A stretch of DNA of 64,000 nucleotides from the NCBI RefSeq assembly GCF_023701745.1, contig NZ_JAJOZB010000001.1, positions 1,612,001 through 1,676,000 on the forward strand, in the 5' to 3' direction. Under the pieces are notes generated by a model that was given only the letters and a program-made list of their open reading frames with translations, did not search any database and was not told where the DNA came from. This DNA is from Streptomyces sp. RKAG293. Its GTDB lineage: Bacteria > Actinomycetota > Actinomycetes > Streptomycetales > Streptomycetaceae. Shown piece by piece: positions 1 through 64,000 of this stretch (position 1 is its first letter; each line of letters opens with the position of its first letter). The translations under genes and the position numbers were made by a program.

Positions 1-498
1 CAAGGGCATAGGGAAAGCCTCCCGAGCGGGGGTACCGAGCACTGCAAGTCGCACCCGGAGCCCAGGGGGTTGATATCGGCGCTGCCTGGCGGCAGCTGGT
101 GGGACCCGGGGCAGCACAGGCCCGCACGGGGGACAGGAGGAGCCGGAACTCGCCGCTACACGACGGCGGTCGGACCGGCTCCGGTGCGGATTCTCGGAGG
201 GATCGCCTCCACAGCCGACGAGCAGTGACCGGGGTGCAGCAGCATCGCTCAACTTCCCAGCATCTCCACAAGATTTATCGCATCGTGACAAGTTCCTGCT
301 TCCCCGTCGTCGTCACGGTGTGCAACTGCGGAAGATGCTCAACCAAGTGCTTCCGGTTCCGGCCGGGCCGGGTCTAAACCGGCACGGCCGCACCCTGGTG
401 GTAAAGACCCGGTAAAACTCCGGGACCATCGGCGGGAAGCAACCTCTAGGAGGGCGCAGGAGGACCCTCAACTCCTTCGCCGGACAAGGACGACGGCG
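1..498. other. Left-edge region with no confidently assigned gene
   Basis: No reading frame here has convincing codon bias or recognisable protein similarity. The forward frame starting at base 1 stays open to a stop near 228 and could be the 3' end of a gene entering from the left, but its third-position GC is only moderate, so I do not call it. The stretch from about 260 to 320 is less GC-rich than its surroundings and probably holds the promoter of the regulator gene that starts at 499. Confidence 0.3.
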
Positions 499-1623
499 AT
501 GGAGGCAACCTCCGCAAGACCTGTCCTCCCCCCAGGCAGGTCTTACCCCGGCATGAACGAGGTAGAGATGTGCGAACTTCTTAACCGCATCTGGTCCCTC
601 CCCCGTGGCGAATGGACTCGCGTTCTGCGCAAGGAACTCCCGTCACTGGCAGATGAGATGGTCGAGGCGCTTCGGCATGAAATTCCCGGCTTCGCCGACC
701 TTCTCCAGGACATGGGCCGCGAATCGGTCAGGCAGGGGCTCGAAGAAGCCCTGCTGACGGCTCTCGGCTACCGGAAGCCACCGAAGGACGAAGACATCCC
801 CCAGGAGCTGCCCACCACCGCGGCACCCCTCGACCGGTCACGCCAGGAGCTGTTCAACGCACTGACCGGTGCCACCGAGGTACCGGACGCAGTCCTCCCG
901 GAACTGGCCCGCAGAGCCGGCTGGCCACTGCCCGACACCGTCCGGGCCGTCGCCGTCAGCTCCCCCGGCGAGGCCCACCAACTGGCGGCGACCCTGGACG
1001 ACTGCCTGGTCGGCATGGGCGGCGACGGACCGTGCCTGCTGATACCGAGCCCCGACCCGGACACCCGCGGCGCACTGGAGGCCGCCCTGCGCGGCCGCTC
1101 CACCGCCGTCGGACACTCCGTCCCGGTACGTGACGCCGCATCGTCACTGCGCTGGGCACGACGCCTGCTGACCCTGACCCCCACCCCCGGAGGACCCGAC
1201 GCCCGGCCCGTCTTCGTCGACGACCACCTCTCCACCCTGCTGCTCCTCCAGGACGAACCCCTGGCCAAGGCGTTGGCGGCCCGCTGGCTGCGGCCGCTCG
1301 CAGGACTGACACCACGCCAGAGCGAACGGCTGGAAGTGACCCTGCTGGCCTGGCTCGAAGGCGGCGGCGCACCGGAGGCGGCGAAAGCCCTGAGTGTGCA
1401 CCCCCAAACGGTGCGCTACCGCATGCGCCAGCTGGAGAAGCTGTTCGGACAGGGACTGCGTGACCCCCGCACCCGCTTCGAACTGGAGATGGCCCTGCGC
1501 AGCCGCCGGCTGATGGCGGAGATAGGACGGCGCAGCTCCCGGGTCACCCGAAGGGCGCGAACCGTCGCGGTGGGCTTCCGTCCACTGGTCGTCGCACGGG
1601 AAGCACGCGTCAACGGCCTCTGA
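499..1623 (+). CDS. PucR-type helix-turn-helix transcriptional regulator
   Basis: Predicted cytoplasmic DNA-binding regulator of 374 aa. The C-terminal third carries a PucR-family HTH (about residues 275-340), recognisable from the segment LSVHPQTVRYRMRQLEKLFG followed by DPRTRFELEMALR. The N-terminal part (around residues 19-90) is helical and charged, and the middle resembles no domain I can name. The ATG at 499 is preceded by an AAGGA-like site; a second in-frame ATG at 553 has no ribosome site. It converges on the sigma-factor gene, separated by a strong bidirectional hairpin. PucR-type proteins often control catabolic or secondary-metabolic genes; the target here cannot be read from sequence. 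Confidence 0.85.
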   Translation: MEATSARPVLPPGRSYPGMNEVEMCELLNRIWSLPRGEWTRVLRKELPSLADEMVEALRHEIPGFADLLQDMGRESVRQGLEEALLTALGYRKPPKDEDIPQELPTTAAPLDRSRQELFNALTGATEVPDAVLPELARRAGWPLPDTVRAVAVSSPGEAHQLAATLDDCLVGMGGDGPCLLIPSPDPDTRGALEAALRGRSTAVGHSVPVRDAASSLRWARRLLTLTPTPGGPDARPVFVDDHLSTLLLLQDEPLAKALAARWLRPLAGLTPRQSERLEVTLLAWLEGGGAPEAAKALSVHPQTVRYRMRQLEKLFGQGLRDPRTRFELEMALRSRRLMAEIGRRSSRVTRRARTVAVGFRPLVVAREARVNGL

Positions 1624-1647
1624 CCCACCCGGGCCGGCCGGCCCGCC

Positions 1648-1681
1648 CCGGCGGATCACGGAGCCATCCGTGATCCGCCGG
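1648..1681. terminator. Bidirectional hairpin terminator
   Basis: Perfect inverted repeat: 15-bp arms (1648-1662 and 1667-1681, left arm CCGGCGGATCACGGA) and a 4-nt loop, between the convergent regulator and sigma-factor genes. No long T-run follows, as is common for Streptomyces terminators. Confidence 0.8.
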
Positions 1682-1688
1682 AGGCGCG

Positions 1689-2504
1689 TCACAACCCGGC
1701 GGGGACCGCCGTGCGCATCGTCGCGTTGAGGTCGAGCAGCTCGGTGTAGGCCCGCGAACAGGAATCGCAGTCCGCCAGATGCCGCGCCAGGTCACGGCTG
1801 CGGACAGCGCCGCTGCGCCGTATCGCCGCACCGATCATGGCACTGAAGTGACGGCACCGTTCGTCGCCCACACTGTCGACATGCGCGTGCAGATAGGCCT
1901 CGCGCAGCCCCTCACGGGCCCGGAACGCCAACGACGTGACACCACTCGGAGTGATGCCCAGCAGCGCGGCGACCTCCGGCAGGGAATCGTTCTCCACGAG
2001 CGTGTGCCACAGAACGGCCTGCCAGCGCTCGGGCAGCGTGTTGAAACTGCGCACGAGCAACTGCCGGTCCTCGCTGGCCAGCAGATGCTGCTGCGGATCG
2101 GTACCGGCCGCCGACTGCTGCCACCACGACTCGAAGTCCGCCGTCAGCAGCGCCTTGCGGTCACCCGCACCCCACTCGATGGCCGTATGACGCACGACCG
2201 TGAGCAGATACGGCCGCCAGGCCCCCTGCGGGCCGGCCCCGGAACGCACCGCCTGGAACGTGCGGATGAACGCCTCCGACACCAGGTCCTCGGCGTCGTG
2301 CGAGTCACGGCAGCACCGGTGCGCGTACGCGAGCGCGGCCTCACGGTGCCTGCGGTAGAGGATGTCACCCGCGGCCGGGTTGGCCGTGCCTGAGCCGTAG
2401 CCGTCCTTGAGCTGCCGGGTGAGCTCCTCGTCGGAGGGCACGGCGTCCTGCGCCACCGTGCGTTCCCGGTCGTTCGCGGCTTCGCGAGAGCCCAGCACTG
2501 CCAC
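1689..2504 (-). CDS. Sigma-70 family (ECF-like) sigma factor with C-terminal zinc-finger tail
   Basis: About 271 aa from the GTG at 2504; the upstream in-frame extension has no protein-like character. Region 2 is seen around DAEDLVSEAFIRTFQAV and region 4 around LPERWQAVLWHTL and VAALLGITPSGVTSLAFRAR. After region 4 there is a tail with a zinc-finger signature like that of anti-sigma proteins (HLADCDSC, with an upstream CRHF), so the protein seems to carry its own zf-HC2-like module. No separate anti-sigma gene lies nearby. An ECF-style promoter candidate (GGAAC, 17-nt spacer, CGTC) lies about 70-95 bp upstream in the correct orientation, consistent with autoregulation. The start is an inference; a downstream start near the VPSDEELTRQL segment is possible. 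Confidence 0.82.
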   Translation of the reverse strand: MAVLGSREAANDRERTVAQDAVPSDEELTRQLKDGYGSGTANPAAGDILYRRHREAALAYAHRCCRDSHDAEDLVSEAFIRTFQAVRSGAGPQGAWRPYLLTVVRHTAIEWGAGDRKALLTADFESWWQQSAAGTDPQQHLLASEDRQLLVRSFNTLPERWQAVLWHTLVENDSLPEVAALLGITPSGVTSLAFRAREGLREAYLHAHVDSVGDERCRHFSAMIGAAIRRSGAVRSRDLARHLADCDSCSRAYTELLDLNATMRTAVPAGL

Positions 2505-2518
2505 CTCGCACAATCGAG

Positions 2519-2598
2519 CGACTACGGAGTTCTTTCCGGATGCGGCCCCGGCTCCGTAGTCGTGTTCCGTGGGACGTGCGCCGAACCGTAGTCGTTCC
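2519..2598 (-). promoter_or_regulatory. Promoter/operator region of the sigma-factor gene with three CCGTAGTCG repeats
   Basis: The 9-mer CCGTAGTCG occurs at 2554-2562 and 2586-2594 and inverted at 2519-2527. The first and third of these form an inverted repeat around a 22-nt centre (ACTACGGAG/CTCCGTAGT). On the minus strand GGAAC (2598-2594), a 17-nt spacer and CGTC (2576-2573) match the ECF sigma promoter pattern directed at the sigma-factor gene. Confidence 0.5.
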
Positions 2599-2641
2599 AC
2601 AGCCGTCGCACAGGTCGGTCGGCAGGATTGTGGCACGACAT

Positions 2642-2677
2642 GGCGGTGGCCCCGGAGTCGGCTCCGGGGCCACCGCC
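2642..2677. terminator. Hairpin terminator (second of a pair)
   Basis: Perfect 16-bp arms (2642-2657 and 2662-2677) with a TCGG loop, just downstream of the stronger palindrome at 2731-2770. In the leftward direction it backs up termination of the DUF1996 gene before the sigma-factor promoter. Confidence 0.65.
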
Positions 2678-2730
2678 CGTCTCGGGGCCGGGCGGGGGCA
2701 TGGGGAGCACCCTGCCCCGAGGGTTCTAGC

Positions 2731-2770
2731 GGAGGAAACCGCTCCGGGCCGGCCCGGAGCGGTTTCCTCC
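2731..2770. terminator. Perfect 40-bp palindromic terminator
   Basis: An uninterrupted 40-bp palindrome (left half begins GGAGGAAACCGCTCCGG) sits 8 bp past the stop of the DUF1996 gene, as expected for its transcription terminator. Confidence 0.75.
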
Positions 2771-2778
2771 CCACACCA

Positions 2779-4215
2779 TCAGCACCTGCGGCCGCTGTTC
2801 ACGCAGTTCACCGCCTGCCGCATCAGCCGGTCCGACATCGCGTCGACGAAGTCACCGTGGTCCGTCACCGGCTTGTGCAGCTGCTCGGGGAAACTGTCCA
2901 CGGCGATCCGGGCGCCCTGCGGGACGCTGTAGGTGATCCGCTCCACCAGCTGCGGAATCGCTTTGAACCCCTTGCCGCACGCACCGTTACGGTCCGCGAA
3001 GGCGACATGGGTCCGGTGGTTGGCACTGTCGATGTTCTTGCCGTCCCAGCAGCTCTGGAAAGTGAACGTACGCACCACGTCACTGCCCTGCGGGCAGATC
3101 GGGTACTTGTCCTTCAGCTGGCGGTTCTCGAACCCGGTGCAGCTCCACGAAGCGTTCGCGTTGGCCGTGCCGTTCGTGAAGGCCTTGGCATCGCCCGTGA
3201 TGATCCGCAGGAAGCGCGGCATCGCGGTCACCCGGCTGACGGCACTGCCGTCGAGGCGGATCGTGGCGGTCTTCGGCTGCAGGATCGTGCCGACGTTGGC
3301 GTCCTGGCCGCCGCCCGGGGCGTTGACGTCCGGGCCCTGCCCGGCGTTCTGCACCCGCAGCACGGGCCAGTAGTAGGCCGACTGGTCCCCGTTGCTGCAG
3401 GTCGTGCCCGCCGCCGCGAGGGAGTTGTTGGTGGAGAACGCGTCCGTGGTCTTGTTGCCCACGTAGTCGTGCATGTGGTGGGCGCCGTTGCTCACACCCG
3501 GAGCGACGATGACATTGTCCGGGTTGAGGTGCTTGTTCGCGTTGACCCCGCACTTCGAGGTGAAGGAACCGGTCGACCCGCCGGCACGGGCACGGGGCTT
3601 CCACACGTTCGGCCGGACCTTGGTGATGTCGACGAAGTCGGCCTTCGACGGGCCCTTGCCCTGCTTCTTGCTCTGGTCCTGCACCGCCTGGTTCTGAACG
3701 GCCTGATTCTGCCCGTCCTGCTGGCCCTCGACGGCGACGGCGTCATCCTGACCGCCGCCCCCGGTGTCACCGGGCTTCACATCGGTGGCTTTCATCTCAC
3801 ACGCACTCAACTCGTCCAGACCCGACGGCGGCTGGGCCACCTGGGAGATCGCGTCGTCGATCTTCGCGATCGTGCCGCTGCGCTTCTGCTGCAGCTCACT
3901 GAGCGACGTGTCCTTGTTCCACTGCCCGGCGGAGAGCTGCTTGTACGAGTCCGCGACCTGAGCGTCGAGCTGCGCCAGATTCTTGTCGACCTCCGGCTTG
4001 GCCTCGTCGGGAACGTCACGCAGCTTGTCCCCCACATCGGGACAGGCGATCGTGGCCGCCCCCGCCTGCTCGGTCTTCGCCGAATCCTGCCGCGAGTTGC
4101 CGGCGGACGCGTTGGCGGCGACGAACGCGACCCCGCCCGCGCCCAACACCAGCGCGGTCATCACCGCGACGGTCTTGTTCTGCAGGCGGGAGCGTTTATG
4201 GTCCTTTTTGCTCAT
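2779..4215 (-). CDS. Secreted DUF1996-domain protein
   Basis: 478 aa. The N-terminus has a basic stretch and then a hydrophobic segment (TVAVMTALVLGAGGVAFVAA, residues 15-34), a signal peptide or membrane anchor, so the protein acts outside the membrane. Residues 40-180 are polar and partly helical, with a Q-rich stretch (QNQAVQNQAVQDQSKKQ). From about residue 190 to the end lies a DUF1996 domain, recognised by FVDITKVRPNVW, GAHHMHDYVGN and several conserved cysteines. The domain's function is not established; it occurs in fungal and actinobacterial secreted proteins. Only 4 bp separate it from the upstream DUF4142 gene, so the two are very likely co-transcribed. The pair may act together at the cell surface; this is inference from arrangement only. 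Confidence 0.85.
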   Translation of the reverse strand: MSKKDHKRSRLQNKTVAVMTALVLGAGGVAFVAANASAGNSRQDSAKTEQAGAATIACPDVGDKLRDVPDEAKPEVDKNLAQLDAQVADSYKQLSAGQWNKDTSLSELQQKRSGTIAKIDDAISQVAQPPSGLDELSACEMKATDVKPGDTGGGGQDDAVAVEGQQDGQNQAVQNQAVQDQSKKQGKGPSKADFVDITKVRPNVWKPRARAGGSTGSFTSKCGVNANKHLNPDNVIVAPGVSNGAHHMHDYVGNKTTDAFSTNNSLAAAGTTCSNGDQSAYYWPVLRVQNAGQGPDVNAPGGGQDANVGTILQPKTATIRLDGSAVSRVTAMPRFLRIITGDAKAFTNGTANANASWSCTGFENRQLKDKYPICPQGSDVVRTFTFQSCWDGKNIDSANHRTHVAFADRNGACGKGFKAIPQLVERITYSVPQGARIAVDSFPEQLHKPVTDHGDFVDAMSDRLMRQAVNCVNSGRRC

Positions 4216-4219
4216 GAGA

Positions 4220-4957
4220 TCACTTCACTTCACTTCGTTGTAGCGGAGTCGAAGCGGAAGCCGTGACGGTGACCACTGGCTTCCCGGAGGGCGAGGAGGC
4301 CCCGTCAGCGAGCGCGCCGAAATCGACGAGCCCGGTTTCCTCGAGAACCGAGATGTGGTCGAGGACCACGGTGTTGGCCCTGCTGGCCAGGGAGCGGACC
4401 ATGGAGTTACGGGTCTGCCCCCGAACCTGCGCCACGAGCGCGAACACCTTCCCGTGCGCGCGGCGCAGAAGATTGACCCAGAGCCGGTCGTACTGGGCTC
4501 CCGTGGCGGCATCCATCTGGGCGAGCCAGCCCTGCTGGTCCGAGTTCGGCTGGTTGGGCAGATCGATGTGGAGCGCCTGGCCCACCTGGAGCACGCGCGC
4601 ATCCAACTCGGCGTGCCCGTCGATGAGATGCAGCCCCGCGGTCCTGACCGATTCCTGCGTACCGCGCTGCTGCGCCTGATGGCCCGCGGGCCCCTCCCAC
4701 AGCCCGGCGAGCCGGACCCTACGGACGAAATCCCGGTCCAGCGGGGTCAGCGGCCCGTACTGCGTGTTCACGATCCCGAGGCCGTCGTCCGTGAACGGAG
4801 GAGCGGCCACCGCGGAATTCTGACCGCCGAACTTCTGCATGGGGATCAGCAGCGCCACGAGCGTCACCGCGAGGGCACCGATGACGAGGACGGTTCCCGT
4901 GGTGTACCGGAAACCGACGGACGCGCCGAGGGCGGGTCGCCGGACGAATGTCCGCAC
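4220..4957 (-). CDS. DUF4142-domain extracytoplasmic protein
   Basis: About 245 aa from the GTG at 4957, chosen because it sits directly before a basic, then hydrophobic N-terminus (TGTVLVIGALAVTLVALLIP). The body matches the DUF4142 (ferritin-like, all-helical) family: GPLTPLDRDFVRRVRLAGLWE, then long helices with DQQGWLAQMDAATGAQYDRL and LEETGLVDFGALA. Many DUF4142 proteins are predicted periplasmic or surface proteins of unknown role. The gene ends 4 bp before the DUF1996 gene, forming a two-gene operon in which this is the first gene. The longer open frame up to 5071 has no protein-like sequence. Confidence 0.82.
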   Translation of the reverse strand: MRTFVRRPALGASVGFRYTTGTVLVIGALAVTLVALLIPMQKFGGQNSAVAAPPFTDDGLGIVNTQYGPLTPLDRDFVRRVRLAGLWEGPAGHQAQQRGTQESVRTAGLHLIDGHAELDARVLQVGQALHIDLPNQPNSDQQGWLAQMDAATGAQYDRLWVNLLRRAHGKVFALVAQVRGQTRNSMVRSLASRANTVVLDHISVLEETGLVDFGALADGASSPSGKPVVTVTASASTPLQRSEVK

Positions 4958-5270
4958 AGTGCCTCCTTGCGCTCTGCCGGGAGGAGGGTGCCGACGCGGA
5001 GGATCCGCACCGACATGCGGTGGGCACCGCCTTCCCGGGGTGCCACCGGACGCTAGTGCCGGATGTGGCACTCCTGTTGAGGGATCATCACCATTGGATA
5101 AACATCGGAGCCGTACCCGGAATCACTGGTACCGTTCCGTACCCGCATGTGACCGGTCCGCGGCCTCGGCGCAACCATGCCCGGAACGCAGCGGACCGGT
5201 GGGAACGGCGATCGCGAGAATCGCCCTTCCCACCGGCCGGCGGCCGTACTCGGCTTCAGTACCCGGCTCC
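4958..5270. other. Intergenic region between the glucanase pair and the DUF4142 gene
   Basis: This stretch should hold the promoter of the DUF4142-DUF1996 operon (within about 5000-5190) and contains the terminator hairpin of the GH16 gene at 5196-5236. I see no further gene in it. Confidence 0.5.
5196..5236 (-). terminator. Hairpin terminator of the GH16 gene
   Basis: Interrupted inverted repeat: outer arms ACCGGTGGGAA/TTCCCACCGG and inner arms GGCGAT/ATCGCC around a short loop, 35 bp downstream of the GH16 stop codon. Confidence 0.7.
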
Positions 5271-6632
5271 TCAGCTCTGTGTGTAGCTGAAGTGCGGAGT
5301 GTCGTACTGCGGACCGTTCTTCTCGTAGGTGAACCAGTAGCTGATGACCGCGCCCGCGGAAAGCTGACTGACGGTCTGCGTCCAGGTACCCGCGTTGTTG
5401 GCCATCCGGAAGTTCTGCTGACCCGCCCCGTTGACCAGATAGTGCACGTCCACGTACTGCGCGGCCGTGGTCGGCGTGAAGGAGATCCGCGCCTGAGTGG
5501 CATTGATCCGGGTCGCACTCGCCGAGTAGTCGGGTGACGAGGTGCCGCCGCCCGTGGTCCCGCCGGTGGTGGTGCCGCCGGTGGTGGTGCCGCCGGTCGT
5601 CGTCCCGCCGGTGGTCGTCCCACCGGTCGTCGTCCCGCCGGTGGTGGTGCCCCCGCCGTTGGTCTGGTAGACACCGAACCAGTCGACACTCATACCGGCG
5701 CCCGACGTGATGTCCGCCGAGGGCGAGGTACAGCCACAGACCTTGTTCGGGTACGAACCACCTATCGCCACATCGAAGATGGCGAAGAACCCGTGGTCGA
5801 CGGCCGCCTGCCACGTACCGGTCGACACCTGGTTCTGACTGACCTGATAGGTCAGATTGCCGTCGAGGTAGAACCGCAGCTGCTCGGCGGCGGTGTTGGT
5901 ACGGTCCACGATCACCGAGTACGTGTGGAACCCGGTCTGGCAGCCGCCGCACGCCTGCAGACCGCTGCTGATGCCGTCCGGGTCATGGCACTCGCCGGCC
6001 CAGACACCGCAGTGGAAGGTGGTCGAGTGCTGACTCAGCGCGTTGACGTCCTCCATGATGTCCAGCTCGCCGATGTTCGGCCAGTTGGTCGCACCCACCG
6101 GGCGGGCCGCGGCGCCCATCGCCCAGAACGCCGGCCAGTAACCCAGTCCGTGCGCCGGGTTGGGCTGCTGGATGGATGCGCTGATCTGCAGCTGACCGCC
6201 GGCCGGGGCCGCGAAGTCGGTGCGCTGGGTCTCGATCCGGCCGGAGGTCCAGTGCCCGCCGGCGTCCTTGATCGGCTTGATCACCAGGTGTCCCGCACCG
6301 TCCTGGTAGACGTTGGCCGTCGAATCGGTCGCCGTCTCCAGTTCACCGGTCCCCCAGTTCGCCGCCGCACCCGGATAGTTGTAGTTGGTACCGATGTCGT
6401 AGAGCCAGTTGGCCCTGTTGAGACCGCTGCCCGACGCGCCGCTGAAGTCGTCGCTGAAGACCGTGGTCCAGCCGGCCGGAGGAGCAGGCGCCGCGGCGGC
6501 CGAACCGCCCGACACGGACAGGCCCAGGGCGCCGGCGACCAGCAGGAGCAGGGCACTGAAGACAGTGAGCGGAACACGCCGCATACGGCGCGCGGCACTC
6601 GACGCGGATTCGGGCGGGACGTTTTTTCTCAT
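5271..6632 (-). CDS. Secreted GH16 beta-1,3-glucanase (laminarinase-type) with C-terminal beta-glucan-binding module
   Basis: 453 aa. A signal peptide (basic start, hydrophobic core at 22-40, AAAA-P near 49) is followed by a GH16 catalytic domain (about 52-325). The catalytic motif GELDIMED gives the nucleophile E189, D191 and acid/base E194. The sequence then has a linker built of GGTTT repeats (about 326-372) and a C-terminal module with YVDVHYLVN and SYWFTYEKNGPQYDTPHF, like CBM56 beta-1,3-glucan-binding modules. It likely hydrolyses beta-1,3-glucans such as fungal wall glucan or laminarin. It lies 79 bp downstream of a GH64 beta-1,3-glucanase on the same strand, probably one transcription unit under the palindrome at 7848-7861. 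The linker repeats make the coding DNA internally repetitive (5546-5655). Confidence 0.93.
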   Translation of the reverse strand: MRKNVPPESASSAARRMRRVPLTVFSALLLLVAGALGLSVSGGSAAAAPAPPAGWTTVFSDDFSGASGSGLNRANWLYDIGTNYNYPGAAANWGTGELETATDSTANVYQDGAGHLVIKPIKDAGGHWTSGRIETQRTDFAAPAGGQLQISASIQQPNPAHGLGYWPAFWAMGAAARPVGATNWPNIGELDIMEDVNALSQHSTTFHCGVWAGECHDPDGISSGLQACGGCQTGFHTYSVIVDRTNTAAEQLRFYLDGNLTYQVSQNQVSTGTWQAAVDHGFFAIFDVAIGGSYPNKVCGCTSPSADITSGAGMSVDWFGVYQTNGGGTTTGGTTTGGTTTGGTTTGGTTTGGTTTGGTTGGGTSSPDYSASATRINATQARISFTPTTAAQYVDVHYLVNGAGQQNFRMANNAGTWTQTVSQLSAGAVISYWFTYEKNGPQYDTPHFSYTQS

Positions 6633-6711
6633 GGGCGGTCATGGCCTTTCTGCAGAGCTACGAGACGTACGCGGGGTACGAGGGGTCCGGATGGATTCCG
6701 GGGCGGCGAGG

Positions 6712-7722
6712 TCAGCTGAAGGAATCGAGAAGGAGTGCTGCCTGCTGCGGGCTGCCGTCGTGGACCAGTGACTCGTGGTGGCCGACGTCGTCGAAGGCGA
6801 ACGCGTACGCGTTACCGTCCGCAGTCTGCGCGTGGATGAAGCGCGCGTACTGGTCGGTCACCGCGTCCTGGTGGAAGTTCGCGGAACTCGCGTCGGGCTG
6901 ACTGGGGTTGACCAGTAGCGTCGAGCGGTTGAACCCCGCGCACAGCGTGCGGGAGATCGGGCCCCGCACCAGGTCGTTGGGGGCGTCCAGGAGCTTGTAG
7001 CAGCCGAAGACACTGTCGGCGTCCGGCTTCTGGAAGCTGGTGACGACCGCCCCTGAGGTGTTGGTGAAGTTCATGACGTTCCCCGGCACCCGGCCGAAGT
7101 ACTTCGTGTTCGGCTGGTCGGCGAAGGGCGTCACGGTCAGCGTCGAGGCCGCGTACTTCTGCCACACCCGGTTGATGTAGTCGTCGAGGACGCCGCTGGA
7201 CAGCGCACCGGACTCGATGCCGTGCCCCGGCGCCGGCGCCCGCAGGACCGAACCGTCCGGCGCCGTCCGGATCAGCCCGCCCCAGCCGCCGGGCTGGCCC
7301 CGCAGCGCGTTGAGGACCGCGGTGTAACCGCCGGGCTTCAGATGGCCCGTGGTCTGGCCGGCCCCCGTGGTGGACTGCACCGCGACCGCGTACGGCGCGG
7401 AGAACATGTCGACCTGAGTGCTGTCGATCCACAGCCCGCTGTCGTTGAGCGTGTACTCCGACCAGTTGAACAGGATGTTGCGGTTCGGGTCGCTCGGGTT
7501 CTGCACCGCGGGCTGCACCAGCCCGCCGGTGGTCAACTGACCGGAACCGGTGGCGGTGACGCTCTGGGTGTAGTCGGACGGGCCGGCCGCCGCGCTCCCC
7601 GCGACGGCGGTGAGACCGAACAGTCCCGCGAGCACCAGGACGACGGCGGAGACGAGTGCGGTGGCGCCGCTGCTCCAGCGCCGTCGGGGCCGATCACGGC
7701 GCGGAAGTGGGGTTCTGCGCAT
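6712..7722 (-). CDS. Secreted GH64 beta-1,3-glucanase
   Basis: About 336 aa from the ATG at 7722. A long N-terminal signal (arginine-rich start, hydrophobic core near 24-42) precedes a GH64 (laminaripentaose-producing, thaumatin-like fold) catalytic domain. The segment NWSEYTLNDSGLWID...QVDMF places E89 and D105 16 residues apart, the same spacing as the two catalytic acids Glu154 and Asp170 I recall for the characterised Streptomyces enzyme. There is no carbohydrate-binding module, in contrast to the second GH64 gene at 29640. The start at 7722 is chosen because the longer frame to 7794 lacks protein character. It is the first gene of a pair with the GH16 enzyme; a 14-bp palindrome lies 126-139 bp upstream of the start. 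Confidence 0.9.
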   Translation of the reverse strand: MRRTPLPRRDRPRRRWSSGATALVSAVVLVLAGLFGLTAVAGSAAAGPSDYTQSVTATGSGQLTTGGLVQPAVQNPSDPNRNILFNWSEYTLNDSGLWIDSTQVDMFSAPYAVAVQSTTGAGQTTGHLKPGGYTAVLNALRGQPGGWGGLIRTAPDGSVLRAPAPGHGIESGALSSGVLDDYINRVWQKYAASTLTVTPFADQPNTKYFGRVPGNVMNFTNTSGAVVTSFQKPDADSVFGCYKLLDAPNDLVRGPISRTLCAGFNRSTLLVNPSQPDASSANFHQDAVTDQYARFIHAQTADGNAYAFAFDDVGHHESLVHDGSPQQAALLLDSFS

Positions 7723-7847
7723 CGGAAACTGGTATCCCTTCTTCTGTTCACGAAGCGAAAGGGAAGTACTGGTCCGGGCAGGTCGCGCTGACACCTCACA
7801 GCCGAAGGCAAGCGATCATCCCCGGGAATGCCTTCGAACCAACGATG

Positions 7848-7861
7848 TGAGAGCGCTCTCA
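7848..7861. promoter_or_regulatory. LacI-family-type operator palindrome TGAGAGCGCTCTCA
   Basis: Perfect 14-bp palindrome upstream of the GH64-GH16 pair. It resembles LacI/GalR-family sites (central CG, for example the CebR box TGGGAGCGCTCCCA). Its 12-bp core GAGAGCGCTCTC recurs at 29580-29591 upstream of the second GH64 gene, arguing for a shared repressor responding to a beta-glucan sugar. Confidence 0.7.
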
Positions 7862-8007
7862 ACCAACAGGATCGTGTTGGATTCTTAGCGCACTACGTGT
7901 CCGCGTCAAGAAGTTGAACAAGATCCACTTAACGACCAGGACATATACCGGTGACGAAGGGCGCGTTCCCCCTCCCCTGCCGGAGGTTTGCGGTTTTCCT
8001 GGGGGGC

Positions 8008-8032
8008 GGCAAAACAAGCCACAGGGCTTGTT
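8008..8032 (-). terminator. Hairpin terminator of the TetR gene
   Basis: On the minus strand AACAAGCC, a 4-nt loop and GGCTTGTT are followed by TTTG, about 65 bp downstream of the TetR stop codon. Confidence 0.6.
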
Positions 8033-8095
8033 ATTACTCAACCGCCTGCTCTGCCGCCCGTCGATCGCCCTACCGCCGTGCTTCCGTCGGCCGCT

Positions 8096-8698
8096 TTAGC
8101 GCCCGTGCTCCCGCCGGCCGAGCAGTGCGAGGGCCGCCTGGACGGTGCCGAGCAGCGTCTCCGCGTCGGCTCCGCCGCGCGACCGCAGGTTCACGCCGTA
8201 GGCGAGCAGCGCCAGCGTCTCAGCGGCGGCGTCCGGGGAAACCCCCGGGGCGAGCTGCCCCTGACGGCCGGCGATCTCAACTTCCGTGCGCAGCGCGTCC
8301 CGCAGCAGCCGGTGGTGTTCGTCCAGCAGGGCGCGGACCGCGGGATCGCCGCCCTCGGGGCCGATGTGGGCGTTGACGACCATGCAGCCCCAGCCCGCGT
8401 ACTCACCGGAGCAGCGCGCCTCGATCAGGCCGGCGAAGAAGTCCCGCACGGCGGGCAGGCCCCGCCCGTCCTCCCCCAGCTCCCGGAACGCCGGCTGCGC
8501 GCGATGGAGCAGATAGCGGCGCAGGGCGGCGAGATAGAGCTCCCGCTTGTCACCGAAGGTGGTGTACAGACTGGACCGGCTGAGGCCCGTCGCGGTGGCG
8601 ACGGCCTGGATCGACGCCTTGTCCGAGCCGTGCTGCCAGAACAGCCGCTCGACGCGCTCCAGCGCCGTGTCCGGATCGAAGTGCTTGATGTCGGGCAT
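8096..8698 (-). CDS. TetR/AcrR family transcriptional regulator
   Basis: 200 aa. The N-terminal TetR HTH is clear (residues 13-60: ALERVERLFWQHGSDKASIQ, then TGLSRSSLYTTFGDKRELYL). The C-terminal part is a helical ligand-binding domain of the TetR_C type, with SGEYAGWGCMVVNAHIGPEG typical of regulators near oxidoreductase genes. It is divergent from a peroxiredoxin-like gene, and the 133 bp between them hold two strong TGGAA-N4/6-TTCCA palindromes. Local repression of both genes is the natural reading. The ligand is unknown. Confidence 0.92.
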   Translation of the reverse strand: MPDIKHFDPDTALERVERLFWQHGSDKASIQAVATATGLSRSSLYTTFGDKRELYLAALRRYLLHRAQPAFRELGEDGRGLPAVRDFFAGLIEARCSGEYAGWGCMVVNAHIGPEGGDPAVRALLDEHHRLLRDALRTEVEIAGRQGQLAPGVSPDAAAETLALLAYGVNLRSRGGADAETLLGTVQAALALLGRREHGR

Positions 8699-8717
8699 CG
8701 CTCGCCGCTCCCGAGTA

Positions 8718-8792
8718 CTTGGAATGGTGATTCCAAGATAGCCCTTGACGCGCGAACCGACCCGCCATCATCCTGGAACGGTTGTTCCAGGA
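8718..8792. promoter_or_regulatory. Two TetR-type operators in the TetR/peroxiredoxin divergent promoter
   Basis: Operator 1: CTTGGAAT-GGTG-ATTCCAAG at 8718-8737. Operator 2: TCCTGGAAC-GGTT-GTTCCAGGA at 8771-8792. Both share TGGAAY-N4-RTTCCA. Operator 1 is nearest the TetR start and operator 2 nearest the peroxiredoxin start. A TTGACG hexamer at about 8744-8749 may be the -35 of the rightward promoter, placing operator 2 over its -10. Confidence 0.78.
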
Positions 8793-8831
8793 TATGTTCC
8801 GACTCCCCGACACAGAGAGAGGACGGCGATC

Positions 8832-9497
8832 GTGAGCCTCCAGGACGAGCTGCGCGACCTGCGTGACCTGTACGAGAACGGGCCCCGGAAACTTCCCGCC
8901 GAGCTGCTCGAGATCATGGACCGGGGCGGATCCGAGCTCGCCGCGTCCGGCCTGGCCGAGCACGCCCTGGGCCCGGGTGCGCGGGCTCCGCGGTTCACCC
9001 TTCCGGCAGCCGACGGCGAGCAGATCGCGCTGGACGCCCTGCTCGCCGAAGGACCCGTGGTCCTCACCTTCTACCGCGGCGCGTGGTGCCCGTACTGCAA
9101 CCTCGCCCTGCGCTCCCTGCAACGGCACCAGGACGCCGTCACCGCCCGCGGCGCCCGCCTGGTGGCCGTCTCGCCGCAGATCCCGGACGAGACCCTTTCC
9201 CTCACCGGGAAGGAGCAACTCACCTTCACCGTTCTCAGCGACCTCGGCTCCGACGTCGCCCAGCGGTTCGGCATCGCGTTCGACCTCTCCGACGAACTGG
9301 GCGAGGTGTACGACCGGTTCGGTTTCGAGCTCCAGCGGGTCAACGGCGGCCATGCCCGCACCCTGCCGCTGCCCGCCACCTACGTCATCGACCGCTCCGG
9401 CGTCATCCGCTGGGCCTTCGTCAGGTCCGACTACACCGTGCGCGCCGAACCCGCCGACATCCTGGCCGCACTCGACGCCCTGGACCCGCTCGGCTGA
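8832..9497 (+). CDS. Peroxiredoxin-like (AhpC/TSA fold) protein
   Basis: About 221 aa from the GTG at 8832, preceded by GAGAGAGGA. A thioredoxin-fold AhpC/TSA domain covers about residues 45-200, with WCPYC in the position of the peroxidatic cysteine and TFYRGAWCPYC typical of the peroxiredoxin-like group that has a CXXC rather than a single Cys. The later segments VSPQIPDETL and YVIDRSGVIRWAF fit the fold. Likely a thiol-dependent peroxidase or disulfide reductase acting in the cytoplasm. Its promoter is shared with the divergent TetR gene, so induction by a small oxidant or electrophile is plausible but unproven. Confidence 0.9.
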   Translation: MSLQDELRDLRDLYENGPRKLPAELLEIMDRGGSELAASGLAEHALGPGARAPRFTLPAADGEQIALDALLAEGPVVLTFYRGAWCPYCNLALRSLQRHQDAVTARGARLVAVSPQIPDETLSLTGKEQLTFTVLSDLGSDVAQRFGIAFDLSDELGEVYDRFGFELQRVNGGHARTLPLPATYVIDRSGVIRWAFVRSDYTVRAEPADILAALDALDPLG

Positions 9498-9678
9498 GGG
9501 CGCCCGCCCCGGGCGGTCGACCATGAGTGGCGGGGCCCGATGATCACCCATAGCTTCGAACCGGCGGGCGCACGCTCTTCACGGGCGAGGAATGCGGCCC
9601 GCCGTCGAACGTCCCTCGGATCCGTCGCCGAGCCCGGCGCTGTTACGGGAGGACCATCCTGGAGAGCGGGTTCCGGTC

Positions 9679-10740
9679 ATGGCTGCGCGACGGTTTCATC
9701 AACTGGTGGGCACTGCTGTCGGCGTCGCCGCCGTAGGGCTGGCGGCAGCGCCGCCCGTACAGGCGGAGAGCGTACTTCTCGTCAGCAAGGGTCAGTCGAT
9801 CCAAGAAGCGGTGGACCGGGCGAAACCCGGGGACACGGTCCTGGTGCTGCCGGGCACCTACCAGGAGAGCGTTCGGGTCACGGTCCCGCATCTCACGATC
9901 CGCGGGTCCGGCGACCGGACGGTGATCACTCCTCCGGCCGTACCGGGTGGCAACGCCTGCGCCGCGGGGGGTTACGGGATCTGCGTCACCGGAACGGCGG
10001 ACCAGCCGGTCGCGGGTGTGAGCATCGAGTCGCTGGCGGTCTCCGGGTTCACGAAGCACGCGATCAACGCGTCCGACACCGACCGGTTGAGCGTGCGTTT
10101 CGTGCTCGCCCAGGACAACGGCCAGTACGGCATCAGCGTGGAGAAGTCGACCCGCGCCCGGCTGTCCATGAACCGGGCACGGAACAACGGGCAGGCCGGC
10201 ATCTTCATGGCGAACCTGACCAGCGGAGAAGGCGGCGCCCTGGACACCGAGAGCGCGATGATCAGCGGCAACGACGTCTCCGCGAACCGGATCGGCGTCG
10301 TCGCACGGCGGGTCCGCAATCTGACGGTCGAGAACAACACGATGACCGGGAACTGCGGCGGTGTGTTCGTCGTGGGGGACGAGGGGACGCCGAGGGCCGG
10401 AGCCCTCAGCATCCGTCTCAACAAGGTGGTGGCGAACAACAAGTTCTGCCCGGCGAACAGCCGGCTGCCGGTCATCCAGGGCTCCGGAATCGTCCTGACC
10501 GGCGTGGAGAACACGACCGTGGAGCTGAACAGGATCACCGACAACGTCGGGACCTCGCCGCTGTCCGGCGGCGTCGTGCTGTTCCCGAGCTTCACGGGCG
10601 GTCCCAACTCGGGGAACACCGTCAAGGACAACACGGCGCTCCGCAACGGTCCGGCCGATCTGTCCGACCGGGACACCGGCCTCGGCAACACCTTCAACGG
10701 AAACCACTGTCTGGTCTCAGCACCGGCGGGCCGCTGCTGA
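9679..10740 (+). CDS. Secreted right-handed parallel beta-helix protein
   Basis: About 353 aa from the ATG at 9679 (GGAG lies 15-18 bases upstream). A signal peptide (VGTAVGVAAVGLAAAPPVQA) precedes a NosD/pectate-lyase-like beta-helix: SIQEAVDRAKPGDTVLVLPG at the start of the helix, then repeated coil segments such as VENNTMTGNCGG and VELNRITDNVG. Cysteine pairs suggest extracellular disulfides. Such proteins bind or cleave polysaccharides, but I see no clear polysaccharide-lyase catalytic signature, so the role is open. It precedes the methyltransferase by 58 bp on the same strand and could be co-transcribed, although its function does not obviously belong to pigment synthesis. Confidence 0.85.
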   Translation: MAARRFHQLVGTAVGVAAVGLAAAPPVQAESVLLVSKGQSIQEAVDRAKPGDTVLVLPGTYQESVRVTVPHLTIRGSGDRTVITPPAVPGGNACAAGGYGICVTGTADQPVAGVSIESLAVSGFTKHAINASDTDRLSVRFVLAQDNGQYGISVEKSTRARLSMNRARNNGQAGIFMANLTSGEGGALDTESAMISGNDVSANRIGVVARRVRNLTVENNTMTGNCGGVFVVGDEGTPRAGALSIRLNKVVANNKFCPANSRLPVIQGSGIVLTGVENTTVELNRITDNVGTSPLSGGVVLFPSFTGGPNSGNTVKDNTALRNGPADLSDRDTGLGNTFNGNHCLVSAPAGRC

Positions 10741-10798
10741 CCGAGTGGTCCGCCGCGCCGCGTCCGACACCCTTCCGATCCCCAGGAGAGGCAGCCAC

Positions 10799-11863
10799 AT
10801 GACGACCACACCTTCCACCGCACCCGTCCCGACGGCACCCGCGTCCGCCATCACCCCGCACGCCGGCATGCGCCTGCGGGAACTCGTGTTCGGCGCTGCC
10901 TGCGCCGCGGCCGTCCGCGCCGCGGCCCGGCTGAGGGTCGCGGACGCCCTGGGCGACACCCCCACGACGGTCGAGGAACTGGCCCAGGAGGTCAACGCGG
11001 AGCCCAAGCCGCTGCGCCGGCTGCTCCGCGCGCTGTCGTGCTACGGGCTGTTCGCGGAGACGGAGGACGGGCGCTTCACGCACACCGAGATGTCGCGGCT
11101 GCTGCGCGAGGACTCCCCCGACAGCCTCCGGTACATCTCGCTGTGGTGCACGGAGCCGTGGACCTGGGACGCGTGGCCGCTGCTCGACGACGCGGTCCGG
11201 TCCGGCAAGGACGTCTTCCCCGAGCTGTACGGCAAGAACTTCTTCGACTACCTGCACACCGACGCGAGCGAGTCGGCCGTGGTGTTCGACCGGGCGATGT
11301 CGTCGTCCAGCCGGCAGTCCGCCGAGGACCTCGCCGAGTTCGTCGACCTCACCGGGGTGTCGAGCGTCGCGGACATCGGCGGCGGCCAGGGGCTGGCGCT
11401 CGCCTGTCTGCTGGAGAAGAACCCGGAGCTGAGCGGGACCCTGCTCGACCTCCCCAAGGTGATCGCGAACGCGGACCCGCGGCTGCGGGACGGCGGGCCG
11501 CTGGCCGGGCGGGTCCGGCTCGTCCCGGGCGACTGCCGCAACGAGATCCCCGTCCAGGCGGACCTGTACATCATCAAGAACATCCTGGAGTGGGACGACG
11601 CCAGCACCCGCGCCACGCTGGCCAACATCGTCAGGGCCGCGCGCCCCGGCGCCCGGGTGCTGGTCGTCGAGAACCTGGTCGACGACAGCCCGTCGATGCG
11701 GTTCACCACCGCCATGGACCTGCTGCTGCTCCTGAACGTCGGGGGCGCGAAGCACTCCAAGGTCAGCATGGCCGCCCTGATGGAGGAGGCCGGGCTTTCG
11801 GTCGGCGAGATCCGCCCGGTCAACCCCTACCTGCACGCGTTCGAGGCCGTCGTCCCCGTCTAA
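10799..11863 (+). CDS. SAM-dependent O-methyltransferase (polyketide type)
   Basis: 354 aa with an AGGAGAGG site ahead of the ATG. Family: methyltransferase_2 (plant COMT / DmpM / TcmO-like), which methylate hydroxyl groups on aromatic polyketides. The N-terminal dimerisation/winged-helix part spans about 20-110 (VADALGDTPTTVEELAQEV, LSCYGLFAET). The SAM-binding motif ADIGGGQG is at 191-198, and the later NILEWDD motif is in the usual catalytic-loop region. It converges on the carboxylase genes of the pigment locus and is separated from them by a perfect 20-bp-arm terminator. Placement suggests that the spore pigment is O-methylated in this strain. Confidence 0.88.
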   Translation: MTTTPSTAPVPTAPASAITPHAGMRLRELVFGAACAAAVRAAARLRVADALGDTPTTVEELAQEVNAEPKPLRRLLRALSCYGLFAETEDGRFTHTEMSRLLREDSPDSLRYISLWCTEPWTWDAWPLLDDAVRSGKDVFPELYGKNFFDYLHTDASESAVVFDRAMSSSSRQSAEDLAEFVDLTGVSSVADIGGGQGLALACLLEKNPELSGTLLDLPKVIANADPRLRDGGPLAGRVRLVPGDCRNEIPVQADLYIIKNILEWDDASTRATLANIVRAARPGARVLVVENLVDDSPSMRFTTAMDLLLLLNVGGAKHSKVSMAALMEEAGLSVGEIRPVNPYLHAFEAVVPV

Positions 11864-11878
11864 GGGGTCGTCACCGTC

Positions 11879-11930
11879 ACGACGCACTGTGCGCCACGCT
11901 CCTCAGGGAACGTGGCGCACAGTGCGTCGT
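11879..11930. terminator. Bidirectional terminator between methyltransferase and biotin carboxylase genes
   Basis: Perfect 20-bp arms (11879-11898 and 11911-11930; left arm begins ACGACGCACTGTGCG) around a 12-nt loop, placed between the two convergent stop codons. Confidence 0.85.
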
Positions 11931-11944
11931 ACGGTCCGGTCCGG

Positions 11945-13351
11945 TCAGCCGACCGGGGCGGACTCCTTGCTCGGGTCGCCGTCCCGGCCGGCCTCCTCGG
12001 CGGTCATCGCGCCGACCAGCCCGGTGGTGTGCAGCGCCGCCTGGAACAGCGGGTGGGCCAGCGTCCTGCGCAGGAAGCCGAGCGTGGTGTGCACACCGGG
12101 TCCGCTCACCCGGAACTCGCTGAGCGCGCGGTCCATCCTGGCCAGGGCCTGCTCGCGGTCCGGCGCCCACACGGCCGCCTTCGCCAGCAGCGAGTCGTAG
12201 TCGGGCCCGACCAGCCAGCCCGGGTAGGCGTGCGTGTCGACCCGTACGAACGGGCCGCCGGGCGGCACGAACTCGGAGAGCAGCCCGGGGGTGGGCGAGA
12301 ACCCGTTGTCGGGGTTCTCGGCGTTGACGCGGCACTCGACGGCCACGCCGCGCAGGGTGATGTCGCTCTGCCGGAACGACAGGGGCAGTCCTGCGGCCAC
12401 CGAGATCTGTTCGCGGACGATGTCGATCCCGGTGACCAGTTCGGTGACCGGGTGCTCCACCTGGAGACGGCAGTTGATCTCCATCAGATAGAACCGGTCG
12501 TCCGGTGTCACGACGAACTCGAACGTGCCGGCCCCGACGAAACCCACCGCCGTGGCCCCGTGGACGGCGGCCGCCAGCATCGCCTCGCGGAGCTCCTGCG
12601 GCAGCCCGGTGGCCGGCGCCTCCTCGATGAGCTTCTGGTGCCGGCGCTGCACCGAGCAGTCGCGCTCGCCGAGGTGGACGGTGTTGCCGTGCCGGTCGCA
12701 CAGCACCTGGACCTCGATGTGGCGGGCGTCGTCGACGAACCGTTCGAGATAGAGCCGGTCGTCGCCGAAGACCGCCCGGGCGTGGGCGCGGGTCTCGTTG
12801 TAGGCGAGGCGGAGGTCGTCGGCGGAGCGGACCACGGCCATCCCGCGGCCGCCACCGCCCGCGACGGCCTTGAGGATCACCGGGTAACCGACCTGCCGGG
12901 CGAGCTCCTTGGCCTCGGCGGGCGAGGTCAGCGCGTCCATGCTGCCGGGCAGCACCGGCAGGCCGGCCTGCGCCATCAGGGAGCGGGCCGCGGCCTTGTC
13001 GCCGAGCTGCTGCATGACCTGCGGGGGCGGCCCGATGAAGACGATGTCGTGCGCTTCGCAGATCTCGGCGAAGTCGGGGTCCTCGGAGAGGAAGCCGTAC
13101 CCGGGGTGGATGGCCTGCGCACCGGTCTGCAGCGCCGCCTCGATGACGGCGGGAACGCTGAGGTAGCTGCCCTTGGCGGGCGGCGCGCCGATGTGCACGG
13201 CCTCGTCCGCGAACCGCACGACCGCGGAGTCGCGGTCCGCGGTGGAGTACACCGCGACCGTACGGATGCCCATTTCGCGGCAGGTGCGGGCCACCCGCAG
13301 GGCGATCTCCCCGCGGTTGGCGATCAGGACGGTGGAGAACACGGGCGTCAC
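11945..13351 (-). CDS. accC: Biotin carboxylase subunit of acetyl-CoA carboxylase
   Basis: 468 aa from a GTG at 13351, overlapping the stop of the biotin carrier gene by 4 bp (GTGA). This enzyme carboxylates protein-bound biotin using ATP and bicarbonate. The N-terminal biotin carboxylase domain begins IANRGEIALRVARTCREMG, the ATP-grasp glycine loop reads AVAGGGGRGMA, and the catalytic segment EINCRLQVEHPVTE is intact. Length is slightly above the roughly 450 aa of stand-alone AccC. It forms a tight coupled run with the carrier and the fused carboxyltransferase, so it probably makes malonyl-CoA for the adjacent type II PKS rather than acting as the housekeeping acyl-CoA carboxylase, which in actinomycetes is usually an AccA/PccB-type complex elsewhere. 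Confidence 0.93.
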   Translation of the reverse strand: MTPVFSTVLIANRGEIALRVARTCREMGIRTVAVYSTADRDSAVVRFADEAVHIGAPPAKGSYLSVPAVIEAALQTGAQAIHPGYGFLSEDPDFAEICEAHDIVFIGPPPQVMQQLGDKAAARSLMAQAGLPVLPGSMDALTSPAEAKELARQVGYPVILKAVAGGGGRGMAVVRSADDLRLAYNETRAHARAVFGDDRLYLERFVDDARHIEVQVLCDRHGNTVHLGERDCSVQRRHQKLIEEAPATGLPQELREAMLAAAVHGATAVGFVGAGTFEFVVTPDDRFYLMEINCRLQVEHPVTELVTGIDIVREQISVAAGLPLSFRQSDITLRGVAVECRVNAENPDNGFSPTPGLLSEFVPPGGPFVRVDTHAYPGWLVGPDYDSLLAKAAVWAPDREQALARMDRALSEFRVSGPGVHTTLGFLRRTLAHPLFQAALHTTGLVGAMTAEEAGRDGDPSKESAPVG

Positions 13352-13982
13352 CTCGACGGCCCGGAGACGGCCGCCGGCTCACGGCCCGCGCCCATGTCCG
13401 CACCCGCACCCGTACCCGCTTCCGCACCTACCGGTTCCAGGGCGATGAGTTGCTGATCGAACTCCACCGGCTGCCCGTTCGGCGCGAGCACCTCGGTCAC
13501 CCGGCCGCCGACCTCCGCCGTGATGGTGCTCATCAGCTTCATGGCCTCCAGGACGCCGACCGGCTGACCCGGTGTGACCACATCGCCGACGCCCACGTAC
13601 GGCGGCGCGTCCGGAGAGCTCGCGTGGTAGAACGTGCCGACCATGGGCGCCCGGACGTAGTCCAGCGCCTCGCCGTCCCCGGCGGGCGCGGCGCCGGATT
13701 CCGGGGCGGCGAGCTGAGCGCCGGCGGCCGGCGCCGGACGGCTCAGGGCCGCCGGGTCCGGCCACTCGACCTCGACGGTGATCTGGCCGTCCTGCATCCG
13801 GATGCGGGACGGCGGATGGGCGGTGGTCGCGCTCAGCCGCACGACACTGCGGCACACGGCGTCGAGCACCGCTCCGGCCGGCAGGGCGGAGTCCGGTGCG
13901 GGCGGTACGGGCGGTGCGCCCGGCGCGTGGTCGTCGGCCGGGGGGTTCGATTCGCTGCTGTTCCGCTGCTCGTGGTCCGGCT

Positions 13983-13986
<4 letters not shown>
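13348..13986 (-). CDS. accB: Biotin carboxyl carrier protein of acetyl-CoA carboxylase
   Basis: About 212 aa from the GTG at 13986, whose GTGA overlaps the stop of the carboxyltransferase gene; GAGGTG lies upstream. The C-terminal biotinyl domain has [15 protein letters not shown], with the biotinylated lysine at K150. An Ala/Pro-rich linker (about 75-108) precedes it, and the N-terminus ([20 protein letters not shown]) resembles the AccB N-terminal region. The open frame extends far upstream only as a shadow of the neighbouring gene. Coupled translation on both sides implies fixed stoichiometry with the other carboxylase subunits. Confidence 0.92.
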
Positions 13987-15728
<1,742 letters not shown>

Positions 15729-15795
15729 GGAGGTGGTGTCCTTCCGGCCTGCCGTGCAGGGCTCGAACGTCCGGGCGACGCAACGCAACGCGACG

Positions 15796-15824
15796 GGCCT
15801 GGGGCCGGAATCCGGCCCCAGGCC
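15796..15824. terminator. Hairpin between the cyclase gene and the carboxylase genes
   Basis: Arms GGCCTGGGGCCGG/CCGGCCCCAGGCC around a 3-nt loop, 9 bp past the stop of the TcmI-type cyclase. It probably ends or attenuates the pigment operon before the carboxylase genes. Confidence 0.7.
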
Positions 15825-15832
15825 GCTCCGCC

Positions 15833-16165
15833 CTAATCGGCGTCGCTGCGCTCCCAGCGGTAGAACTCGCGGGCCATCGCGTCCTTCGGCTCGCGCCAGG
15901 TGGCCGGGTCGTACGCCTGGACGTGCGCGGCGAGGCGGTCGCTGACGTCCCGGAACTCCGGATGGCCCTTGAACCGGGCCACTTCGGGGCCGGGCGGCCG
16001 GTCCGCCTCGATCAGGTGCAGGTACAGGTCGCCGAACTGGAACAGGCTGCGCCCGGTCACACCGATGAGGCGCGGCAGCTCCCCGCGGTCGGAGGAGGCG
16101 AAGGCCTCGGCGATGTCGGGGGCGGCGTCGGTCCTCATACGGGCGACGATGAGCGAACGGTGCAT
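15833..16165 (-). CDS. TcmI-family polyketide cyclase (whiE ORFVII-like)
   Basis: 110 aa, the usual length for the small ferredoxin-like (dimeric alpha-beta barrel) second/third-ring cyclases of type II PKS pathways. Family signatures include HRSLIVARM at the start, then [20 protein letters not shown] and a C-terminal MAREFYRWE. It follows the aromatase/cyclase gene by 33 bp, matching the whiE order (VI then VII). Expected to close a later ring of the poly-beta-keto chain in the cytoplasm. Confidence 0.93.
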
Positions 16166-16198
16166 CGGGGTGGTCCCTTCGGGTCGGAGCGGGGTCGG

Positions 16199-16913
<715 letters not shown>

Positions 16914-17000
16914 CACTGGTTTCTCCTTGGCTCGGGGGAAAAGCTCCGGGGAACAGCGGTCGGGGGACACGGGAACGGCGGCCGGTGCGCGCCGTTCCCG

Positions 17001-18263
17001 TCAGCGCCGGTCGTCGGGAACGCGGCGCAGCACCAGGGCCGAGTTGCAGCCCATCAGGCCCCGGCTCAGGACGAGGGCCGTGCGCAGGTCGGCGGCGCGG
17101 GCCTCGCCGGTGACGAGGTCGAGGTCGTGGCGGACCTCGGTGATGTTGGGGGTGGGGGGCACCACGCCGTGCTCCAGGGCGAGTACCGCGGTGGCGACGT
17201 CCAGTGCCGAGGCCGCCGAGTAGGCCCGGCCGAAGCCGGTCTTCGGGGCGGTGACGGGGACGTTCGCGGCGTGCGGGCCGAGGGCGTCGGCGATCGCCAG
17301 CGCCTCGGCCTGGTCGGCCGCGGGCACCCCGAGGGCGTCGGCGAAGACCACGTCGATGTCCTCGGCGGAGCAGCCCGCCTCGTCCAGTGCGCCCTGGATC
17401 GCCCGCGCCAGCCCCGGCCGGGAGTGCTCCCAGCCCGCGGTGCCGGTGAACGTGGCGGCGTGTCCCGCGACCACGGCCCGGACCGGGGCGCCGCGGCGGC
17501 GCGCCGCGGCCTCCTCCTCGACCACGAACATCGCGCCGCCTTCCGCGGGCGAGAATCCGCAGGCGTCGTCGGTGAACGGCAGATAGGCCCGGTGCGGGTC
17601 CCCGGCGAGACTGAGCTCGGGGTAGCCGAGCTGGCAGACGACCGAGTAGGGGGCCAGCGGCGCCTCGGTGGCGCCGACGACGACGGCGTCGGTACCCCGC
17701 CGGATCGTGCGGCAGGCGTGCCCGAACGCGTCGAGGCCACCGGCCTCGTCGTTGGCGAGCACTCCGCAGGGTCCCTGGAAGCCGCCCCGGATGGAGATCT
17801 GGCCGGTGCTCGCGGCGTAGAACCAGGCGATGGACTGGTACGGCCCGACGAAGTTCGGGCCCTGGCCCCACAACTGCTGCAGTTCGCCCTGGCCGAACTC
17901 GCCGCCGCCGGAGCCGGCCGCGGTCACCACGCCGATGGCGAACGGCGACCGCGGATCGTGCTCCAGCTGGGCGTCGCTGAGGGCGAGATCGGCCGCTGCC
18001 ATCGCGAAGTGCGTGAAGCGGTCGGTCTGGACCAGGTAGCGGCCTTCGACCAGGAGGGCCGGGTCGAACCCGGCGACCTCTCCGGCGACCCGCAGCGGCA
18101 GCTCGGTGCAGCCCTCGCGGGTGACCGGGCCGAGCACGGACACGCCCTGCTGGACGGCCTTCCAGAAGGCGTCGGTCCCGACGCCGTTCGGCGCGATGAC
18201 GCCGAGGCCGGTCACCACGGTCTGCCGGCCGGCGGTGCTCCGATCCGGTGACGTTCTTTTCAT
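17001..18263 (-). CDS. Chain-length factor / KS-beta of type II PKS (whiE ORFIV-like)
   Basis: 420 aa from an ATG that overlaps the KS-alpha stop (ATGA). Ketosynthase fold without the catalytic cysteine, pairing with KS-alpha and setting chain length. In the position aligned with the KS-alpha active Cys (7 residues after the Gly-Pro pair) it has E173 in [11 protein letters not shown], where most CLFs have glutamine (typically EQAGGLD). Other KS-fold segments are intact ([29 protein letters not shown]). The E for Q change could be real biology of this pigment subgroup or could weaken the malonyl-ACP decarboxylation attributed to that Gln. Confidence 0.95.
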
Positions 18264-19528
18264 GACGGGCTCCTCTCCGCGTGCCCGAGCACCACGGCGG
18301 ACTGGAAGCCGCCGAAGCCGCTGCCGACCGACAGCACGGACCGCAGCGGTGCGGTGCGCGCGGTCCGCGGCACGTAGTCGAGATCGCAGTCGGGGTCGGG
18401 GGTGTCGTAGTTCGCGGTCGGCGGCACCACCCCGTGGGTCAGCGCCAGGGCGCAGGCGGCGAGTTCGATCGCCCCGATCGCGCCGAGCGAGTGCCCGACC
18501 ATCGACTTGATCGAGCTCATCGGTACGGTGTGCGCGTGCGCGCCCAGGGAGCGCTTCACGGCCGCCGTCTCGTGCCGGTCGTTCTGCACGGTGCCCGAGC
18601 CGTGCGCGTTGACGTAGTCGATCTCGGTCCGGTCGATACGGGCCTGGTCCAGCGCCTGGTCGATGGCGTGGGACATCTCCAGGCCCTCGGTGGTGAGACC
18701 GGTCATGTGGTAGGCGTTGCCGAACGTGGCGAAGCCGCGCAGCTCGCAGTAGATCCGGGCGCCGCGCTTCCGCGCGTGCTCCCATTCCTCCAGGAGCAGT
18801 ACGGCCGCGCCCTCGCCCAGCACGAATCCGTCGCGTTCCGCGTCGAAGGGACGGGAGGCGTGGGCGGGGTCGTCGTTGCGGGTGGAGGTCGCCTTGATCG
18901 CGTCGAAGCAGGCCACCGTGATCGGGGAGATCGGTGAGTCCGCGGCCCCGGCGACGATCACGTCGGCCTTGCCGTCCTGGATGGCGTGGAAGGCATGGCC
19001 GACCGCGTCCAGCCCTGACGTGCAGCCCGTCGAGACCGTCTGGACCGGGCCCTTCGCGCCGAGGTCCTCGGCCACTTCCGAGGCGAGTGCGCTCGGCGAG
19101 AAGGCCCGGTGCAGATGCGGTCCCGCACGGTCGGGCCGTACGTCCCAGCGACCGCCCGAGTCGCTGACCTTCACGTAGTCGTGTTCGAGGCGGGTGGTAC
19201 CGCCGACGGCCGATCCGAGGGAGGCCCCGACCCGCCAGGGGTCCTGGGCCTCCATGTCGAGCCCCGAGTCCCGGGCCGCTTCGCGGGCGGCGACCAGCGC
19301 GAACTGGACGTACCGGTCGGCGCGCTTCTCGAGGTCCGGGCCGAGACCGCAGGCGGCGGCATCGAAGTCGACCTCCGCGGCGATCCTGGAGCGGAAGCCC
19401 TCGGGGTCGAACAGCGTGATGCCCCGGGTCGCGGTGCGCCCGGCGGTGAGCAGGTCCCAGAAGGCAGGCACCCCCACACCGCCGGGGGCGACCACGCCCA
19501 GTCCGGTGACCGCCACCCGCCGGGTCAC
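18260..19528 (-). CDS. Ketosynthase KS-alpha of type II PKS (whiE ORFIII-like)
   Basis: 422 aa from a GTG overlapping the cupin stop (GTGA). The catalytic triad is complete: C169 in [12 protein letters not shown]309 in VNAHGSGT and H346 in [10 protein letters not shown], with K341 nearby. It condenses malonyl units on ACP to build the polyketide chain together with the CLF. Length and motifs are typical. Coupled overlaps on both sides indicate strict co-expression with cupin and CLF. Confidence 0.96.
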
Positions 19529-19965
19529 GTCCTCGCCCCCGCGGGGTCGGGGGGAGCCATCGTTCCGGCCTGGACGTGCTCGGTCTCCTCGGTGTCCACA
19601 TGGCCCATTTCCGGCCGGGGCGCGAGCGGCCCCAGGTGGAAGACCATCCGGGCCTCTTCGGTGCCCACGTTGCGGAACCGGTGCCGGACGTCGAGCGGAA
19701 CCAGCAGCCCCTGGTCGGGGCGCAGCGAGTGGCTGACGCCGTCCAGGTCCACTTCGAGCGAGCCCGAGACGACGTAGACGAACTCCTCGGAGTACGGGTG
19801 GTAGTGCTCCGCGATCTGCTCACCGGGCTGGATGATCGCCAGCCCCATGAAGCCGCTCGTGGCGCCCACGGACGTCGGGGTGAGGACGGCGCGGATGTCG
19901 CCGCCACGCCGGGTGTTGGGGCTGGTGTCGTCGAGGTGGACGATACGTGCCTGCTGAGGTGTCAT
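19525..19965 (-). CDS. Cupin-domain protein of spore-pigment cluster (whiE ORFII-like)
   Basis: 146 aa single cupin. Metal-binding motif 1 is visible as [20 protein letters not shown] and motif 2 around [15 protein letters not shown]. Homologues occur as the second gene of whiE/cur clusters, where they influence cyclisation or tailoring; the exact reaction is not established. It overlaps the KS-alpha start by 4 bp. Confidence 0.93.
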
Positions 19966-20018
19966 GGCCGCTCCTTGGTCGGTGCCGTCCGGTTGCGGAG
20001 CCGGACGTGCTGGGGGTT

Positions 20019-21188
20019 TCAGGCGGCCTGCGCCCGGCGGTCGGTGATGAGGTCCATCGCCGGCACTCCGTACGAGAGTTCACCGGCGGCGGACGGGTCG
20101 TGGTGCTTGCCGAGGTCGAGCAGCCGGTTCAGCTCCTCGGGCACGACGTCCGCGAGCTCGCCGGCCGGCGAGCGCCGCTGCTGCTCCGCCAGGTCGACGA
20201 CGCGGACGAGGACGTCGTCGCGGTGGAAGACCGTGCTGCCCACGAGCCGCTGCCCGGGGTCCGCGGCGGCGGCCGCGTCCAGCTCGGCGAGCAGGCGGGC
20301 CGCCTCCTCGCCACGGCCGGGCTTGACCGGGTAGAAGTACGCCCGGCGGGTGACGCCGTCGTCCGGAGCGGCTTCCGCGCCGGTGACGTGCTCGACCGCG
20401 GGGAGCGCCGCGCGGGCGAAGAAGGCGCGGGCGGACGACCCGTCGGTGAGGTCCCGGGCCTCCTCCAGATACGGGTTGATCGCTTCTTCGACGGCCCTGA
20501 CCTCGGGCTGGGCGGCGACGTGCCGCAGCGCGTTGCCCAGGTCGCCCGTCACCTCGACGGCCCGCACGACGCGGTTGCCGTGCATGAAGAGCGAGGTGCG
20601 GCGCAGCTGCGTGGTGTCGTCGACGCGTGCCTGCGGCGAGCGGTAGCCGGCCAGGATCTTGGCCACGGCCGGCTCGCTGCCGGGCTTCACGGTGAAGGTG
20701 ATCGCGTGGCGGACGACGCCGCCCGAGCACAACGGCGGTGCCGGCAGCGGGTCGGTGCCGGCGGCGCGCGGGGCGGCGGTCTTCCCCTTGGCCGGGCCGG
20801 GCCGGGCCGCACGCCGCTCCGGGCGGGCGGGGGCGTCCAGCGGGTCGGGGGTCTCCCGGGCGATCACGAAGCGCAGGGACGTGGTGTCCCGGACGCAGCC
20901 GTGCAGCGGTTCGACCATCTTGCGGTGGGCCGCGCTCTCCACCCAGGCCAGGAAGGGCTCGCTGCCCTCCCATTCGCTGGTGATGAGCCATTGGGACGAA
21001 TTTCCGAGCGACTGGCAGAGCTGGTCGCTGACGTGGCCCGGTACTCCGGCCACCTGGTGCCTGATCTCCTCGTACGCCTCCAGGAAGCGTTCCTGTCGGC
21101 CGTCGAGGACATCCAGCAGGAGTACGACGCGCAGTCGCGTGGTCTCCAGGGTGGGATCCGCTATGCGCCGGTCGTCCAGAGTCGTCAC
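20019..21188 (-). CDS. SchA/CurD-like spore-pigment protein (whiE ORFI-like)
   Basis: About 389 aa from the GTG at 21188 (AGAGGA upstream). It consists of alpha-beta barrel-like repeats: residues 15-110 ([20 protein letters not shown]), about 155-265 ([20 protein letters not shown]) and 270-360 ([20 protein letters not shown]), with an Ala/Pro/Arg-rich linker near 115-150. It matches the first gene of whiE/sch/cur pigment clusters. The family's biochemical role is uncertain, possibly a cyclase-like or monooxygenase-like function. It is the first gene of the leftward PKS operon and is divergent from the FAD hydroxylase, exactly as in whiE. Confidence 0.92.
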
Positions 21189-21489
21189 CGTGATCGTTCC
21201 TCTCTGTCGGGGGACGGGCGTACCGCCCGCCACGGAATGCGGCTTCGATGACGGGTCGGGAAAACTCCGACACCCCTGCCGACTGCCGCAGGCCTTGCCC
21301 TCTGCATATGCACCAGGCGTGCTCGGCTACGGCCGATGCTCACATAACGGCATGAATCGCGCACGGTACGTGAGGCGGGCGAGTGACTTCCCGGTCAACA
21401 GGCTCCCGACAGGGAAAGGAGGAACGCAGCCGAACGGCCGTCACCAACCCGTGGCGGACCGGCTCCGCACAACCCTCTCTGGAGACCTC
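21189..21489. promoter_or_regulatory. Divergent promoter region of the spore-pigment locus
   Basis: 301 bp between whiE ORFI-like (leftward) and the FAD hydroxylase (rightward). In S. coelicolor the equivalent gap carries sporulation-controlled promoters, the hydroxylase one depending on sigma-F. I cannot identify a convincing -10/-35 pair by eye. A slightly AT-richer stretch lies at about 21300-21370. Confidence 0.5.
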
Positions 21490-23130
21490 ATGACGTCGAA
21501 GATCGACGATCGCGTGCCCGTCCTGATCGTTGGTGGCTCCCTGGTGGGGCTGTCCGCCTCGCTGTTCCTGGGCCGGCTCGGCATCGAGCACGTGCTCGTG
21601 GAACGGCACGCCCAGACCTCGCACCACCCCCGCGGCCGGGGCAACAACGTCCGCACGATGGAACTGTTCCGGGCGGCGGGGGTGGAACCGCTGATCCGCG
21701 AGGCCGCCTCCGTGCTGGCGGAGAACCACGGCATCCTGCAGGCCGACACACTGACCGGCTCGGAGCAGGAGTGGCTGTTCAAGCAGATCGACCCCGGCGG
21801 GGCGCTCGCCAAGTTCAGCCCGTCGGGCTGGTGCCTGTGCAGCCAGAACGACCTGGAGCCGGTGCTGCTGCGCAGCGCCCGCGACCTCGGCGGCGACATC
21901 CGCTTCGGCACCGAGCTGATCTCCGCCGAGCAGGACGCCGAAGGAGTGACGGCGGTGGTCCGATCCCGTGAGACGGGTGAGGACCGGACGATCCGGGCGG
22001 ACTACCTCGTCGCCGCGGACGGGCCGCGCAGCCCGGTGCGCGAGCGGCTCGGCATCGGGATGACCGGGGCCGGCGACCTGTTCCACAACGTGAGCATCAC
22101 GTTCAAGGCCAAGCGGCTTGCCGACGCGGTCGGCGACCGGCGCTTCATCGTCTGCTACCTGACGAACCCCGAGAGCCCCGGCGCGCTGCTGCCCGTCGAC
22201 AACGACGAGAACTGGGTGTTCCACGCGCCTTGGCGCCCGGACGACGGCGAGACGCTGGAGGACTTCACCGACCAGCGGTGCGAGGCGCTGATCCGCACCG
22301 CGGTCGGCGTGCCCGACCTCGAGGTGGAGGTCACCGGGAAGGCGCCGTGGCATGCCGCCGAGCGGGTGGCCGAGCGCTACGGCACCGGCCGGATCTTCCT
22401 GGCCGGCGACTCGGCGCACGAGATGTCCCCGACCGGGGCGTTCGGCTCCAACACCGGCATCCAGGACGCGCACAACCTCGCCTGGAAGCTCGCCGCGGTG
22501 CTGCGCGGCTGGGCGGGCCCCGGGCTGCTGGAGACGTACGACGCCGAGCGGCGGCCGGTGGCGCTGGCCACCGGAGCGCGCGCCTCGACCCGTTCCGCCG
22601 AACACCGCCACCCGGGTTACGACGTCAGCCCCGGCGCCGGCCGGAAGCCCGGGATGCTCGCGGTGGTGCTGGGCTACCGCTACCTCGACGGCGCGGTCGT
22701 GGGCGCCCCGCAGGACCAGCCGGCCGTCCCTGAGGAGTTCCGTCCGCTGGCCCAGCCGGGCGGCCGGGCCCCGCACATGTGGCTGAACCAGGAGGGCCGC
22801 CGGCTCTCCACCCTCGACCTGTACGAGCGGACCCCGGTACTGCTCAGCGGTCCCGACGGCGGCGCCTGGCACCAGGCCGGCCTGAGCATCGCCGGGCGCA
22901 CCGGCATCCCGCTGGCCTGCTACCAGGTGGGCCCGGACGAGAACCACGACCTCGTTCCCGAAGAGGGCGCCGACTGGGCGCAGTTGCACGGGGCGGAGAA
23001 CGACGGAGCGGTCCTGGTCCGCCCCGACGGGTTCATCGCGTGGCGGTCGCGGACCGCGGACGCGAACGCGGAGCGGACCCTGCAGGACGTGCTGGAGAAG
23101 GTACTGGGCGGCGTTCCCGGCAACGGATGA
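21490..23130 (+). CDS. FAD-dependent aromatic hydroxylase (whiE ORFVIII-like)
   Basis: 546 aa from the ATG at 21490. It is a PheA/TfdB-type flavoprotein monooxygenase with an N-terminal FAD motif VLIVGGSLVGLSASLFLGRL, the mid motif DYLVAADGPRSPVRERLG, and the FAD ribityl motif GRIFLAGDSAHEMSPTGAFG followed by GIQDAHNLAWKLAAVL. A C-terminal thioredoxin-like domain spans about 410-546. It should hydroxylate the polyketide aromatic core. It is transcribed away from the PKS operon, as in whiE, and is followed by a strong hairpin. Confidence 0.94.
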   Translation: MTSKIDDRVPVLIVGGSLVGLSASLFLGRLGIEHVLVERHAQTSHHPRGRGNNVRTMELFRAAGVEPLIREAASVLAENHGILQADTLTGSEQEWLFKQIDPGGALAKFSPSGWCLCSQNDLEPVLLRSARDLGGDIRFGTELISAEQDAEGVTAVVRSRETGEDRTIRADYLVAADGPRSPVRERLGIGMTGAGDLFHNVSITFKAKRLADAVGDRRFIVCYLTNPESPGALLPVDNDENWVFHAPWRPDDGETLEDFTDQRCEALIRTAVGVPDLEVEVTGKAPWHAAERVAERYGTGRIFLAGDSAHEMSPTGAFGSNTGIQDAHNLAWKLAAVLRGWAGPGLLETYDAERRPVALATGARASTRSAEHRHPGYDVSPGAGRKPGMLAVVLGYRYLDGAVVGAPQDQPAVPEEFRPLAQPGGRAPHMWLNQEGRRLSTLDLYERTPVLLSGPDGGAWHQAGLSIAGRTGIPLACYQVGPDENHDLVPEEGADWAQLHGAENDGAVLVRPDGFIAWRSRTADANAERTLQDVLEKVLGGVPGNG

Positions 23131-23147
23131 CGGCTGTCACCGGAGCA

Positions 23148-23170
23148 GGCCGCGCGGACGCCGCGCGGCC
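23148..23170. terminator. Hairpin terminator of the hydroxylase gene
   Basis: GGCCGCGCGG, 3-nt loop, CCGCGCGGCC, starting 18 bp after the stop codon. Confidence 0.7.
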
Positions 23171-23208
23171 CGCTCCGCCGTGTCACGCCCTGTGGCGCCG
23201 CATTTCCG

Positions 23209-23292
23209 CGCGGTCCGGGGTGCATTCCGGCCTGCGGTCCGGGGTGCGGTCCGGGGTGCGGTCCGGGGTGCGGTCCGGGGTGCGGTCCGGGG
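23209..23292. repeat. Tandem array of seven 12-bp units (TGCGGTCCGGGG)
   Basis: Seven head-to-tail 12-bp units. Five (23233-23292) are identical, the first differs at one base and the second (TGCATTCCGGCC) has diverged. It lies in non-coding DNA. The unit length being a multiple of three keeps all six frames open, which explains spurious long frames here. Confidence 0.9.
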
Positions 23293-23365
23293 TGCTGATG
23301 CCCCGTCGGGGTGAGACACCGTCAGCCCGGTCGGGCACCGCTCCCCCACGGCCGGCACCACCCGA

Positions 23366-23396
23366 AGAGAGCACTCCGTCACCCGTTGTGCTCTCT
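23366..23396. promoter_or_regulatory. Inverted repeat upstream of the small surface protein/sortase genes
   Basis: AGAGAGCAC at 23366-23374 and GTGCTCTCT at 23388-23396 with a 13-nt spacer, 109 bp upstream of the next start codon. It could be an operator or a terminator remnant; no poly-T follows. Confidence 0.4.
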
Positions 23397-23504
23397 CCGG
23401 TGGCACAACCTCGGCATATGACTGACGGTGATGACGTCGCTACTGCGCTTCCTATGGCTGATGCCCTGTCAGCCAGCGCACGTCGCGGCGGAAGGAACCT
23501 TCCC

Positions 23505-23918
23505 ATGCGCACTGCTCGCACCCTGCTGGCCGGAGCAACCCTCTCCGCTGTCCTCGCCATCGCCGCTCCCTCCGCCCACGCCGCCACGGGTGCCCACAAC
23601 GCATACGACCCGAGCGGCTCCTCCAGCTCCAGCGACAGCTGGTCCCCCTCCGAGGAGGGCACCAAGTCCGAGCAGGGCACCAAGTCCGAGGACGGCTGGA
23701 AGGGCCAGGAGGCCAAGAAGGGCGCCAAGTCCGAGGAAGGGTGGAAGGGCGAGGAGGCCAAGAAGCCGCACGGTGGCATGCACACCGGCGGTGGCGGCAT
23801 GGCCCTGTCGGGCGGCGGCCTGGCCGCCGGTTCCGTTCTGCTGCTCGGTGGCCTCGGCGCCGGCGCCTTCGTCCTGCGCCGCCGCAACGCCTCCGCCGGC
23901 GCCGGCCTCGCGGCCTGA
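23505..23918 (+). CDS. Small exported repeat-rich protein with C-terminal membrane anchor
   Basis: 137 aa. A signal peptide (LLAGATLSAVLAIAAPSAHA) is followed by a Ser-rich start and a highly charged middle of short repeats (EEGTKSEQGTKSEDGWKG, then SEEGWKGEEAKK). The C-terminus is a hydrophobic stretch (LAAGSVLLLGGLGAGAFVLR) with an RRR stop-transfer, the layout of a sortase substrate or surface-anchored protein. However, no LPXTG-like motif precedes the hydrophobic segment; the sequence there is GGMHTGGGGMALSGGG. A class F sortase gene starts 152 bp downstream on the same strand. AAGGAA precedes the chosen ATG. No domain family recognised. Confidence 0.75.
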   Translation: MRTARTLLAGATLSAVLAIAAPSAHAATGAHNAYDPSGSSSSSDSWSPSEEGTKSEQGTKSEDGWKGQEAKKGAKSEEGWKGEEAKKPHGGMHTGGGGMALSGGGLAAGSVLLLGGLGAGAFVLRRRNASAGAGLAA

Positions 23919-24070
23919 TCCGACGCACGCTCCGCACCACGCTGTTCCGTCGTTGCCACCGTCGTCCCACGATGACGGTGGCAGCGCCGGTTCCGGGCCC
24001 GGCCCGGTGCCCCGCACGCGGGCAGCAGAACCACGAGCCACAGAACAGAGCTGACGAAAGGCATCACCGA

Positions 24071-24763
24071 ATGGCCCAGCAGCCCACACAGCACAGCGCC
24101 CGCGCGGCGGAGAACGCACCGGGCGGCGACGTCTCCTCGCGAGTCCTGGGCTGGGCCACCGGCGCGGCCCTGCTCGGCGCGTTCCTCATCTACAACTCCG
24201 TCGACGCTTCCGAGGCAGCGCCGTCCCCGGCCGCCGCCGTGGCGCAGGCCACGGCACACGCGGCGGCCCCGCCGCCCGTCAGCGCCGCCCCCGGACTGCC
24301 CGCCTCGCGCCCCACCCTGCTGACGATTCCCGCCATCGGCGTGAGCGCCCCCTTCACCCCGCTGCACATCGGCACGTCGGGCAAGCTGGATCCCCCGCCG
24401 TCGGACAACAACAACCTCGCGGGCTGGTACGCGGAAGGCCCCACGCCCGGCGAACGCGGCAATTCCATCGTCGCCGGCCATGTCGACACCAAGACCGGCC
24501 CCGCGGTGTTCTTCCTGCTCAGCATGGTCAAGCCGGGCAGCACCGCCGAGATCACCCGCGCCGACGGCGTCATCGCGACGTTCAAGGTCGACTCCGTCGA
24601 GACCTTCTCCAAGAACAACTTCCCCGACCAGCGCGTCTACGCCGACACCCCCAACGCCCAGCTGCGCATCATCACCTGCGGCGGCGCGTACGACCACTCG
24701 AAGAAGGACTACAAGGACAACGTCGTCGTCTTCGCCCACCTGGAATCCTCCCGCCGGGGCTGA
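24071..24763 (+). CDS. Class F sortase
   Basis: 230 aa with an N-terminal membrane segment (WATGAALLGAFLIYNSV), an Ala/Pro-rich linker (45-80) and a sortase domain (about 81-228). Catalytic histidine H137 lies in SIVAGHVDT and catalytic cysteine C203 in LRIITCGGAYD, both typical of class F. The usual catalytic arginine just downstream of the Cys is not evident: the stretch reads SKKDYKDNVVVFA, with lysines. Expected to act at the outer membrane face as a transpeptidase. Its likely partner is the preceding exported protein, which lacks a canonical sorting motif. Confidence 0.9.
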   Translation: MAQQPTQHSARAAENAPGGDVSSRVLGWATGAALLGAFLIYNSVDASEAAPSPAAAVAQATAHAAAPPPVSAAPGLPASRPTLLTIPAIGVSAPFTPLHIGTSGKLDPPPSDNNNLAGWYAEGPTPGERGNSIVAGHVDTKTGPAVFFLLSMVKPGSTAEITRADGVIATFKVDSVETFSKNNFPDQRVYADTPNAQLRIITCGGAYDHSKKDYKDNVVVFAHLESSRRG

Positions 24764-24926
24764 CCGCCCGCGCGGCACACACCCGGGGCAGGGCCGGGGG
24801 CGGTCACGGTATCGTCCCCCTGCGGGTCCATGAACCGGACACCGGCCCCGCGGTGTTGCCGCTGGTCCTTCACACCCGGTGGTTCCGTCGCGTCGAAACC
24901 ACCGGAAGAGGGACGAGGTTCCAGAG

Positions 24927-26339
24927 ATGACCGTCTACGAATCGGTCACGGACGCGATCGGCGGGACGCCGCTGTTCCGGCTGGCGCGGCTGGGCGAGGG
25001 CATCGTGACTCCGGTCTACGCGAAGGCGGAGTTCCTCAGCATCGGCGGCAGCGTCAAGGACCGCGCCGCGCTGTCGATGGTGCGGGAGGCCGAGCGTACG
25101 GGTGAGCTCCGGCCGGGCGGCACGATCGTCGAGGCGACATCGGGCAACACCGGCATCGGGCTGGCCATCGTCGGACGGCAGCGCGGCTACCGGGTCGTGA
25201 TCGGGGTGTCCGAGCGGGCCGCCCAGGAGAAGAGCGACATCCTGCGCGCTTACGGCGCCGAGGTCGTGCTCGCCCCGACCGCGCTCTCCAAGGACCACCC
25301 GGACCACCTCTTCCATGTGGTGCGCCGGCTCGCGGAGGAGATCCCCGGCGCCTGGCTGGCGAACCAGTACGACAACCCGGCCAACCCGGACGCCCATGTG
25401 GTGACCACCGGGCCGGAGATCTGGGAACAGACCGGCGGGCGGGTCACGCACTTCGTGGCGGGCGTCGGCACCGGCGGCACCATCAGCGGCACCGGCGCCT
25501 TCCTGAAGAAGGCCTCCGGCGGAGGGGTCACCGTCGTCGGCGCGGATCCGGAGGCGTCGGTGTACGGCGGCGGCGACGGCAGCGCCTACTTCGTGGAGAG
25601 CATCGGCCACTTCGTCCATCCGGAGACCTCGGAGGACGTGTGGCCCGAGTCGTACCACCGGAGCGTGGTCGACACGTTCGAACGGGTGCCGGACCGGGAG
25701 TCGTTGCTGACGGCGCGGCGGATGGCCCGCGAAGAAGGGCTGCTGGTGGGCCCGTCCTCGGGGACTGCGGTGGCCGCGGCGCTGCGGGTGGCACGGCGGC
25801 TGGGCCCCGACGACCTGGTCGTCGTCCTGCTGCCCGACTCGGGCCGCTCCTATCTGTCCTCGGCGCTCAGCGACGACTGGCTGCGGCAGCGCGGCTTCCT
25901 GGAGGAGCCGCGGCACGGCGACGACACCGAACCGACGGTGCGCACGGTCCTGGGCGACGCCCCGGGCCCCGGCGGGAGGCCGGTCACCGTTGCCTCCACC
26001 GACTCGCTGGGCGAGGCGCTGGCCGTGCTGCGCGCCGCGCGGGCCGACGTCGCACCCGTCGTGCTCGCCCGTGCCGACCGGCCGTTCGGCATCAGCGCCG
26101 GCGAGATCATCGGCTCCGCGGAAGCGGCCGGGCTGCAGGCCGTACTCGACTCGGGGGCGGGTCCGGAGGAGCCGCTGCGCGACCACCTCGCCCCGGCGCT
26201 GCCCCTCGTCGGTCTCGGCCAGCCGCTCTCCACTGCGCTCGCCTGCCTCGACACTCCCGCCCGCCGCCACGACGCCGCCGTCGTCCTGCTCGACGGGCGG
26301 GCGGTCGGCCTGGTCGGCCGGAAGGCGCTGGAAGGCTGA
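24927..26339 (+). CDS. PLP-dependent cystathionine beta-synthase/cysteine synthase-like enzyme with CBS-like tail
   Basis: 470 aa. A fold-type II PLP enzyme: the Schiff-base lysine is K44 in GGSVKDRAAL, the substrate loop is EATSGNTGIGLA and the phosphate loop is GTGGTISGTG, with GPSSGTAVAAAL later. Residues 335-470 form a CBS-domain pair-like tail, as in cystathionine beta-synthase. It should catalyse beta-replacement on serine or O-acetylserine in sulfur amino-acid metabolism; CBS versus cysteine synthase cannot be settled here. The start at 24927 follows a weak purine stretch (CCAGAG). Confidence 0.9.
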   Translation: MTVYESVTDAIGGTPLFRLARLGEGIVTPVYAKAEFLSIGGSVKDRAALSMVREAERTGELRPGGTIVEATSGNTGIGLAIVGRQRGYRVVIGVSERAAQEKSDILRAYGAEVVLAPTALSKDHPDHLFHVVRRLAEEIPGAWLANQYDNPANPDAHVVTTGPEIWEQTGGRVTHFVAGVGTGGTISGTGAFLKKASGGGVTVVGADPEASVYGGGDGSAYFVESIGHFVHPETSEDVWPESYHRSVVDTFERVPDRESLLTARRMAREEGLLVGPSSGTAVAAALRVARRLGPDDLVVVLLPDSGRSYLSSALSDDWLRQRGFLEEPRHGDDTEPTVRTVLGDAPGPGGRPVTVASTDSLGEALAVLRAARADVAPVVLARADRPFGISAGEIIGSAEAAGLQAVLDSGAGPEEPLRDHLAPALPLVGLGQPLSTALACLDTPARRHDAAVVLLDGRAVGLVGRKALEG

Positions 26340-26525
26340 GCGGTCGCCGGGCCGCGGCGTGGCGGACCGGCGGAATCGGGCCGTCGCGGCGGATGTGCCA
26401 GGCCGTTACCACCACTGGCATGGCGTTTGCGATGCGTGCCGGAACGGGTGCGCGGAGTGTGGCTACAGTGAAGGGACACGACCGGCCAAGCCCGACATTC
26501 CACTCACTTTGCGAGGCGCACCTTC

Positions 26526-26945
26526 ATGAGTCTGAGCATCCGCAACCAGATTCCCGGCACCGTCACCGACGTCACCGCCGGTGAGGTCATGGCGACCGTC
26601 AAGGTCCGTCTGGACGGCGGCCAGAACATCACCGCGGCCATCACGCTGGAAGCCGTCAAGGAGCTGGGGATCGCCGAGGGCACCGCCGTCCGCACCCTGG
26701 TGAAGTCGACGGAGGTCTCGCTGGCCACCGGCCCGGTCGAAGGCCTGAGCATCCGCAACCAGCTCGCCGGCACCGTCTCCGAGGTCGCCACCGGCGGCGC
26801 CATGGCCAGCGTCAAGGTCACCGTCCCGGGCGGCGAACTGACCGCGGCCATCACCAAGGACGCCGTCACCGACCTCGGCCTGACCGCCGGCACCTCCGTG
26901 GTCGCGCTCATCAAGTCGACCGAGATCTCCCTCGCCACCGTCTGA
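26526..26945 (+). CDS. Molybdate-binding protein with two tandem Mop/TOBE domains
   Basis: 139 aa made of two homologous halves (4-69 and 73-139), each starting LSIRNQ and ending KSTE(V/I)SLAT. These are Mop (molybdenum-pterin-binding, TOBE) domains that bind oxyanions such as molybdate in the cytoplasm for storage or sensing. The halves align over their full length, so the protein is a clear internal duplication. It stands alone, followed by a T-tailed terminator; no mod transport genes are in the window. Confidence 0.92.
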   Translation: MSLSIRNQIPGTVTDVTAGEVMATVKVRLDGGQNITAAITLEAVKELGIAEGTAVRTLVKSTEVSLATGPVEGLSIRNQLAGTVSEVATGGAMASVKVTVPGGELTAAITKDAVTDLGLTAGTSVVALIKSTEISLATV

Positions 26946-26955
26946 TCCGGGCGAC

Positions 26956-26991
26956 AGCCCGCCGCGCGGATTCCGCGCCGGCGGGCTTTTT
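26956..26991 (+). terminator. Rho-independent terminator of the Mop gene
   Basis: GC-rich hairpin (AGCCCGCCGCGCGG...CCGCGCCGGCGGGCT) followed by TTTTT, starting 11 bp after the stop codon. One of the few T-tailed terminators in the window. Confidence 0.88.
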
Positions 26992-27026
26992 GCCGTTCTG
27001 CCCGGCGAGAGTGCGGGTCCGACGAC

Positions 27027-27503
27027 TCACTCCGGCCGCAGCGTCTCCGCGGTCTCCGCCGACCAGGTCACCAGGGGTGGCCGCACCCGTCCGCACAGCG
27101 GCCGGCCCCCGGCGGTCGTCAGCCGCAGCCGGGCGGTCAGCCGGCCGCCGCGCACCGCCTCGTCGAACGTCTCCCGCGGGATGTCGGCGAACATCAGCTT
27201 CGCCCGCCGCAGCATGTCGGTCACACCCGCCGCGTCCACCGTGACCCAGGACAGGAAGACGAACTGCCCGCCCAGCCGGTTCTGGAGGTAAGGGCCTTCG
27301 AGTTCCGTACCGGTGGCGGTCGGAACGGCGACGGCCTCCAGGGTCCAGCTCGCCGACGCGGCGTCACCCGGGTGGAGGCCCGTCCACTCGCCCGGCCGGT
27401 CCCTGCGCTGCACGCCGACGTGCACGTTGTCGGCGGCGGGAAAGTCCGGGCCGAGGGCGAAAGCACGGCCGGGCAGGTCTGAGGCCTCGATACGGATCTC
27501 CAC
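27027..27503 (-). CDS. DUF5990 family protein
   Basis: About 158 aa from the GTG at 27503 (GGGGGA upstream). The sequence VEIRIEASDLPGRAFALGPD...NVHVGVQRRDRPGEW and LEGPYLQNRLGGQFVFLSWVTV matches the small actinobacterial DUF5990 family. No catalytic motif is recognised and no function is assigned. It is divergent from the phospholipase-like gene. An ATG ten codons upstream (27533) is an alternative start. Confidence 0.78.
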   Translation of the reverse strand: MEIRIEASDLPGRAFALGPDFPAADNVHVGVQRRDRPGEWTGLHPGDAASASWTLEAVAVPTATGTELEGPYLQNRLGGQFVFLSWVTVDAAGVTDMLRRAKLMFADIPRETFDEAVRGGRLTARLRLTTAGGRPLCGRVRPPLVTWSAETAETLRPE

Positions 27504-27765
27504 CCGGTCATCATCCCCCGCCGGCCCGGCCATGGGCGCATTCCGCGTGTCCCGCCGCCGTGACGCTCCGTCAGGTGTCGCATGGACTCGGGACGGTCGG
27601 AGGAGATCCGCACTCCCGCGGCGGCCGGCCGTGCCATGGCCCGGTGCTCGCTGCTCGTTGGTCACGTGTTCACCGATTGCCCCCTTCGCCTCCGTCCCGC
27701 TCCCCGCAAGGGTGTTGATGGGTCCACGACCAGGGCTCGCACCGACAGGTCGGGAAGGGATGTTC

Positions 27766-29193
27766 ATGGCCGAGTTGACGCGACGCAGACTCCTCGGATC
27801 GGCGGCGGGGGCGATGGGAGGCGCGGCGGCGCTCTCCCTGCTGCCGCCCAGCGTGCAGAAGGCCGTCGCGGCGGGACCGCCGCGGCACGGTTCGCTGAAC
27901 GACATCGAGCATGTCGTCATGCTGATGCAGGAGAACCGCTCCTTCGATCACTACTTCGGCACCCTCTCCGGCGTCCGCGGCTTCAACGATCCGCACGCGC
28001 TGAAGCTGGACAACGGGCGTTCGGTCTTCTATCAGCCCGACACGGTCAATCCGGACGGCTATCTGCTGCCGTTCCATCTGGACACCCACAAGTCCAGCGC
28101 CCAGGCCATCCCGTCCACCAGCCACGCCTGGGCCGTGCAGCACGCGGCCTGGAACGGCGGCAAGATGGACCAGTGGCTCCCCGCGCACCGCAAGGCCGAC
28201 GGTGTGAACGGCCCGTACGTGATGGGCTACTACACGCGGAAGGACATCCCCTTCCAGTTCGCCCTCGCGGAGACCTTCACCATCTGCGACAACTACTTCT
28301 GCTCGGTCTTCGGCCCGACCTGGCCGAACCGCCTGTACTGGATGACCGGCACCATCGACCCCGGCGGCACGCAGGGCGGCCCGGTGCTCACCAACAAGGC
28401 GCCCACGCCGTACCGGTGGCCGACCTACGCGGAGCGCCTGCAGGCCGCCGGCATCAGCTGGAAGGTGTACCAGCAGGACGACGACTACGGCTGCAACATG
28501 CTGGAGCAGTTCCAGACGTTCCGGGACTCCAAGCCGGGTGAGGACCTCTACGAGCGCGGCATGCGCCCGCAGCCCGAGGGCACCTTCGAGGACGACGCGC
28601 GCAACGACCGGCTGCCGGCGGTCTCCTGGATCATGCCGACGAGCTTCCAGTCCGAGCACCCGGACTACCTGCCGGCGGCCGGCGCCGACTTCGTGGCGCA
28701 GAAGATCGAGGCCATCGCGTCCAACCCGAAGGTCTGGGCGAAGACCGCGTTCATCCTCAACTACGACGAGAACGACGGCCTGTTCGACCATGTGCCCCCG
28801 CCCACCCCGAAGGCGGGCACGGTCGACGAGTTCGTCCAGGGGCTGCCGATCGGCGGTGGCTTCCGGGTCCCGGCGATCATCGTGTCGCCCTGGACCGTGG
28901 GCGGCTGGGTGGCGAGCGAGGCCTTCGACCACACCTCGGCGCTGCAGTTCCTGGAGCGGTTCACCGGCGTCGAGGCACCGAACGTCACGCAGTGGCGGCG
29001 GCGCACCTTCGGCGACCTGACCTCGGCGTTCCGCTTCTCCCACGCCACCCCGCGGCCGCCGCGGCTGCCGCACGACACGGCGAAGCAGCTGGAGGAGGCC
29101 AAGAAGGAGGTGGCCACCCTCCCCAAGCCGGTTCTCCCCGGCGCGGACCAGACGTTCCCGAAGCAGGAGAAGGGCCGGCGGCCGCACACCTAG
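27766..29193 (+). CDS. Tat-exported phospholipase C / alkaline-phosphatase-family phosphoesterase
   Basis: 475 aa from the ATG at 27766, preceded by GGAAGGG; an ATG 6 bp earlier is too close to that site. The N-terminus ELTRRRLLGSAAGAMGGAA is a twin-arginine signal. The phosphoesterase (PF04185-type) domain starts with the metal-binding motif QENRSFDHYFG (about 55-65) and continues with FGPTWPNRLYWMTGT and FILNYDENDGLFDHVPPP, characteristic of bacterial non-haemolytic phospholipase C and acid phosphatase A. Compared with full-length phospholipase C it lacks the C-terminal duplicated beta domains. Its TAG stop lies in a CTAG that bounds a MITE-like element, with the apparent native terminator on the far side of the element. 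Confidence 0.9.
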   Translation: MAELTRRRLLGSAAGAMGGAAALSLLPPSVQKAVAAGPPRHGSLNDIEHVVMLMQENRSFDHYFGTLSGVRGFNDPHALKLDNGRSVFYQPDTVNPDGYLLPFHLDTHKSSAQAIPSTSHAWAVQHAAWNGGKMDQWLPAHRKADGVNGPYVMGYYTRKDIPFQFALAETFTICDNYFCSVFGPTWPNRLYWMTGTIDPGGTQGGPVLTNKAPTPYRWPTYAERLQAAGISWKVYQQDDDYGCNMLEQFQTFRDSKPGEDLYERGMRPQPEGTFEDDARNDRLPAVSWIMPTSFQSEHPDYLPAAGADFVAQKIEAIASNPKVWAKTAFILNYDENDGLFDHVPPPTPKAGTVDEFVQGLPIGGGFRVPAIIVSPWTVGGWVASEAFDHTSALQFLERFTGVEAPNVTQWRRRTFGDLTSAFRFSHATPRPPRLPHDTAKQLEEAKKEVATLPKPVLPGADQTFPKQEKGRRPHT

Positions 29194-29418
29194 GCCGTGT
29201 CTGACAAATGGCGGCGTCCGCCCGGAGGGCGGGGCCCGGGGCGTCTGGTGCGTGCGATCGCAAGGCGGAGGGTCGTCCTCGTACCGGGGTACGTGGATGA
29301 GCCCGACAGCTGGGGGCACCTCCCAGCGGTAGCTGGGGGAGAGCGTGCGTGCCAGGCGCCCCGGGCTGGGGGCACCCCCAGCGGTAGCTGGGGGAGGGAT
29401 TTGTCAGACACGGCCTAG
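29190..29418. mobile_element. MITE-like 229-bp element with perfect terminal inverted repeats
   Basis: The ends are perfect 20-bp inverted repeats, 29190-29209 (CTAGGCCGTGTCTGACAAAT) and 29399-29418. CTAG at each end is either part of the repeat or a 4-bp target duplication. The interior carries two copies of a Streptomyces-type repeat with GCTGGGGGCACC and GCGGTAGCTGGGGGAG (about 29309-29342 and 29365-29397). It has no transposase and no real ORF. It starts exactly at the phospholipase stop codon, whose TAG lies in the left CTAG. Confidence 0.85.
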
Positions 29419-29438
29419 GCCGGCCCGGCGCACAGAAC

Positions 29439-29484
29439 CGTGGAGCGCGGGGAACCCGAAAGGCCGGGTTCCCCGCGCTCCACG
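29439..29484 (+). terminator. Strong hairpin terminator (probably of the phospholipase gene)
   Basis: Perfect 20-bp arms (29439-29458 and 29465-29484; left arm begins CGTGGAGCGCGGGG) and a 6-nt loop. It lies 246 bp past the phospholipase stop only because the MITE-like element intervenes. Confidence 0.8.
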
Positions 29485-29579
29485 CGTGTTCAACCCTCGT
29501 TGTCAGCAGGTGGGTTGGGGCGATTATGGAGCTACTTCTTGACGCCGAGGAAACGCGGTTGTAAACATCACCCCACCGG

Positions 29580-29591
29580 GAGAGCGCTCTC
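29580..29591. promoter_or_regulatory. Operator palindrome GAGAGCGCTCTC upstream of the second GH64 gene
   Basis: The perfect 12-bp palindrome is identical to the core of the site at 7848-7861. It lies 49 bp upstream of the GH64/F5/8C start codon, in the expected promoter position. Confidence 0.7.
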
Positions 29592-29639
29592 TCGGCGTTT
29601 CCGGCTCCATCACGGACCCCCACCCGTTCAGGAGATGCC

Positions 29640-31430
29640 ATGTCAGGCGATCGTTCCTTGCTGGTGCGCCATCGGTTGAGCCGCGACAAGCGCCGACCGT
29701 TTCTGCTCATCGCCCTGCTGACCGCGTTACTGGCGGGCCTGCTCTTCGTCGTGACGCAGCCGCCGGCCCACGCGGCGGGCGCGCTGCTCTCGCAGGGGAA
29801 GCCGGCGACGGCGTCCTCCGCCGAGAACGCCGCAACCCCCGCCGGCGCCGCCGTCGACGGCAACACCGGCACCCGCTGGTCCAGCGCGTTCGGCGACCCG
29901 CAGTGGATCCAGGTCGACCTCGGGGCCACCGCCTCGGTCAGCCGGATCGGGCTGACCTGGGAGGCGGCGTACGCCAGCGGCTTCCAGATCCAGGTCTCCG
30001 ACACCGGAACCGGCAACTGGACCACCGTGTATTCCACCACCACCGGAACCGGCGGCACCCAGACCCTCGACGTCAACGGCACCGGCCGCTACGTCCGGAT
30101 GAACGGCACCGCCCGGGCCACCGCCTACGGCTACTCCCTGTGGGAGTTCCAGGTCTACGGCGTCCTCACCCCCGGCGGCTGCGGCTCCGCCAACGCCGCG
30201 CTGAACCGTCCGGCGACCGCGTCGTCCACGGAGAACGCCGCGAGTGCGGCGAGCGCCGCGTTCGACGGCAACACCGGCACCCGCTGGTCCAGCGCGTTCA
30301 GCGACCCGCAGTGGATCCAGGTCGACCTCGGCGCGGCGCAGCAGATCTGCCAGGTCGTCCTGCAGTGGGAGGCGGCGTACGCGAGCGGCTTCCAGATCCA
30401 GGTCTCCGACACCGGAACCGGCAACTGGACCACCGTGTACTCCACCACCACCGGAACCGGCGGCACCCAGACCCTCGACGTCAACGGCACCGGCCGCTAC
30501 GTCCGGATGAACGGCACCGCCCGGGCCACCGCCTACGGCTACTCGCTGTGGGAGTTCCAGGTGCACTCCGGCTCCCCGGGCACCCCGCCCACCACTCCCC
30601 CGACGGACCCCGGTTCGTTCTGGGGCGACACCAGCACCATTCCGCCCGCGCAGAACGTCGTCATGCTGAAGATCCTCAACCGGACGAACGGCAAGTACCC
30701 GGACAGCCAGGTCTACTGGAGCTACAACGGGCAGGTCCACTCGATCGCCGACCAGCCGTACTTCGACATGCCCGTCAACTCCGCCGGGCGGATGTACTTC
30801 TACGTCGGCACGCCGAACGGCCAGTACTTCGACTTCATCGAGTTCACCGTCGGCGCGAACGTCTTCAACGGCAACACCACACGGGTCGACGCGTTCGGTC
30901 TGAAGCTCGCGATGCGGCTGCACACCCGCGACGGGTACGACGTGTCCGTCGGTGAGGACCAGGCCACCTTCGCCGAGGACCGGTCGGTCACCTTCCAGAA
31001 GTTCATCAACGAGGTGCCGGCGCAGTTCAAGGTGCTGGCGCAGTCCCAGGCCCCGTACCGGATCATCGCGCCGGGCAGCGACCCGACGTTCCGGGCCGGC
31101 GGGGTGAACGCGAACTACTACACCGCCTACGCGAACTCGGTCGGTGTCAACGCTCCCACGTCCGACGTCTTCGGCTGCGCTGGGACCCTGGCCGAGAGCC
31201 CGGGGATGTGCTCGGCGCTCAACCGGCATGTCGCCACGCTGCCGCAGTCGCAGTGGTCGGATCCCAGCCTGTACTACCAGGCGGGCCCGGCGAACTACTA
31301 CGCGAAGTTCTGGCACGACCACGGCATCAGCAAGCTGGCGTACGGCTTCCCGTACGACGACTACGCCGGCCAGTCCTCGTTCGTCTCCCACGCGAACCCG
31401 CAGTACCTGTTGGTCGCGGTGGGCTGGTAG
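29640..31430 (+). CDS. Secreted GH64-type beta-1,3-glucanase with two F5/8C (CBM32-like) domains
   Basis: 596 aa with an AGGAG site. A signal/anchor (FLLIALLTALLAGLLFVVTQ) precedes two discoidin-type F5/8C domains (about 47-173 and 183-310), a Pro/Thr linker (312-327) and a GH64-like catalytic domain (330-596). E401 and D417 in FIEFTVGANVFNG...RVDAF have the same 16-residue spacing as E89/D105 of the other GH64 gene. The F5/8C domains should tether the enzyme to glycans. The two F5/8C copies are almost identical at DNA level over long stretches (for example 29981-30156 against 30388-30563), pointing to recent duplication or gene conversion. The shared operator at 29580-29591 suggests co-regulation with the GH64-GH16 pair. 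Confidence 0.88.
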   Translation: MSGDRSLLVRHRLSRDKRRPFLLIALLTALLAGLLFVVTQPPAHAAGALLSQGKPATASSAENAATPAGAAVDGNTGTRWSSAFGDPQWIQVDLGATASVSRIGLTWEAAYASGFQIQVSDTGTGNWTTVYSTTTGTGGTQTLDVNGTGRYVRMNGTARATAYGYSLWEFQVYGVLTPGGCGSANAALNRPATASSTENAASAASAAFDGNTGTRWSSAFSDPQWIQVDLGAAQQICQVVLQWEAAYASGFQIQVSDTGTGNWTTVYSTTTGTGGTQTLDVNGTGRYVRMNGTARATAYGYSLWEFQVHSGSPGTPPTTPPTDPGSFWGDTSTIPPAQNVVMLKILNRTNGKYPDSQVYWSYNGQVHSIADQPYFDMPVNSAGRMYFYVGTPNGQYFDFIEFTVGANVFNGNTTRVDAFGLKLAMRLHTRDGYDVSVGEDQATFAEDRSVTFQKFINEVPAQFKVLAQSQAPYRIIAPGSDPTFRAGGVNANYYTAYANSVGVNAPTSDVFGCAGTLAESPGMCSALNRHVATLPQSQWSDPSLYYQAGPANYYAKFWHDHGISKLAYGFPYDDYAGQSSFVSHANPQYLLVAVGW

Positions 31431-31440
31431 GCACGCGCCT

Positions 31441-31472
31441 CGTCCGGGTGCGGTGATCACCGCACCCGGACG
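31441..31472. terminator. Perfect 32-bp palindromic terminator
   Basis: Uninterrupted palindrome (left half CGTCCGGGTGCGGTGA) between the convergent GH64 and DNA ligase genes; it can serve both. Confidence 0.8.
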
Positions 31473-31501
31473 CGGCGGGACGGCTCACCGCACGTGACGG
31501 C

Positions 31502-33040
31502 TCACAGTCCTTCCCCGGCGGCCAGCGCCCGCACGGTGGACACCGTGTCCGCCTCGGCCGCGGTCTTGTCGTCGCGGTAGCGCAGCACGCGCGCGAAGCG
31601 CAGGGCGAGGCCCGCCGGGTAGCGGGGGCTGCGCTGCAGGCCGTCGAAGGCGACCTCGACGACCAGTTCCGGCCGGACGTGCACGACGTACCGGTCACGG
31701 GTCTCCTCCCGCTCCAGCAGTTCGGCGGTCTGCCAGGTCAGCAGTTCGTCGGTGAGCCCCTTGAAGGTCTTGCCGAGCATCACCCAGGGGGCGGGATCGG
31801 ATTCCTCGCCGCGTGCCGCGAGATGCAGATTGCTCAGCCACCCCTGGCGTCTGCCGTGACCCCATTCGGCGGCCGTCACCACGAGGTCCAGGGTGTGCCG
31901 CGGTTTGACCTTGATCCAGCCGGCGCCGCGGCGGCCCGCCGCGTACGGTGCGGCCGGGTCCTTTGCCACCACGCCTTCGTGGCCGCGGTCCAGCGCCTCG
32001 CGGAAGAAGCGCGCGGCGTCGTCGGCGTCCGCGGTGACGGTGCGCGGCACGCGCAGTTCCGCCGGCACCACGTCGTCGAGCTCCGCCCAGCGGCGTTCCG
32101 CGGGCAGATCGAGCAGATCGGCGCCGTCGCGGTGCAGCAGGTCGAAGAAGAAGACGCTCAGCGGCACCTCCGCCCGCAGCTGTTCCGGGTCCTGCCGGGA
32201 GGCGGTGCGGGCGGCGGTCACCTGGAACGGGCGGGGCCGGCCGTCCGGGCCGAGGGTGATGGCCTCGCCGTCGAGCACGGCCGTCCGTACGGGCAGTGAC
32301 CGTGCGGCTTCGACCACTTCCGGTACGCGGGAGGTGATGTCGTCCAGGCTCCGGGTGAACACGGAGACGTCGTCCCCGTTCCGGTGCACCTGGACCCGGA
32401 TCCCGTCGAGTTTCCACTCCAGCGCGGCGGGGCTCACCCGCTCCAGGGCGGCGGCGACGTCCGGGGCCGCGGCGGCGAGCATCGGCCGCACCGGGCGCCC
32501 GACCTCCAGCCCGAAGGCGCGCAGCGCCTCCTTCCCGCCCGACATCGCGGCCGCCGCGACGGCGCGGGCGGAGCCGCGGAACATCAGCGCCCGGCGGACG
32601 TCCGCCGCCGGCACACCCGCCGCCTTGGCGACGGCGTCCGCCACCACCGCGTCCAGTGCCCCCTGCCGCAGCTCGCCCACCAGCACCGCGCTCAGGAACG
32701 TCTGCTCCTGCGCGGTGGCCCTGGCGAACAGCTCCTCGAGCAGCCGGCGCCGTTCACCCTGCGAGCCGGATCCGTGCACGGCGGCGAGCGCGGCCAGTAC
32801 GTCCTGGGTCTCCCGCACACCGAGCTCCGGTTCACCGGCGGGCGGCGGCAGATCGCGCAGGCCTGCGGGGCCGACCCCGATCCGCATCCGCCGGGACTCA
32901 CCGGACAGCAGGGCCACGGCCGCGGGCAGCTCGTCGGGCCCCAGGCTCCTGAGGTATCCGGCCAGCAGGGCGATCTTCGCGTTGCGGGCCGGCTCGGCGC
33001 CGACGGCCTGGGAGGTGACGGCCAGTTCGTGAAGCAGCAT
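31502..33040 (-). CDS. ATP-dependent DNA ligase
   Basis: 512 aa from the ATG at 33040. It has an N-terminal ligase domain (about 1-175), an adenylation domain with the active lysine K210 in [14 protein letters not shown], further nucleotidyltransferase motifs VLDGEAITL and [10 protein letters not shown], and a C-terminal OB-fold with [18 protein letters not shown]. The length is that of stand-alone actinobacterial LigB-type enzymes, which seal nicks and act in repair alongside the essential NAD-dependent LigA. No Ku or primase gene is adjacent, so a repair role distinct from NHEJ LigD is likely. An AlkB-like gene lies upstream on the same strand. Confidence 0.94.
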
Positions 33041-33194
33041 GGGCGGGGGACTCCAGGGCTGGGGCGGTGAAGGCTGCGCGTGGCCCATACGTACCCGCTT
33101 TCCCGTTCCGTCTCCCGGGGCGAAGCGGCCCGGCGCGGGACCGGCCCCGCCCCGATCCCGCCCAGACCTCACTCCGATCCCGCCCGCTACCGGT

Positions 33195-33824
33195 TCAGCG
33201 CACCCCGCGCGGCCGGAACTGCACGCTGATCCGTGGTCCGACCGGCCGTGCCGTCTTGGGGATCGCGTGCTCCCAGGAGCGCTGGCAGCTGCCGCCCATG
33301 ACGATGAGGTCGCCGTGTCCGAGCGGCATGCGCACGGCGGCCGGGCCACCGGAGCGCGGCCGCAGCACCAGGTTCCGCGGCGCCCCCAGGGAGACGATCG
33401 CGACCATGGTGTCCTCGGTGCCGCCGCGGCCGATGGTGTCGCCGTGCCAGGCGACACCATCGCGTCCGTCGCGGTAGAAGCAGAGCCCGGCCGTGGTGAA
33501 CGGCTCGCCGAGCTCGGTGGCGTAGTGCCGGCTCAGCGCCGAGCGGGCCGCGTCGAGCGCCGGGTGCGGCAGGGCGTCGCGGTCGCCGAAGAACGACAGC
33601 AGCCGCGGCACCTCCACCGTCCGCTCGTACATGACCCGCTGCTCTGCGCGCCACTCGACGTCCCGCGCCAGCGCCTCGAAGAGCGCGTCCGCCCCGACGA
33701 GCCACTGCGGCAGCACGTCGATCCAGGCTCCGAGCCCGATGTCGGTACGGCGCAGCCCGTCGAGCGGGCGCGGTGCGATCTCGTCCTCCTGGTCGAAGAG
33801 CGAGTTCTGCAGATGTACGGCCAT
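33195..33824 (-). CDS. AlkB-like Fe(II)/2-oxoglutarate-dependent dioxygenase
   Basis: 209 aa. The iron-binding HxD is H127/D129 in VAWHGDTIG, the distal histidine is H186 in SWEHAIPK, and the 2-oxoglutarate arginine is near R198 in [12 protein letters not shown], followed by the typical final strand. The [10 protein letters not shown] segment is the AlkB substrate-lid region. It probably reverses alkylation damage to nucleic acids. It lies 154 bp upstream of the DNA ligase on the same strand, a plausible repair neighbourhood though co-transcription is unproven. Confidence 0.92.
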
Positions 33825-33925
33825 GGGACCAGCCTATACGTATTCGTACATCTGTGCGATTAGCGTGGGGACGGAGACCTCACCGACCGCTCACCACCCG
33901 CTGGGCACCGCCCGTGGGAGACCGG

Positions 33926-36482
<2,557 letters not shown>

Positions 36483-36486
<4 letters not shown>

Positions 36487-39161
36487 GCCTGGAGCGGCTG
36501 TTCGCTCCAGATGACCTTGCCCTCGGCGGTGTAGCGGGTGCCCCAGCGTTCGGCGAACTGGGCGACGAGGAAGAGTCCCCGGCCGCCTTCGTCCATCGTG
36601 GCGGCGTAGCGCAGGTGCGGTGAGGTGTCGCTGGTGTCGGACACCTCGCAGATCAGCGTGCGGTCGAGCAGCAGCCGGACCTTGATCGGCTCCGCGCCGT
36701 AGCGGATGGCGTTGGTGACGAGCTCGCTGAGGATCAGCTCGGTCACGAAGGCCGTCTCGTCCAGTCCCCAGCTCGCCAGCTTCCGGCTGACCTCGGCACG
36801 GACCTCGGACACGGCCGCGGGGTCGGAGGGTACGTCCCACTCCGCCATCCGGTCGGCCGGCAGGACGTTGGTGCGGGCGACGAGCAGGGCGATGTCGTCC
36901 GTCGGGTGGGCGGGGAGCAGGGCCTCGAGAACCGCCTCACAGGTCTCCTCCGGGGTCCGGTCGGCGTCCTTGAGAGCACTGCGCAGCCGTTCGAGGCCGT
37001 CGTCGATGTCCCGCTCACGGTCCTCGACGAGCCCGTCGGTGTAGAGCACCAGCCGGCTGCCCTCGGGCAGCCGCAGCTCCACCGTCGCGAACGGCAGACC
37101 GCCGACGCCGAGGGGCGGGCCGGCGGGCAGCTCGGGGAATTCCACCGTCCCGTCCGGGTGGACCAGCGCGGGCGGCGGATGGCCCGCCCTGGCCATGGTG
37201 CACAGCCGTGTGACCGGGTCGTAGATCGCGTACAGGCAGGTCGCTCCCGTGACGTCGTCGCCGGAGCCCGCGGCCGTCTGGTCCTGGTCGATCCGGCCGA
37301 CCAGCTCGTCGAGGTGCCCCAGCACCTCGTCCGGCGGCAGATCCAGCGTGGAGAAGTTGTGGACCGCGGTACGCAGCCGCCCCATGGTGGCCGCGGCGTG
37401 CAGACCGTGGCCGACGACATCGCCCACCACCAGCGCGACCCGGGCTCCCGGCAGGGGAATGACGTCGAACCAGTCCCCGCCGACGCCGGCCTGCGCGGGC
37501 AGATAGCGGTAGGCGGCCTCGACGGCGTTCTGCTCGGGCAGGCCGTGCGGCAGCAGGCTGTGCTGCAGGGTGACGGCCATCGCGTGCTCGCGCGTGTAGC
37601 GCCGGGCGTTGTCGATGCACACCGCCGCACGGGTGACCAGTTCCTCGGCGAAGGAGAGATCGTCCTCGTCGAAGCGCTCCGCCCGCTCGGAGCGCCAGAA
37701 CTTGGCGATGCCCAGCAGCACGCCCCGGGCCAGCAGCGGGACCCTGACGACCGAGTGGACGCCGTACTCGAGCATCGCGTCGGCGCGCTCGGGATCCTGC
37801 ACCTTCCAGTCGGTGGACGACGCGAGGTCGGGGTCGAAGACGCCCTGCCCGGTGTCGAGGCTCCAGGCCTGCGGAGTGGAGGGGATGATGGTGATCGGCT
37901 CGCCCACCGGATAGAGCGGGGCATCGTCCCTGATGGCGCTGACGGCCACCCGCTGCATCTGGGTGCCGGAGGTCCCCGAGGGCTCCTCGCCGCGCAGCAC
38001 GGGCACCGCGAGGTCGACGGAGACGAAGTCGGCGAACCGCGGGACGGCCACCCGGGCGAGTTCCTGCGCGGTCTGCACGACGTCCAGGGTGGTGCCGATG
38101 GCGACACTGGCCTCGTAGAGCAGTCTCAGGCGTCTGCGGCCCGCCTCGGCCTTGTCCGACAGCGCCTGCAGCTCCGTGGAGTCACGGAGGGTCGCGACCC
38201 TGCCGGGGGGCCCGCCGTTACGGTCCGTGGGCCGGACGTTCACCACGAGCAACCGGTCGCCGGCCGGCAGGACCTCGTCGCTCACCGCCTGTTCCGAGGC
38301 CAGCAGCTGCACGGCCCGGCTGCTGAGCCCGAGGCCCGCCACGGAGCGCCCCTCGGCGTCCGGCGGCAGTCCGAGGAGCCGGCGCGCCTCGTCGTTGGCG
38401 AGCAGCAGTCTGCCGTCCCCGCCGACGATGACCACGCCCTCCCGGACCGCGTGCAGCACCGCGTCGTGGTGCTCGTACATCCGGGTCATCTCGCTCGGCC
38501 CCAGACCGTGGGTCTGCCGCAGCAGCCGTTTGCTGGTGAGTGCCGCCCCGACCGTGGCAAGGGCGAGCGCGACGGCCGCGGCGCCGAGGATGAGCGGCAG
38601 CTGGCCGTTGACGACCCCGCTGACCTTGGTGATCGTGATCCCGGCGGAGACCAGTCCGACCACCGTGCCGTCGGTGTCCCGGACCGGAACCACGGCCTGG
38701 ACGAGTGGCCCGATGGTGCCGATGATCCGCTCGGTGATCACCTGGCCCTGCAGGGCCGGCTCGAAGTTGCCGACGAACTTCTTGCCGATGCGGTCCGGCT
38801 TGGGGTGTGTGTAGCGGATGCCGTCGGTGTTCAGCACGACGATGAAGTCCACCCCGGAGCTGATCCGGGCGGCCTCTGCCCTCGGCTGGAGGATCGCGGT
38901 CGGGTTCGGGGACCGCAGCGCCGCCACGATTCCCGGGGAGTTCGCGAAGGTCTGGGCGACGGCGACCGACCGGTTGCGGGCCTCCTGCGTACTGTCGTGC
39001 TCCGACTCCAGGACGAGCGCCAGCACCGCCGCGAGCACCAACAGGAGCACCACGACCACCTGCAGCGCGAAGACCTGGCCGGCGACGCTGCGTATCCCCC
39101 TGATCCACCTGCGTCGGCCGGCCGGCTGGGCGCCCGAGGATCGGACCGTCAACCGGGCCAT
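36483..39161 (-). CDS. Membrane sensor PP2C (SpoIIE) phosphatase with PAS, GAF and C-terminal anti-sigma-type kinase domain
   Basis: 892 aa. N-terminal TM (about 25-50, VFALQVVVVLLLVLAAVLAL), extracytoplasmic single-cache sensor (50-185, with VDFIVVLNTDGIRYTHPKPD), second TM near 187-208, PAS domain (about 225-330), GAF domain (about 345-520), SpoIIE/PP2C phosphatase (535-740, GVGGDWFDVIPLPG and VVGDVVGHGLHAAA) and an RsbW-like HATPase (750-890, ILSELVTNAIRYGAEP and DEGGRGLFLVAQFAERWG). The architecture couples an external signal to phosphatase and kinase activities of a partner-switching pathway controlling a sigma factor. No anti-anti-sigma or sigma gene is adjacent. Confidence 0.94.
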
Positions 39162-39222
39162 GGCCTATGTGTACCCCGGTTGACCCCGGTAAGCGAGTGG
39201 TCGGAGTGCACGAGCCCGGCGC

Positions 39223-40848
39223 TCAGCCGGGCGGAGGGGGAACATCGCGCGTGTCCGACGCTCGCGGCGACGCCTCGGAAGCCGTCTCGCCCGCCTCTGC
39301 GGGCACGAGCGGGACAGCGCCGCCACCCTGGAGACGCTCCAGGTCGGAGGGGCGTACCTGAATGACCAGCAGGGCGATCAGCGCACCGACGACGGCGAAG
39401 ACCGCCGCGGCGACGAATGCCGTCGAGATGCCCGAGGTCAGCACCTGGTCGCCCCAGGGCGACGGGAGCTGCCCGGTCCTGCGGAACTCCAGCTGCTGGG
39501 CCGGGGTCGCCTGCGCCAGGAACCGGGGGACCTGGTCGGTGGCCTCGTTGCGACTGGCCGTGCCGAAGACGGTGACCAGGACGGACAGCCCGAGCGACCC
39601 GCCCACCTGCTGGGTGGCGTTGAGGATCCCGGAGGCCGCGCCCGTCTCTCTCGCCTCGACGCCGGATACCGCCATCAGCGTCAGTGACACGAACTGCAGT
39701 CCCATGCCGGTGCCGAAGACCAGGATGGGGCCGAGGATGCTGCCCAGATACGTGCTGTCGACATCGGTCATCGTCAGCCAGCCGAGTCCCACCGCGGCCA
39801 GCACCGCCCCCACCACCATGAAGGGCTTGGGTCCCCACTTGGGCAGCAGCTGCGAGGTGAACCCCGCGGCCACCGCGATGATCGCGCTCACCGGCAGGAA
39901 GGCGAGGCCGGCCCGCAGCGGGCTGAATCCCAGGATGTTCTGCACGAAGAGGGTCAGGAAGAAGAACATCCCGAAAATCGCCGCGGACAGACTCAGCATC
40001 ATTCCGTAGACGCCGGCGCGATTGCGGTCGCGGAACATCCACAGTGGGGTGATGGGCTGCCTCGACCGGCGCTCGATGCTGATGAACAGGTACAGGAACA
40101 CCACGGCCGCCGCGAAGGCCGCGATGGTGACGCTGTCGCTCCAGCCGTCCTTGGAGGCCCGGATGAATCCGTAGACGAGCAGCACCATGCCCAGCGTGGA
40201 CGTGAGCGCGCCGACGATGTCGAAGTGGCCGGCGTGGCGCTCGGACTCCCGGATGAAGCGGGGGGTCGCGAGCACGATCAGCAGCCCGATGGGCACGTTC
40301 ACGAAGAAGACCCAGCGCCAGTCGAGCCATTCCACGAGCAGTCCGCCCGCGAGCAGCCCGATCGCGCTGCCGCCCGCCGAGACGGCGGCGAACACACCGA
40401 ACGCCCTGTTCCGCTCGGGTCCTTCGCGGAAGGTCGTGGTGATGAGCGCGAGGGCGGTGGGAGAGGCGATGGCGCCGCCGACGCCCTGCAGCGAGCGGGC
40501 CGCGAGCAACTGCCAGGATTCCTGGGAGAGTCCGCCGAGCAGCGAGGCGAGCACGAAGAGCAGCACACCGAAGATGAAGACCCGGCGACGGCCGAGGATG
40601 TCGCCCAGCCGCCCGCCGAGCAGCAGCAGTCCGCCGAAGGTCAGCGTGTAGGCGTTGATGACCCAGGACAGGTTCTCGGTCGAGAAGCCGAGCGAGGTCT
40701 GGATGTGCGGCAGGGCGATGTTCACGATGGTGATGTCGAGGACCACCATCAGCTGGCACGAACAGATGACGAGGAGTGCGATACCGCTGCCGCGGCCCCG
40801 CTCCGGGGATGCGGCAGACTCCGGGGATGCTGTCTGAGAGTCCGTCAT
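39223..40848 (-). CDS. MFS transporter, DHA2 (14-TM) drug:H+ antiporter family
   Basis: 541 aa with about 14 hydrophobic segments. DHA2 signatures are seen: VVLDITIVNIALPHIQTSLG in TM1, WVINAYTLTFGGLLLLGGRLGDILGRRRVF (motif A loop) and GLLVEWLDWRWVFFVNVPIG (motif C region). Likely exports a drug, antibiotic or other amphipathic compound. It stands alone on the minus strand 61 bp upstream of the SpoIIE gene; no dedicated regulator is adjacent, so the substrate is unknown. Confidence 0.93.
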   Translation of the reverse strand: MTDSQTASPESAASPERGRGSGIALLVICSCQLMVVLDITIVNIALPHIQTSLGFSTENLSWVINAYTLTFGGLLLLGGRLGDILGRRRVFIFGVLLFVLASLLGGLSQESWQLLAARSLQGVGGAIASPTALALITTTFREGPERNRAFGVFAAVSAGGSAIGLLAGGLLVEWLDWRWVFFVNVPIGLLIVLATPRFIRESERHAGHFDIVGALTSTLGMVLLVYGFIRASKDGWSDSVTIAAFAAAVVFLYLFISIERRSRQPITPLWMFRDRNRAGVYGMMLSLSAAIFGMFFFLTLFVQNILGFSPLRAGLAFLPVSAIIAVAAGFTSQLLPKWGPKPFMVVGAVLAAVGLGWLTMTDVDSTYLGSILGPILVFGTGMGLQFVSLTLMAVSGVEARETGAASGILNATQQVGGSLGLSVLVTVFGTASRNEATDQVPRFLAQATPAQQLEFRRTGQLPSPWGDQVLTSGISTAFVAAAVFAVVGALIALLVIQVRPSDLERLQGGGAVPLVPAEAGETASEASPRASDTRDVPPPPG

Positions 40849-40971
40849 GAGAGTGCCTGCGGGAATGCGTGCGCCTCAGGTCAGAAGTGAACCGATTCGG
40901 TCACTCCTTCGAGGCTAAGCCTGCCCGCACGGCCCCGCCAATCGATCACCGGGGCCGCGACGGAGCGCGTG

Positions 40972-42345
40972 TCAGGTCAGCGCGAGCAGTTCGTCGAAGC
41001 CCGCGCGGACCCCGTCCGCGAGCACCTGGATGTCGGGTACGCCGTCGAAGTCGGCGTTGATGCCGAAGGTGATCTGGCCGAGGTAGGAGAAGATCCCGAC
41101 GCTGATCCGCATGGTGCTGGCGATCGGCACGTACGGGTAGATCTCGGCCAGCCGCCGGCCCAGCATGTACAGCGGCACCCGCGGGCCCGGCACGTTGGTG
41201 GTGACGGTCTGCAGGAACTGCTGCGGGAAGCGCATGGCGGTGCGCGAGCCCAGCGCGAGCAGGGTGGGCGCCGCGAAGTTCGCCATACCGGTGATCGCGT
41301 CGGCGCCCGCCGCCTGGCGGCTGCTCTTGAGGTCGTCCATCTGCTCGCGCACCGCGGCGAGCCGCGCCTGCGGATCCGGCTCGCTGACCGGCAGGTTCAG
41401 CAGGACGGCGCTCACCCGGTTGTCCAGCTTGTTGCGCTGGTCCCGCGAGCGTACGGAGACCGGCACCATCGTGCGGACCACCATGCCCTCGGACAGCTCA
41501 CCGCGGCTCTCCAGCAGATCGCGGAAGCCGCGGGTGATCGCGGCGAGGATGACGTCGTTGACCGTTCCGCCGGTCACCTTGCGGATCTCCTTGGTCTCCG
41601 TCAGGTCCGCCTTCGCCCACACCCAGCGGCGGTGCGGGCCGAGGGAGCCGTTGAGGGAGCCGGCCGCGCGGGTGGTGAGCCGGCGGGCGGTGTCCGGCAG
41701 GCTGCCGGCCAGGGCGCGGCCGATGCCGAGCAGTTCGGAGCCGCTGCGCAGCCGCCGGGCGAGGGCGGGCACGGCGGCCAGATGTCCCAGCGGGGTCAGC
41801 ACCGCGTCGCGCACGCCGTCGGCGACGAGGTCGAACGTGGACGGGTTCGGCTCCGGTGTCCAGGGCCGGGGTTCGGACAGTTCGCTGTCCTTACGCCAGT
41901 CCAGCACCAGCTGCATCATGTCGGTACCGGCTATGCCGTCGATCATGCAGTGGTGCACCTTGGAGATGAGCGCCCAGCGGCCGCCCTCCAGCCCTTCCAC
42001 GAGCCACATCTCCCACAGCGGCTTCGTGAGGTCCAGGCGCTGGGCGAAGAGCCGTCCGGCGAGGTTGCGCAGCTGGTCGTCGCCGCCCGGTGCGGGCACC
42101 GCGGTGTGGCGTACGTGGTACAGGATCTGGAAGTGCTCGTCGTCGACCCAGACGGGACGGCCCAGATGCAGCGGCAGGCTCTTGACCCGCTGCCGGTACC
42201 GGGGCACGTCGGGGAGCTTGGACACCAGAAGTCTGATGACATCGCCGTACGACGGCACCGGCCCCTCGAACACCAGGACCGATCCCACGTGCATCGGCAC
42301 GTTCTCGTCCTCGATGAAGTAGAAGCCCGCATCCAAGGCGCTCAT
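40972..42345 (-). CDS. WS/DGAT-type wax ester synthase / diacylglycerol acyltransferase
   Basis: 457 aa from the ATG at 42345 (MSALDAGFYFIED is the conserved family N-terminus). Active site HHCMIDG at 131-137 fits the HHxxxDG motif. The later segment VNDVILAAITRGFRDLLESR and the C-terminal NVPGPRVPLYMLGR fit WS/DGAT proteins, which transfer acyl-CoA to diacylglycerol or fatty alcohols for storage-lipid synthesis. It is divergent from the M4 protease gene. The start at 42378 is less likely because it extends past the conserved N-terminus. Confidence 0.93.
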   Translation of the reverse strand: MSALDAGFYFIEDENVPMHVGSVLVFEGPVPSYGDVIRLLVSKLPDVPRYRQRVKSLPLHLGRPVWVDDEHFQILYHVRHTAVPAPGGDDQLRNLAGRLFAQRLDLTKPLWEMWLVEGLEGGRWALISKVHHCMIDGIAGTDMMQLVLDWRKDSELSEPRPWTPEPNPSTFDLVADGVRDAVLTPLGHLAAVPALARRLRSGSELLGIGRALAGSLPDTARRLTTRAAGSLNGSLGPHRRWVWAKADLTETKEIRKVTGGTVNDVILAAITRGFRDLLESRGELSEGMVVRTMVPVSVRSRDQRNKLDNRVSAVLLNLPVSEPDPQARLAAVREQMDDLKSSRQAAGADAITGMANFAAPTLLALGSRTAMRFPQQFLQTVTTNVPGPRVPLYMLGRRLAEIYPYVPIASTMRISVGIFSYLGQITFGINADFDGVPDIQVLADGVRAGFDELLALT

Positions 42346-42579
42346 CCGGTCCACGGACGCAACCGTAGAGGGGAGCACCGGCCGCGTCCAGGGCGCCTGG
42401 GGTCGGATACCGGCCGCCGGCCGAACGTATCCGGCCTCCTGACCGGCGAAGGCGCGCCAATTCTTGACGGGCCCCTGCCAAGAATCGTGTCCGTACCGTC
42501 ATGCTTCGTCCCGGCGCCCACCCGGCGCCCCAAGAGCGAGGCGCCACCGCGCCCGCGCCGGCGACAGGAAGGCAGTCAG

Positions 42580-43719
42580 ATGCGACGGAGACTCACCGCC
42601 GGGGCCGCTCTCGCGGCCGCGGCGCTGCTGGCGTCGGTCATGGGCGCGGGCACCGGAACGGCCGCGGCCGACTCCCCCGCCCTCGGTACGGGCTACGGGG
42701 TGCACGACGGCCAGGTCCCGCTGACCACCACGAAGACGACCTCGGCCTATCTGCTCCAGGACCCGACACGTGGCAACACCGTCACCGTCGACGGCCGTAC
42801 CAACACCATCCTCACCGACGCGGACAACATCTGGGGCAACGGCCTGCCGGCCAATCTCCAGTCCGCGGGCGTCGACGCCCAGTTCGCCGCCGTCTCCGTG
42901 TGGGACTACTTCAAGTACTCGTTCAACCGGCTCGGGGTCAGGAACGACGGCAAGGGCGTCCGCAGCGTCGTCCACTACGGCAACCACTACACCAACGTCT
43001 TCTGGAGCGACGCCTGCGGCTGCATCAACTACGGCGACGGCTCGGACAACGCCCATCCGCTGACCACCATCGACATCGGCGCGCACGAGATCACCCACGG
43101 CATCACCTCCGCCACCGCCGGGCTCACCTACACCGGCGAGGCGGGCGCGCTCAACGAGAGCACCTCCGACATCTTCGCCACCATGGTGGAGTTCTCCGCG
43201 AACATCCCCGCCGACGTGCCGGACTACCTCATCGGCGAGAAGGCGAACCTCAACGGGAACGGCACCCCGCTGCGCTACATGGACCGGCCGTCCCGGGACG
43301 GGGTCTCACCCGACTACTGGTCGACGTCGGTCCCGAACCTCGACCCGCACGTGGCGTCGGGGATCGGCAACCACTTCTTCTTCCTGCTCGCCGAGGGCAG
43401 CGGCCCGCGGGTCATCAACGGGATCTCCTACAACAGCCCGACCGTCAACGGCTCGGTGCTGACCGGGATCGGGCAGAACACCGCGGCGGCGATCTGGTAT
43501 CGGGCGCTGACCGTGTACATGACCTCCACCACCAACTACCACGCGGCGCGGACCGCGACCCTCGCCGCGGCGCGCGACCTGTACGGGGCGGCCAGCAGCC
43601 AGTACGCGGCGGTCGGCGCCGCGTGGACCGCCGTCAACGTGGTCGGCCGCGCCGTGCCGTCGCCCGCTCACGGCGGCACGGCGCGGACCGGCCACGCCGG
43701 CGAGGTCAGGACCGGCTGA
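42580..43719 (+). CDS. Secreted M4 (thermolysin-family) metalloprotease without the usual propeptide
   Basis: 379 aa from the ATG at 42580 (AGGAAGG upstream). A signal peptide (AALAAAALLASVMGAGTGTAAA) is followed almost directly by the mature-type thermolysin domain (YGVHDGQVPLTT, SAYLLQDPTRGNTVTVDG). Zinc site: H169-E170-x-x-H173 in GAHEITHGIT with E193 in LNESTSDIFA. A C-terminal histidine lies in GIGNHFFFLLAEG. Typical secreted M4 enzymes carry an FTP/PepSY prodomain of about 200 aa, absent here. The last 14 bp overlap the convergent GH3 gene. Confidence 0.9.
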   Translation: MRRRLTAGAALAAAALLASVMGAGTGTAAADSPALGTGYGVHDGQVPLTTTKTTSAYLLQDPTRGNTVTVDGRTNTILTDADNIWGNGLPANLQSAGVDAQFAAVSVWDYFKYSFNRLGVRNDGKGVRSVVHYGNHYTNVFWSDACGCINYGDGSDNAHPLTTIDIGAHEITHGITSATAGLTYTGEAGALNESTSDIFATMVEFSANIPADVPDYLIGEKANLNGNGTPLRYMDRPSRDGVSPDYWSTSVPNLDPHVASGIGNHFFFLLAEGSGPRVINGISYNSPTVNGSVLTGIGQNTAAAIWYRALTVYMTSTTNYHAARTATLAAARDLYGAASSQYAAVGAAWTAVNVVGRAVPSPAHGGTARTGHAGEVRTG

Positions 43720-46642
43720 CGGTCCACACGAAGCCGGCCGTGTCGGTCGCCCCGGTGGCGCCGGTCGCGGTGACGGCGACGGTGCTGGTGCCCGGGGCCG
43801 TCGCGGTCCCGGAGATCACCCCGGCCGGGCTGATCGACAGGCCCTCGGGCAGCCCGGTCGCGGTGAACACCGGGCCGGACCCGGTGGACCCGGCGGATCC
43901 GGTGCCGCGGGCCGCGATGGCCAGCCGCACCGGGGTTCCGGCCCGGCTGCTCATACCGTGCGGGTTGGTCACCGTGACGCTGCCCGTGCCGGTGACGGTG
44001 CTGGTCACCGTCCTGGCCGAGAGCGGTGTGCCGACCGTCAGGGTCCCGGTCAGCGGCAGGTTGCGGGACGAGTCGCCGACCAGGATCCGGTAGTCGCCCG
44101 GGGTGGTCGTCCAGCCGGCCGTGGTGTCCGACCAGTGCGCCAGATCGTGCGCGGTGACGGTGAACTGCACCCGCCGGCTCGCCCCCGGCTGCAGCTCGAC
44201 CCGCTGGAACCCCTTGAGCTGCCGGACCGGTTCACCCGTCGCGGCCGGAGCACCGACGTAGAGCTGGGCGATCTCCGCGCCGGCGCGGCCGCCGGTGTTG
44301 GTGACGGTCGCGGAGACCGTGGCGTTGCCGCTCGCGTCCGGTGTGCCGACCTGGAGTCCGGAGAAGGCGAACGTCGTGTACGACAGCCCGAACCCGAACG
44401 GGAAGAGGGGGGTGACGTCGCCGGCGTCGTACCACCGGTAGCCGACCTTCAGCCCCTCCGAGTACTGCACCTTCCCGTCGGTGCCCGGCCACTGGGCCGC
44501 GGTGTGCGCGGGCACGTCGGCCAGGCTCGCCGGGAAGGTGACGGGCAGCTTCCCCGACGGGTTGGTGTCGCCGAACAGCAGCCGGGCGACGGAGTTCCCG
44601 ACCTCCTGCCCGGCGTACCACTCCTCCAGCACGCCCTGCACCCGGCCCAGCCACGGCATGGTGACCGCGGAGCCGGTGTTCAGGACCACCACGGTCCTGG
44701 GGTTGGCGGCGGCGACCTGTTCCACCAGTTCGTTCTGCTCGGCCGACAGGTCGATGCCCTTCAGGTCGGCGAACTCCGCCTCCTCGTACCCCACGAAGAC
44801 GACCGCCACGTCGGAGGCACGGGCCAGGGCGACCGCGGCCGCGATGTCCGTACCGTCGTTGTACTGGACGGTGGTGCCGGTGCCCGCGACCCGGTTCTGG
44901 ATCCCGGCCAGCGGCGAGACCGTGCCGGAGCTGGTGACTACGGCACTGCCGCCGCCCACGCTGCGCACGCCCGCGCCGGCGTCGGGGCCGAGCAGCGCGA
45001 TCGAGTGCGTGGACGCCGTCGACAGCGGCAGCACCCCGGTGTTCTTCAGCAGGACGCTGCCCTGTTCGGCGACCTGACGGGCGGTCGCCTGGTGGGCGGC
45101 GGTGGTGACCAGGGCCGTGGTGGATCCGGTGTGCTTCCGGTCGAAGAGGCCGAAGGCGAACATCTGGGTGAGCAGCCGGCTCACCATGGTGTCCAGCGTT
45201 GCCTGGCTGACCTGTCCGTTGGCGACCGCCTGGGCGAGGTAGTTCGAGAAGTAGTACCCGCCGGGCATCTCCACCGTCATGCCGCTGTTCGCGGACTCCA
45301 CGGTGGAGTGCGTCGCGCCCCAGTCGCTGGTGACGAATCCGCCGAAGTCCGCCTGCTGGTAGAGGGCGGTGTTCAGCAGATACGGGTGCTGGCAGTCGTA
45401 GGTGCCGTTGACGGTGCTGTAGCCGCACATCACCGACGCCGCCGCGCCCTTGCTGACCGCGGTCTGGAACCCGGGCAGGTAGATCTCCTGCAGGGTGCGG
45501 GTGTCGACGACCGCGTTGTCCTTCGGCCCGTTGCGGTTGGTCTCCTGGTTGTAGACCGCCACATGCTTGGCCTGCGCCATGACGCCCTGGCTCTGGATGC
45601 CCTGGATGTTGGCGACGGCCATCTCGCCGGACAGGTAGGGGTCCTCGCTGTAGCTCTCGAAGGCCCGGCCCCAGCGCGGGTCGCGCACGATGTTGAGCGT
45701 CGGGCCGAGCGCCACATCGGCGCCCTTGCCCGCGAACTCGTTCCCGGCGACGGCGCCGTACTGGTGCTGCAGCGCGGTGTCCCAGCCGGCCGCGGCCGAC
45801 ACGGGCGCGGGCAGCTGGGTCACCCCGGAGAAAGCGTCGCCCACCCCGCCGGGGCCGTCGTGGAAGCCCATCGAGGGGATGCACAGGGACGGGATCGCGG
45901 CGAGGTTCCCGACGTACGGCGTGGTGTTGCCGGTGCCGTGCACCATCTGGATCTTCTGGGCCTGTGTCATCTGCGCCATGAGCCGCGTGACGCGCTCGGC
46001 CACGGGTGCGCTGGACCCCGACCAGGGGCAGCTGCCGTCGCCGCCGGTCGCCGGGCTGCTGGTGCCGCCGGGGGTGAGGACGCTGAACTCCCAGAGCGAA
46101 TAGCCCCAGGAGGTGGCGCGCTGGATGCCGGTCAGCCGTACGTAGCGGCCGGTGCCGTTCAGCGCCACCGTCTCGATGCCGCCCTGGCCCGCAGTGGTGG
46201 AGTAGACGGTGGTCCAGTCGGTGCCGTCGTCGGAGACCTGGATCCGGTACGCCCTCGCGTACGCGTTCTCCCAGGCCAGCTGGACTCCGCAGACCGGACG
46301 GCTGGAGCCGAGGTCGACCTGCAGCCACTGCGGATCGGCGGCGGCGCTGGACCAGCGGGTGCCCGCGTTGCCGTCGAACGCCGCCGCTGCCGGGGTGTCG
46401 GACCGTTCGGTCGACGAGGCGGTGGCGGGCCGGTTCAGCGCCGCTGTCGTGATCCCGCAGGGGACGGGGTCGGAGCCCGGCGCGGCCTGCGCCGCCGATC
46501 CCGCCACCGCGGGCGTCAGACTCGCCGACAGGGCCGCCACGAGCAGGACGGCGAGGTGCCGCGGGCGTCCGCGACGGGTCCGGGGACGGGTTCCGCGGCG
46601 GGTGGCGCCGCGCCGTAGGGAGAAGTGGGGAGTGCCTGGCAC
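43706..46642 (-). CDS. Secreted GH3 beta-glucosidase with N-terminal F5/8C domain
   Basis: 978 aa. A long signal peptide (arginine-rich, then HLAVLLVAALSASLTPAVAG) precedes an F5/8C domain (about 65-190) similar in sequence to those of the GH64 gene at 29640. The GH3 N-terminal barrel spans about 215-490 with nucleophile D440 in FGGFVTSDWGATHS, followed by the GH3 C-terminal domain (about 520-720), a fibronectin type III-like domain (about 770-840) and a C-terminal putative Ig-like domain (about 875-975, FTATGLPEGLSISPAGVISG). Likely releases glucose from beta-glucan oligosaccharides. It extends the beta-glucan theme of the window, but its upstream region lacks the GAGAGCGCTCTC palindrome. 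Confidence 0.93.
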   Translation of the reverse strand: MPGTPHFSLRRGATRRGTRPRTRRGRPRHLAVLLVAALSASLTPAVAGSAAQAAPGSDPVPCGITTAALNRPATASSTERSDTPAAAAFDGNAGTRWSSAAADPQWLQVDLGSSRPVCGVQLAWENAYARAYRIQVSDDGTDWTTVYSTTAGQGGIETVALNGTGRYVRLTGIQRATSWGYSLWEFSVLTPGGTSSPATGGDGSCPWSGSSAPVAERVTRLMAQMTQAQKIQMVHGTGNTTPYVGNLAAIPSLCIPSMGFHDGPGGVGDAFSGVTQLPAPVSAAAGWDTALQHQYGAVAGNEFAGKGADVALGPTLNIVRDPRWGRAFESYSEDPYLSGEMAVANIQGIQSQGVMAQAKHVAVYNQETNRNGPKDNAVVDTRTLQEIYLPGFQTAVSKGAAASVMCGYSTVNGTYDCQHPYLLNTALYQQADFGGFVTSDWGATHSTVESANSGMTVEMPGGYYFSNYLAQAVANGQVSQATLDTMVSRLLTQMFAFGLFDRKHTGSTTALVTTAAHQATARQVAEQGSVLLKNTGVLPLSTASTHSIALLGPDAGAGVRSVGGGSAVVTSSGTVSPLAGIQNRVAGTGTTVQYNDGTDIAAAVALARASDVAVVFVGYEEAEFADLKGIDLSAEQNELVEQVAAANPRTVVVLNTGSAVTMPWLGRVQGVLEEWYAGQEVGNSVARLLFGDTNPSGKLPVTFPASLADVPAHTAAQWPGTDGKVQYSEGLKVGYRWYDAGDVTPLFPFGFGLSYTTFAFSGLQVGTPDASGNATVSATVTNTGGRAGAEIAQLYVGAPAATGEPVRQLKGFQRVELQPGASRRVQFTVTAHDLAHWSDTTAGWTTTPGDYRILVGDSSRNLPLTGTLTVGTPLSARTVTSTVTGTGSVTVTNPHGMSSRAGTPVRLAIAARGTGSAGSTGSGPVFTATGLPEGLSISPAGVISGTATAPGTSTVAVTATGATGATDTAGFVWTVSRS

Positions 46643-46773
46643 GGGCGTCTCCTAGTCGCTGATCACCGCAGCTGTGAGAGGGCGAACCGGTGACGGACCT
46701 TCACTTCTCGGCCTGCAAAGCCCCGATGATGATAGGAATTGACCGATTTAGCCCATATTGCGACGCCGAGCCT

Positions 46774-46786
46774 ATACAGCTTGTAT
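46774..46786. promoter_or_regulatory. Candidate operator ATACA-GCT-TGTAT upstream of the GH3 gene
   Basis: A short palindrome with a 3-nt centre in a relatively AT-rich stretch (about 46720-46795), 132 bp upstream of the GH3 start codon. The form resembles GntR-type sites. The rest of the 240-bp gap (46643-46882) shows no gene. Confidence 0.35.
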
Positions 46787-46882
46787 GACATATCCCGGCA
46801 TCCGGGGCTGTTCCGGGTGTGTCGGCAGGCCGGCACACCGTCGTGGTGCGGGCTGCCGGGTGTCGGGGGGTGCCGAGTGCGC

Positions 46883-48247
46883 TCAGTCGCCGGCCCGCGG
46901 CAGCGCCGGGAGCCGGGGCTCGCGCAGCCACGCGGTGAACAGGGCGTCCAGCGGGCGCGGGGTGTACTCCTGCGCGAGGGCGGTGAACTGCTCGGTGGTG
47001 ACGGTGCGGTGGCGGTGCTGCGACGTCCAGGTGCGCAGCAGCGCGAAGAACGCGGTGTCGCCCATGGTCGTCCGCAGTGCGTGCAGCGTGAGCGCGCCGC
47101 GCTTGTAGAGCCGGTCGTCGAACATCCGCCGTACGCCCGGGTCGGCGAGCCGCAGATCCTGCGGCAGTCCGGCGAGCCGGGTGTGCGCGCGGGTGGCCAG
47201 CACGCTGGCGGGGGCGCCGCCCGCGGCCTCCGACCACAGCCATTCGGCGTAGCAGGCGAAGCCCTCGTTCAGCCAGATGTGACGCCAGTCGGCGAGGGTG
47301 AGGCTGTTGCCGAACCACTGGTGGGCCAGCTCATGGGCCACCAGGCGCTCGAAGCCGCGCCGGCCGTCGACGTGGTTGGCGCCGAAGACCGACAGGGCCT
47401 GCGCCTCGACCGGCACCTCCAGCTCCTCGTCGACCACGACCACCGCGTAGTCGTCGAAGGGGTACGGCCCGAAGAGGTCCTGGAACAGCTCCATCATCTC
47501 CGGCTGGCGGCCGAAGTCGTGGGCGAACGGGGCGAGCAGGGCGACCGGGACGGCCGCGGGCTGCGCGATCGGGCCGCCGAGGTGCTCCACCAGCTCGTAG
47601 GGGCCGATCTGGACGCTGGCGAGATAGCTGGCCATCGGCGCCCGCTGCTCGTAGACCCAGGTCGTGGTGGAACCGCCGATGGTGCACGACTCCAGGGTGC
47701 CGTTGGCGAGCACCGTGCACACCGTCGGCGCCGTCACCGTGATGCGGTAGACGGCCTTGTCCGACGGGTGGTCGTTGCAGGGGAACCAGGAGGGCGCGCC
47801 GATCGGCTGGGCGGCCACCAGCGCGCCGTACTCCAGCGGCTCCCAGCCCAGGTCGCCCCAGTAGCGGCTGCGGATCGGCCGCGGGGTGCCGACGTAGCGC
47901 ACCTCGACGGTGAAGGGCGTGCCTGCGGGCAGTTCACGGGCGGGGCGCACCCGCAGCTTCCCGGCGCGGTGGGTGTAGCGGGCGGGCCGCTTGCCGTCCA
48001 CCAGGACCCGGTCGATCCGGAACGCTCCGAGGTCGAGGCTGAACTCGGAGAGCGCGTGCTCGGTGACCGCGGAGATCCGGGCCCGGCCGGACAGCCGGTC
48101 GGCGCTCGGCCGGAAGTCCAGCTCCAGGTCGTAGCGCACCGTGCGGTAGCCGCCGTTGCCGTGCTCGGGCAGGTACGAATCGGTGGAGACGGCCGCCCCG
48201 GGCCTGGCCGGGGCGGCCGCACGGCCGCCCCCCGGTGCCTTGTTCAC
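46883..48247 (-). CDS. M1-family zinc aminopeptidase coupled to the Pls-like NRPS (Pld-like)
   Basis: About 454 aa from the GTG at 48247, overlapping the NRPS stop by one base (TAGTG). It has an N-terminal beta domain (35-230) and a gluzincin domain with HELAHQWFGN (H305, E306, H309) and E328 in WLNEGFACYAEW. The usual GAMEN exopeptidase motif is replaced by VPVEAQALSV, keeping the glutamate. No signal peptide. It is shorter than PepN (about 860 aa), lacking the C-terminal helical domains. From memory, epsilon-poly-lysine producers carry an M1 aminopeptidase degrading enzyme beside pls; by position this gene is a candidate for that role, trimming or detoxifying the NRPS product. A general peptidase role is the alternative. 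Confidence 0.9.
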   Translation of the reverse strand: MNKAPGGGRAAAPARPGAAVSTDSYLPEHGNGGYRTVRYDLELDFRPSADRLSGRARISAVTEHALSEFSLDLGAFRIDRVLVDGKRPARYTHRAGKLRVRPARELPAGTPFTVEVRYVGTPRPIRSRYWGDLGWEPLEYGALVAAQPIGAPSWFPCNDHPSDKAVYRITVTAPTVCTVLANGTLESCTIGGSTTTWVYEQRAPMASYLASVQIGPYELVEHLGGPIAQPAAVPVALLAPFAHDFGRQPEMMELFQDLFGPYPFDDYAVVVVDEELEVPVEAQALSVFGANHVDGRRGFERLVAHELAHQWFGNSLTLADWRHIWLNEGFACYAEWLWSEAAGGAPASVLATRAHTRLAGLPQDLRLADPGVRRMFDDRLYKRGALTLHALRTTMGDTAFFALLRTWTSQHRHRTVTTEQFTALAQEYTPRPLDALFTAWLREPRLPALPRAGD

Positions 48248-51200
48248 TAACTGCGGGTCCCCTCTGCGTGCCGGTCGGTGTGCCAGGCGGCGATCGGGTT
48301 GCCGAGCCAGCGGGTGCCCTCGGGCACCGATTCGCCGCGCATGACGAGCGACGCGGGACCGATGGTGGTGCGCGGCCCGACGGTCGCGCCGGGGAGCACG
48401 ATGCCATGCGGACCCAGGGTTGAACCATCCCCCAGCGTGACCGTGTCCATGCGCATGATCCGGTCGTGGAACAGATGGGTCTGCACCACGCAGCCCCGGT
48501 TGACGGTGGCCCCGGCGCCGACCCGCACGAGGTCGGCCTCCGGCAGCCAGTACGTCTCGCACCAGGCGCCGCGTCCGATCCGCGCGCCGAGCGTGCGCAG
48601 CCACAGGTTCATCAGCGGGGTGCCGGGGACCGATCCCACCAGCCACGGCACGGCGAGCACCTCGACGAAGGTGTCCGCGAGCTCGTTGCGCCACACGAAC
48701 GAGCTCCACAGCGGATGCTCGACCGTCCGGAACCTGCCGACCAGCAGCCACTTGGCCGCGGCGGCGACCACGCACGCCAGCAGACCCGCGGCCGCCATCA
48801 GCAGACCGCCGCACAGGGCGGCGGCGGCGAGTCCCGCCGTGCTCACCAGGGCCTCGAACGCGCCCACGAACAGGACCGCGAGGGCGACGGTGCACATGAC
48901 CGGGACGACTCGGCACACCTCGACGGCGGCGCGCGCCACCATCAGGGCGCGGGGCGGGTCGTAGGTGCGGCTCTGGTCGCCGGCCTCGGCGGCCCGGGGC
49001 AGCTTCATCGGCGGCATGCCCAGCCAGGAGCTGCCCGCCTTGGCGCCCTTCGGCGTCGAGGACAGGACACCGACCAGGCCGTTCTTCGGTACCGAGCGGC
49101 CGGGCGCGGTCATCCCGGAGTTGCCCAGGAACGCCCGCTTGCCGACCCGGGCGGCGGCGATGCGCATCCACCCGCCGCCCAGCTCGTAGGTGGCGACCAT
49201 CGTGTCGTCGGCGAGGAACGCGCCGTCGCCGACCGTGGTCATCGCGGGCAGCGCCAGGACGGTCGACGCCTCGACGCGCCGCCCGACCTTCATGCCCAGG
49301 GCGCGCAGCCACACCGGGGTGAAGAGGCTCGCGTACAGCGGGAAGAGCACGACGCGGGCGGTGTTCATCAGCCGCTCGGTGGCCCAGGCCCGCCAGGCGA
49401 CGCCGCTGTGCACGGCGTGATATCCCTCGCGCAGTCCGGTGCCCAGCGCCCTGACCAGGACCAGGACGAGCAGCGCGTAGGTGGCCAGCGAGACGACCGT
49501 GGCGAGCGGTACGGCGATCAGCGCGGCGGCGAGCACGTCGCCGGGCGCGGACTCGCCGCGGACGAAGAGCAGCAGCGTCAGCAGTCCTGGCAGCGCCGCG
49601 AGCGCGGGCAGCAGGCCCAGCGCGGTGGAGGTGAGGCCGTAGACCAGGGACCACCCACGGGTGCGCGGCGGGCGGCTGCCCGGCCAGCGGTGGGCGGCCT
49701 TGCCGGAGCGGGCCGCGGGAACGCCCGACCAGCGCTGGCCGGCCGGTACCGCCCCGGTCACTCCGGAGCCCGGCGCGATCTCGGCGCGCTTGCCGACGCG
49801 GGCACCGGGGAACAGGGTGCTGCGCGCGCCGACCGTGGCCGCCGCGCCGATCCGGATCTTGCCGATGTGCAGCAGGTCGCCGTCGAGCCAGTGGCCGGAC
49901 AGGTCCACCTCGGGTTCGACGGCGCAGCCCTTGCCGAGCCGCAGCATCCCGGTGACGGGCGGCAGCGAGTGCAGATCGGCGTCCGCGCCGATCCGCGCGC
50001 CGAGCGCCCGGGCGTAGTGGGTGATCCAGGTGCCGGTCAGCCGGTTGGCGCCGACGCGCTCGGCGAGGCGTTCCGCGGTCCACAGCCGCAGGTGGACGCT
50101 GCCGCCGCGCGGATAGGTACCGGGCCGGACCCCGCGCAGCAGCAGCCGCGCGCCGCCGGCCGCGACGGCGACCCGGCCGGCCGAGCTGACGCACAGCAGC
50201 CAGCCCAGCGCCACCCACCACCAGGACACGGCGGGCGCCCACGGGAAGTCCCCGTACCGGGCGAGCACGTTGTTCAGGGCGGCGACGCCCACGGCCCAGC
50301 GCAGCCCCGAGATCGTCAGCAGCGGGACCATCAGCGCCAGTTGTACGGCGCCGGCGCGCCGCGGGGTGGGCCGTACGGTCCGCACGGCGCTCTCGCGGGC
50401 GTCCGACGCCTCCAGGACGCGGGCCAGCGCGCCCAGCGACGGGTTCTGGTAGATGTCGCTGACGGAGACGTTGGGGAAGCGCGCACGGATGAGGGCGACC
50501 AGGCGGGCGGCCCCGAGGCTGCTGCCGCCGATCGCGAAGAACTCGGCGTCGGCGGTGCCGACGGAGGTGCCGAGGATCTCAGCCCACTGTTCCGCGAGCC
50601 ACCCCTCGGTGCCTTCCAGCGGGCTCTCCTGCCCGGAGGTGTCCACGGAGGGCAGCGGCCAGGGCAGCGCGGCCCGGTCGACCTTGCCGGAGGTCCGGGT
50701 GGGCAGCGTGTCGACCACCGCGATGAGCGGCACGAGCGAGGCGGGCAGCGCCTCGCGCAGCCGGCGCAGCGCGTCGACGGGGTCGAACACACCACTGACG
50801 ACGCCCACTTCGGCCTCGTCGGTCCGGGCCTCGTCGGTCCGGGCTTCGTCGGTCCGGGCTTCGTCGGTCCGGGCTTCAGCCGCCTGGGCCTGGTCGGCCC
50901 GCGCTTCGCCGTCGGGGGTCTCGTCGCCGGCCGGGGTGTCGGCGGCCGTGTCCTGTGCCGCGCTCACCACATAGCCGACGAGGATCTGGTTGCCGCCCCG
51001 GGTGGTGCGGACGGCGGCCGCGGCACCCGCGACGTTCGGCAGCGCCTGCAGCGCCGCGTCGACCTCGCCGAGTTCGATCCGGCGGCCGCCCAGTTTGATC
51101 TGCTCGTCCGCCCTGCCGACGAACAACAGCCCTTCGGCGTCGGCACGGACCAGGTCACCGCTGCGGTAGGCGCGCTCCCAGCCCAGCGAGGGCAGCGGCG

Positions 51201-52335
51201 CGTACTTCTCGGCGTCCTTGTCCGCGTCGAGGTAACGGGCCAGCCCGACCCCGCCGATGACGAGTTCGCCGACCTCGCCCATGGGCACGAGCTCGCCCCG
51301 CGCGTCCACGACCGCCAGGTCCCAGCCGTCGAGCGGCAGCCCGATCCTGACCGGGCCCTCGCCGGTGAGCTGAGCGGCGCAGGCGACGACGGTGGCCTCG
51401 GTGGGACCGTAGGTGTTCCACACCTCGCGGCCCTCGACGGCCATCCGCTCGGCGAGTTCGGGCGGGCACGCCTCGCCGCCGAAGATCAGCAGCCGGACGT
51501 CGTCGAGCGCTTCCGACGGCCACAGCGCCGCCAGGGTCGGCACCGTCGACACGACCGTGATGCGCTGTTCGACCAGCCATGGGCCCAGGTCGAGCCCGGT
51601 GCGGACCAGAGACCGGGGGGCGGCGACGAGGCAGGCGCCGTACCGCCAGGCCAGCCACATCTCCTCGCAGGAGGCGTCGAAGGCGACCGACAGCCCGGCC
51701 AGCACCCGGTCCCCGGGGCCGATGGGCTCCTCGGTGAGGAAGAGCCCGGCCTCGGCGTCCACGAACGCCGCGGCGCTGCGGTGGGTGACGGCAACGCCCT
51801 TGGGCTTGCCGGTCGATCCCGAGGTGAAGATGATCCAGGCGTCGTCGTCGGGTCCGGGCCGCCGGCCCACGACGCCGTGCGGGGTACCGCAGGGCCGGAT
51901 CTCGCGGTGCGCCCCGATGACGGCGCTCACTCCCGCTTCGGAGAAGACCAACTCGGCGCGTTCTTCGGGGTCTTCGGCGTCCACCGGCACATAGGCGGCG
52001 CCTGCCGCCAGCACCGCGAGGATCGAGATGTACAGGTCGTTGGTGCCGGACGGCACCCGGATGCCGACCCGGTCGCCGGCGCCGATGCCCGCCGCCGCGA
52101 GCCGCAGCCGCAGCGCCTCGGTCTCGGCTGCCAGGGCGCGGTAGCTCAGCGCCGTGGAACCGTCGTCGACGGCTGCGCCGTTCGGGTGTCTTCGGGTGGT
52201 CTCGGCGAGGATGTCGAGCAGGGTCCGCTCGGGCGCGGGACCGTTCCCGGAGAAGACCGCGCGGGGCGGTGCCAGGAGCTCCGCGGGGTCGATCAGTGTG
52301 TCGAGCGTCAGCTCGGGTGCCTCTGCCAGCGTCAT
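48247..52335 (-). CDS. Pls/PosA-type membrane NRPS, candidate homopoly(amino acid) synthetase
   Basis: 1362 aa (S. albulus Pls is about 1320). Adenylation domain 25-560 with TSGSTGKPKG (171-180), NTYGPTE (307-313), YRSGDL and K551 in TSGK. PCP about 575-650 with S606 in GGSSLGA. Then several membrane spans (for example LMVPLLTISGLRWAVGVAAL) alternating with hexapeptide-repeat, left-handed beta-helix acyltransferase-like modules to the C-terminus, the arrangement of the Pls terminal region. By hand alignment to GrsA the substrate code is D220, A221, E224, S263, I284, G286, T308, V316, V317, K551, close to the lysine code I recall for bacitracin synthetase. An ARTDE repeat (488-507) interrupts the A-domain tail. 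No condensation or thioesterase domain of ordinary type is present. Translationally coupled to the M1 peptidase. Lysine polymer is the best guess; another basic amino acid is possible. Confidence 0.85.
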   Translation of the reverse strand: MTLAEAPELTLDTLIDPAELLAPPRAVFSGNGPAPERTLLDILAETTRRHPNGAAVDDGSTALSYRALAAETEALRLRLAAAGIGAGDRVGIRVPSGTNDLYISILAVLAAGAAYVPVDAEDPEERAELVFSEAGVSAVIGAHREIRPCGTPHGVVGRRPGPDDDAWIIFTSGSTGKPKGVAVTHRSAAAFVDAEAGLFLTEEPIGPGDRVLAGLSVAFDASCEEMWLAWRYGACLVAAPRSLVRTGLDLGPWLVEQRITVVSTVPTLAALWPSEALDDVRLLIFGGEACPPELAERMAVEGREVWNTYGPTEATVVACAAQLTGEGPVRIGLPLDGWDLAVVDARGELVPMGEVGELVIGGVGLARYLDADKDAEKYAPLPSLGWERAYRSGDLVRADAEGLLFVGRADEQIKLGGRRIELGEVDAALQALPNVAGAAAAVRTTRGGNQILVGYVVSAAQDTAADTPAGDETPDGEARADQAQAAEARTDEARTDEARTDEARTDEAEVGVVSGVFDPVDALRRLREALPASLVPLIAVVDTLPTRTSGKVDRAALPWPLPSVDTSGQESPLEGTEGWLAEQWAEILGTSVGTADAEFFAIGGSSLGAARLVALIRARFPNVSVSDIYQNPSLGALARVLEASDARESAVRTVRPTPRRAGAVQLALMVPLLTISGLRWAVGVAALNNVLARYGDFPWAPAVSWWWVALGWLLCVSSAGRVAVAAGGARLLLRGVRPGTYPRGGSVHLRLWTAERLAERVGANRLTGTWITHYARALGARIGADADLHSLPPVTGMLRLGKGCAVEPEVDLSGHWLDGDLLHIGKIRIGAAATVGARSTLFPGARVGKRAEIAPGSGVTGAVPAGQRWSGVPAARSGKAAHRWPGSRPPRTRGWSLVYGLTSTALGLLPALAALPGLLTLLLFVRGESAPGDVLAAALIAVPLATVVSLATYALLVLVLVRALGTGLREGYHAVHSGVAWRAWATERLMNTARVVLFPLYASLFTPVWLRALGMKVGRRVEASTVLALPAMTTVGDGAFLADDTMVATYELGGGWMRIAAARVGKRAFLGNSGMTAPGRSVPKNGLVGVLSSTPKGAKAGSSWLGMPPMKLPRAAEAGDQSRTYDPPRALMVARAAVEVCRVVPVMCTVALAVLFVGAFEALVSTAGLAAAALCGGLLMAAAGLLACVVAAAAKWLLVGRFRTVEHPLWSSFVWRNELADTFVEVLAVPWLVGSVPGTPLMNLWLRTLGARIGRGAWCETYWLPEADLVRVGAGATVNRGCVVQTHLFHDRIMRMDTVTLGDGSTLGPHGIVLPGATVGPRTTIGPASLVMRGESVPEGTRWLGNPIAAWHTDRHAEGTRS
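50816..50875 (-). repeat. Four 15-bp tandem units inside the NRPS gene
   Basis: Four in-frame units of TCGTCGGTCCGGGCY encode ARTDE repeats in a linker between adenylation core motifs, after ILVGYVV and before REALPASLVP. Probably variable in copy number among strains. Confidence 0.85.
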
Positions 52336-52687
52336 ACAGCGCTCCCGTTCCCGGCCGGGGTGAAGGACGGCGGCGCACAGCGCGCGTCGATCCGATCAGT
52401 GCCGGCCAGGAACGGACGCATGTCTTACCCTCCGAGGTACGTGGACTGCTTGCCGGGTGCCGCGGGCGCGCTCCGGGGACGGACCGTCCCGGCCCGCCGG
52501 GTGAGCGCCGTATCCGGGTTTTCCGCCGGGGCCGCGCTGCGCTCGGGCTCCGCGGCATCCGCGCCGCGGCAAGGGGGCCGAAGGGCACGTTACCGGTGCA
52601 AGGTGAACACGGCCTGCCGGGTTTGACCCGAGTGGCCGGTATCACAACAGCCGCGACCCGCCTCGGTGCAGTCGTTCACCTCCGGCT
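52336..52687. other. Intergenic region upstream of the NRPS operon
   Basis: 352 bp between the NRPS start and the stop of the protease inhibitor gene, both on the minus strand. It must hold the promoter of the NRPS-M1 operon and the inhibitor's terminator. I see no strong hairpin and no gene; open frames here are weak. Confidence 0.45.
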
Positions 52688-53122
52688 TCAGAAGCCGAAA
52701 ACCGCCCCGGTACCCCCTGTCTTGATGCAGGAGTTCGCGTACGTGTGGGAGTACGAGACGCGTTGCCCCTGCCACACTCCGTCCGCGGTGACCACCACCG
52801 GATCCCAGATCTTGGGGCAGATCCGGTTGGGGTCGGAGGCTAACAGCGCCTCGAAGTTCCCGCCCGCCAGGGTCAGTTCGGTGCAGGCGGCCTGTGCGTC
52901 CGGGTGGTCGCCTCCGGCGGTGGGGCGACAGCGCAGCAGCACGGCCCGCTGGACAGCGGCGGTCGCGGCGTCCTCGCCCTTGCCGATGGTCAGCACCATC
53001 GACGAGGGCGCGTACAGACTGTGCGGCTGGGCGGATTCGGCTCGGGCGGTCCCACTGGTGCCCGCCACGCAGCTGAGAGCCAGGGCGGCCCCCACTCCGA
53101 TCGCACCTAGGGTGTATCGCAT
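52688..53122 (-). CDS. Streptomyces subtilisin inhibitor-like (SSI/I16) protease inhibitor
   Basis: 144 aa from the ATG at 53122, chosen because AAGGAG sits 8 bp upstream; a GTG three codons earlier is too close to it. A signal peptide (IGVGAALALSCVAGTSGTARA) precedes a roughly 110-aa SSI domain. Four mature cysteines (65, 80, 102, 132) match the two SSI disulfides. The reactive-site loop reads ICPKIWDPVV, giving P1 = K104 and P1' = I105. A lysine at P1 predicts strong trypsin-like inhibition in addition to subtilisin. Secreted; likely controls extracellular proteases during development. Confidence 0.94.
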   Translation of the reverse strand: MRYTLGAIGVGAALALSCVAGTSGTARAESAQPHSLYAPSSMVLTIGKGEDAATAAVQRAVLLRCRPTAGGDHPDAQAACTELTLAGGNFEALLASDPNRICPKIWDPVVVTADGVWQGQRVSYSHTYANSCIKTGGTGAVFGF

Positions 53123-53456
53123 TCCGAACACTCCTTCTCCGTTGGTTGCGGATAACGGACAGGAGTATTACGGAGGTGTTTCGTGGCTGCACTTCGAACG
53201 ATCACTTCCGGTCGCGGTGTGTGATCGGACGATGGCTCATTGTTCGATACGGGCAGCTCAGTGGCCGCCCAGGGCACCCCCGCCGAACCGTCCAGCATGC
53301 GGACACCCGCGCGTGGCGCGGACAGGGGCACGTCCGTGAGCTGGGAGAACGTCGGACCCCGAGGGTTCCCGGCCCACCGCTGTCGACCTGAAACCACCGC
53401 TTTTCGCGGTCGAAAGGGGGGCCGGCGGTACGCCAGGAGTCGCAGAGCGGGACGGG
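53123..53456. other. Intergenic region, protease inhibitor promoter and VOC gene 3' flank
   Basis: 334 bp between two leftward genes. The AT-richer stretch at about 53140-53260 is the likely inhibitor promoter. A weak hairpin (ACCGC at 53396-53400, GCGGT at 53406-53410) may help end the VOC transcript. No gene seen. Confidence 0.4.
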
Positions 53457-53954
53457 TCAGGTGGCCGAGCCGGCGGCGGCACCGGTCTTCAGGTCCGGAC
53501 CCCAGCGGTCGAGCGACTCCTGGAGATCCAGCGCCCGCAGCTTCGGCTCGTCCCCGGCCGGCCAGTCCTCGCGCGGCACCCGCCACATGATCTCGAACTC
53601 GTTGCCGTCGGGGTCCTTGGCGTACAGGGACTTCGACACTCCGTGGTTGGTCGCGCCGACCAGCGAATCGCGCTCCGTCAGCTTGGCGGCGGTGTCGGCG
53701 AGTTCGCCGAGCGTGCCGACCTCCCAGGCCAGGTGGTAGAGGCCGACCCGGCCCTGCTCGGGGCCGGGGGCGTCCGCACCGATCGCGAAGAGGCCGAGGT
53801 CGTGGTCGTTGAGAGTGTCCTGGGCGCTGAGGAAGGCGGCCCGCCCGGGGATCTCCACATCGACCTTGAAGCCGAAGACATCGGTGTAGAACTCGACGGC
53901 GCGCGCGACATCGCGGATGTAGAGCACTGCGTGGTTGAGGCGGCGTACAGGCAT
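53457..53954 (-). CDS. VOC-superfamily protein (extradiol dioxygenase/glyoxalase fold)
   Basis: 165 aa from the ATG at 53954 with AGGAG upstream. Two beta-alpha-beta-beta-beta modules of the VOC fold, starting RRLNHAVLYIRDVARAVEFY. Candidate metal ligands are H8, the histidine in GLYHLAWEVG and the glutamate in GNEFEIMW, the H-H-E set of catechol 2,3-dioxygenase-like enzymes. The substrate cannot be inferred. Upstream, two TTGAA-N2-TTCAA sites spaced 22 bp apart suggest tight control by a repressor not encoded in this window. Confidence 0.88.
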   Translation of the reverse strand: MPVRRLNHAVLYIRDVARAVEFYTDVFGFKVDVEIPGRAAFLSAQDTLNDHDLGLFAIGADAPGPEQGRVGLYHLAWEVGTLGELADTAAKLTERDSLVGATNHGVSKSLYAKDPDGNEFEIMWRVPREDWPAGDEPKLRALDLQESLDRWGPDLKTGAAAGSAT

Positions 53955-54025
53955 GGTGGCGCTCCTGGTCGGACATCGGTCGGCCCCGTGGTCGGCGGGC
54001 CTGTTTCGACGGTACGCCGACTCAG

Positions 54026-54059
54026 TTGAAACTTCAAGCAATCTGCCTTGAAAGTTCAA
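54026..54059. promoter_or_regulatory. Double operator TTGAA-N2-TTCAA upstream of the VOC gene
   Basis: Two near-palindromic sites, 54026-54037 (TTGAAACTTCAA) and 54048-54059 (TTGAAAGTTCAA), with centres 22 bp apart (two helical turns), 72-105 bp upstream of the VOC start. The form fits MarR-type dimers binding side by side. Confidence 0.7.
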
Positions 54060-54102
54060 GTACTCAGGGACGGAGCTTACCGGGTGGCGCCGCCCGCGAC
54101 GC

Positions 54103-54996
54103 TCAGTGCACGGCGTCGGAGAGCCGGACGAACCGGTGGCCGGCCGCGAGCAGCTCGGGCAGGGCCCGGGCCATGCCCTCGGCCGTACCGCCGGCGGGGT
54201 GGTTCATATGGCCGATGACGATCGATCCGGCGGTCGCCGTGAGCGCGGCGCGGCGCACCTGGGAGGGGGTGAACGTGGCCCCCGCGTCGGCGTTGACGCT
54301 GAATCCGGCGAACCGCTCCCCCAGTTCGGCGACGATGCGCGCCGCGATGTCGTCGCAGTACGCGGTGCCGGAGCGGAAGAACCGCGGCGGACGTCCGAGC
54401 AGCGCGGTGAGCTTGTCCTGGTTCCCCGCGACCTCGTCGAAGACCTCCCCCGCGTCGCGCGTCCCGGCGATGCCGTACGCGGAGCGGCCCGATACCGACA
54501 GCGGCCGGTGGCGCGTCCCGTGGTTGGCGATCTCGAACAGCGGATCGCTCGCGAGCTGCTCGAAGTGCGCGCGGTTGGCGTCGATCCAGCGCGCGTTGAG
54601 GAAGAGCGTCGCGGGCACCTTGCGGGTCCGCAGCAGGTCGATCAGCTCCCGGTCGTAGCCGCCACCGCCCGGCCCGCCGCACGCGTCGAAGGTCAGCGCC
54701 ATCGCCCGTCCCGCGGCGGACGGCAGCTTGGTGACCACCCCGGGAGCGGTGAAGCCCCAGCCGGTGGGGGTCATCCGGCCGTAGCGGGCGACGGTAGCGG
54801 CCCGGGTGACCCGGGGAGCCGGCTTGGGCGACGGCGGTGCGGGGGACGGTCGCAGGGCGGACGGCGTGGGAACCGTGCCGGGCCCGGGCGGGGACGACGG
54901 TTCCGGCGACCGTCCGGCCGGGTCGGGCGCCGAGGTGCACCCCGCCAGAAATCCGCCCGCCACGGCCGTGAGCATCAACCGGCGACCCAGCGACAT
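54103..54996 (-). CDS. Polysaccharide deacetylase (CE4/NodB) lipoprotein
   Basis: 297 aa from the ATG at 54996. The N-terminus has a lipobox, GGFLAGC with lipidated C27 or nearby, then a Pro/Ser-rich linker. The NodB domain carries motif 1 LTFDACGG (the second Asp of TFDD is Ala here), motif 2 NHGTRH and motif 3 FRSGTAYCDD, with IVIGHMNHP near the end as the final histidine motif. It likely removes acetyl groups from peptidoglycan or chitin-like polymer at the outer membrane surface. The altered TFDD motif is common in a subset of this family. Confidence 0.9.
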   Translation of the reverse strand: MSLGRRLMLTAVAGGFLAGCTSAPDPAGRSPEPSSPPGPGTVPTPSALRPSPAPPSPKPAPRVTRAATVARYGRMTPTGWGFTAPGVVTKLPSAAGRAMALTFDACGGPGGGGYDRELIDLLRTRKVPATLFLNARWIDANRAHFEQLASDPLFEIANHGTRHRPLSVSGRSAYGIAGTRDAGEVFDEVAGNQDKLTALLGRPPRFFRSGTAYCDDIAARIVAELGERFAGFSVNADAGATFTPSQVRRAALTATAGSIVIGHMNHPAGGTAEGMARALPELLAAGHRFVRLSDAVH

Positions 54997-55231
54997 CCGT
55001 TCCCCCGTACATGATCCGTGACGCACGTGCCCGGCCGCTACCAGCCAATTCCGATGACCATACGATGTGACCGGTCCAGTGGTCGAAGAAGATCGCGGAG
55101 CCGGAGTGTCGGCGCGGCATCCGGACACCCGGCGCCCGGTTTACGGAACTTTCGTCCCCGGCAGCGCGTCCAGTAGACCGGAGGAGACGATCTCCGCGGC
55201 AGGACACAGTGGTACGGGAACGGAGCTCTTG

Positions 55232-56149
55232 GTGTACATCGGCCTTCTGACAGCCGTCGCGGCATCGGCCTGCTACGGCACGGGGTCGGTCCTGCAGGCC
55301 GTGGGATCACGCAGGTCGGCCCGCCTCGAGGCGGCCGCCGCCTCGACCACCGGCACCACCGAGCACGGCGGCCCGAGCCTGTCCTCCACCGCCAAGGCCG
55401 CCGTGACCTGGGAGTTCATGCTCGGCACGGTGCTGGATTTCATCGGCTTCGGGCTCGGGGCACTGGCCGCCCGACTGCTGCCGCTGTTCCTCTCCCAGAC
55501 GGTGATCAGCGCCAACCTGGTGATCACCGCGGTGCTGAGCATCAGGATGCTCGGCATCCGGCTGAGCCGGCCCGAGTGGATCTCCATCGGTGTCGTCTGC
55601 TCCGCCCTGGTGCTGCTGGCCACGGCGGCGGGTCCCGAGGGCAGCGGTCACACCGCACGCGCCACCCACTGGTGGCTGCTCGCCGCCGCCGTGACGATCA
55701 TCGGGGCCGGCAGCCTGCTGGTGCGGCGTCTCGGCGCACGCGGCGCGATCCTGGCCGGTCTGCTGTCCGGGCTGGGCTTCGGCGCCCTGGGCGTCGGCGT
55801 GCGGGTGCTGGACGGCGTGGACCCGTTCGACCTCCCGACGCTGCTGGCGGACCCCGCCCTGTACGCGATCCTGGTCGCCGGCATCGGCGGCATGTACCTG
55901 CACACGGTGGCCCTGCAGATCGGTTCGATCAACGGCGCCACGGCCGCGCTGGTGGTCGGCGAGACCGTGGTCCCGGGCATCCTCGGGGTGCTCTGGCTCG
56001 GCGACACCTCCCGCGACGGCTTCGGCTGGGTGGCGGTCGCCGGCTTCGTCCTGGCCGTGACGGGCGCGGTGGCCGTCGCCTGGTACGGGCAGCCGGAGGG
56101 CGCCGACGCCGCGGAACCGGCGGTCGAGCTCGCCCCCACCGGAAGCTGA
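55232..56149 (+). CDS. DMT-superfamily (EamA-like) membrane transporter
   Basis: 305 aa from the GTG at 55232 (GGAG upstream). About nine or ten hydrophobic segments: YIGLLTAVAASACYGTGSVL, then LSQTVISANLVITAVLSIRM, WWLLAAAVTIIGAGSLLV, and a final pair GWVAVAGFVLAVTGAVAVAW. The pattern matches the actinobacterial group of small-multidrug/DMT proteins. Substrate unknown. The long upstream extension of the frame (to 55067) is not protein-like. Confidence 0.85.
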   Translation: MYIGLLTAVAASACYGTGSVLQAVGSRRSARLEAAAASTTGTTEHGGPSLSSTAKAAVTWEFMLGTVLDFIGFGLGALAARLLPLFLSQTVISANLVITAVLSIRMLGIRLSRPEWISIGVVCSALVLLATAAGPEGSGHTARATHWWLLAAAVTIIGAGSLLVRRLGARGAILAGLLSGLGFGALGVGVRVLDGVDPFDLPTLLADPALYAILVAGIGGMYLHTVALQIGSINGATAALVVGETVVPGILGVLWLGDTSRDGFGWVAVAGFVLAVTGAVAVAWYGQPEGADAAEPAVELAPTGS

Positions 56150-56237
56150 CACGGCGGCGGAGGGGGGTGCGCGATCATGCGCGGCCGCTGGGCGTAGCGT
56201 CGCGGGGGTTGAGCACGAAAGAGAAGAGGGACCCGCC

Positions 56238-56837
56238 ATGGGTGAACTGATCCTGGTCCGGCACGGCGAGACCGAGTGGAGCGCGTCGGGGCAGCACACC
56301 AGCTACACCGACCTGCCGCTCACCGCCCGGGGCGAGGAGCAGGCGCGCGGTCTGGCACCCCTGCTGGCGGAGTTCCGCATCGCGCTCGTCCTGACCAGCC
56401 CGTTCGGACGCGCGGTGCACACCGCCGAGCTCGCGGGCCTGGCCCGCACCACCGTCGATCCCGACATGCACGAGTGGGACTACGGCGGCTACGAGGGCAT
56501 CACCACGAACGAGATCCACCGGACGCGGCCGGACTGGGACCTGTGGACCGACGGCGTGCCCCCCGGTGTCCCCGGGCACCCCGGCGAGCTGCCGGCGGAG
56601 GTCGGCGCGCGCGCCGACCGGGTGCTCGCCCGGGTGGACGCCGCGTTCCGCGATCTCGGGGACGCCGGGGACATCGTCCTGGTGGCCCACGCCCACTTCC
56701 TGCGGGTGCTGACCGCCCGCCGGCTGGGACTCCCGGCGGCGGACGGCGCCCTGTTCCAGCTGGCCACCGGGACCGTCAGCCGGATCGGCACCGAGCACGG
56801 CCGTCCGGTCCTCGTGTCCTGGAACCGCATGCCCTGA
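56238..56837 (+). CDS. Histidine phosphatase family protein
   Basis: 199 aa. The N-terminal phosphohistidine motif LVRHGETEW and the second catalytic histidine in VLVAHAHFLRVL are both present, with MHEWDYGGYEG as the proton-donor region. This is the phosphoglycerate-mutase-like/acid phosphatase fold; substrate unknown. It has an AGAGGGA site and follows the transporter by 88 bp on the same strand. Confidence 0.92.
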   Translation: MGELILVRHGETEWSASGQHTSYTDLPLTARGEEQARGLAPLLAEFRIALVLTSPFGRAVHTAELAGLARTTVDPDMHEWDYGGYEGITTNEIHRTRPDWDLWTDGVPPGVPGHPGELPAEVGARADRVLARVDAAFRDLGDAGDIVLVAHAHFLRVLTARRLGLPAADGALFQLATGTVSRIGTEHGRPVLVSWNRMP

Positions 56838-56967
56838 GCCGCACCGGGCAGCCGCACCCTGCGGGCCGGAGTGCTCCGGGACACGCCGGGTCACCTCGAT
56901 GTCGTCCTCTGTGCACGAGGCGTCCGCACCCCCGACACTGAGGCGAAGCACTCACTAGGGAGCGGGT

Positions 56968-58488
56968 ATGACGGTGACAGCCGACCGGCAGGTATCCCGC
57001 CTCACCTCGCCCTGGACGCGCGGCCTCGCCGCGGCCGCGGCGGGCGCGTTGCCGGCGCTCGCCTTCCCCGCGCTGTCGCTCTGGTGGCTGGCCTACGTGG
57101 CGCTGGTGCCGTGGATCCTGCTCGCGCGCTCCGCGCCGACGGGCCGCCGCGCCGCACTCGACGGCTGGCTGGGCGGGGCCGGCTTCATGCTGGCCGTGCA
57201 CCACTGGCTGTTCCCGAGCCTCAACGTCTTCATCGTCGTGCTGGCCCTGCTGCTGGGGACCCTGTGGGCGCCGTGGGGGTGGTTGCTGCGGCGGACGCTG
57301 GGCGGGCGGCCCGGCCCGCGGCGGGTGGCCGCCGCCATGGTGCTGGCGCCGTGCGGATGGCTGATGGTCGAGCTGGTGCGCTCCTGGCAGTACCTGGGCG
57401 GTCCGTGGGGGCTGTTGGGGGCCAGTCAGTGGCAGGTCGCCCCCGCGCTGCGGCTGGCGTCGGTCGGCGGGGTCTGGCTGATCAGCGCGCTGGTCGTGAC
57501 GGTGAACACGGCGGTGGCGGCGCTGATCGCGGCGCCCTCCGTCCGCGCCCCGGCCGGCGCCGCGCTGGCCGCGGTGGCGGTCGGCACGACCGCCGTGTGG
57601 CTGGGCGCGCCGGTGCCCGACCGGACCGGGACGGTACGGATCGCGGTGGTGCAGCCGGGCGTGATCGAGGGGGCTGAGGCCCGGTTCGACCGCGAGGAAC
57701 AGCTGACCCGCACGCTCGCCGGGCAGCGGGTGGACCTGGTGGTATGGGGCGAGAGCAGCGTCGGCTTCGACCTGTCGTCCCGGCCGGACCTCGCCGACCG
57801 GCTCGCCGCGCTCGCCCGGGAGGTCGACGCGGACGTCCTGGTGAACGTGGACGCCCAGCGGGCCGACGGGCGCGGTATCTCCAAGACGTCGGTGCTGGTG
57901 GGAGCGGACGGCATCACCGGCCCGAGCTACGACAAGATGCGTCTGGTGCCGTTCGGCGAGTACATCCCGTTCCGCTCGGTGCTGGGCTGGGCCACGTCGG
58001 TCGGCAAGGCGGCCGGCGAGGACCGCAGGCGCGGCGACCGCCAGGTGGTCATGACCGCGGGGAACCTGCGCTTCGGGCCGCTGGTGTGCTTCGAGTCGGC
58101 CTTTCCCGACATGAGCCGGAAGCTGGCCGACGACGGGGCGCAGCTGCTGGTGGCGCAGTCGTCCACCTCGTCGTTCCAGGGCAGTTGGGCGCCGCCCCAG
58201 CACGCCTCGCTCGCCGCGCTGCGGGCCGCGGAGACCTGGCGTCCGATGGTGCACGCCACCCTGACCGGGGTGAGCGCGGTCTACGACGGCCAGGGGCGGC
58301 AGGTCGGCTCATGGCTGGGCACCAGCGCCAGCACGGCGGCGGTGTACCAGGTACCGCTGTCGGAGGGCCGCAGCCCGTACGTCCGGTTCGGCGACTGGGT
58401 GCCGCACCTCGCGCTGCTGATCGTGGTGCTGGCCGCGGGGTACGAGGTCTCGCTGCGGGTCAGGCGGACTGCTCGCGAATCGCGGTGA
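56968..58488 (+). CDS. lnt: Apolipoprotein N-acyltransferase
   Basis: 506 aa. The first 215 residues hold about six to seven membrane spans, followed by a nitrilase-type domain with the catalytic triad E262 (VVWGESSVGF), K323 (YDKMRLVPFGEY) and C374 (LVCFESAFP), and a C-terminal TM (LALLIVVLAAGYEVSL). It N-acylates the lipid-modified cysteine of lipoproteins at the membrane. Streptomyces have such enzymes although they are Gram-positive. The last 29 bp overlap the convergent Gfo/Idh gene. Confidence 0.94.
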   Translation: MTVTADRQVSRLTSPWTRGLAAAAAGALPALAFPALSLWWLAYVALVPWILLARSAPTGRRAALDGWLGGAGFMLAVHHWLFPSLNVFIVVLALLLGTLWAPWGWLLRRTLGGRPGPRRVAAAMVLAPCGWLMVELVRSWQYLGGPWGLLGASQWQVAPALRLASVGGVWLISALVVTVNTAVAALIAAPSVRAPAGAALAAVAVGTTAVWLGAPVPDRTGTVRIAVVQPGVIEGAEARFDREEQLTRTLAGQRVDLVVWGESSVGFDLSSRPDLADRLAALAREVDADVLVNVDAQRADGRGISKTSVLVGADGITGPSYDKMRLVPFGEYIPFRSVLGWATSVGKAAGEDRRRGDRQVVMTAGNLRFGPLVCFESAFPDMSRKLADDGAQLLVAQSSTSSFQGSWAPPQHASLAALRAAETWRPMVHATLTGVSAVYDGQGRQVGSWLGTSASTAAVYQVPLSEGRSPYVRFGDWVPHLALLIVVLAAGYEVSLRVRRTARESR

Positions 58489-59380
58489 CGATCCGCTCGC
58501 ACAGTTCATGGGTGCGCAGCGCGTCCTGGGCGTCGAGCAGCTTGCCGCTGCGCACCGCGTCCAGGAAGACCAGGATGATCTGCTCGATACCGCGCTGGCG
58601 GGCGACCGGAACCCAGTCGCCGCGGCGGCGCAGGGTGGGCTGGCCCTTGTGGTCGATGACGTCGGCGAGGTTGACGACCTGGCGCTTGGTGTCGTCGCCG
58701 CTCACCTCGAGGATCTCCTCGGTGGAGCCGCTCATCCGGTTCATCGTGCCGATGGCGGTGAACCCGTCGCCGGACAGCTGCAGGACGACGTGGTGCAGCA
58801 GGCCGTCGCGGACCTTGGCGCGGACGTCGGTGTGCTCGATGGGACCGGGCGCGAGATAGCGCAGGGTGTCGACGACATGGATGAAGTCGTCGAACACCAC
58901 GGAGCGGGGCTCCTCGGCGAGCCCGACCCGGTTCTTCTGCATCAGGATCAGATCGCGCGGGTGGTCCGCGCACTGGGTGTAGCCCGGCGCGTAGCGGCGG
59001 TTGAAGCCGGCCATCAGGCTGACCCGGCGCTGTTCGGCGAGGTTCACCAGGTGCCGCGCCCCGTCGAGGTCGGGCGCGAACGGCTTGTCGACATAGGCCG
59101 GGACGCCGGCTTCGATCAGCGCCTCGGTGATCTCGACGTGCCGGTCGGTGGGCGCGTGCACGAAGGCGGCGTCGAGCCCCTGCCCGATCAGCGCGTCCAG
59201 GCTGGTGTGCCGGTGCGGCAGCCGGAGGGCGTCACCGACCCGGTCCAGGGTGGCGGGGGTACGGGTGTGCAGGTGCACTTCGATCCCCGGCTGGGCGGCG
59301 AGCACCGGCAGATACGCCTTCTGGGCGATGTCACCGAGGCCGATCACCCCGATTTTCAGGGGGGCGTTGCCGGATCCCAT
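58460..59380 (-). CDS. Gfo/Idh/MocA family oxidoreductase
   Basis: 306 aa from the ATG at 59380 with GGAGAGG upstream. A Rossmann NAD(P) fold begins LKIGVIGLGDIAQKAYLPVL, then the EKP-like motif appears as PAYVDKPFAPD and the C-terminal alpha/beta substrate domain follows (NRRYAPGYTQCADHP). It probably oxidises or reduces a sugar or inositol derivative. It overlaps the 3' end of lnt by 29 bp on the opposite strand. Confidence 0.92.
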   Translation of the reverse strand: MGSGNAPLKIGVIGLGDIAQKAYLPVLAAQPGIEVHLHTRTPATLDRVGDALRLPHRHTSLDALIGQGLDAAFVHAPTDRHVEITEALIEAGVPAYVDKPFAPDLDGARHLVNLAEQRRVSLMAGFNRRYAPGYTQCADHPRDLILMQKNRVGLAEEPRSVVFDDFIHVVDTLRYLAPGPIEHTDVRAKVRDGLLHHVVLQLSGDGFTAIGTMNRMSGSTEEILEVSGDDTKRQVVNLADVIDHKGQPTLRRRGDWVPVARQRGIEQIILVFLDAVRSGKLLDAQDALRTHELCERIVTAIREQSA

Positions 59381-59581
59381 GTGCCTCTCCCGTTCTGCCG
59401 CTACCGCTCGACCGCGCCCGCCGCCGCTGCCGCGCGCGTCGCCGCCCGCGTCGCCGTGGCGACAGGTCCGATGTGTTCTGGCAGCATACGGGGCCCGCCG
59501 GAGGCGTCCTCCGGCGGTGTCACTCCGTGTCACTCCTGCGGGGAATACCCAACGGTGCCGCCGACCGGCAGAGTTGTCCGA

Positions 59582-60022
59582 ATGCGTCATTTAGCAGCAG
59601 TAGTGCTCATTGCGGCGGCCTCGGCCGTCACCGGGTGTACGACGGTGCCCTCGCAGCCGGCCCCCGGCCCCTCGTCGGCGCCGGTGTTGCCCGTCCTCCC
59701 GCTCCCCCAGGACCGGACGGTCGTCCGGCAGCCGGACCAGCAGTCGCTCGCGACCGTACCGGTGCAGGAACCGGACCCCGGTCCCCCGGCCTCCGCCGCG
59801 GCTCCCGCGCCCCCGCAGCCCGTGCGGCGCCATCACCGGGCACGGACTCCGGTGGCGCCCGCGGAACGTGATCCGGTGCCCGCCGCCAAGGCCGCTCCGC
59901 ACCCCCGCCCGGCGGCGTCACTGCCCGGCGGGGCGGGGGTCTGCGCGCTGGGCGAGACGTACGGCGGCTGGGCCGAGGACAGCGCCGCGGCGCGGATCTG
60001 CCACGAGTCCTACGGCCGGTGA
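59582..60022 (+). CDS. Small proline-rich lipoprotein
   Basis: 146 aa. The signal peptide ends in the lipobox AVTGC, so the protein is probably a lipoprotein of about 127 mature residues. The middle is Pro/Ala-rich and disordered (residues 20-110). The C-terminus has a short conserved-looking segment GVCALGETYGGWAEDSAAARIC with two cysteines that could form a disulfide. No domain recognised. The last 13 bp overlap the convergent gene. Confidence 0.72.
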   Translation: MRHLAAVVLIAAASAVTGCTTVPSQPAPGPSSAPVLPVLPLPQDRTVVRQPDQQSLATVPVQEPDPGPPASAAAPAPPQPVRRHHRARTPVAPAERDPVPAAKAAPHPRPAASLPGGAGVCALGETYGGWAEDSAAARICHESYGR

Positions 60023-60504
60023 CCGGAGCCGTCCAGCCTCAGCTCCATCCGTCCGATCGCGGCCCGCAGGCCGTCGCCGTAGTCGTCGTCACCGAGCGCC
60101 CCCGAGGCGCTCCTCGCCCGGACGAGGTGGTTGCGCGCCAGCTCCCGCTCGCCGACCTTCAGGTAGTCGGCGGCGAGATTCAGGTGCAGTGACGGATAGA
60201 AGCCCCGCACGGCGAGCGACTCGTGGTGCCGGCCGGTGCGTTCGTCGGAGAGACCGTCGGCCGCCCGCAGGGCTCTGAGGTCCCACTCCAGTTCGTCCTC
60301 GGGATCGTCCTGGGTGTCGGCCATGAAGTGCGCGAGCGTGCAGCGGTGGAGGGGATCGCCGTCCTCGCCGATCTCCTCCCACAGACGACCGAACCGGGTC
60401 CTGGCCTCTTCACGGTCGCCGCCGTGCAGCAGCATCATGACCTGGCCGATCCGCGTCATGACCGCGTCCTGGCCGACACCCCAACCCTGTTCCTGATCCG
60501 TCAC
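60010..60504 (-). CDS. Tetratricopeptide-like helical protein of unknown function
   Basis: 164 aa, wholly helical: REEARTRFGRLWEEIGEDGD, LHRCTLAHFMADTQDDPEDE and LNLAADYLKVGERELARNHL, in the style of TPR-containing actinobacterial proteins. No signal peptide. Function unknown. Confidence 0.82.
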   Translation of the reverse strand: MTDQEQGWGVGQDAVMTRIGQVMMLLHGGDREEARTRFGRLWEEIGEDGDPLHRCTLAHFMADTQDDPEDELEWDLRALRAADGLSDERTGRHHESLAVRGFYPSLHLNLAADYLKVGERELARNHLVRARSASGALGDDDYGDGLRAAIGRMELRLDGSGHRP

Positions 60505-60581
60505 TGCCGCCTCCTGCGCCCCGCGGGCGTCCCGTTCCCGCTGATCCTGCTGACGCTAGCCGCAGGGTCCGGAAAACCCGG

Positions 60582-61268
60582 TCAGGCGCGGACACCGAGG
60601 TCGGGCACCCGCCAGTCGATCGGGTCGTGGCCCTGGGCCTTGACCGCGTCGTCGATCTGCGTGAAGGGGCGGCTGCCGAAGAAGAGCTTCGCGGACAGCG
60701 GTGAGGGGTGCGCGCCCTGGATCACCGTGTGCCGCTCGGTGTCGATCAGCGGGAGCTTCTTCTTGGCGTAGTTCCCCCACAGCACGAACACCGCCGGGTC
60801 CGACCGGTCGGAGACGGCCTTGATCACCGCGTCGGTGACCTTCTCCCAGCCCTTGCTCTTGTGCGAGTTCGCCTCGCCCTCCCGCACCGTCAGCACCGCG
60901 TTGAGCAGCAGGACGCCCTGCTCGGCCCACGGCATCAAGTAGCCGTTGTCCGGCACCGGGTGGCCGAGCTCCTCCTTCATCTCCTTGAAGATGTTGCGCA
61001 GCGACGGCGGGGTCTTCACGCCCGGCCGCACCGAGAAGCACAGCCCGTGCCCCTGTCCCTCGCCGTGGTACGGGTCCTGGCCGAGGATCAGCACCTTCAC
61101 CCGGTCGAAAGGCGTGGCCTCCAGAGCCGCGAAGACCTCGTCCCGGGGCGGGAAGATCTTGTGCGTGGCCCGCTCGGTCTCCACGAACTCGGTGAGCTGC
61201 TGGAAGTACGGCTTCTCCAACTCCTCGCCGAGGACGTCCTGCCAGGATTCGGGCAGCATGCTGGGCAC
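60582..61268 (-). CDS. ung: Uracil-DNA glycosylase
   Basis: 228 aa, the normal family-1 length. Catalytic motif ILGQDPYHGEGQGHGLCFSV contains the conserved aspartate, and the DNA-intercalation motif is GAHPSPLSAKLFFGS. It removes uracil from DNA in base-excision repair. Two possible starts lie three codons apart (61268 and 61259). Confidence 0.97.
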   Translation of the reverse strand: MPSMLPESWQDVLGEELEKPYFQQLTEFVETERATHKIFPPRDEVFAALEATPFDRVKVLILGQDPYHGEGQGHGLCFSVRPGVKTPPSLRNIFKEMKEELGHPVPDNGYLMPWAEQGVLLLNAVLTVREGEANSHKSKGWEKVTDAVIKAVSDRSDPAVFVLWGNYAKKKLPLIDTERHTVIQGAHPSPLSAKLFFGSRPFTQIDDAVKAQGHDPIDWRVPDLGVRA

Positions 61269-61382
61269 GTCAGGAACCTCCGGTACACGATCCGTTGCTG
61301 GAACTCAGAACGTACCGGGAGCCACTGACAACGCGCTCTCCGGGTGGCCGCGCGACGCCCGCCGGCACACCGGGAAACAGCT

Positions 61383-61415
61383 GAGCCGGGCCCGGGCCGA
61401 AGCCCGGACCCGGCT
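61383..61415. terminator. Hairpin terminator of the fabG-SDR pair
   Basis: Outer arms GAGCCGGG (61383-61390) and CCCGGCTC (61408-61415) plus an inner CCGGGC/GCCCGG pair, 13 bp past the SDR stop codon. Confidence 0.7.
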
Positions 61416-61427
61416 CGCCGGACCCGC

Positions 61428-62192
61428 TCAGGCGACGCCCGCGTGCAGGAACAACCCGCCGTCGACGACGAGGGTCTGGCCGGTGATCCACCCGGCCTGG
61501 TCGGAGAGCAGGAAGGCGGCTGCGCCGCCGATGTCCTCCGGGACGCCCAGCCGCTTGAGCGGATAACCCGCGGCGGCCTCCTCCTCGCGGCCCTCGTACA
61601 GCGCCGCGGCGAACCTCGTCTTGACCACCGCCGGGGCGATGGCGTTCACCCGCACGCCCGGCGCCATCTCGGCGGCGAGCTGGATCGTCAGGTTGACCAT
61701 GGCGGCCTTGCTGATGCCGTAGGCGCCGATGAAGGGCGACGGGGCGAGACCGGCGACCGAGGCGATGTTGACGATCGCCCCGCCGTTCTCCTTCTGCCAG
61801 GCCTTCCAGGTCTGCTGCGCGAAGCCGAGCGCCGAGATCACATTGGTCTCGAAGACCTTGCGCGCGACGTTCAGGTCGAGTTCGGCGATCGGGCCGAAGA
61901 CCGGGTTGGTGCCGGCGTTGTTCGCCAGGAAGTCGACGCGTCCGAACGCCTCCATGGTGCGTTCGACGGCGACCGCCTGGTGGGCCTCGTCGTGCGCCTT
62001 GCCGGCCACCCCGATCACCCGGTCGGCGCCGAGCTTCTCGACGGCCTCCTTGAGCGCGTCCTCGTTCCGGCCGGTGATGCAGACGCGGTCGCCACGGGCC
62101 ACCAGGGCCTCGGCGATGCCGTAGCCGATACCGCGGCTGGCGCCGGTGACGAGGGCGACCTTGCCGCTGTCGGTGGGAATCTCACGTGTCAT
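61428..62192 (-). CDS. Short-chain dehydrogenase/reductase
   Basis: 254 aa classical SDR. Cofactor loop TGASRGIG (about 17-24), NNAG motif, catalytic Ser in IVNIASVAG and YxxxK in YGISK. The C-terminal Gly-rich VDGGLFLHAG is typical. It lies 23 bp downstream of a fabG-like gene and probably shares its transcript, acting in fatty acid or secondary-compound reduction. Substrate unknown. Confidence 0.92.
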   Translation of the reverse strand: MTREIPTDSGKVALVTGASRGIGYGIAEALVARGDRVCITGRNEDALKEAVEKLGADRVIGVAGKAHDEAHQAVAVERTMEAFGRVDFLANNAGTNPVFGPIAELDLNVARKVFETNVISALGFAQQTWKAWQKENGGAIVNIASVAGLAPSPFIGAYGISKAAMVNLTIQLAAEMAPGVRVNAIAPAVVKTRFAAALYEGREEEAAAGYPLKRLGVPEDIGGAAAFLLSDQAGWITGQTLVVDGGLFLHAGVA

Positions 62193-62215
62193 GGTGCTCA
62201 GATCTCCGATGCGCG

Positions 62216-62977
62216 TCAGTTGAGCGGGCCGCCGGCCACGTACAGGACCTGGCCGGAGACGAAGCCGGCCTGCTCACCGGTGAAGAAGGCGATCGCGTTG
62301 GCGATGTCGTCCGGGTTGCCGACCCGCTGGACGGGGATCTGGGTCGCGGCGGCCGCCTGGAACTCCTCGAAGCCCATGCCGATCCGGGCGGCCGTGGCGG
62401 CGGTCATGTCGGTGACGATGAAGCCGGGCGCCACGGCGTTGGCGGTGACGCCGAACTTGCCGAGCTCGAAGGCCAGCGTCTTGGTGAAGCCCTGCAGACC
62501 CGCCTTGGCGGCCGAGTAGTTGACCTGGCCGCGGTTGCCGAGCGCGGAGCTCGACGACAGGTTGACGATCCGGCCGAACTTCGCCGCCACCATGTGCTTC
62601 TGCACCGCGCGGGACATCAGGAAGGCACCCCGGAGGTGCACGTTCATGACGGTGTCCCAGTCGGTCGCGCTCATCTTGAACAGCAGGTTGTCGCGGAGCA
62701 CACCCGCGTTGTTCACGAGGATGGTCGGCGCGCCCAGTTCCTCCGCGACCCGGGCCACCGCCGCCTCGACCTGCGCCTCGTCCGATACGTCGCAGCCGAC
62801 CGCGAGCGCCCTGCCGCCGTCCGCCGTGATCTGCTCGACGGTCTCCTTGCAGGCACCCTCGTCGAGGTCGAGTACGGCGACGGCGCGGCCCTCGGCCGCC
62901 AGCCGCTTGGCGGTGGCGGCGCCGATGCCGCGCGCGGCCCCGGTCACGATCGCGACGCGCTGCTCGGTCGTGGACAT
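62216..62977 (-). CDS. 3-oxoacyl-ACP reductase-like SDR (FabG type)
   Basis: 253 aa. Cofactor loop TGAARGIG, NNAG (VNNAGVLRDN), Ser in VNLSSSSALGNRGQ and the YSAAK active site. The C-terminal VAPGFIVTDMT is typical of FabG-like beta-ketoacyl reductases. It is first in a two-gene unit with the SDR. The region upstream (62978-63116) contains AACCGCTTAGTAGGTTAG, which may be a regulatory site. Confidence 0.92.
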   Translation of the reverse strand: MSTTEQRVAIVTGAARGIGAATAKRLAAEGRAVAVLDLDEGACKETVEQITADGGRALAVGCDVSDEAQVEAAVARVAEELGAPTILVNNAGVLRDNLLFKMSATDWDTVMNVHLRGAFLMSRAVQKHMVAAKFGRIVNLSSSSALGNRGQVNYSAAKAGLQGFTKTLAFELGKFGVTANAVAPGFIVTDMTAATAARIGMGFEEFQAAAATQIPVQRVGNPDDIANAIAFFTGEQAGFVSGQVLYVAGGPLN

Positions 62978-63116
62978 GCAGTCTCCTTGCCCTCAGATAC
63001 GGCGCCGGGCGGAATCCCGCACGGACTCCGCACATGAGCAACCGCTTAGTAGGTTAGTTGTCGAAACCGTAGGAGCCCTGTGACCCGCTGTCAACGGAAC
63101 CCCTCGCGAGTGTGTT
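62978..63116 (-). promoter_or_regulatory. Promoter region of the fabG-SDR pair
   Basis: 139 bp upstream of the fabG-like gene. A relatively AT-rich segment at about 63036-63066 (with AACCGCTTAGTAGGTTAG) is the best candidate promoter/operator. The two outer halves AACC and GGTT give a loose inverted repeat. Evidence is weak. Confidence 0.35.
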
Positions 63117-63515
63117 TCAGCGCACCAGGAGACCGAGCAGCCGGTCCACCTCGGCCTCCGGGTCCGCGGTCAGCCCGGTGTGGATCGGACCGGGCTGCAC
63201 CACCGTGCTGCGCGGCGCCGTGAGCCAGCGGAAACGCCGTCCCGGGTCGTCGCCGGCCGCCTGTCCGGCCCGTTCCCCGCCCTCGCACACACCCTCGTAC
63301 CCGCGCAGCGCGGCGCGCACCCCCTCGACGTCCACCTTCTCGTCGAGACAGCGCAGCCGCGCCTCGTCCAGGTGGATCCGCGCGCCGACGAACGACTGCG
63401 CGCGGCAGTAGACCAGCACCCCCGCGTTGATCATCTCGCCGCGCTCGATCCGCGGTACGACGCGCACCAGCGCGTACTCGAACACATCCCGGCCACTGCC
63501 CCGGTACCCGGTCAC
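63117..63515 (-). CDS. DUF3037 family protein
   Basis: 132 aa. The sequence FEYALVRVVPRIERGEMINAGVLVYC is the conserved start of the DUF3037 family. Function unknown. Its ATG overlaps the stop of the HipA-like gene (ATGA), so the two are co-translated, an arrangement known in actinobacteria. Confidence 0.88.
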   Translation of the reverse strand: MTGYRGSGRDVFEYALVRVVPRIERGEMINAGVLVYCRAQSFVGARIHLDEARLRCLDEKVDVEGVRAALRGYEGVCEGGERAGQAAGDDPGRRFRWLTAPRSTVVQPGPIHTGLTADPEAEVDRLLGLLVR

Positions 63516-64000
63516 TTCGCGGCCTTCCCGTCCACCCAGGTGCGCAGCCAGTCCGGCGCGTCCTGCTTCGGCTTCTGTCCCGCCACGAGGACGATCCGCT
63601 CATGCACCGAGCCCGCGCGGGCGAGCAGCACCCGCTCGTACGCCCTGCGCACCTCGTCGGGACCGTCGAAACCGGGCTCCCCGTCCAGCCACTCGTCGGG
63701 CACCAGAGCGGTGACCTCGCGCAGCAGTTCCTCGGTGACCTTGGGCGCGAGCTCGGCCGCGGCGGCGGCCGGGTCGGGCGAGAACCGGGACAGCGCGTGG
63801 TCGGCGGCGTCGAAGGGCTTCGCCGACGCCTGTTCGGCCGTCTTCCAGTTGTGGTGCCAGATCAGCGAGGCGCCGTGGTCGATGAGCCAGAGGTCCTTGT
63901 GCCAGATCAGCAGGTTGGGGTTGCGCCAGGACCGGTCCACATTGCCGATCAGGGCGTCGAACCAGACGATGCGGCCGGCCTCGGCCGGCTCGATCTCGAA
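63512..64000 (-). CDS. HipA-family kinase-like protein (5' part outside the window)
   Basis: About 162 codons are visible, entering from the right edge with FEIEPAEAGRIVWFDALIGN. The HipA/kinase-like catalytic core is seen: IVWFDALIGNVDRSWRNPN, where D and N fit the catalytic loop, then LWLIDHGASLIWHH as the metal-binding DHG segment. The start lies beyond the window, so length and N-terminal half are unknown. Coupled to DUF3037 by an ATGA overlap. A toxin role is not shown: this actinobacterial group differs from E. coli HipA and no HipB-like antitoxin is visible here. Confidence 0.85.
   Translation of the reverse strand, partial: FEIEPAEAGRIVWFDALIGNVDRSWRNPNLLIWHKDLWLIDHGASLIWHHNWKTAEQASAKPFDAADHALSRFSPDPAAAAAELAPKVTEELLREVTALVPDEWLDGEPGFDGPDEVRRAYERVLLARAGSVHERIVLVAGQKPKQDAPDWLRTWVDGKAAK

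Follow-up and report, generated by a model that had tools for sequence, protein, structure and literature searches.

A thermolysin-type (M4) metallopeptidase gene without a prodomain in Streptomyces sp. RKAG293 and the small clade to which it belongs

Secreted M4 proteases serve as textbook cases of dependence on a prodomain, both for folding and for staying silent until export, and thermolysin is itself made with a long propeptide. The gene described here lies in a window of 64,000 nucleotides, which is the whole stretch of Streptomyces sp. RKAG293 DNA that was analyzed. The original prediction held that it encodes an M4 enzyme in which the signal peptide runs straight into the mature thermolysin-type domain, that the FTP/PepSY propeptide is missing, and that the catalytic motif is intact. 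Is the prodomain really absent and, if so, how did the gene come to lack it and what kind of protein would result? The features of the gene are listed in Table 1.

Table 1. Features of the M4 gene and its 5′ region, in window coordinates
Feature	Coordinates	Strand	Basis or remark
M4 metallopeptidase gene without a prodomain, 379 aa	42580..43719	+	Same architecture in orthologues
Likely signal peptide, residues 1-30	42580..42669	+	By eye; pLDDT <50 at residues 1-28
Peptidase_M4 (PF01447), residues 36-177	42685..43110	+	Pfam, E 7.5e-38
HEITH zinc/catalytic motif, residues 169-173	43084..43098	+	Aligned with thermolysin H142-E143-H146
Peptidase_M4_C (PF02868), residues 180-354; contains Y184, E193 (third zinc ligand) and H257	43117..43641	+	E 9.2e-48
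C-terminal tail, residues 359-379	43654..43716	+	pLDDT <50
5′ leader, start codon and first signal codons	42513..42607	+	Aligns with prodomain-bearing sister L187
5′ element GCCAATTCTTGACGGGCCCCTGCCAA	42456..42481	+	Pattern drawn by eye, then scanned; kept 5′ of most clade members

The ORF begins with an ATG at 42580, with AGGAAGG immediately 5′ of it, and its stop codon occupies 43717-43719. Both M4 domains score above the Pfam cut-off, which places the protein in peptidase family M4; one weak M36 overlap, below the cut-off, was also found at E ≤ 1. The N-terminal domain match starts at residue 36, and in the alignment residue 34 pairs with residue 6 of mature thermolysin. Therefore, the signal peptide likely abuts the mature domain, as had been predicted. 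Inspection by eye showed a basic n-region, a hydrophobic core and an A-x-A, an arrangement similar to that of sister signals such as VKRKLTAGAVLSATALLAGAIQ, and no clear twin-arginine motif. The cleavage site was also read by eye, and cleavage at the likely site between AAA and DS would place the N-terminus about three residues or less from that of thermolysin. Export by means of the signal peptide followed by a single trim is the most likely route suggested by these features.

A frameshift or a mis-annotated start could also make a prodomain seem to be missing. The reading frame is open far upstream of the ATG (from 40891, with a listed start at 40969) because it runs antisense through the wax-ester synthase gene. 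Both explanations were ruled out: the corresponding frames of the orthologues L016 and L017 close 44 and 36 codons 5′ of the ATG, and the searched loci of the clade described below contain no prodomain in any frame, separate tandem M4 genes aside. The short form is also common to orthologues from separate assemblies, which speaks against a frameshift. The absence of the prodomain from this ORF was thus confirmed as real.

No FTP, PepSY or protealysin propeptide was listed for the protein by Pfam at E ≤ 1, a list that is incomplete above about 0.1, where the HMMER filters discard most matches. A prodomain profile seeded with 52 representative prodomain-bearing relatives, which detects 197 of the 197 prodomain-bearing proteins compared here (seeds included), did not find one in the protein either. 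Against the 959 six-frame segments of the 64-kb window, the same profile produced no match at E ≤ 0.1 (best E, 0.86). The whole genome has seven M4 matches and four FTP (PF07504) matches; each of the latter shares the open frame of an M4 match, and none is unattached. PepSY gave three matches at E ≤ 1, two of them within M4 genes. The third (L013) was considered as a separate prodomain and rejected; it is below the cut-off, its ORF reads by eye as an enolase-superfamily protein, and it is probably a chance match. In the remaining two M4 genes of the genome, L006 and L007, the PF01447 match begins only at positions 31 and 29; judged from these partial matches, they look protealysin-like. This leaves the window gene as the only M4 gene of this genome with a full N-terminal domain but without a prodomain. 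The FTP and PepSY domains found between signal and mature domain in the typical, although not strictly defining, architecture of secreted M4 proteins are missing from it, and the separately encoded prodomain that the original prediction suggested looking for was found neither in the window nor, as a free FTP domain, in the genome. Prodomain-assisted folding followed by autoprocessing cannot apply in cis to this protein.

The original prediction had allowed that prodomain-less M4 enzymes might turn out to be common. M4 genes were gathered from 216 loci, including part of the listed matches; as similarity to the window protein guided the collection, the set is not a random sample of the family. 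Identical mature domains, 23 fragments (among them the two protealysin-like genes, the split gene L054 and pieces truncated at locus edges), L059 and one copy in L121 were dropped, leaving 207 proteins. Some of these exclusions had resembled prodomain-less genes: a run of N masks the prodomain region of L059, the edge of the locus cuts the L121 copy, and L054 is split in two frames, with the prodomain in the other one. A prodomain was present in 197 of the 207 proteins and absent in 10, nine of which constitute a single clade, so in this similarity-based set the short form is not common. The nine are the window protein (L004), L015, L016, L017, L018, L019, L121, L069 and L070. All eight clade members scanned combine the M4 and M4_C domains, with neither FTP nor PepSY at E ≤ 0.01, and two have a weak M36 overlap.

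The distribution of the clade was then defined by E ≤ 1e-150, the next proteins appearing at 8.1e-144 or weaker. Within the genus of the window, six of 35 genomes have a member, and the same six are those found among 394 genomes drawn across the family. The genus of G394 has members in two of 392 genomes, one of which is the genome on which that search was centred. Of 394 genomes drawn across the class, one has a member, the window's own. The genus, family and class draws overlap one another. Across the phylum, 11 of 149 genomes had M4 matches at E ≤ 1e-20, and 21 matches covering PF01447 from positions 1-3 sit in open frames of at least 547 aa; a long open frame is not proof of a prodomain, and the prodomain-less window gene is itself among the 21. 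No near match was found in phages, and in each of 91 matching plasmid records the best place had less than 60% identity. The prodomain-less clade is rare in Streptomycetaceae.

A tree of 62 mature domains, for which the bootstrap was not completely settled, places the nine proteins in a clade with 100/100 support and a long stem (0.35) that is nested among prodomain-bearing proteins; L069 and L070 fall outside a supported seven-member subclade (97/91). The reading frame is intact in all nine. NG86 dN/dS within the clade, a rough measure given the GC bias and the single method, is about 0.12-0.52 and overlaps the range of about 0.04-0.62 calculated for eight hand-picked pairs with a prodomain. 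Among eight aligned members, the C-terminal tail is present only in the window protein and a 98% identical orthologue. The best mature-domain identity of clade members to prodomain-bearing proteins is 64-67%. Among known systems, one of the closest is the Streptomyces prepro-M4 group that includes L095, L107 and L187. This group has the same metal and catalytic residues, as well as a leader and signal peptide similar to those of several clade members. What sets it apart from the window gene is the prodomain, which in L187 accounts for about 186 extra codons between signal and mature domain.

The leader bears on the origin of the short form. Counting from residue 35, the window leader from −169 to −75 aligns with that of L187 from −728 to −633, with small gaps at the start codon. 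The alignment score is 53, while the best score over 193 targets in 60 shuffles had a median of 32 and a maximum of 45. The two leaders are offset by 558-559 nt relative to the mature domain, and the start codons are located at −660 in L187 and −102 in the window gene, a difference of 186 codons, in frame. The leaders of L015, L018, L019 and L121 score 53-54 against the sister leaders (per-target null maxima 32, 50, 32 and 30), and those of L016 and L017 score 39 and 46 (maxima 35 and 37). The best-of-193-targets null was applied to the window gene and to L157, a protein discussed below, and the per-target null to the other leaders. The best matches of the L069 and L070 leaders (35 and 39) are L166 and L002, outside the sister group. 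Since these two do not match, and L016 and L017 exceed a per-target null only, the leader evidence comes mainly from five members, two of them nearly identical.

Farther upstream, the 26-letter pattern of the 5′ element, which was drawn by eye from the very sequences scanned, scores 25/26 in six of eight distinct members, 21 in L019 and 16 in L018; the last value is background, as prodomain-bearing sequences score 13-20. The clade form, GCCAAT...CCTGCCAA, has a counterpart in a listed set of prodomain-bearing genes, GGCCAAT...CCTGTCATT, located about 775-895 nt 5′ of the mature domain (by-eye pattern, score at least 14/17). A 5′ profile derived from the sisters matches five of the nine clade members (E 0.14-10) and no shuffled sequences. 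It scores the prodomain-bearing L182, L128 and L139 equally well (E 0.14-0.57), and its bearing on shared leader ancestry is supportive only. An in-frame deletion of the prodomain would explain the alignment of leader and first signal codons with those of a prodomain-bearing sister most simply; the window gene would have arisen in this way with leader and signal retained. As a separate observation, two adjacent prodomain-bearing M4 genes are found in several Streptomycetaceae genomes (e.g., L186, L190, L193, L196, L198 and L201), and these pairs have a common leader element, GGCCAAT...CCTGTC...TTGTCATGCTTC, which suggests common regulation.

The mature domain that remains is complete. In the alignment, H169-E170-xx-H173, Y184, E193 and H257 correspond to thermolysin H142, E143, H146, Y157, E166 and H231, so that the HExxH plus distal Glu zinc site and the equivalents of Tyr157 and His231 are all present and the protein has none of the losses that mark M4 pseudoenzymes. 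The catalytic motif is therefore intact, as stated in the original prediction. The equivalents of thermolysin N112, D138, H142, E143, H146, Y157, E166, D170, E177, D185, E190, R203, D226, H231, D57 and D59 are identical in the window protein. Thermolysin E187 and the Ca4 residues compared are not matched, nor are they in nearly all prodomain-bearing relatives. The AlphaFold2 model has a mean pLDDT of 82.3, with a confident mature domain; pLDDT falls below 50 at the two ends (residues 1-28 and 359-379) and is moderate (60-70) in blocks at about residues 181-190 and 221-230. A Foldseek search with this model returned M4 structures as the top 26 hits, followed by M36, with neutral protease and thermolysin ranked first. 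The model thus has the thermolysin fold, although structure prediction carries no information on the folding pathway.

Thermolysin and bacillolysin (MEROPS M4) resemble the window protein in structure (best Foldseek E about 1e-27, target TM 0.86-0.88, 36-37% identity) and have the same set of zinc and catalytic residues; the 548-residue chain 5a3y aligns with it from chain residue 235. The protealysin-like M4 proteins, like the window protein, are without the long FTP/PepSY propeptide. Protealysin itself carries a propeptide of about 50 residues (PMC7311988). The window protein has a PF01447 match from position 2, a signal-like start and no protealysin-type propeptide at E ≤ 1, with only about 30-34 residues N-terminal to the mature domain. 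A survey of 31 sequences reports the FTP motif in most M4 sequences, with the exception of Erwinia and Serratia members (PMC7851659). We found no description of a secreted M4 protein without a propeptide among the papers listed, as judged by title and start of abstract; the literature covered consists largely of papers outside subscription journals.

These observations led us to favor, at a little under an even chance for the account as a whole, a pathway in which loss of the prodomain produced an exported, self-folding bare M4 enzyme that has no zymogen stage and is a slower or more selective protease. An ordinary Streptomyces prepro-M4 gene would have lost about 186 codons in frame, and with them the FTP/PepSY prodomain, with leader, signal peptide and mature domain surviving. 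The product would be exported, trimmed once by signal peptidase and freed as a bare thermolysin fold, never passing through a latent zymogen. Its mature domain would fold without a prodomain, presumably aided by the metal sites and by general extracytoplasmic folding factors, and changes in the lineage near the active site (A113V, V139I, V230P, S233A/G and others) may have yielded a slower or more selective enzyme that can be exported without an inhibitor. We infer deletion, export, self-folding and reduced or narrowed activity of the window protein from the comparisons described above. If the enzyme is active, its activation would have to differ, as the original prediction proposed.

The changes in the mature domain were measured at 99 columns that are at least 97% conserved in 195 prodomain-bearing proteins (the outliers L005 and L060 were omitted). 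Clade members depart at 10-16 of these columns, while the prodomain-bearing proteins have a median of 0, a 95th percentile of 4 and a maximum of 18. Departures do not by themselves track prodomain loss, because 17-18 departures occur in the prodomain-bearing tandem copies of L018 and L019. In thermolysin numbering and relative to the prodomain-bearing sisters, the clade changes include A113V (8/9 versus 0/197, all 197 having A113), V139I (8/9 versus 1/197), G140 (9/9; mostly A among the sisters), G163A (8/9 versus 1/197), V230P (9/9 versus 5/197, with V230 in 191/197) and S233A/G. The first five are close to catalytic residues in sequence, a region where changes are easier to detect because active-site columns are generally conserved. 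They need not all impair activity, since G163A restores thermolysin's own residue.

A lineage drifting from proteolysis toward a pseudo-M4, either weakly active or a secreted binding protein, in which the window copy still keeps its catalytic residues, would also accumulate changes beside these residues, such as A113V and V230P, and would fit the long stem. Two of the nine members have in fact lost catalytic residues: L069 (G030) has H142R and H231S, and L070 (G022) has Y157F and H231G. Both look like secreted M4 pseudoenzymes, their losses fit loss of proteolysis better than retained activity, and loss of proteolysis in the clade is for this reason a live alternative. However, seven of the nine, the window protein among them, retain every zinc and catalytic residue, no reading frame is broken, and the two exceptions lie outside the seven-member subclade. 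We regard such a drift as rather unlikely.

A different way to accommodate an intact active site is that folding of the mature domain continues to depend on a prodomain, which a paralogous M4 protein of the same cell lends in trans. Protease prodomains can act as chaperones in trans, and the genome contains four prodomain-bearing M4 genes, whose prodomains could act in this manner. The gene order around the window gene is SpoIIE-like and MFS (both identified by eye), wax-ester synthase, M4, GH3-type glycosidase, M1-like peptidase and non-ribosomal peptide synthetase (NRPS). This order is kept in the near relatives L015, L016 and L017 and not around L018, L019, L154, L152 or L153; L152 has weaker matches only, to SpoIIE-like (50%) and MFS (28%) proteins. 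In L018, L019 and L154, a divergent prodomain-bearing M4 gene lies in tandem immediately 5′ of the prodomain-less gene, on the same strand. Supply of a prodomain by an adjacent gene is accordingly possible for these three but not in the window, and supply by distant paralogues is possible. Against borrowing, the profile found no prodomain in any frame of L152 and L153, the 10-kb stretches around the G022 and G030 copies, just as it found none in the window, and the identity of the window protein to the three listed paralogues is only 51-53%. On this evidence we consider borrowing improbable. It is very improbable that the gene is in decay or that the open frame results from an error in sequencing or annotation, given nine distinct proteins from separate assemblies with one architecture, intact frames and similar start regions; no support for either was found beyond the fact that loss of a prodomain could by itself resemble decay.

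Other genes of the window have features of their own. The NRPS (48247-52335, minus strand) belongs to the Pls/PosA family (TIGR02353, E 1.2e-233) and contains a repeated EARTDEARTDEA linker; its end is overlapped by four bases by the M1-like peptidase ORF (46883-48250), which has a sub-cut-off NCBIfam aminopeptidase N match. The GH3-type glycosidase (43706-46642, minus strand) and the product of 29640-31430 (plus strand) are secreted-looking proteins with a common repeated module, and in L015, L016 and L017 the region of the GH3 gene is matched by the latter at 61-66% identity.

Returning to the favored pathway of deletion and self-folding, the tenth prodomain-less protein, L157 (genome G088, L157:3904-4995), which is outside the supported clade, offers a comparison. 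Its zinc ligands are retained, as are its counterparts of E143, Y157 and H231, and Pro replaces the conserved Asp that shortly precedes H231. Among the 99 columns, L157 departs at 12. Most clade members are changed at a set of 11 columns, and five of these (76, 93, 120, 230 and 233) are changed in L157 as well, to residues that also occur in the clade. The hypergeometric p value of this overlap is 0.0035, calculated post hoc, and prodomain-bearing controls with 8-18 changes overlap at one or two columns. The initial trees put L157 apart from the clade. The reading of two independent losses that these trees suggest is weakened by AU tests, which did not reject joining L157 to the clade (p 0.575, 0.706 and 0.629, the last without the five columns); the tree with L157 inside the clade scores better by 5.9, 16.1 and 10.8 log units (the last, again, without the five columns). 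By identity, L157 resembles the group of L128, L139 and L182 (63.7% to L128 versus 54.6-57.2% to the clade). It also does so, weakly, by its leader, which best matches L182 and L139 and not the sisters of the clade, with a score of 45 that is within the shuffle range (maximum 53). L157 may represent a second, separate prodomain loss.

A prodomain-less lineage with an intact active site and reading frame constitutes a natural experiment on the rule that M4 proteases need a prodomain. It is possible, although we hold it only tentatively, that a lineage with the thermolysin fold escaped the need for both chaperone and zymogen by a deletion combined with repeatable changes in the mature domain. 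If this is true, the five columns common to L157 and the clade would be a signature of prodomain-independent folding or of tolerating an absent inhibitor. Comparison of the clade with its prodomain-bearing sisters provides a short list of candidate residues for prodomain independence, which could help to produce thermolysin-type enzymes directly in their mature form.
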